Source of the DNA: a virus
Reading direction: 5' to 3' (one strand)
Virus record (IMG/VR): IMGVR_UViG_3300013132_000336
Coordinates: 1-20,331 of that record
DNA: 20,331 nucleotides
Position 1 is the first letter of the stretch; each line of letters begins with the position of its first letter. Position numbers and translations under genes: made by a program. A model generated the notes under the pieces. The model saw only the letters and a list, made by a program, of their open reading frames with translations, had not been told where the DNA came from and ran no database searches. Positions 1 to 20,331 of this stretch are shown here, one piece after another.

Positions 1-436
1 GCAACGCAAGGTTCTAGTGTTCGCAAACTTCCGGCATAGCATAGATACTATAAGTGAGTTTCTAGGAAAGCATGGAATTGAGTGCGCCACGATTCACGGT
101 GATGTCTCAGCATCAAAGAGAACACTTATTTTTAACCAGTTTCAGACCACTCCGACCCCCCGAGTGCTAGTAATTCAGCCCCAAGCAGCGGCGCATGGTG
201 TTACGTTGACTGCTGCCGACACGGTGGTGTTCTGGGGTCCGGTTATGAGTGTGGAGACGTACGTTCAATGTTGTGCTCGTGCCGACCGTCAGGGGCAGAC
301 ATCCGATAAGGTAACGGTCATTCATCTGCAAGGCTCTGATATTGAGAAGCGCATGTTCAAGCAGCTAGCCCATCGGGTTACTGAGCATACGAGTCTCGTG
401 AAATTGTACGAAGAAGAGCTTGCATCTGCCGATTAG
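1..436 (+). CDS. SNF2-family DNA helicase/ATPase, C-terminal part (5' end outside window)
   Basis: This is the 3' end of a superfamily 2 helicase. The frame is open from base 2 with no start needed; the GTG at 17 lies inside a conserved strand (KVLVFANF) and is not a true start. Visible helicase C-terminal motifs, in order, are: the KVLVFANF strand; IHGD; a motif V region (VLVIQPQAAAHGVTLTAADTV) in which a strand runs into an AAxHGxxL turn; and motif VI, QCCARADRQGQ, which matches the QxxxRxxRxGQ arginine-finger pattern of SNF2/Rad54-like enzymes. In such proteins this lobe closes on the N-terminal DEXD lobe to hydrolyse ATP and translocate on DNA. In phages, SNF2-like helicases usually sit in the replication or recombination block, as here. 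It ends with TAG at 434-436, and the next gene begins 37 bases later. The family call is firm; the precise role is unknown. Confidence 0.9.
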   Translation, partial: QRKVLVFANFRHSIDTISEFLGKHGIECATIHGDVSASKRTLIFNQFQTTPTPRVLVIQPQAAAHGVTLTAADTVVFWGPVMSVETYVQCCARADRQGQTSDKVTVIHLQGSDIEKRMFKQLAHRVTEHTSLVKLYEEELASAD

Positions 437-473
437 GCGTGTTAAAGTTTTGACAAACAACAAGGAGAGTGTG

Positions 474-881
474 ATGGACACTGATAGTAATGTTCCTCTT
501 GATAAGCTGACCCGCGTCTACTTGAAGATGCGTACGGCGATTCAAGATGTGCAGAAAGAATACGACGAAAAGTTAGCGGCGCTTAAAGAACAACAAGACG
601 CTGTCAAGTTTGCAATCAAAGAGCGTATGCTATCGCTTGGTACCACTTCAGCTAAGACTGATTTCGGTACGGTCATCCTTTCCAAGAAGACGCGGTTCAG
701 CACAAACGATTGGGCTAGCTTCAAAGAGTTTATCGTACTTAATGATGCTGTTGACCTTCTTGAGAAGCGGATTGCTCAGAAGAATATGGAATTGTTTCTC
801 TCTGAAAACCCCGGACTCGTACCGCCGGGGTTGAACTCCGACTCGGAGTATGACATTTCGGTACGCAAACCTTCTCGTTAA
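474..881 (+). CDS. Small coiled-coil phage protein of unknown function
   Basis: This 135-residue protein starts at the ATG at 474, which has a good ribosome-binding site (AAGGAG, 462-467). An in-frame start at 420 would overlap the helicase gene and lacks such a site. Residues 12-50 are charged and heptad-like (coiled coil). Residues 61-80 contain KTDFGTVILSKKTRF, and the C-terminus has a proline-rich turn followed by DSEYDISVRK. I recall this arrangement (FGTV...TRF...DW, then PPGL-DSEY at the end) in conserved hypothetical proteins of other phages, commonly beside replication genes, but know of no defined function. No catalytic motif is seen. It lies between a helicase and a putative single-strand DNA-binding protein, 11 bases ahead of the latter, so it is probably co-transcribed. 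A role as a replication accessory is inference only. Confidence 0.8.
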   Translation: MDTDSNVPLDKLTRVYLKMRTAIQDVQKEYDEKLAALKEQQDAVKFAIKERMLSLGTTSAKTDFGTVILSKKTRFSTNDWASFKEFIVLNDAVDLLEKRIAQKNMELFLSENPGLVPPGLNSDSEYDISVRKPSR

Positions 882-892
882 TAGGAAGAACC

Positions 893-1804
893 ATGACCCA
901 AGTCGTTAAGTTTGAAGGGGCTTCTGTCCCGACTTTTGCCAAACGCGCTGAGCGTTCTGCTCTTGCTGTTGCCCTTGCAGGTAACGGCGGTGGGGTGGGC
1001 ATCAAGCGCATCTCTATCAAGGGCGGTGTGTTCCGCTTGTTTGCTGGTAACAAGGAAGTAGGTTCTATTGAAGACCGGCATCTGGACGTTGTTGTCGTCA
1101 ACGCTGCGCCTAAGATTGGGCGTTCGTTCTACGGTGGTACGTATGAAGAGGGTGTATCTACTACCCCTGTTTGTTGGTCTGCCGATGGTGAGCGTCCTGA
1201 TACGTCCATTCAAGAACCGCAGTGCGACACCTGTGCCAACTGCCACAACAACGTCAAGGGTTCTGGTCAGGGTGAGAGCCGCGCCTGCCGTTTCTCGCAG
1301 CGTATTGCAGTAGTTCTTGCCAATGACATTGGCGGTGATGTGTTGCAGATGACCCTGCCTGCTACGTCCATCTTTGGTAAGGAAGAGAACGACGCTCGTC
1401 CGCTCCGCGCCTATGCTCAGTATCTTGATGCGCATGGTTGGGACCCCGACATGCTTGTTACTCGTATGAAGTTCGACACCAAGGCGGCGGTGCCCAAGCT
1501 GCTGTTCCGCCCTGCTGCATGGTTGGATGAAGACCAATACGAAGTAGTTAAGAAGCAAGGAGCTACTGACGATGCGAAACGCGCAATCAAGATGTCCTTC
1601 GCCGCACCTTCTGCTGAACCCAAGGTTGCCCTACTCGCGCCTGACATTGCGGGTACTCCACCTACTCGTAAACCCAAGGTCACAGAAGTTGTGGAAGAAG
1701 ATGAAGCAGAGGAACCGAAGGTTCGCAAAGAAGCTGAGCCTGCCCAGAACGTGAAGAAGAAGGGTAGCCTTGATTCCTTGGTTGATGAGTGGGACGACGA
1801 GTAA
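893..1804 (+). CDS. Putative single-strand DNA-binding protein with Cys cluster and acidic tail
   Basis: This 303-residue protein has its ATG at 893 behind AGGAAG (883-888). The N-terminal half is beta-strand-rich (ISIKGGVFRLF, HLDVVVVNAA), compatible with an OB-like fold. Five cysteines, C94, C111, C114, C117 and C132, form a CX16CX2CX2CX14C pattern likely to bind zinc. Residues 250-303 are a low-complexity proline/lysine/glutamate linker ending in an acidic tail (SLVDEWDDE). A flexible linker plus an acidic C-terminal tip is the hallmark of phage single-strand DNA-binding proteins such as T7 gp2.5 and T4 gp32, where the tip recruits polymerase and helicase. Its place between helicase and primase genes agrees. 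The SSB assignment rests on architecture and context, not on a recognised SSB motif; a zinc-binding replication accessory is the alternative. Confidence 0.6.
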   Translation: MTQVVKFEGASVPTFAKRAERSALAVALAGNGGGVGIKRISIKGGVFRLFAGNKEVGSIEDRHLDVVVVNAAPKIGRSFYGGTYEEGVSTTPVCWSADGERPDTSIQEPQCDTCANCHNNVKGSGQGESRACRFSQRIAVVLANDIGGDVLQMTLPATSIFGKEENDARPLRAYAQYLDAHGWDPDMLVTRMKFDTKAAVPKLLFRPAAWLDEDQYEVVKKQGATDDAKRAIKMSFAAPSAEPKVALLAPDIAGTPPTRKPKVTEVVEEDEAEEPKVRKEAEPAQNVKKKGSLDSLVDEWDDE

Positions 1805-1837
1805 GGAGATGGGGGCGTAAGCCCCCGCTTTTATATG
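1803..1837 (+). promoter_or_regulatory. Ribosome-binding site separated from its start codon by a GNRA-loop hairpin
   Basis: AAGGAG (1803-1808) lies 26 bases ahead of the ATG at 1835, too far for normal initiation. Between them is a perfect hairpin, GGGGGC (1811-1816), loop GTAA, GCCCCC (1821-1826); GUAA is a stable GNRA tetraloop closed by C-G. Folding removes 16 bases, leaving about 10 (about 8 if the U1810-G1827 wobble pair forms). No other ribosome-binding site precedes the ATG. The geometry resembles T4 genes 25 and 38, where a hairpin brings the site close to the start. Because GCTTTT follows the stem, a weak intrinsic terminator is the alternative, or both functions may coexist. Confidence 0.55.
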
Positions 1838-2113
1838 GCATATTCAGAAAAAGTTAAAGACACAATCGACAAGGCTCCCAAGACTTTGGGCAATCAACTA
1901 GGCAGGTGGGCAGTGTTCTTAGACTTCCCCGTGACAAAGATTGCTAAGAGTACCGGTGCTACAAGGCAGACCGTATACAACTGGTTCGGCGGTGGTGAAG
2001 TTGCCCCTGCTTACAGAACCAGTGTTCAAGGTCTGGTGGATATCATGCAGTCATCTTCATCTGCCGAGGATGCTTGGAGAAAAGTATGCAATCATCTGAA
2101 CCTGCGGGGCTAA
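1835..2113 (+). CDS. Small helix-turn-helix protein, putative DNA-binding regulator
   Basis: This 92-residue protein has a central segment (about residues 19-52) reading LGRWAVFLDFPVTKIAKSTG then ATRQTVYNWF, a typical helix-turn-helix: first helix, a turn at STGA, and a recognition helix ending in the YNWF signature common to Cro/CI-like and Cox-like domains. A C-terminal helix (EDAWRKVCNHL) may serve dimerisation. Similar proteins occur in phage replication modules in my recollection, without characterised targets. The only early in-frame ATG is at 1835, and its ribosome-binding site lies across a hairpin, so translation may be structure-dependent. Its 3' end overlaps the next gene by 28 bases. 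It could regulate the phage's own replication operon or bind an origin; neither can be told from the sequence, since no repeated operator was seen nearby. Confidence 0.75.
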   Translation: MAYSEKVKDTIDKAPKTLGNQLGRWAVFLDFPVTKIAKSTGATRQTVYNWFGGGEVAPAYRTSVQGLVDIMQSSSSAEDAWRKVCNHLNLRG

Positions 2114-2283
2114 GAGATGAAGCGTTTATACCATCAGCAGCACAATTCATATCGGAAGGCGGCATGCCCCTCGCTTGGCAGAAAGAAATGCTCAAGCGCT
2201 ACCTGTTCTACTTCGCCCTAGTACAAGAGATATATTCGCAAGACACTCAAGCGGCATCGTCGGAGCAACTGTATATCTTGTAA
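2086..2283 (+). CDS. Small phage protein of unknown function
   Basis: This 65-residue product starts at the ATG at 2086, preceded by GGAG (2076-2079, spacer 6); an upstream in-frame TTG at 2074 has no comparable site. It begins inside the HTH gene in another frame and ends 9 bases ahead of the primase start, suggesting translational coupling along the chain. The sequence has an acidic N-terminus, a proline break (FIPSAAQF), then an amphipathic/aromatic helix (WQKEMLKRYLFYFALVQEIY). It has no cysteine cluster, no catalytic motif and no clear membrane span. I do not recognise the family. The spacing and ribosome-binding site support a real gene. Confidence 0.6.
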   Translation: MQSSEPAGLRDEAFIPSAAQFISEGGMPLAWQKEMLKRYLFYFALVQEIYSQDTQAASSEQLYIL

Positions 2284-2292
2284 GGGGTTGGT

Positions 2293-5187
2293 ATGGAGCC
2301 GGTAGAGTTCCTGCAACGGGTTCTCCCCTCGCAGGGTTTGTATTGCGTAGCGGAGTTTGATACCAAGCGTAAGCAGCACAAGTTCGTTAAGACCATCGAG
2401 GATATGCTTGAAGGTTCTAATGAATACGTACAGCAGAAGCTCAACACATACTTCGCTCTGGGGTCTTTCATCAAGGACGGTACTCGTACTGCGGCTAACG
2501 TGTCGCATATGCGCTCGTTATTTATTGATGTGGACTGTGGCAGCGGTAAGTATGCAACCAAGAAGGAAGCGTTCCTTGCTATACGTAAGTTCTTAAAAGA
2601 CACAGAGCTTGATGCGCTGGGGTCGCCCATCGTTGTAGATTCGGGTGGTGGTATCCATGTGTACTGGCCTATGGACCGGGACATCCCTGCGTCTGAGTGG
2701 TTAGCTGCTGCCCGTAATCTTAAGAAGCTGTGTACTGAGCAGGGCTTTAAGATTGACCAGAGCGTTACCGGCGATGCCGCCCGTGTACTGCGGATGCCGG
2801 GGTCGTACAACTTTAATTATGTGTCGGAGGAAAAACCGGACCCTGTACCCTGCGCAATAAAGGCAGGCGGTGATACCGTGTTCAACTTCGAGCAGGTAGC
2901 CGATGCAATCAAGAGCAAACTGAAGGGCCACCCTGCGGTAGTGGCGCTCGATATCCCGGGTGTTGCCCCCAAGAAGAAACAGACTACCTTCAAGCTTTCA
3001 CCGAGCAACGGCAGCAAGTTCCAACTTCTTCTGGACAAGACCAACGCAGGCAGCGGCTGTCATCAACTCAAGCACTACATTGAACATGCTACGGAAGATG
3101 GCATGGAACCTTTGTGGCGAGCACTGTTGTCGTGGTCCATGAAGTGTGAGGATGGTGAGCAGTTCAACAAATACCTTAGCGACCTGCACCCGTACGATGA
3201 AGACCGCATGCATAACAAGTTGCGGGAAATCAAGGGGCCTTACCCCTGCGCCAAGATGGAAGACATCACAGGCGTTTCATGTAACGGTTGTCCGCACAAG
3301 GGGAAAATCACAAATCCTTTAGTGCTTGCTAACTACATCAAAAAAGATGAAGGCGAAAAAGAAATCCTGCTTGAAGAGCCGGAAGTAACAAATTCCTCAA
3401 CGAACAGAGTATCCAGACCCCCTGCACCGAAAGGCTACAGCTACGCCGAAGGCGGCGGCATCATCAAGCACGGCAGAAAAAAAGATGACGATGAGGAAAG
3501 CGGTGACGTAAAGGTTTTAGACTATGACTTGTTTGTAGTTAACATCCTTTGCGAAGACAACGTGCATACCGTCTACATGGTAGCTGACCGTAAGTTTGGG
3601 GCTGAGACTATCCGCATTTCGCAGTCGTACATTGTTAGCAAGACGGAGACCCTCAAAGCACTAGCGGCAAGCAACATCATGGCTATGCCGGGGCAGTCAG
3701 AAAATCTTTACTACTACGTCAGCGCAGCTATCGGTGAAGCGAGCCGTACAAATCCTGCCTTAGTTGTACCCAAGCACTACGGATGGCAGGGGGACGGGTC
3801 GTTTGTTTTGAATGAAAAAATCTACCATCCTGACGGCAAGATTGTTTCTTTCCCAATGCCGTCCCTTGAAGGCATCACAGCCAAGACTAAGCCGTCTGGT
3901 AACAGCATGCATCCGTGGTTGAATCTGGCAAACATCCTTATTAACCGTGAGGAATGGATGCTCTTAGGTCTGGGAATGACGGGGGCTGCGTCTGTCCTTA
4001 TGCGTGAGTCGAGCGTGGCGGGTATGGTGTTTCACGCCTGCGGTAAAACAAATTCGGGTAAGACTTTGGCGCTTAACCTTGGCACATCCATGTGGGGAAC
4101 GCCGTCTTCTTTCGTACTTAAAGCTAGTAGTTCCGTTATTGCGGTGTGTGAGTTTGCCGCCGCCGCCGGAAGCCTGCTTGTGGGCATAGATGAATCAACT
4201 ACCAAACAAAACAATTCGTCAAACCCTAAGAACGCTAACGTAGCTCAAAACATGTGGGCGCAGGAAATTATCTACGACTTTTCTGAAGGCAACACAAAAG
4301 ACAGGTCCACAGTAAAGGGCGGTCTGCAAAAGAATTCAGGTGGGTGGAAGTCTTTGCTGTTCACTACATCGAACTCGTACTTGATGGACTCTCTTGCAGC
4401 GCAGGATAAATCTAGCGAACCCTTGCTTCTGCGTATGCTTGAAGCCCAACTCAAAGGGGGCATGCCCCCGATGTCAGAAGAAGAACGCTTACAACTCAAC
4501 GAACTGGCATACCACAACGGCATCGTGGGTCCTCACTTTATTCAGTGGTTGGTACAGAATTGGGGTACTGCTGAGGGCGTACGCAGGACTTGCCGTAAGC
4601 GCTTAGTTGAGTTGTTTGGGGAGAATCCCGGCGAGCGCTTCTGGATGGAGGGGTTGTCAGCACTAGCCGCATCTTGGATTCTTTTTGGTAGCAAGTACGC
4701 AAACATTATTGACCTGCCAGTTAAGGTGTTGTTCGAGAATTGCGCTAAACCTTTGCTTGAAACTGGTAGGTCTTACATTGGCCTTTGTAGCAAGAGCGCA
4801 GACGATGTCCTTAATTCCTACACCCGAGAGCGTTATGGTCAGCTTGTTGTCGTCCGTAAGAGCGACGCTAGTAAGATGTTTGAAGCAGTGCTTGGCAACG
4901 ATGGTGTCATTGACCAGACGATAAGCCGGTCCCACATTGCAGGTCGGGTTGAGCACGATGTAACCCCCGGACGTATCGACTACTACATTGAAATAAAGAT
5001 GCTGCGCCAACACTGTGCGGCTATGGGGTTTAGCTTCGAGCAGTTCAAGAAGGACATGGAGCAGCGGTACCATGTCGAGTACTTGCAGAAGAAAGACTTG
5101 CTATCCAAGACCAAAGGCCCTGAGATGAGGGTTGCTGCCATGCGTATTAGCGTACCGGACAACCGCCTTGAAGAAGCTGGAGATTAA
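2293..5187 (+). CDS. Primase-helicase: AEP-type primase domain fused to DUF927-like P-loop ATPase
   Basis: This 964-residue replication protein starts at the ATG at 2293 behind AAGGGG (2282-2287). Residues 1-210 look like an archaeo-eukaryotic-type primase/PrimPol: FIDVD (77-81) for the metal-binding acidic pair, VDSGGGIHVYW (115-125), and DQSVTGDAARVLRMPGSYN (about 155-173), which carries the basic nucleotide-binding residues. A Cys/His cluster follows (C319, C330, C333, H335), perhaps a zinc or Fe-S site. The C-terminal half is an ATPase with Walker A GKTNSGKT (584-591) and Walker B LLVGIDES (628-635, acidic pair D633/E634), in a context typical of DUF927 helicases. Such fusions prime and unwind at the replication fork. 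The 3' end overlaps the next small gene by about 20 bases. The domain calls are strong; the exact boundaries and the DUF927 label are from memory of the families. Confidence 0.88.
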   Translation: MEPVEFLQRVLPSQGLYCVAEFDTKRKQHKFVKTIEDMLEGSNEYVQQKLNTYFALGSFIKDGTRTAANVSHMRSLFIDVDCGSGKYATKKEAFLAIRKFLKDTELDALGSPIVVDSGGGIHVYWPMDRDIPASEWLAAARNLKKLCTEQGFKIDQSVTGDAARVLRMPGSYNFNYVSEEKPDPVPCAIKAGGDTVFNFEQVADAIKSKLKGHPAVVALDIPGVAPKKKQTTFKLSPSNGSKFQLLLDKTNAGSGCHQLKHYIEHATEDGMEPLWRALLSWSMKCEDGEQFNKYLSDLHPYDEDRMHNKLREIKGPYPCAKMEDITGVSCNGCPHKGKITNPLVLANYIKKDEGEKEILLEEPEVTNSSTNRVSRPPAPKGYSYAEGGGIIKHGRKKDDDEESGDVKVLDYDLFVVNILCEDNVHTVYMVADRKFGAETIRISQSYIVSKTETLKALAASNIMAMPGQSENLYYYVSAAIGEASRTNPALVVPKHYGWQGDGSFVLNEKIYHPDGKIVSFPMPSLEGITAKTKPSGNSMHPWLNLANILINREEWMLLGLGMTGAASVLMRESSVAGMVFHACGKTNSGKTLALNLGTSMWGTPSSFVLKASSSVIAVCEFAAAAGSLLVGIDESTTKQNNSSNPKNANVAQNMWAQEIIYDFSEGNTKDRSTVKGGLQKNSGGWKSLLFTTSNSYLMDSLAAQDKSSEPLLLRMLEAQLKGGMPPMSEEERLQLNELAYHNGIVGPHFIQWLVQNWGTAEGVRRTCRKRLVELFGENPGERFWMEGLSALAASWILFGSKYANIIDLPVKVLFENCAKPLLETGRSYIGLCSKSADDVLNSYTRERYGQLVVVRKSDASKMFEAVLGNDGVIDQTISRSHIAGRVEHDVTPGRIDYYIEIKMLRQHCAAMGFSFEQFKKDMEQRYHVEYLQKKDLLSKTKGPEMRVAAMRISVPDNRLEEAGD

Positions 5188-5371
5188 TTACCCGTGGATG
5201 CTGATGGATAAAGGCGATGCTGTCTTTGTACCCACGCTCAATGAGGAGATAACAAAAGAGGAAGGGCTGAAGTCAGCCCTGTCCTCCGGAAGATTCGTCA
5301 AACATCAGTTCGGAATATTCGACGGCAAGCTTGGTGTGTTGTTTATTGTGATGCGTAGAAAGCCTGATTAG
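5168..5371 (+). CDS. Small conserved phage protein (YPW...GDAVFVP type), start uncertain
   Basis: This frame encodes KKLEINYPWMLMDKGDAVFV followed by a basic, aromatic C-terminus (LGVLFIVMRRKPD). The YPW-x-M-x-x-GD-x-x-F-x-P opening resembles short phage proteins I associate with a DUF7303-like family (remembered pattern: YPF-x-x-M-x-x-GDSFF), so the N-terminus probably includes YPW. That favours the TTG at 5168 (67 residues) over the ATG at 5198 (57 residues), although neither has a clear ribosome-binding site; a GGAG at 5179-5182 is 15 bases from 5198. Translation may depend on coupling to the overlapping primase gene. The last 29 bases overlap, tail to tail, the end of the giant gene on the other strand. 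The function is unknown. Confidence 0.55.
   Translation: MKKLEINYPWMLMDKGDAVFVPTLNEEITKEEGLKSALSSGRFVKHQFGIFDGKLGVLFIVMRRKPD
5263..5280 (-). terminator. Candidate intrinsic terminator of the leftward virion operon
   Basis: AGGGCTGA (5263-5270) and TCAGCCCT (5273-5280) are perfect inverted repeats, giving a 7-bp stem with a tetraloop. Read leftward, the hairpin lies about 63 bases beyond the stop codon of the giant gene and is followed by a T-rich run (TCCTCTTTTGTT). This is the right position and polarity for an intrinsic terminator of the - strand operon, placed inside the opposing small gene. On the + strand no T-run follows, so it would be one-directional. The T-run is interrupted, hence moderate confidence. 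Confidence 0.45.
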
Positions 5372-8300
5372 CCGCTCTTGATAGGGCAATCTGCGCCTTG
5401 CGGATGTTGTCGATAGACTCCCGCTTCTCCGGTCCAGACTGGGAAGACTGAAGAACAAGCCTACGCATTGCCGCCAAGTTAGCCATCTCTTTTCTAATCT
5501 TTGCCGAAAAATCAGCGAGTGCTATGTCGGTGCTGTAATCCTGTGCAAACTTAACAGCATCTTCACCACGACCTTCGGTAACCATCTTGTTAAATGTGGC
5601 TTTGGCTTTCTCTGAGCGTTCAGCGTTCTCGTAGAAAAGTTCTATCGCACCACTAGCGTCCTTGGGTTGGAACAACGCGCCCACTATGGGCAGGGTAGAC
5701 GCCCTACCTGACGGAGCTTCAACATCTGGTTTATCTAGCGCCATTAGATTCAATGCTTGCATGGTGGCGATACCCAACGAACCTAGATGCCCACGGATAA
5801 AGTAGTCAACCTTGATTGGCGACACACCTGCGACACTGCCCAAGAACTTAGCAAACTCAGTGGTGTTCTCACGGTACTGTTCTGCGGGTAGGAACTGCTG
5901 TTCTCTACGAGACACAATCGACTGGTCTGTATAGAACGAATAGTTGGTAGCCACTTCAATACCGGGCTTCAAGAATGTCGGAATATCACCCGGCACCGAC
6001 TGCATCAACAGCTTGCTAATACCCTTGATGGCTTTTCTAGCATCATCATCACCCTTCGCCAAATCAATAGCAGCTTCGGGTATAGCCTTGAACATCAGGC
6101 CGACTTCAAACGGAATGGGTACACGAACGGGTTCATCTAGTCCGGGGATACGCACGAACCAGTTTGCATACTTCTCAGTACCGGCGTTCTCATATGTCTC
6201 GTCATCGTCCATCATGGCGGCATAAGCAAGCGTCACAGCCGTAAGGACCATACCCCTAGTCCAAAACTTGCCGCGTTGGTTCAGCTTCTGGGCAAACGGC
6301 ATCTTGCCAAACATTGCTTTGTACGTGACGTTTAAGCCTTGAATCTGTGAGTACAGGAACGGAATCAGCATGTTGCCCATGTACAGGCTGGGCGACAGAC
6401 CACGCTTGTTGTAGTTCATAGACTCCATCGTTGCATAGGTTGCTTCCATATCAGACAGTCCCTGCTTACGGAAGTCGTTGTATATACGCACACGGGACGC
6501 CGCATCAGCGGCGGATGCCATCAGGTCTGCCTTAGCTGCGAGCTTGGAAACCAAGCTGCCATCACCCTTGGTGATTTGCAGGAGAATCTTTTGCATGTCA
6601 TCCGGCAAACCGTTCAAGGTTTGACCACCAAGAATCAGGCGCTGTTGCAGGGCTTCATACCCTTCACTCTTACCCCGCATGATATCTACGTACTCTTTGG
6701 CAGCACCAACCACGGGTTTACCATCAGCCCCGGTAACAAGCCAGTTGTTAGTGGAGTCACGAACAATTTGCCGCGCAACATATACGGGGTTTCTGGTAAT
6801 CGCCAACCGCAGCCACCTAGTAGGAACAGCCATCGCACGGAAGAATGCTGGGATGGTAGCGCGGATACCTTCCATACCCTTGATGAACAAGTCGGCGGGG
6901 ATACCGATAGCTTCCATTTGTTTTTCATTCAGCACGGCATAGTAGTCTTCGCCATTGTGCTTGAAACGAATCACGTTGTAGGCGGCTTTGCCGGTACCTT
7001 TGAAGATACCGTTGTATTCTTTACCGTCTTTACGTTTCTTGGGGTTGCCTTTATCGTCGAGCGGAACTTCAAGCAGACCGGAGTTAGCCATAGCAAAAGC
7101 CGTCTCTTTGGTAGCTTGATTACGCAGCGCCATCTCGGTAAGTAGGCGGGTGTTTTGCAGGGAACCAGTAAAGAAATCAAGGATGGGTTTATCCCCACCA
7201 ACAAGTTGTTGCAGGTACGGTTGGTTCTTGATGTCACCGATAACCACAGGCAGAACTTCATCACCGATAACTAGCTCAGCGATGCCGCCATTCATACGGT
7301 AGAACGGGAAGTATTCTTTGTCTTTGATGAGGCGGTCTCGTTCCTTCTCGCTCATAGCACCGGTCTCAACGAGGAAGTCGAGCAACCCTTCGTTGTATTC
7401 CTTGTACATCTTACGAGCTTCACGGAAAGCAGGGACGCTATCACCGGCAGCAAACGCGGCATCAATCTGTTCTTTTGTGATTAGTTTTTCTGCGAAGTCG
7501 AGCACGCTCTTCTTCTCTTGCTTAGCTCGAACAGCCGCCATGTACAGAGAGAACGCTTCATTCACAGCGTTGGCATCACCGAAAGTTTCCTTGGCTTTGT
7601 TTAGAATCTCTGCAATCTTGGCGAGGCTAGCGCTCTTCTTACTAACCAGCGTGAACTGCGTTACCTTTTTCCCGTTACGTTCCACTTCTTCTTTCTGATA
7701 AGTAAGTGGTCCATTCGATGCCACCTCAGCCGTAGCGTTGTTTGCGTAGTCGTGCATACGCAGGTGGTACATCATCTGAAGTGCTTGAGCTTCATCCTTC
7801 ATGTAGGCGGCGGCACGTTCAACCGGGGCAAGGCGGTCAATCCACTGAGTAGCGCCAGCAAGACCAACCAAGTTAGCCTTAATACTGGCGATAAGGCCCT
7901 TGTCCTTACCGATGACCCCGCCCTTAGCAATATCTTGCATAGTCTTAGCGGCATCGGTATCAGCCCACTTCATACCCCCAAGACGATATGCAACTTGTCC
8001 AGTCGGAGATATGTATACACCGGGGCGATTTTTACCCAGCGTTTGTTCTGCATCACGGATAATCTTGTAGATGTCGCTAGTGCTGACCTTATCCAGACCG
8101 AACGAAGTGAAGCCCATCTTCTTCAGAGCAGCGCGTAGCGTACCGACAATCTCTTTGATGAAGCGGTTGGCTTTCTTGAGGAACCCTTCGGTAGCCCGTT
8201 GCTGAGTTGTGTAAGCAATAAGTTCACGGACTTGTTCTACCGCATCACCACCGCCTGCCTTTGTGTTTACCACACCTTCAGCTACTTCCGGGCCAAGCTC

Positions 8301-11300
8301 TTCAGCCAACTTCATGATGCCGCCGGGTTGTGCTTCGATACTCTTGGTCAGCGCTTTCATACCGCTATCGCCAAGGAGTGTATCTACCCCATAGTGGCCG
8401 GTGATTTCATGGACGGCGGTGGTTTCAAGGTCGGCAACAGAAGCATGCTTATCACCAATAACTACAACAGTACCATCTGGAAGGATAGCACCGCGAGCAT
8501 CAGCTTTATTTGGAAGAACATCTTTAACACTTTGTGGTAGCCCATCATAGGTGTATGCGTAAACAAACTTCACACCCTTCGGCAGCTTAAGCCCATCAAC
8601 CGCAGCCTTAGCTACATCTTCACTGATTGGAGTTTCTGCTATCGGACCAGTTCGCCAGCTAATACCACTGCGGATATCAATGACGTTGTCGGAGTCTTCA
8701 AAGCTTTTGGCGGCTCGCTTGATACGTTGACGGACTTCGGCAGCAACAGCCTTATCCATAGCGGCTGTGTATTGCGAACTATCGGGGCCGAACTTTCGCA
8801 AAGCTGTCTGAACACCTGTACGGTTTTGAGCAGTAAGCACAACTTCTTCAGCTTCTCCCCTAGAAATACTGTGTTCACGCGCAGCCTTGGTGATAAAGTT
8901 AGCTTCTGCTTTGGGTGCCAACGGCTTAGCCGCCGTTACACGTTCTTGCCTGCGCAGAGTGGCGGCAGCGCCAACTGCTTCTTCAAGTAGAGGTTTAAGT
9001 TCTTCGCGTTGCTTTGCAATCTTAGCAAGCTTTTCTCTGTCTGCTTTGGTTTTGCGCGGTTTAGCTTGAATACGCTTTTCTGTTTCGTTAAGACCTCGTA
9101 GAAGCACGTTTGCTTCATGCGCTGATAGCCTCTTATCACCAGTGCGAAGTTTATCCAGAGTATCAATAACTTCAGGACCAAACTTAACAACCATTTCAAG
9201 GTCAGCAACTTTCTGCTCAACAGAAGGAACAAGCGCTTTGTCTTCGGGTTTACGGCTTTTCTTAAGCTGTTCCAGAAGTTTCTTAGCATCGGCAAGTACT
9301 GCCTTAAACTGCTCTTGCTCAAAGTCTCTAATAGGCTTGATTGATTCTGTCTTGCTTGTAATTACTTGCACAACCTTGCGTTGCAACGGGGTTTCTTTGT
9401 CGGCAATCTGTACACCAAGGTCAGAAATCTTGGATACGATGCGGTTATATTCGGTGGTACCTTTCTTACCCGCATCTTCAAGTTCTTTACGCTTAAGGCT
9501 AAGTTCATGCCGTTCTTTACGAAGCGCTTTGGTTTCATCAGTAGAGACGGTAAACATCTGACCCGTAGCACCGTACACAACTTCAGACGTAACCCGCACA
9601 CCTTCCTTACCAACAGCTTCAAGGCGGGTCTGTTCTGCAATACGGTCAGCTTTTGTCTTTGCTTCAGCGGCTAGACGAACGGTGCCGGTGAGCGCTGCTT
9701 CCGCAGCACGGCGCACTTCAACTTCTTTCTTGATGTCTCTAGTTTCTTGTAGTTTGCTATTGGCGGTTTGCTTTCTAGTTTTGATAACAAGCTCACGGAT
9801 TGCGGATTTAATTTCGCTCTTTTTAGCCGTAAGGATTGCGGTCTGTTCTGTGGTATCTTTTCTAGCGGCGGTAGCGCCAGCCTCGCGGGCAGCAGCAGCG
9901 CGATATACTCCGGCCAAATCACGGAAGCCTTGGATGATGTTCTCATATGCATCAACAGCATTTACGTATGCTTGCTCTGCATCAGACAAAGTTTGCAGAG
10001 GCCAATGAGTCTTTACGATATCTAGTTTGGTTTTGGGTGCAAGTTCGTTAACAGCCAAGGTCGAAGAAAGTTCTTTTGAAATACCCTTAAATGGCGCAAC
10101 GTAGGCATCCAGTTTTTCTTTGACTGCGGTAACTTCTTTCTTTAACCGCTCAATGCCGCTGTTAAGAGTACGTGCCTGCGTTGAACGAGGAGACACTCCT
10201 CTGCGGAACAGTTCTTCGCGCTGTTCCTTTAGCTTATCTAATTCTTTCTCAAGTTCTTTGAGCTTGGCTTTTTGTTTCTCAGATTCTTCACGAACCTTCT
10301 TTGCAAGCTTTTTTACGTTGTCAAGGCTGCGCCCAAGACCGGTGGTGACGTTTGTAATAGCATTTTCAGCTTCTCTAGCTTGCCTAAGTAGCTCGATAAC
10401 CGCGCCTTTTTCCTTGGGGCTTAGGCCCTCAAGTTCTTTCTCAATATCTGCCAGTTCTTGTTGAAGGACTTTAAGTCTAGCCTGCGGTGTCTTGGCTTCC
10501 TTCTCCGCTGCTTTGCGTTGCTCGGATTCAGATAGCGCTTTAAGCCGTGCGGGGGTAGTACGCTCAACCGCTGGGGCACCAAACAAATCCGCTTGCTTGC
10601 CTTCTTGCTGCACCTGCTGGATATTCTTTAGCTCATCTTCAATACGAGCAGCAACCGTTTCACCACCACGACGGGCAACAGCCTCATCTGCAAGGTCCAT
10701 CAACTCATTGGTGGCAGTACCATCAACAGCCGCAGCTTGTGCTTTCTCCAGAGCCTTGAGGGTGTCGGCGTCATATTCACCACCCCGACGCAGAGCTTGG
10801 TCAATCTTGTTGGCAGTGAAGTCCCGCCGACGCATAAGCTGCGTGGCAAGAGAGGGTTTGGTACCCGGAATAGTCTTAGTCTTTCTGCCTTCTAGTTCTT
10901 TTATTTCCCGTTCAAGCCGGGCAATCTCGGTGGGCTTATTGAATACAGTTGTTGGCGCACCGTACAAACCAAGGCCGGGACCGGCGGTAGTCTGCGATTT
11001 AACAAACTCAAGTTCACGGCGCTTAGCCGCAATCTCCATATCAATGTCGCCTGCTTCACGGACAGGACGTTCACGGTCAGCGGAGGGTTCACCCTTAAGC
11101 GACGCTTCTTTAGCGGCAAGATTCTTTTCACTGGGAGAGGTAAGTTCAAACTCACCTGTAGCACCACGCAGCACACCACGGTCAGCAACCACACTACGAA
11201 TGTTCTTTTCAACAGACCGCATCAACCCTTCATTCAGAGTCTCAGCCCGTTGCTGGAAGGTGCGGTTAAATTCGCCTACAACTTTGCGTCGTACTTCGGG

Positions 11301-13829
11301 TGAAAGCTTCTGGTCTCGCTGCGCATCAAGTTCTTCAAGGCGCTTATTGAACTGCCGGATATACTGAAGAACCGTATCGTCCAACCCATACAGCTTTTGT
11401 AGTCGGTCAAGTGAGGCATCATCGTATGTGAAGCGGCGTTGTTCTGCCGTCCGGGTATCTTCACCCATCTCTTCTTCACCACGCTTAAAGGCTTCCTTCT
11501 GGTAGACCCGTGTAGTTGGCGCAGAGGTGCGAGTAACTAATTCATCGAGCAGGTTTTTGGTTTGAACCGCTAGCTTAAGAGCATCGTCTTGACTAAGACC
11601 AGACCGGCCAAGTGCAGCACGTTCAGCGGCGGTGCGGTAAAGAACCGCATTGATGTACTGCTTCTTTGTTTCTTCAATCTTGGTTTCAAGATTCTGGCGA
11701 ACGTCCTGCATGCCGATAAGCTCCCGGCCACGAACACCACCCTCACCGCCAATAAAATTACGAGCGCGCAAATCTTGCGCAAGGTTCATCAGGTCAAACT
11801 GACTAGTGTTCTGCGCGTCTTGGAAGTCTTGAATTACCCGCGTGATTGGACGACCACGATGAATGTCTTCAGTAATTTTAATCGCGTTGACAGGACCCGA
11901 AGGCTTAAGGACGTTACCAATTTTGTCAAAGATATCATCAACAAAACTGTTCTTACGGGCAGTCTCGGTAACATCTTCATACTGTTCTTGCGAGCGAGCC
12001 AGTCGTTCTTCAGGCGTAAGCGCCGCTTCTTTAGCTTTCTCAACCTTGGCGTTGTATTTGTCGAGGGCTAGTTGGTAAGTACCAGCTTTGGATTCGCCTG
12101 TTTTTGCATCGTAATACCCAAAAATCTTTCTACGTACAGTCTCTGCACGTTTTGTGGCTTCTTCAATTGCCTTATCACGGGGCATGCCCTTGGCAATGTA
12201 CTCATTAAACTTTTGCTCAAAGGCGGCTTCAATTTGAGAAGTATCCGCAACTGGTCGTTCAGGAAGTTCAAGAGGCTTGCGTTGCTCCGTTGCGGCGGCT
12301 TGTTGTTCAAGCAGAGACTGCCGGTCTTTGAGTTCTTGTTCTGCCGCAAGCTTGGCATCAATCTCGGCGCGTTCGCGGTCTGCCGTTAAACGCTCCATAC
12401 CCATCTCAAAAGAGAAAGACTTTAACTTCTCTTCGTTCTCTGCAATCTGCGGGGTGAGCTTGCGAATCTTATCAACGTCACCCGACTCGCCTGCTTTCTG
12501 CAACTGCGAGCGGAGCTTCTTCAGGGTAGATTCAACATCAGCGCGGTCAAACGGGGTCCTAAATTCAAAGCCCGCCTCTTTAGCTTGCGCCTGCAACGCT
12601 GCAATGGCTTCTTCTTGCTGTTTAAGAGCGGGGTCTAGTTGTGTAAGTTTGGCAATATCCCCGGCAGCAGCGGCCTCAGCAAGCTGTTCTTTTAGTGCCT
12701 CAATCTTTTGGCGGCTACTTTCATATTCTCTTTGAAGCCTGATGGGGCCTTCGGCCTGCCCTGCACCTGCTCCGTATCCGGTAGCCAGTGCCTCCATCTG
12801 CTTACGCTGCGCAAGCAATGCGTCTTGTTCAGCTTTTTGTTTGGCAGCTTCTTCTTGTTTAATCTTGGCCGCGTCTTCACGGGCGGCAGCTTTTTCGCTA
12901 AACCTACCAACAGTGCCAAGCGGTGACAGCAACCCTACAGCGTAGGCAGTATCGAGGTATTCTTTCTGAGCATCGTCATCAAGCAGGTCTTTGCCAGCTT
13001 GCCAACGCTCAAGCATTTGTTGAGCAACTTCAGTTGGAACTTCCGCAAGCGCACCGACAGCGGTACCACGGAGTAGTGTTTGTTTTGCGCTTTCGCCAAG
13101 CAGCTTCTTTGCTTTAACGGCGGCGGCTTCGGTTGCTTTCTTAGATGCTTTGGTTATGTCTCGACCAAGAACCGCGCCAATAATCTGCTTACCAAAAATA
13201 AAACGCTGAGTACCTACATCAAGCGCAGCCTGCGGAGCAGCAGCAAGAGCGGCTTTACCTGCTTCGATGTCTTGGATGGGTTGACCAGCCGCTTGTTTCT
13301 CGGCGGCTTGCCGTTCAATGTTTCCACCAAAAGCTTGAACGAGAGACGGGACTGCGGCACCACCAATACCACCAATAACAGTACCGATACCGGGAGCAAC
13401 AGCAGTACCAGCCATAGCGCCAAGACGAGCGCCTGTAGCCATGCTTGCAATGAAAGGAGCCTGCTCAGTGATAGCGCCGGGAATTTGCTTGACGGCTTCT
13501 AAACCAGCGGCAAGAGGGCCGCTCTGTTCATTTGCTCGGAGTACATCTTCAAGGCTTGCACCGGGGCGTTCAGTGATAGCTTGGCTTCTAGCCAAACCAC
13601 GACGCGCTGCGGCATCAGCGCCAAAGGGGGCTTCAAGAGCAGTAAGCCCGGTAGCAGCAAGTCGTTTGAGTCCACCAAGACCCGCTTCTAACGGCCCACC
13701 AGATTTGGGTTTGGATGCTTCTGCTATGTGGGATTTAACAGCCGCTACGATTTGTTCATGCGAAGCCCCCGCAGGGCCTTCTATTTCATAAACCTTTCCG
13801 TCCGGTCCTGTAACTTCGTAGATTGGCAT
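5343..13829 (-). CDS. Giant (2828-residue) polyvalent virion protein with HEXXGH zincin-like centre and LPD38-like C-terminus
   Basis: This is one uninterrupted 8.5-kb frame, with ATG at 13829 behind AAAGGTGG (13833-13840). Order of parts: residues 3-36 are a small N-terminal domain (YEVTGPDGKVYEIEGPAGAS); 127-169 are a glycine/alanine-rich hydrophobic stretch, a possible membrane-interacting segment; there are long Lys/Glu/Arg/Ala coiled coils (about 355-560, 1110-1215, 1330-1530); at about 1735-1920 is a putative zinc metallopeptidase with HEITGH (1807-1812) and a later VRELIAY whose E1869 may be the third ligand; at about 2330-2700 is an LPD38-like region (RNPVYVARQIVRDSTNNW; a SMNYNKRG motif; IPFLYSQIQG; SPIKVDYFIRGHLG). 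LPD38 and zincins are recurrent parts of 'polyvalent proteins', injected with phage or plasmid DNA. Position at the end of the virion operon supports an ejected internal virion protein; the molecular function is unproven. Confidence 0.85.
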   Translation of the reverse strand: MPIYEVTGPDGKVYEIEGPAGASHEQIVAAVKSHIAEASKPKSGGPLEAGLGGLKRLAATGLTALEAPFGADAAARRGLARSQAITERPGASLEDVLRANEQSGPLAAGLEAVKQIPGAITEQAPFIASMATGARLGAMAGTAVAPGIGTVIGGIGGAAVPSLVQAFGGNIERQAAEKQAAGQPIQDIEAGKAALAAAPQAALDVGTQRFIFGKQIIGAVLGRDITKASKKATEAAAVKAKKLLGESAKQTLLRGTAVGALAEVPTEVAQQMLERWQAGKDLLDDDAQKEYLDTAYAVGLLSPLGTVGRFSEKAAAREDAAKIKQEEAAKQKAEQDALLAQRKQMEALATGYGAGAGQAEGPIRLQREYESSRQKIEALKEQLAEAAAAGDIAKLTQLDPALKQQEEAIAALQAQAKEAGFEFRTPFDRADVESTLKKLRSQLQKAGESGDVDKIRKLTPQIAENEEKLKSFSFEMGMERLTADRERAEIDAKLAAEQELKDRQSLLEQQAAATEQRKPLELPERPVADTSQIEAAFEQKFNEYIAKGMPRDKAIEEATKRAETVRRKIFGYYDAKTGESKAGTYQLALDKYNAKVEKAKEAALTPEERLARSQEQYEDVTETARKNSFVDDIFDKIGNVLKPSGPVNAIKITEDIHRGRPITRVIQDFQDAQNTSQFDLMNLAQDLRARNFIGGEGGVRGRELIGMQDVRQNLETKIEETKKQYINAVLYRTAAERAALGRSGLSQDDALKLAVQTKNLLDELVTRTSAPTTRVYQKEAFKRGEEEMGEDTRTAEQRRFTYDDASLDRLQKLYGLDDTVLQYIRQFNKRLEELDAQRDQKLSPEVRRKVVGEFNRTFQQRAETLNEGLMRSVEKNIRSVVADRGVLRGATGEFELTSPSEKNLAAKEASLKGEPSADRERPVREAGDIDMEIAAKRRELEFVKSQTTAGPGLGLYGAPTTVFNKPTEIARLEREIKELEGRKTKTIPGTKPSLATQLMRRRDFTANKIDQALRRGGEYDADTLKALEKAQAAAVDGTATNELMDLADEAVARRGGETVAARIEDELKNIQQVQQEGKQADLFGAPAVERTTPARLKALSESEQRKAAEKEAKTPQARLKVLQQELADIEKELEGLSPKEKGAVIELLRQAREAENAITNVTTGLGRSLDNVKKLAKKVREESEKQKAKLKELEKELDKLKEQREELFRRGVSPRSTQARTLNSGIERLKKEVTAVKEKLDAYVAPFKGISKELSSTLAVNELAPKTKLDIVKTHWPLQTLSDAEQAYVNAVDAYENIIQGFRDLAGVYRAAAAREAGATAARKDTTEQTAILTAKKSEIKSAIRELVIKTRKQTANSKLQETRDIKKEVEVRRAAEAALTGTVRLAAEAKTKADRIAEQTRLEAVGKEGVRVTSEVVYGATGQMFTVSTDETKALRKERHELSLKRKELEDAGKKGTTEYNRIVSKISDLGVQIADKETPLQRKVVQVITSKTESIKPIRDFEQEQFKAVLADAKKLLEQLKKSRKPEDKALVPSVEQKVADLEMVVKFGPEVIDTLDKLRTGDKRLSAHEANVLLRGLNETEKRIQAKPRKTKADREKLAKIAKQREELKPLLEEAVGAAATLRRQERVTAAKPLAPKAEANFITKAAREHSISRGEAEEVVLTAQNRTGVQTALRKFGPDSSQYTAAMDKAVAAEVRQRIKRAAKSFEDSDNVIDIRSGISWRTGPIAETPISEDVAKAAVDGLKLPKGVKFVYAYTYDGLPQSVKDVLPNKADARGAILPDGTVVVIGDKHASVADLETTAVHEITGHYGVDTLLGDSGMKALTKSIEAQPGGIMKLAEELGPEVAEGVVNTKAGGGDAVEQVRELIAYTTQQRATEGFLKKANRFIKEIVGTLRAALKKMGFTSFGLDKVSTSDIYKIIRDAEQTLGKNRPGVYISPTGQVAYRLGGMKWADTDAAKTMQDIAKGGVIGKDKGLIASIKANLVGLAGATQWIDRLAPVERAAAYMKDEAQALQMMYHLRMHDYANNATAEVASNGPLTYQKEEVERNGKKVTQFTLVSKKSASLAKIAEILNKAKETFGDANAVNEAFSLYMAAVRAKQEKKSVLDFAEKLITKEQIDAAFAAGDSVPAFREARKMYKEYNEGLLDFLVETGAMSEKERDRLIKDKEYFPFYRMNGGIAELVIGDEVLPVVIGDIKNQPYLQQLVGGDKPILDFFTGSLQNTRLLTEMALRNQATKETAFAMANSGLLEVPLDDKGNPKKRKDGKEYNGIFKGTGKAAYNVIRFKHNGEDYYAVLNEKQMEAIGIPADLFIKGMEGIRATIPAFFRAMAVPTRWLRLAITRNPVYVARQIVRDSTNNWLVTGADGKPVVGAAKEYVDIMRGKSEGYEALQQRLILGGQTLNGLPDDMQKILLQITKGDGSLVSKLAAKADLMASAADAASRVRIYNDFRKQGLSDMEATYATMESMNYNKRGLSPSLYMGNMLIPFLYSQIQGLNVTYKAMFGKMPFAQKLNQRGKFWTRGMVLTAVTLAYAAMMDDDETYENAGTEKYANWFVRIPGLDEPVRVPIPFEVGLMFKAIPEAAIDLAKGDDDARKAIKGISKLLMQSVPGDIPTFLKPGIEVATNYSFYTDQSIVSRREQQFLPAEQYRENTTEFAKFLGSVAGVSPIKVDYFIRGHLGSLGIATMQALNLMALDKPDVEAPSGRASTLPIVGALFQPKDASGAIELFYENAERSEKAKATFNKMVTEGRGEDAVKFAQDYSTDIALADFSAKIRKEMANLAAMRRLVLQSSQSGPEKRESIDNIRKAQIALSRAANQAFYASQ

Positions 13830-13842
13830 AACCCACCTTTAT

Positions 13843-15609
13843 TTAACTAGCGGGTTTCTCACGAACTTTAAATCCGTCAGTACCTCCACTGCTCCCCGCT
13901 CCAAGCATTTGGGTAATTTGTGCGTCAGTATACCCTAAAGTTTTAATCATGCGACGTTGTTCTTGTAGCAGTGCATTTGACGCCTTAACCGGGTCCCCAA
14001 TAAGTGTTGTGTCTATCTCAGCAAGAGCAATAAAATTCTTACGCGCATTATCAAGCGCATTATTAATCGCTTGTTGTTCTTTGTTGCCATACGCAATCTC
14101 GGCCACTTTGGAACGGACAGACGCTTCAAGGTTGGCAATCGCTCTATTTGTAGCATCGCTTCTAGCTGCAATACCTTCGCGTGACTGTGTTTCATAACCA
14201 CTGGTCAGCGCTCTAAGATTGGCTTCAATTGCTTTGACTTCGCGTTCGGCCTTGGCCCCGGCATATGCCATAAGCCCACTGTTTCTGGCGGTGTTTGATG
14301 CAATAGCGCCCTGCTTAAGAGTCATATCAAAATTGAACAACCGTTCTTGACCCTGCAAGAACTTAGCCTCTGCCTTTTCAAACTGCCCAACCTTACGCAG
14401 TTCTTTGCTTTCTTCAATAAGGTCAAGGGCCTTGTCCCTCTCATTAGCTGCTTTTGATAGGTCCTTACGCACAGTGCCAAGCATACCCGCAAACTGCCCA
14501 ATCCCCTGTTGAAAGCGCTCACTTCCTATAGGTGCAGAAACAAGCGTGCCTGCAAGAGCAATTAGTGCCTCGCCTTTACCAATGTTAGATTCTTTTTCAG
14601 CGCGTTGATATGCTTCAGTAGCTCGCTGTTCTCGTTTTGTGGATAGGGCTTCAAGCCCGGCCTCACGGTCTTGAATCGTCTTTAATGCCGCAGCTTCAGA
14701 TACAGGAACAATTTTTTCAAGCTGGGTTCGTTGGTCCTTAAACTTATCTAAATACTGTTCAGTTGTGTATCCAAATTTGTTCGCAATGTTCGGGTCCGCT
14801 TCAGCCGCCGCAGCAATACCGCCAACATCAATGTCACGTATTTTTTTTGTCGCCGCATCTGCAAGAGTTCTAAACTTACCAAATGTATTTGAGCCAGCCC
14901 CTGCGTTATCAACTGTAAGAAGAGGAAGAGCGTCTTTATCAGTAAGCGCGGGGGCACGACCGGCGGGGGGGGCGGGTGGCGGAGCAGGAGGGGGCGGAGC
15001 AGGGGCAGGGGCAGGGGCAGGGGCAGGGGCAGGGGCAGGGGCGGCGGGTCTCGCAGCCAGATTCGGAAGGCCCTCAATAGGACGACCCGCTTGGAACGCT
15101 TGCAGCAGACGGGTGTACTCAGCTTCCTTACGCCGAACCGTGTCCTCAGAACCCTTGGGGGTAGGCAGAAACATGGGGCCTTTAGAATCAATCCAAGCAC
15201 GATACGCAGTCTGTACTTCTGCCTCAGTCGGAACACGGCCACCTTCTGTAAACGCCACAATACCGCCGGAGGCCATGCCTCGCTCGGTCATAACATCGCC
15301 CGCAGGGAGAGCGCCAATACCCACATCTTCGGGGGCTGACTGCTGTGCTTGCGCAACTACTTGGTCTTTAACGGTAGAGGCTGGCGGTTGTTGACCGGCT
15401 TCTCTGGCCTTCTGTGCCTTGAGTGCGGGGCCAAGGATATTCAGTGCCATAGTGGCATACATCGAGTCCACACCGTTTTGAGCGGGGGCGCCATTGGCAA
15501 TATTAACCAACGCCTGCATGTTCTTTCTACCCATAACAAGCGCCCGAACGAGGCGGTCATCACCTACACCACCTTCCTGAATACCCGCCATACGCGCCAA
15601 TACACTCAT
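13843..15609 (-). CDS. Putative virion protein with Pro-Ala linker and coiled-coil C-terminal half
   Basis: This 588-residue protein has its ATG at 15609 behind AAGGAAAA. Residues 1-90 are helical. At 114-127 is a SGGIVAFTEGGRVP motif, similar in style to glycine-loop motifs of other phage virion proteins. Residues 188-217 are a proline-alanine linker encoded by a hexanucleotide repeat. From about 250 to 560 the protein is alanine/glutamate/lysine/arginine-rich and largely helical (for example ELRKVGQFEKAEAKFLQGQE), with one short hydrophobic patch (ALIALAGTLVSAPIG, about 355-370). The end is GAGSSGGTDGFKVREKPAS. No enzyme motif is visible. It lies between an Ala/Gln-rich virion protein and the giant polyvalent protein, which suggests an internal or ejection protein of a podovirus-like particle; that is inference from order and composition. 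Confidence 0.65.
   Translation of the reverse strand: MSVLARMAGIQEGGVGDDRLVRALVMGRKNMQALVNIANGAPAQNGVDSMYATMALNILGPALKAQKAREAGQQPPASTVKDQVVAQAQQSAPEDVGIGALPAGDVMTERGMASGGIVAFTEGGRVPTEAEVQTAYRAWIDSKGPMFLPTPKGSEDTVRRKEAEYTRLLQAFQAGRPIEGLPNLAARPAAPAPAPAPAPAPAPAPPPPAPPPAPPAGRAPALTDKDALPLLTVDNAGAGSNTFGKFRTLADAATKKIRDIDVGGIAAAAEADPNIANKFGYTTEQYLDKFKDQRTQLEKIVPVSEAAALKTIQDREAGLEALSTKREQRATEAYQRAEKESNIGKGEALIALAGTLVSAPIGSERFQQGIGQFAGMLGTVRKDLSKAANERDKALDLIEESKELRKVGQFEKAEAKFLQGQERLFNFDMTLKQGAIASNTARNSGLMAYAGAKAEREVKAIEANLRALTSGYETQSREGIAARSDATNRAIANLEASVRSKVAEIAYGNKEQQAINNALDNARKNFIALAEIDTTLIGDPVKASNALLQEQRRMIKTLGYTDAQITQMLGAGSSGGTDGFKVREKPAS
15002..15042. repeat. Hexanucleotide tandem repeat (GGGGCA)6 plus partial copy
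   Basis: Six perfect GGGGCA units (15002-15037) are followed by GGGGC on the + strand. The region continues a G-rich tract that includes a run of eight G (14965-14972). On the coding (-) strand the repeat reads Pro-Ala pairs, forming the linker of the 588-residue virion protein. The unit is six bases, so gain or loss of copies keeps the frame; the G8 run, in contrast, is a potential frameshift point. At least seven runs of four G give the + strand clear G-quadruplex potential. Confidence 0.95.
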
Positions 15610-15618
15610 ACGTTTTCC

Positions 15619-16659
15619 TTAAGCTAGTGCTTTGTATGCGCCAAGAGCGCCGAGACCTGTACCTATAAGCTGTTGAGTAAAGCCCGGCATCGGTTGAGTA
15701 GTTTGAGTAACTTGCCCAAACAAAGGAGCATTACCACGAACAAGGTCTGACAAGTATGCAATCTGTTCACGCGGATACCCGCGTTGTGCAAGGAAGTCTT
15801 GATAGCGCTGGTCAAGGATACGTTGTTCGCGTGCTTGCTGTTCGCCTGCAATCTGACGTTGTGCTTCAAGACGGGCAAGGTCCGCACGCTGGCTAGCGCC
15901 AGCTAATTCTCCAAGACCTAGAGCAGACTGCAACGAAGTGCTAAGCCCGGCGGTGCCTACCTGTGCACCCAAACCAGCAGCCTGCGCTGCTGCAGCCCTA
16001 TCTCTTTCATACTGCATCTGTGCCTGCTGAAATGCCGCTTCACTACCACGGGCTTGAATATCCCCACGTTGCTGCATCAAGTTACGGCCAAGTTCAGCGC
16101 GTTGAAGAGCCTCAGCAGACCCCCCATACGTACCACGACCCGCCGCCCTCAGCCCAATATCTCTACCCTGAATATTCGCTGCGCGTTGTGCTTCCCGAAG
16201 GGCAATATCCGTAACTGCTTGTTGATAAGGGGAAGAGTAATAAGCCGCTTCATTAGCCCCGAACGTACCCGGCATGTAGCCTAGAGCGCGACCGATGCCG
16301 CCTTGCGCTGTACCAAAACCAAGAGCACCTGTACCTTGAGCGCCAGCCATAGCGGTTTGATATTGTTGAGGAGTACGCAACCCCATAACTTCGGATTGAA
16401 CTCCGCGTTGCTCAGGAGTAAATGAAGCAATTCTTTCACCGGCGTAGGGAATATACGGGAGCGCAGCTACTTCCCGACCTTGTTCAATTACTTCTCGTAC
16501 ATAAGGTACAAGTTCCGGAGGAACCGATTGTTGAACAGTCGTAGTGTTAGCCCCGCCACCTTTACCCCCGCCGCCTTCGGGTTTGATGCGCTTATCGCCT
16601 ACGTGTTGAAACGCTTGCGGGGGTAGGTCGGGGATGTCGAGGAGAAGTCTGCGGTCCAT
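15619..16659 (-). CDS. Ala/Gln/Gly-rich phage virion-associated protein
   Basis: This 346-residue protein has its ATG at 16659 behind AAGGAA (16665-16670), with a 9-base gap to the following gene. Order: an N-terminal segment ending in a glycine-rich flexible stretch (GGGGKGGG, about 29-36); VPPELVPYVREVIEQGREVA with PYIPYAGERIASFTPEQ, a motif I recall from virion proteins of aquatic phages; YYSSPYQQAVTDIALREAQR (about 140-160); then a long alanine/glutamine/arginine-rich helical region; and a hydrophobic glycine-rich end (GTGLGALGAYKALA). The composition is typical of podovirus internal or tail-associated proteins. No enzymatic motif is seen. Its neighbours on both sides are virion-type genes in the same operon. 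The functional label stays at 'virion-associated'; an ejection protein is possible. Confidence 0.65.
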   Translation of the reverse strand: MDRRLLLDIPDLPPQAFQHVGDKRIKPEGGGGKGGGANTTTVQQSVPPELVPYVREVIEQGREVAALPYIPYAGERIASFTPEQRGVQSEVMGLRTPQQYQTAMAGAQGTGALGFGTAQGGIGRALGYMPGTFGANEAAYYSSPYQQAVTDIALREAQRAANIQGRDIGLRAAGRGTYGGSAEALQRAELGRNLMQQRGDIQARGSEAAFQQAQMQYERDRAAAAQAAGLGAQVGTAGLSTSLQSALGLGELAGASQRADLARLEAQRQIAGEQQAREQRILDQRYQDFLAQRGYPREQIAYLSDLVRGNAPLFGQVTQTTQPMPGFTQQLIGTGLGALGAYKALA

Positions 16660-16668
16660 ATTTATTCC

Positions 16669-17640
16669 TTAAGCGGGCATGTAGCGTTCGGCTTTGATTT
16701 GCTTGCCTTGCTTGATTGTACCCGTACGGGCTTTACGTACCTTGTCCATCATAGCGTAGAGGCGCTTCGCGCCTGCTTTAGTAGAACCGTTACCAAGGTG
16801 AGAAACAACATCTGCCGGTACAACAAACTCACCATCAGCCAGACGTGCGGGTTGTTTGCCTTCAATAGTGGCTTTGATTGAATCACTCATACCATCACCG
16901 GGGCCGTTTAGATACCCACCCTTCTTGAAGTTACCCAACGGTTCGCGGTACTCGGGCAGGCTACGGCGTGCGTCAAACATACCACTCATAGGATTTATAG
17001 TGGCAATGCCCCCTTCAGCGTAACCCATACGGTCTTCTTGGGCACGGCGACGCAATTCAGAAAACGGAACGAACGGGCCGAAACCAAAAGACATAGGAGC
17101 CGCGCCTTGCGGCTTAGGTGCCATAGCACCAGCCAGACCCAGCGCTGCACCAGCAGCGGGTACACCGACAGAGGACAGCGCGGACTTGCCTGTAATATCA
17201 GCAAAGCGTTGTGCGCCGCCTTCAGTAAACAAGTCTTTGAGTCCTGTACTTACATTAGAAAAACTGAACGGGGCACTAGCTGCGGCAGCGGCATCGGGGA
17301 CGAAAGAAGTAGTTTTACCCAGCGCTCCAGCACCTTCAAGGTATGCTCCGGGGAGGTTTGTAACGGCACCATTAACGCCTTGCATCGCAGTAGTAACAGT
17401 GGGGCTAGCAGCACCAGCCGCAGCGGCACCGGTCTTAGCCAGATTACCGACAGCACCCGCTCCACCATAGCCACCAAATGCGTCAAGTGCGGCAGTGCCA
17501 ATGTCGTTACCCTGTGCAAGCGAAGTCAGACCGGCAATACCAGCGCCTAGTTGAGTGGCAGTAAGCGTACCAAGAGCAGTACCAGCCAACGCCCCTTGCA
17601 GTAGAGGTCCGCCGATTGCGCCGAGAAGCATAGGTAGCAT
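16669..17640 (-). CDS. Gly/Ala-rich virion protein with conserved ADGEFVVPADVVSHLG C-terminal domain
   Basis: This is a 323-residue protein. The start chosen is the ATG at 17640 (MLPMLLGAIGG), preceded by AAAGGG (17648-17653, spacer 7). A longer frame from a TTG at 17694 would run into the preceding gene and lacks a ribosome-binding site. Residues 1-120 are glycine/alanine-rich and hydrophobic, resembling membrane-seeking segments. A GYAEGGIATINPMSG motif follows at about 200. The last 86 residues (238-323) hold KKGGYLNGPGDGMSDSI, ARLADGEFVVPADVVSHLG and AGAKRLYAMMDKVR, a block I recall in many environmental phage structural proteins. The role is probably virion structural or DNA ejection. 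The stop codon overlaps the ribosome-binding site of the next gene, indicating coupled translation. Confidence 0.7.
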   Translation of the reverse strand: MLPMLLGAIGGPLLQGALAGTALGTLTATQLGAGIAGLTSLAQGNDIGTAALDAFGGYGGAGAVGNLAKTGAAAAGAASPTVTTAMQGVNGAVTNLPGAYLEGAGALGKTTSFVPDAAAAASAPFSFSNVSTGLKDLFTEGGAQRFADITGKSALSSVGVPAAGAALGLAGAMAPKPQGAAPMSFGFGPFVPFSELRRRAQEDRMGYAEGGIATINPMSGMFDARRSLPEYREPLGNFKKGGYLNGPGDGMSDSIKATIEGKQPARLADGEFVVPADVVSHLGNGSTKAGAKRLYAMMDKVRKARTGTIKQGKQIKAERYMPA

Positions 17641-17674
17641 AGTATAGCCCTTTTGTTTTGCTAGATTATAAGCG

Positions 17675-18352
17675 CTAAGGTAGCGCCGAAACAAGATTAA
17701 TTGTAAGAATCACGGAGGGGATTGCAGGTCGAGTAGGGCTAGTGCCCGCAGCGTAGTGTTCAAGGTAAACGTTGGTACTGTCAGACCACCAAGCTAACTG
17801 AAGAAAGTCTGTGTCAGGGTCGTTGACCGTGAAGATACCAGTGATTGCAGGGACTATGTGCGCCCAGATGTTTGCGCTTTTTCTGGCCGCTATATCAAAA
17901 CGAGTATTACTGTTTGGGTAGTTGGTGTTGCCATCTTTAGCCCACACTTCAAATTCAGCAGCACTAGCGCCTCGGTTTGTTACTTGTAGGGTAAACGTAA
18001 CTAGGTATTCTCCAGCATAAGGCACATGTATTTGAGAGTTGCTGACTACCGTTATGCCGTTTGTTAGTGTCGGTGTGTCGTACGCAATTAAATTTTCAGA
18101 CGTAGTACCTGCACTGGACTGGTCTGCTGTGCTAATCAGCATTGCATATGGTTGGATAATTTCTTGCCCAAAGCCGGAAAAGATACCCCCAGTAAATCTA
18201 TCTCCAATAAACTCCTCAGCAGTAATCGGCGTCCGAGAATCCAGTTGATTGAAGTATGCGCGTAGTGCGCGTTGGAATTGGTCTTGCTGCCCTTCGTTGT
18301 ATTCCTTTGTAGGCAGGGGGAGCGCGGGTGCCCGGAATTTAACCATAGCCAT
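17675..18352 (-). CDS. Virion protein with C1q/TNF-like beta-sandwich domain
   Basis: This 225-residue protein has its ATG at 18352; its ribosome-binding site (AGGGGG) lies within the last codons of the preceding gene. Residues 6-39 carry PALPLPTKEYNEGQQDQF followed by an LRAYFNQLD signature, which I recall at the start of small phage structural proteins. From about residue 65 to the end the pattern of alternating strands (GITVVSNSQIHVPYAGEY, LVTFTLQVTNRG, FLQLAWWSDSTNVYLEHYA, SVILTINLV) looks like a C1q/TNF-type jelly roll, often used in trimeric capsid decorations or fibre tips. It sits directly after the tail hub genes, so a tail or decoration protein is likely. Fold assignment is by strand pattern only. 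Confidence 0.65.
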   Translation of the reverse strand: MAMVKFRAPALPLPTKEYNEGQQDQFQRALRAYFNQLDSRTPITAEEFIGDRFTGGIFSGFGQEIIQPYAMLISTADQSSAGTTSENLIAYDTPTLTNGITVVSNSQIHVPYAGEYLVTFTLQVTNRGASAAEFEVWAKDGNTNYPNSNTRFDIAARKSANIWAHIVPAITGIFTVNDPDTDFLQLAWWSDSTNVYLEHYAAGTSPTRPAIPSVILTINLVSALP

Positions 18353-18354
18353 AA

Positions 18355-19920
18355 TTACCCCCTACGTCCATCAGGGCGAGCATCAACACGCGGCATACCC
18401 ATCTGCCATTGCACCCCCAGTCCATCCGAAGCAATCTTGTACCGCACCTGCCGCCCACGAGCGCGCAAAAAAACTTGGTTGGTGTACTGGTCAATGATTG
18501 CAGTGGCGGGGTCTTTTACACCAGTAACAGTTTTTGTCAGCCCAGTGTTCTCGGCGTTGTTAGTCTGATATAACTGTCCGGGGAAATTGTGTGGCTGAAT
18601 AGTTAGCTTTACTTGCGGGTCATTGCTGGTTGAGCCAGTGAAGTTGATGTCTGGAATGATGCGTCGGATAAGCATGAATTGCTCGCCGTCTTGAATATCA
18701 ATATCGCCTGATGAGATGTATGACTCCATAGGCCCGCCGTCATCATTTACGCCCCTTTCTTGGTCAAACAACCATCCACTAGTAGCAGCCGCCTGCGGGT
18801 AGGTCCGCAGAGGAGAATCAAGCCAAGCCGTACGTTCAAGCTGGCCGTAGTACCAGATTTGTTCTAAGTAGTTGTAGATAACATATCGGTTAAGTTCGTC
18901 CGAGTTGGCGCTCGGGTAGAACCAGATGACTTCATTAAACTGTTCGTTAGTTCCAGACACGGTTTGTATCTGTGTCTGGCGGTTGATGTCTTGGAAAATG
19001 TACTGGCGCAGGGTGCAAGGCAACGTGTCAACGCGACCGTTATAGAGGTAAAACTTATCTGTACCCATCCAGTAGGTAACGTTGTTGACTGTAACTGTTG
19101 CCGCAGGCGAGACTAGAGAAATGTTGTCAGCAAGTTCATACAAACCAAACACTTCTGATGTGCCAAGGAAGCGCAGAGAGTACAGCGTGGAGTCCGTAAA
19201 TACTAGAATTTCTTCCCGAGTACGTACTGCACGCAGAATCTCGGAGCCGTTGGATACCCGCAGAAAACCGGCGCTATTTGTTGCAGAGGGGGTAAAATTC
19301 CACGGCTCATCTTGGTTGGCCCATCGAATGCCCAGTGGGTCGTAGTTACCAGTGCCATAAGCAGTACCACCAAAAGTCAGCAGATGCCTGTCTTGCTGTG
19401 AAAACAAGATACTACCTACGATTTGTGGTACATCTGATGCGTTTAGCACAGAAGAAAGAAGAACAGCGCGAGTGCTGAAAGTGTTGTCATATTCCCAGTA
19501 ATAGATATCGCCGTTACGGATACAGAACAACAGGTCGTCATTGAAGCGGTCTTGTGTATACAGGCGAGGGGGAGTATTTACCGGGATGTTAGTTGCCGAA
19601 CCCCAAGCACCTCGACTCCATGTACCGGCACCCCACCCGAACCCGTACGCAGCAACTGCTTGCCCACTGTGAATATCAAAAATAAACGAGATAGGCGCGG
19701 TATAAGAAGCTGCGGAAGATGCTGCGGTAGGGGTAGTAACAGTAAACGTGTTTAGCGTAACATTTGAAATCAGGTGGTCGGTGTTGATTTCGGCTGCAGA
19801 GATACCCCCAACAGCAGTATTGACGTTCTCAATAAGTACATAATCTCCATCCAAAGCGCCATGACTGTTCAGGGTAACAGTGATTTGGTTAGAGCCTGCG
19901 GTTGTATTTAGTACGCTCAT
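18355..19920 (-). CDS. Tail hub/stabilisation-type protein, C-terminal part (second frame of a split gene)
   Basis: This 521-residue protein has an ATG at 19918-19920 overlapping the TGA of the preceding frame (ATGA). It contains SHGALDGDYVLIENVNTAVGG, GYGFGWGAGTW-like AAYGFGWGAGTWSRGAWG, DDLLFCIRNGDIYYWE, and DPLGIRWANQDEPWNF, then repeated beta-propeller-like strands (LVFTDSTLYSLRFLG, YWMGTDKFYLYNGRVDTLP), ending LGVQWQMGMPRVDARPDGRR. This pattern matches the large tail/head-completion protein (P22 gp10 stabilisation-like) that I recall from podovirus-like phages. In those relatives the N-terminal PGINRDQT-like part and this part are one chain of about 640 residues; here they are in two frames. 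The last codons hold the ribosome-binding site of the next gene. Confidence 0.75.
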   Translation of the reverse strand: MSVLNTTAGSNQITVTLNSHGALDGDYVLIENVNTAVGGISAAEINTDHLISNVTLNTFTVTTPTAASSAASYTAPISFIFDIHSGQAVAAYGFGWGAGTWSRGAWGSATNIPVNTPPRLYTQDRFNDDLLFCIRNGDIYYWEYDNTFSTRAVLLSSVLNASDVPQIVGSILFSQQDRHLLTFGGTAYGTGNYDPLGIRWANQDEPWNFTPSATNSAGFLRVSNGSEILRAVRTREEILVFTDSTLYSLRFLGTSEVFGLYELADNISLVSPAATVTVNNVTYWMGTDKFYLYNGRVDTLPCTLRQYIFQDINRQTQIQTVSGTNEQFNEVIWFYPSANSDELNRYVIYNYLEQIWYYGQLERTAWLDSPLRTYPQAAATSGWLFDQERGVNDDGGPMESYISSGDIDIQDGEQFMLIRRIIPDINFTGSTSNDPQVKLTIQPHNFPGQLYQTNNAENTGLTKTVTGVKDPATAIIDQYTNQVFLRARGRQVRYKIASDGLGVQWQMGMPRVDARPDGRRG

Positions 19921-20276
19921 GTGATGCTCACCGTGACTGAACCAAGACCGGATGTACCACTAACGCCAGTGGGGGCAAGAATGGTAGTTTGTAAACGGAC
20001 AGGAGTAATATCAAAAAGCGTTTGGCCTGCTTCTACATAGACCTTTACGTTGGTTGCGATACTCAGCAGGTTGTTGCCGTCAGAAGTAACCCAGTTGAAA
20101 AGAGACCGGCATACGCCCAGAAACTCTTCGTTAGGGTAGCGCTCCCAACCGCCAATCTTTTCCGGGAAGCCAGAGCGGAATCTAATTTTATCGCATTCAT
20201 ACCAACCCCCTTCAGACGCATAATTTGTCTGGTCGCGATTTATTCCCGGTTTAAATACAAGTTTACTGAGCGGCAT
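19917..20276 (-). CDS. Tail hub/stabilisation-type protein, N-terminal part (first frame of a split gene)
   Basis: This is a 119-residue product. Its motifs FKPGINRDQTNYASEGGWYE, CDKIRFRSGFPEKIGGWERY, FLGVCRSLFNWVTSDGNNLL and FDITPVR are the usual opening of a phage tail hub/stabilisation protein normally far longer. The frame stops at a TGA (19917-19919) immediately after VTVSIT, and the next frame restarts at the overlapping ATG. The N-terminal motif is intact, so the start at 20276 is probably right although no strong ribosome-binding site precedes it; it overlaps the upstream gene by 14 bases. It is either a genuinely separate subunit or the front half of a protein interrupted by a frameshift. 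Confidence 0.7.
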   Translation of the reverse strand: MPLSKLVFKPGINRDQTNYASEGGWYECDKIRFRSGFPEKIGGWERYPNEEFLGVCRSLFNWVTSDGNNLLSIATNVKVYVEAGQTLFDITPVRLQTTILAPTGVSGTSGLGSVTVSIT

Positions 20277-20331
20277 TTTGAATCACTTCGTAGGCTTCGC
20301 GGCAGGCGTTGTATTGGGCTTGGAGTCTGGC
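20263..20331 (-). CDS. 3' end of an unidentified virion-operon gene (5' end outside window)
   Basis: The last bases of the window, read on the - strand, are an open frame of 22 codons ending ACREAYEVIQNAAQ then TAA (20263-20265). It overlaps the next gene's ATG by 14 bases, the same packing seen elsewhere in this operon. The segment looks helical. Too little remains to identify it; by gene order it would be another head-tail or tail protein. Confidence 0.55.
   Translation of the reverse strand, partial: ARLQAQYNACREAYEVIQNAAQ

Follow-up and report, generated by a model that had tools for sequence, protein, structure and literature searches.

The viral fragment analysed here (20,331 bases; the window) carries one giant gene, and it raises the question of which part of such giants takes them into the phage head and out through the tail. 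The frame, which lies on the minus strand, starts with ATG and runs unbroken through 2,828 codons (ORF list and translation), exactly where the earlier note, which left the strand unstated, had placed it. As that note also held, the gene closes the virion operon, with leftward virion genes upstream of it and convergent replication-type genes downstream. A ribosome-site-like sequence, AAGGTGGG, lies 5' of its start, and 13 bases separate that start from the preceding gene. The same-strand genes upstream encode a PHROG 3287 structural protein (a stabilization protein by its annotation in a relative, phage DSL-LC04) and proteins of 225, 341, 346 and 588 aa; this set includes ejection and structural genes, the virion or late setting in which polyvalent proteins are found. 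The downstream neighbour is convergent and belongs to a block with a DUF927 primase/helicase-like gene and further replication-type genes; a single terminator-like hairpin lies in between, where 0.6 would be expected by chance. The features of the locus are as follows.

5263..5280, minus strand: terminator-like hairpin 3' of the giant gene (1 found against a chance expectation of 0.6)
5343..13829, minus strand: giant gene, 2,828 aa, cysteine-free (ORF, translation and cysteine count)
13843..15609, minus strand: 588-aa cysteine-free neighbour (p588), candidate ejection partner (gene list and cysteine count)
15619..16659, minus strand: 346-aa DNA ejection protein (PHROG; ej346), cysteine-free (phrog_4287, E=8e-14)
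16669..17694, minus strand: 341-aa Gly-rich cysteine-free neighbour (p341), candidate ejection partner (gene list, gene order and cysteine count)

Contig scans revealed relatives in about 60 viral contigs, which have the C-terminal module and the gene order in common. Of the 36 relatives whose contigs extend far enough upstream, 35 have an ejection protein homologue ahead of the giant; at 39 of 40 loci, an opposing replication block follows it. Thirty-nine giants are complete (the window's included), at 2,085 to 3,223 residues; the C-module is present in all, the N-module in most and the middle in almost none. The comparison thus singles out the zincin and C-module as the sole common part, with the other parts exchanged around it. 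A second assembly of the window virus (L002) contains residues 1-1840 of the giant at 100% identity. The giant of contig L010 is 67% identical to that of the window over residues 343-1735 and 73% identical over residues 1736-2828, with dN/dS values of 0.13 and 0.15, respectively, which are rough because synonymous sites are near saturation. Judged by these ratios, the giant frame is a real gene under purifying selection. No relative was confirmed as a prophage in genome contigs, in a scan limited by the peptide patterns used, and plasmids gave no match.

The C-terminal half provides the link to purified particles, and its two features are these.

5346..7916, minus strand: C-module, residues 1972-2828, common to all relatives (profile and sequence comparisons)
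5685..6179, minus strand: LPD38 (PF18857), residues 2551-2715 (hmmscan E=6.2e-30, 105 bits against a cut-off of 27)

LPD38 was found in 35 of 35 relatives scanned and is listed as phage-type only among polyvalent-associated domains (Iyer 2017). Its match, well above the cut-off, bears out the LPD38-like end proposed from the letters alone and gives the giant a polyvalent-associated domain. Profile comparison returned both LPD38 and, for the zincin, the C1 domain of the N4 virion RNA polymerase (vRNAP). We found that the C-terminal 1,070 residues of the giant align with the last 1,095 of JC1 gp69, a Bcep22-type DarB-like protein of 4,515 aa, over 950 columns (hhalign with the A4 C-half profile, E=7.3e-26). 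The zincin region and the C-module align almost end to end, LPD38 included, and gp69 is likewise cysteine-free and closes its morphogenesis module. Unlike the giant, in which Pfam gave no SLT match of the T7 gp16 type, gp69 has a lytic transglycosylase; it also has LPD3, below-cut-off methylase and SNF2 helicase matches, all absent from the giant, and another N-terminus. In virions purified on CsCl, 51 unique peptides of JC1 gp69 were detected (PMC9144972). By profile alignment, then, one and the same module makes up the C-terminal half of the giant and ends a purified-virion protein, and the polyvalent-type virion protein that the earlier note had postulated gains both a domain and a relative detected in particles.

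Other relatives agree with this picture. PTXU04_00025 of Escherichia phage PTXU04 (2,198 aa) is homologous to the giant in its C-half, LPD38 included, at 23% identity from residue 1737, and resembles it there in both sequence and fold; it too is cysteine-free and the last large gene of its virion operon, whereas its N-module is not recognisably common and its middle is different. N- and C-terminal fragments from uncultured Caudovirales (A0A6J5PFI7, A0A6J5T7D3 and A0A6J5Q8J2; BFVD/UniProt) match both models of the giant. Two of the three are named large polyvalent protein and the third is annotated RelA/SpoT; their C-terminal fragments are 20-29% identical to the giant. Among solved structures, neither profile nor sequence searches with the whole giant, the C-half, the N-module or the middle gave a match, and Foldseek against the PDB returned none under E=0.03, with VIA-align giving small helical overlaps in the last 100-odd residues only. 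For the C-module in particular, sequence, profile and fold searches found no solved relative. Matches to DUF1090, PDT, ESAT6, VMAP-M4 and vRNAP_dom_2 fell under curated cut-offs and were taken as chance.

Directly ahead of the C-module lies a predicted metallopeptidase.

7917..8612, minus strand: zincin-like metallopeptidase domain, residues 1740-1971 (motif, model and hhalign to N4 vRNAP C1)
8394..8411, minus strand: HEITGH (HExxxH), residues 1807-1812, a motif conserved in complete giants
8223-8225, minus strand: Glu1869, predicted third ligand (Glu aligned in A4 and A6)

When residues 1687-2828 are modelled with AlphaFold2 (mean pLDDT 72), HEITGH sits on a helix (112-146 in model numbering) preceded by strands and Glu1869 on a second helix (177-190), a zincin-like arrangement. 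The earlier note was right about a zincin but misplaced it at the centre of the protein, and the motif has the form HExxxH rather than HExxH. This spacing is unusual for the predicted zincin; an HExxxH variant of polyvalent peptidases was described in 2017 (PMC5512222). The motif occurs in all 39 complete giants, as HExxGH in 19, another HExxxH in 2 and HExxH in 18. At residue 1468, the L047 giant reads HELGHYG where close relatives read HELVGHYG, so HExxH and HExxxH interconvert by a single-residue indel. The zincin is the sole predicted enzyme domain recognised in the giant (Pfam search; model of residues 1-1000), and after delivery it would cut either the giant itself or a host protein.

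The N-terminal module is present in fewer relatives, and its features are as follows.

12825..13829, minus strand: N-module, residues 1-335 (kept in 24 relatives at 25-49% identity)
13716..13829, minus strand: beta-beta-alpha mini-domain, residues 1-38 (AlphaFold2 pLDDT 86-89 across residues 1-30)
13335..13442, minus strand: residues 130-165, hydrophobic and glycine-rich, a candidate for membrane insertion (top 19-residue hydropathy of the giant)

The N-terminal mini-domain noticed earlier emerges in the model as a confident hairpin plus helix. We also found it at the N-terminus of a protein of podovirus MW202713 (hhalign E=9e-7; HMM E=6e-6) that matches a PHROG DNA ejection protein. In six relatives (L014, L046, L021, L029, L040 and L045) other short sequences replace the hairpin and helix in the first 40 residues, so the N-terminal tip looks like an exchangeable cap. 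Identity to the L010 giant is 29% ahead of residue 343 and 67-73% from there onward, and this drop points to an exchange of the N-module. The hydrophobic glycine-rich stretch of the earlier note corresponds to residues 130-165, the most hydrophobic of the giant, and comparable hydropathy peaks recur in the N-modules of relatives. On hydropathy, this segment is a candidate for membrane insertion, with a peak of 1.47 that is under that of a typical transmembrane helix. The N-module matched neither the N-terminal domain of the N4 polymerase nor JC1 gp69 nor PTXU04_00025. The DNA transfer protein of DSL-LC04 was rejected as a match, having a weak glycine-rich stretch only in common (probability 5%).

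Between the two ends lies a long region in which the earlier note suspected hidden enzymatic modules. It divides as follows.

12030..12797, minus strand: long helices, residues 345-600 (AlphaFold2 pLDDT mostly >80, maximum 96)
10830..12029, minus strand: helical middle, residues 601-1000 (AlphaFold2 and comparison with L010)
8760..10229, minus strand: residues 1201-1690, charged and fast-evolving (identity to L010 of 43-53% across 1201-1600)

Modelled with AlphaFold2 (mean pLDDT 68), residues 1-1000 are all helix beyond the first 38, and the coiled coils predicted earlier appear there as the long helices of residues 345-600. Residues 561-1000 are the part best kept against L010 (79-83% identity) and residues 1401-1600 the least (43%). 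The aromatic content of residues 1000-1690 is 3.5%, and residues 1201-1690 are probably a helical spacer, to judge from composition and divergence. A profile of residues 601-1000 matched the L010 giant alone among complete giants, and a scan for further relatives of the middle returned the window virus itself and the L010 contig. No Pfam or NCBIfam match in the middle exceeded its cut-off, and this result and the helical model to residue 1000 lend no support to the suspected modules. Because the middle is under purifying selection against L010, it is functional; because LPD38 is the sole Pfam domain accepted in the 35 scanned relatives, it looks like a helical scaffold and not a known enzyme.

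Together, these data suggest that the giant belongs to the LPD38 polyvalent class and serves a podovirus-like phage as an ejection protein that is threaded into the host with the DNA, holds its N-module in the envelope and cuts with its zincin, a reading that we consider likely as a whole. Homology, gene order and the absence of cysteine indicate that the giant is very probably delivered into the host with DNA; ejection, envelope anchoring and self-cutting are inferred. The C-module would pack the giant inside the head. The cysteine-free, mostly helical and loosely folded chain would then be threaded through the tail, either together with the DNA or before it, and the N-module (mini-domain and glycine-rich segment) would insert in or cross the envelope alongside the smaller ejection proteins encoded upstream. 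The middle may serve as a variable helical spacer or scaffold, and the delivered zincin would cut the giant itself, as seems most likely, or a host protein. The earlier note was correct about the class and about almost all features. The class was already known; what is new is the family member itself, together with the cysteine signature, the comparison of modules and the C-half in common with a virion-detected protein.

The giant could instead be mainly an injected anti-defence effector, carried in the head like DarB of phage P1 and acting in the cytoplasm against restriction or other immunity. Polyvalent proteins have been proposed as conflict proteins (PMC5512222), and LPD38 relatives bear methylase and SNF2 helicase, RelA/SpoT, inorganic pyrophosphatase and, weakly, ADP-ribosyltransferase domains or annotations. 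Such effector domains are, however, absent from the giant and from 35 close relatives; Pfam found no DarB-type pair of DNA methylase and SNF2 helicase in the giant. Moreover, PTXU04_00025 was needed for plaque formation in a screen in laboratory E. coli BL21 (PMC11879866), so a core step, and not merely a conditional defence, seems to be involved; the same study lists it among genes that are toxic or interfere with infection upon expression. We thus consider a mainly anti-defence role unlikely, an anti-defence activity of the giant being possible but without domain support.

The ejection reading draws further on cysteine. The giant has 0 cysteines against 24 predicted from codon-position composition (P about 3e-11), and the 39 complete giants have 5 in 103,838 residues, 36 of them having none. 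In the window, p341, ej346 and p588 are cysteine-free like the giant (5343-17694). Across neighbour families, cysteine occurs at 0.34 per 1000 residues in ej346 and 0.07 in p341, against 7-12 in the stabilization protein and 12-14 in replication genes. The ejection proteins of T7, P22 and N4 show the same contrast: they contain 1 cysteine in 7,864 residues, whereas the remaining morphogenesis proteins of these three phages contain 89 in 12,389 (Fisher P=4e-18, indicative only, since residues are non-independent). Cysteine is also absent from T7 gp9, P22 gp8 and N4 gp56, which have no known ejection, so its absence supports ejection but is not decisive. These counts bear on a second alternative, in which the giant stays in the particle, un-ejected, as an internal head or tail protein, a packaging scaffold or a tape-measure-like rod. 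Its long helices would suit such a role, and the N-half has weaker fold matches, short of significance, that include tape-measure proteins; but its neighbours are ejection proteins, it lacks the cysteine found in the same operon's stabilization protein family, and the comparable giants of N4 and DEV are ejected, which together make this role very improbable.

Ejection of the N4 and DEV giants is established, and their layout is comparable to that of the window giant (PMC12633501, PMC10925440). N4 virion RNA polymerase gp50 (3,500 aa) resembles our giant in having a zincin (C1) ahead of a large helical C-terminal domain and in being cysteine-free; unlike the giant, gp50 contains an RNA polymerase, and its C2 and N-terminal domains have no match in the giant. 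That the giant is a degenerate N4-type polymerase, with the polymerase lost or diverged beyond recognition, is so improbable that we disfavour it despite the similar position and size, the match of its zincin to C1 (hhalign E=1.2e-6) and the common lack of cysteine, since no vRNAP profile matches the giant at E<=1 where four match the N4 protein, C1 aligns but C2 does not, and the middle to residue 1000 models as helices.

The absence of cysteine has been reported for N4-type polymerases and attributed to passage through the tail (PMC3915230); in the literature searched, it was found for these RNA polymerases only and not as a general rule. Tentatively, and with slightly more doubt than belief, we propose that near-absence of cysteine may be a general signature, readable from sequence alone, of phage proteins ejected through the tail, one that marks the ejection blocks of uncultured phages gene by gene, and that the zincin and LPD38 may form a transferable packing-delivery cassette for varied payloads. 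If true, the cysteine rule would be a cheap predictor of injected proteins in uncultured phages.

Several minor observations concern individual loci. The giant of Achromobacter phage CF418P1 (L067, 8822-16876) is annotated as a putative portal, probably a mis-annotation; it carries LPD38, an inorganic pyrophosphatase and LPD3. In that of Planktothrix phage Pag-Yong1 (L072, 3-8321), LPD38 is accompanied by an ADP-ribosyltransferase match that stays below threshold. Cysteine is likewise missing from the final four large virion-operon genes of DSL-LC04 (L070). The stabilization-type gene of the window (18355-20276) consists of two overlapping frames of 119 and 521 aa with an ATGA overlap; it is one frame in DSL-LC04 and L004 and is split identically in L002. 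One 12-base gap is the sole difference between L002 and the window across 12,022 bases, and it fits the lengths of 588 and 584 aa for the Pro-Ala-repeat protein (13843-15609).
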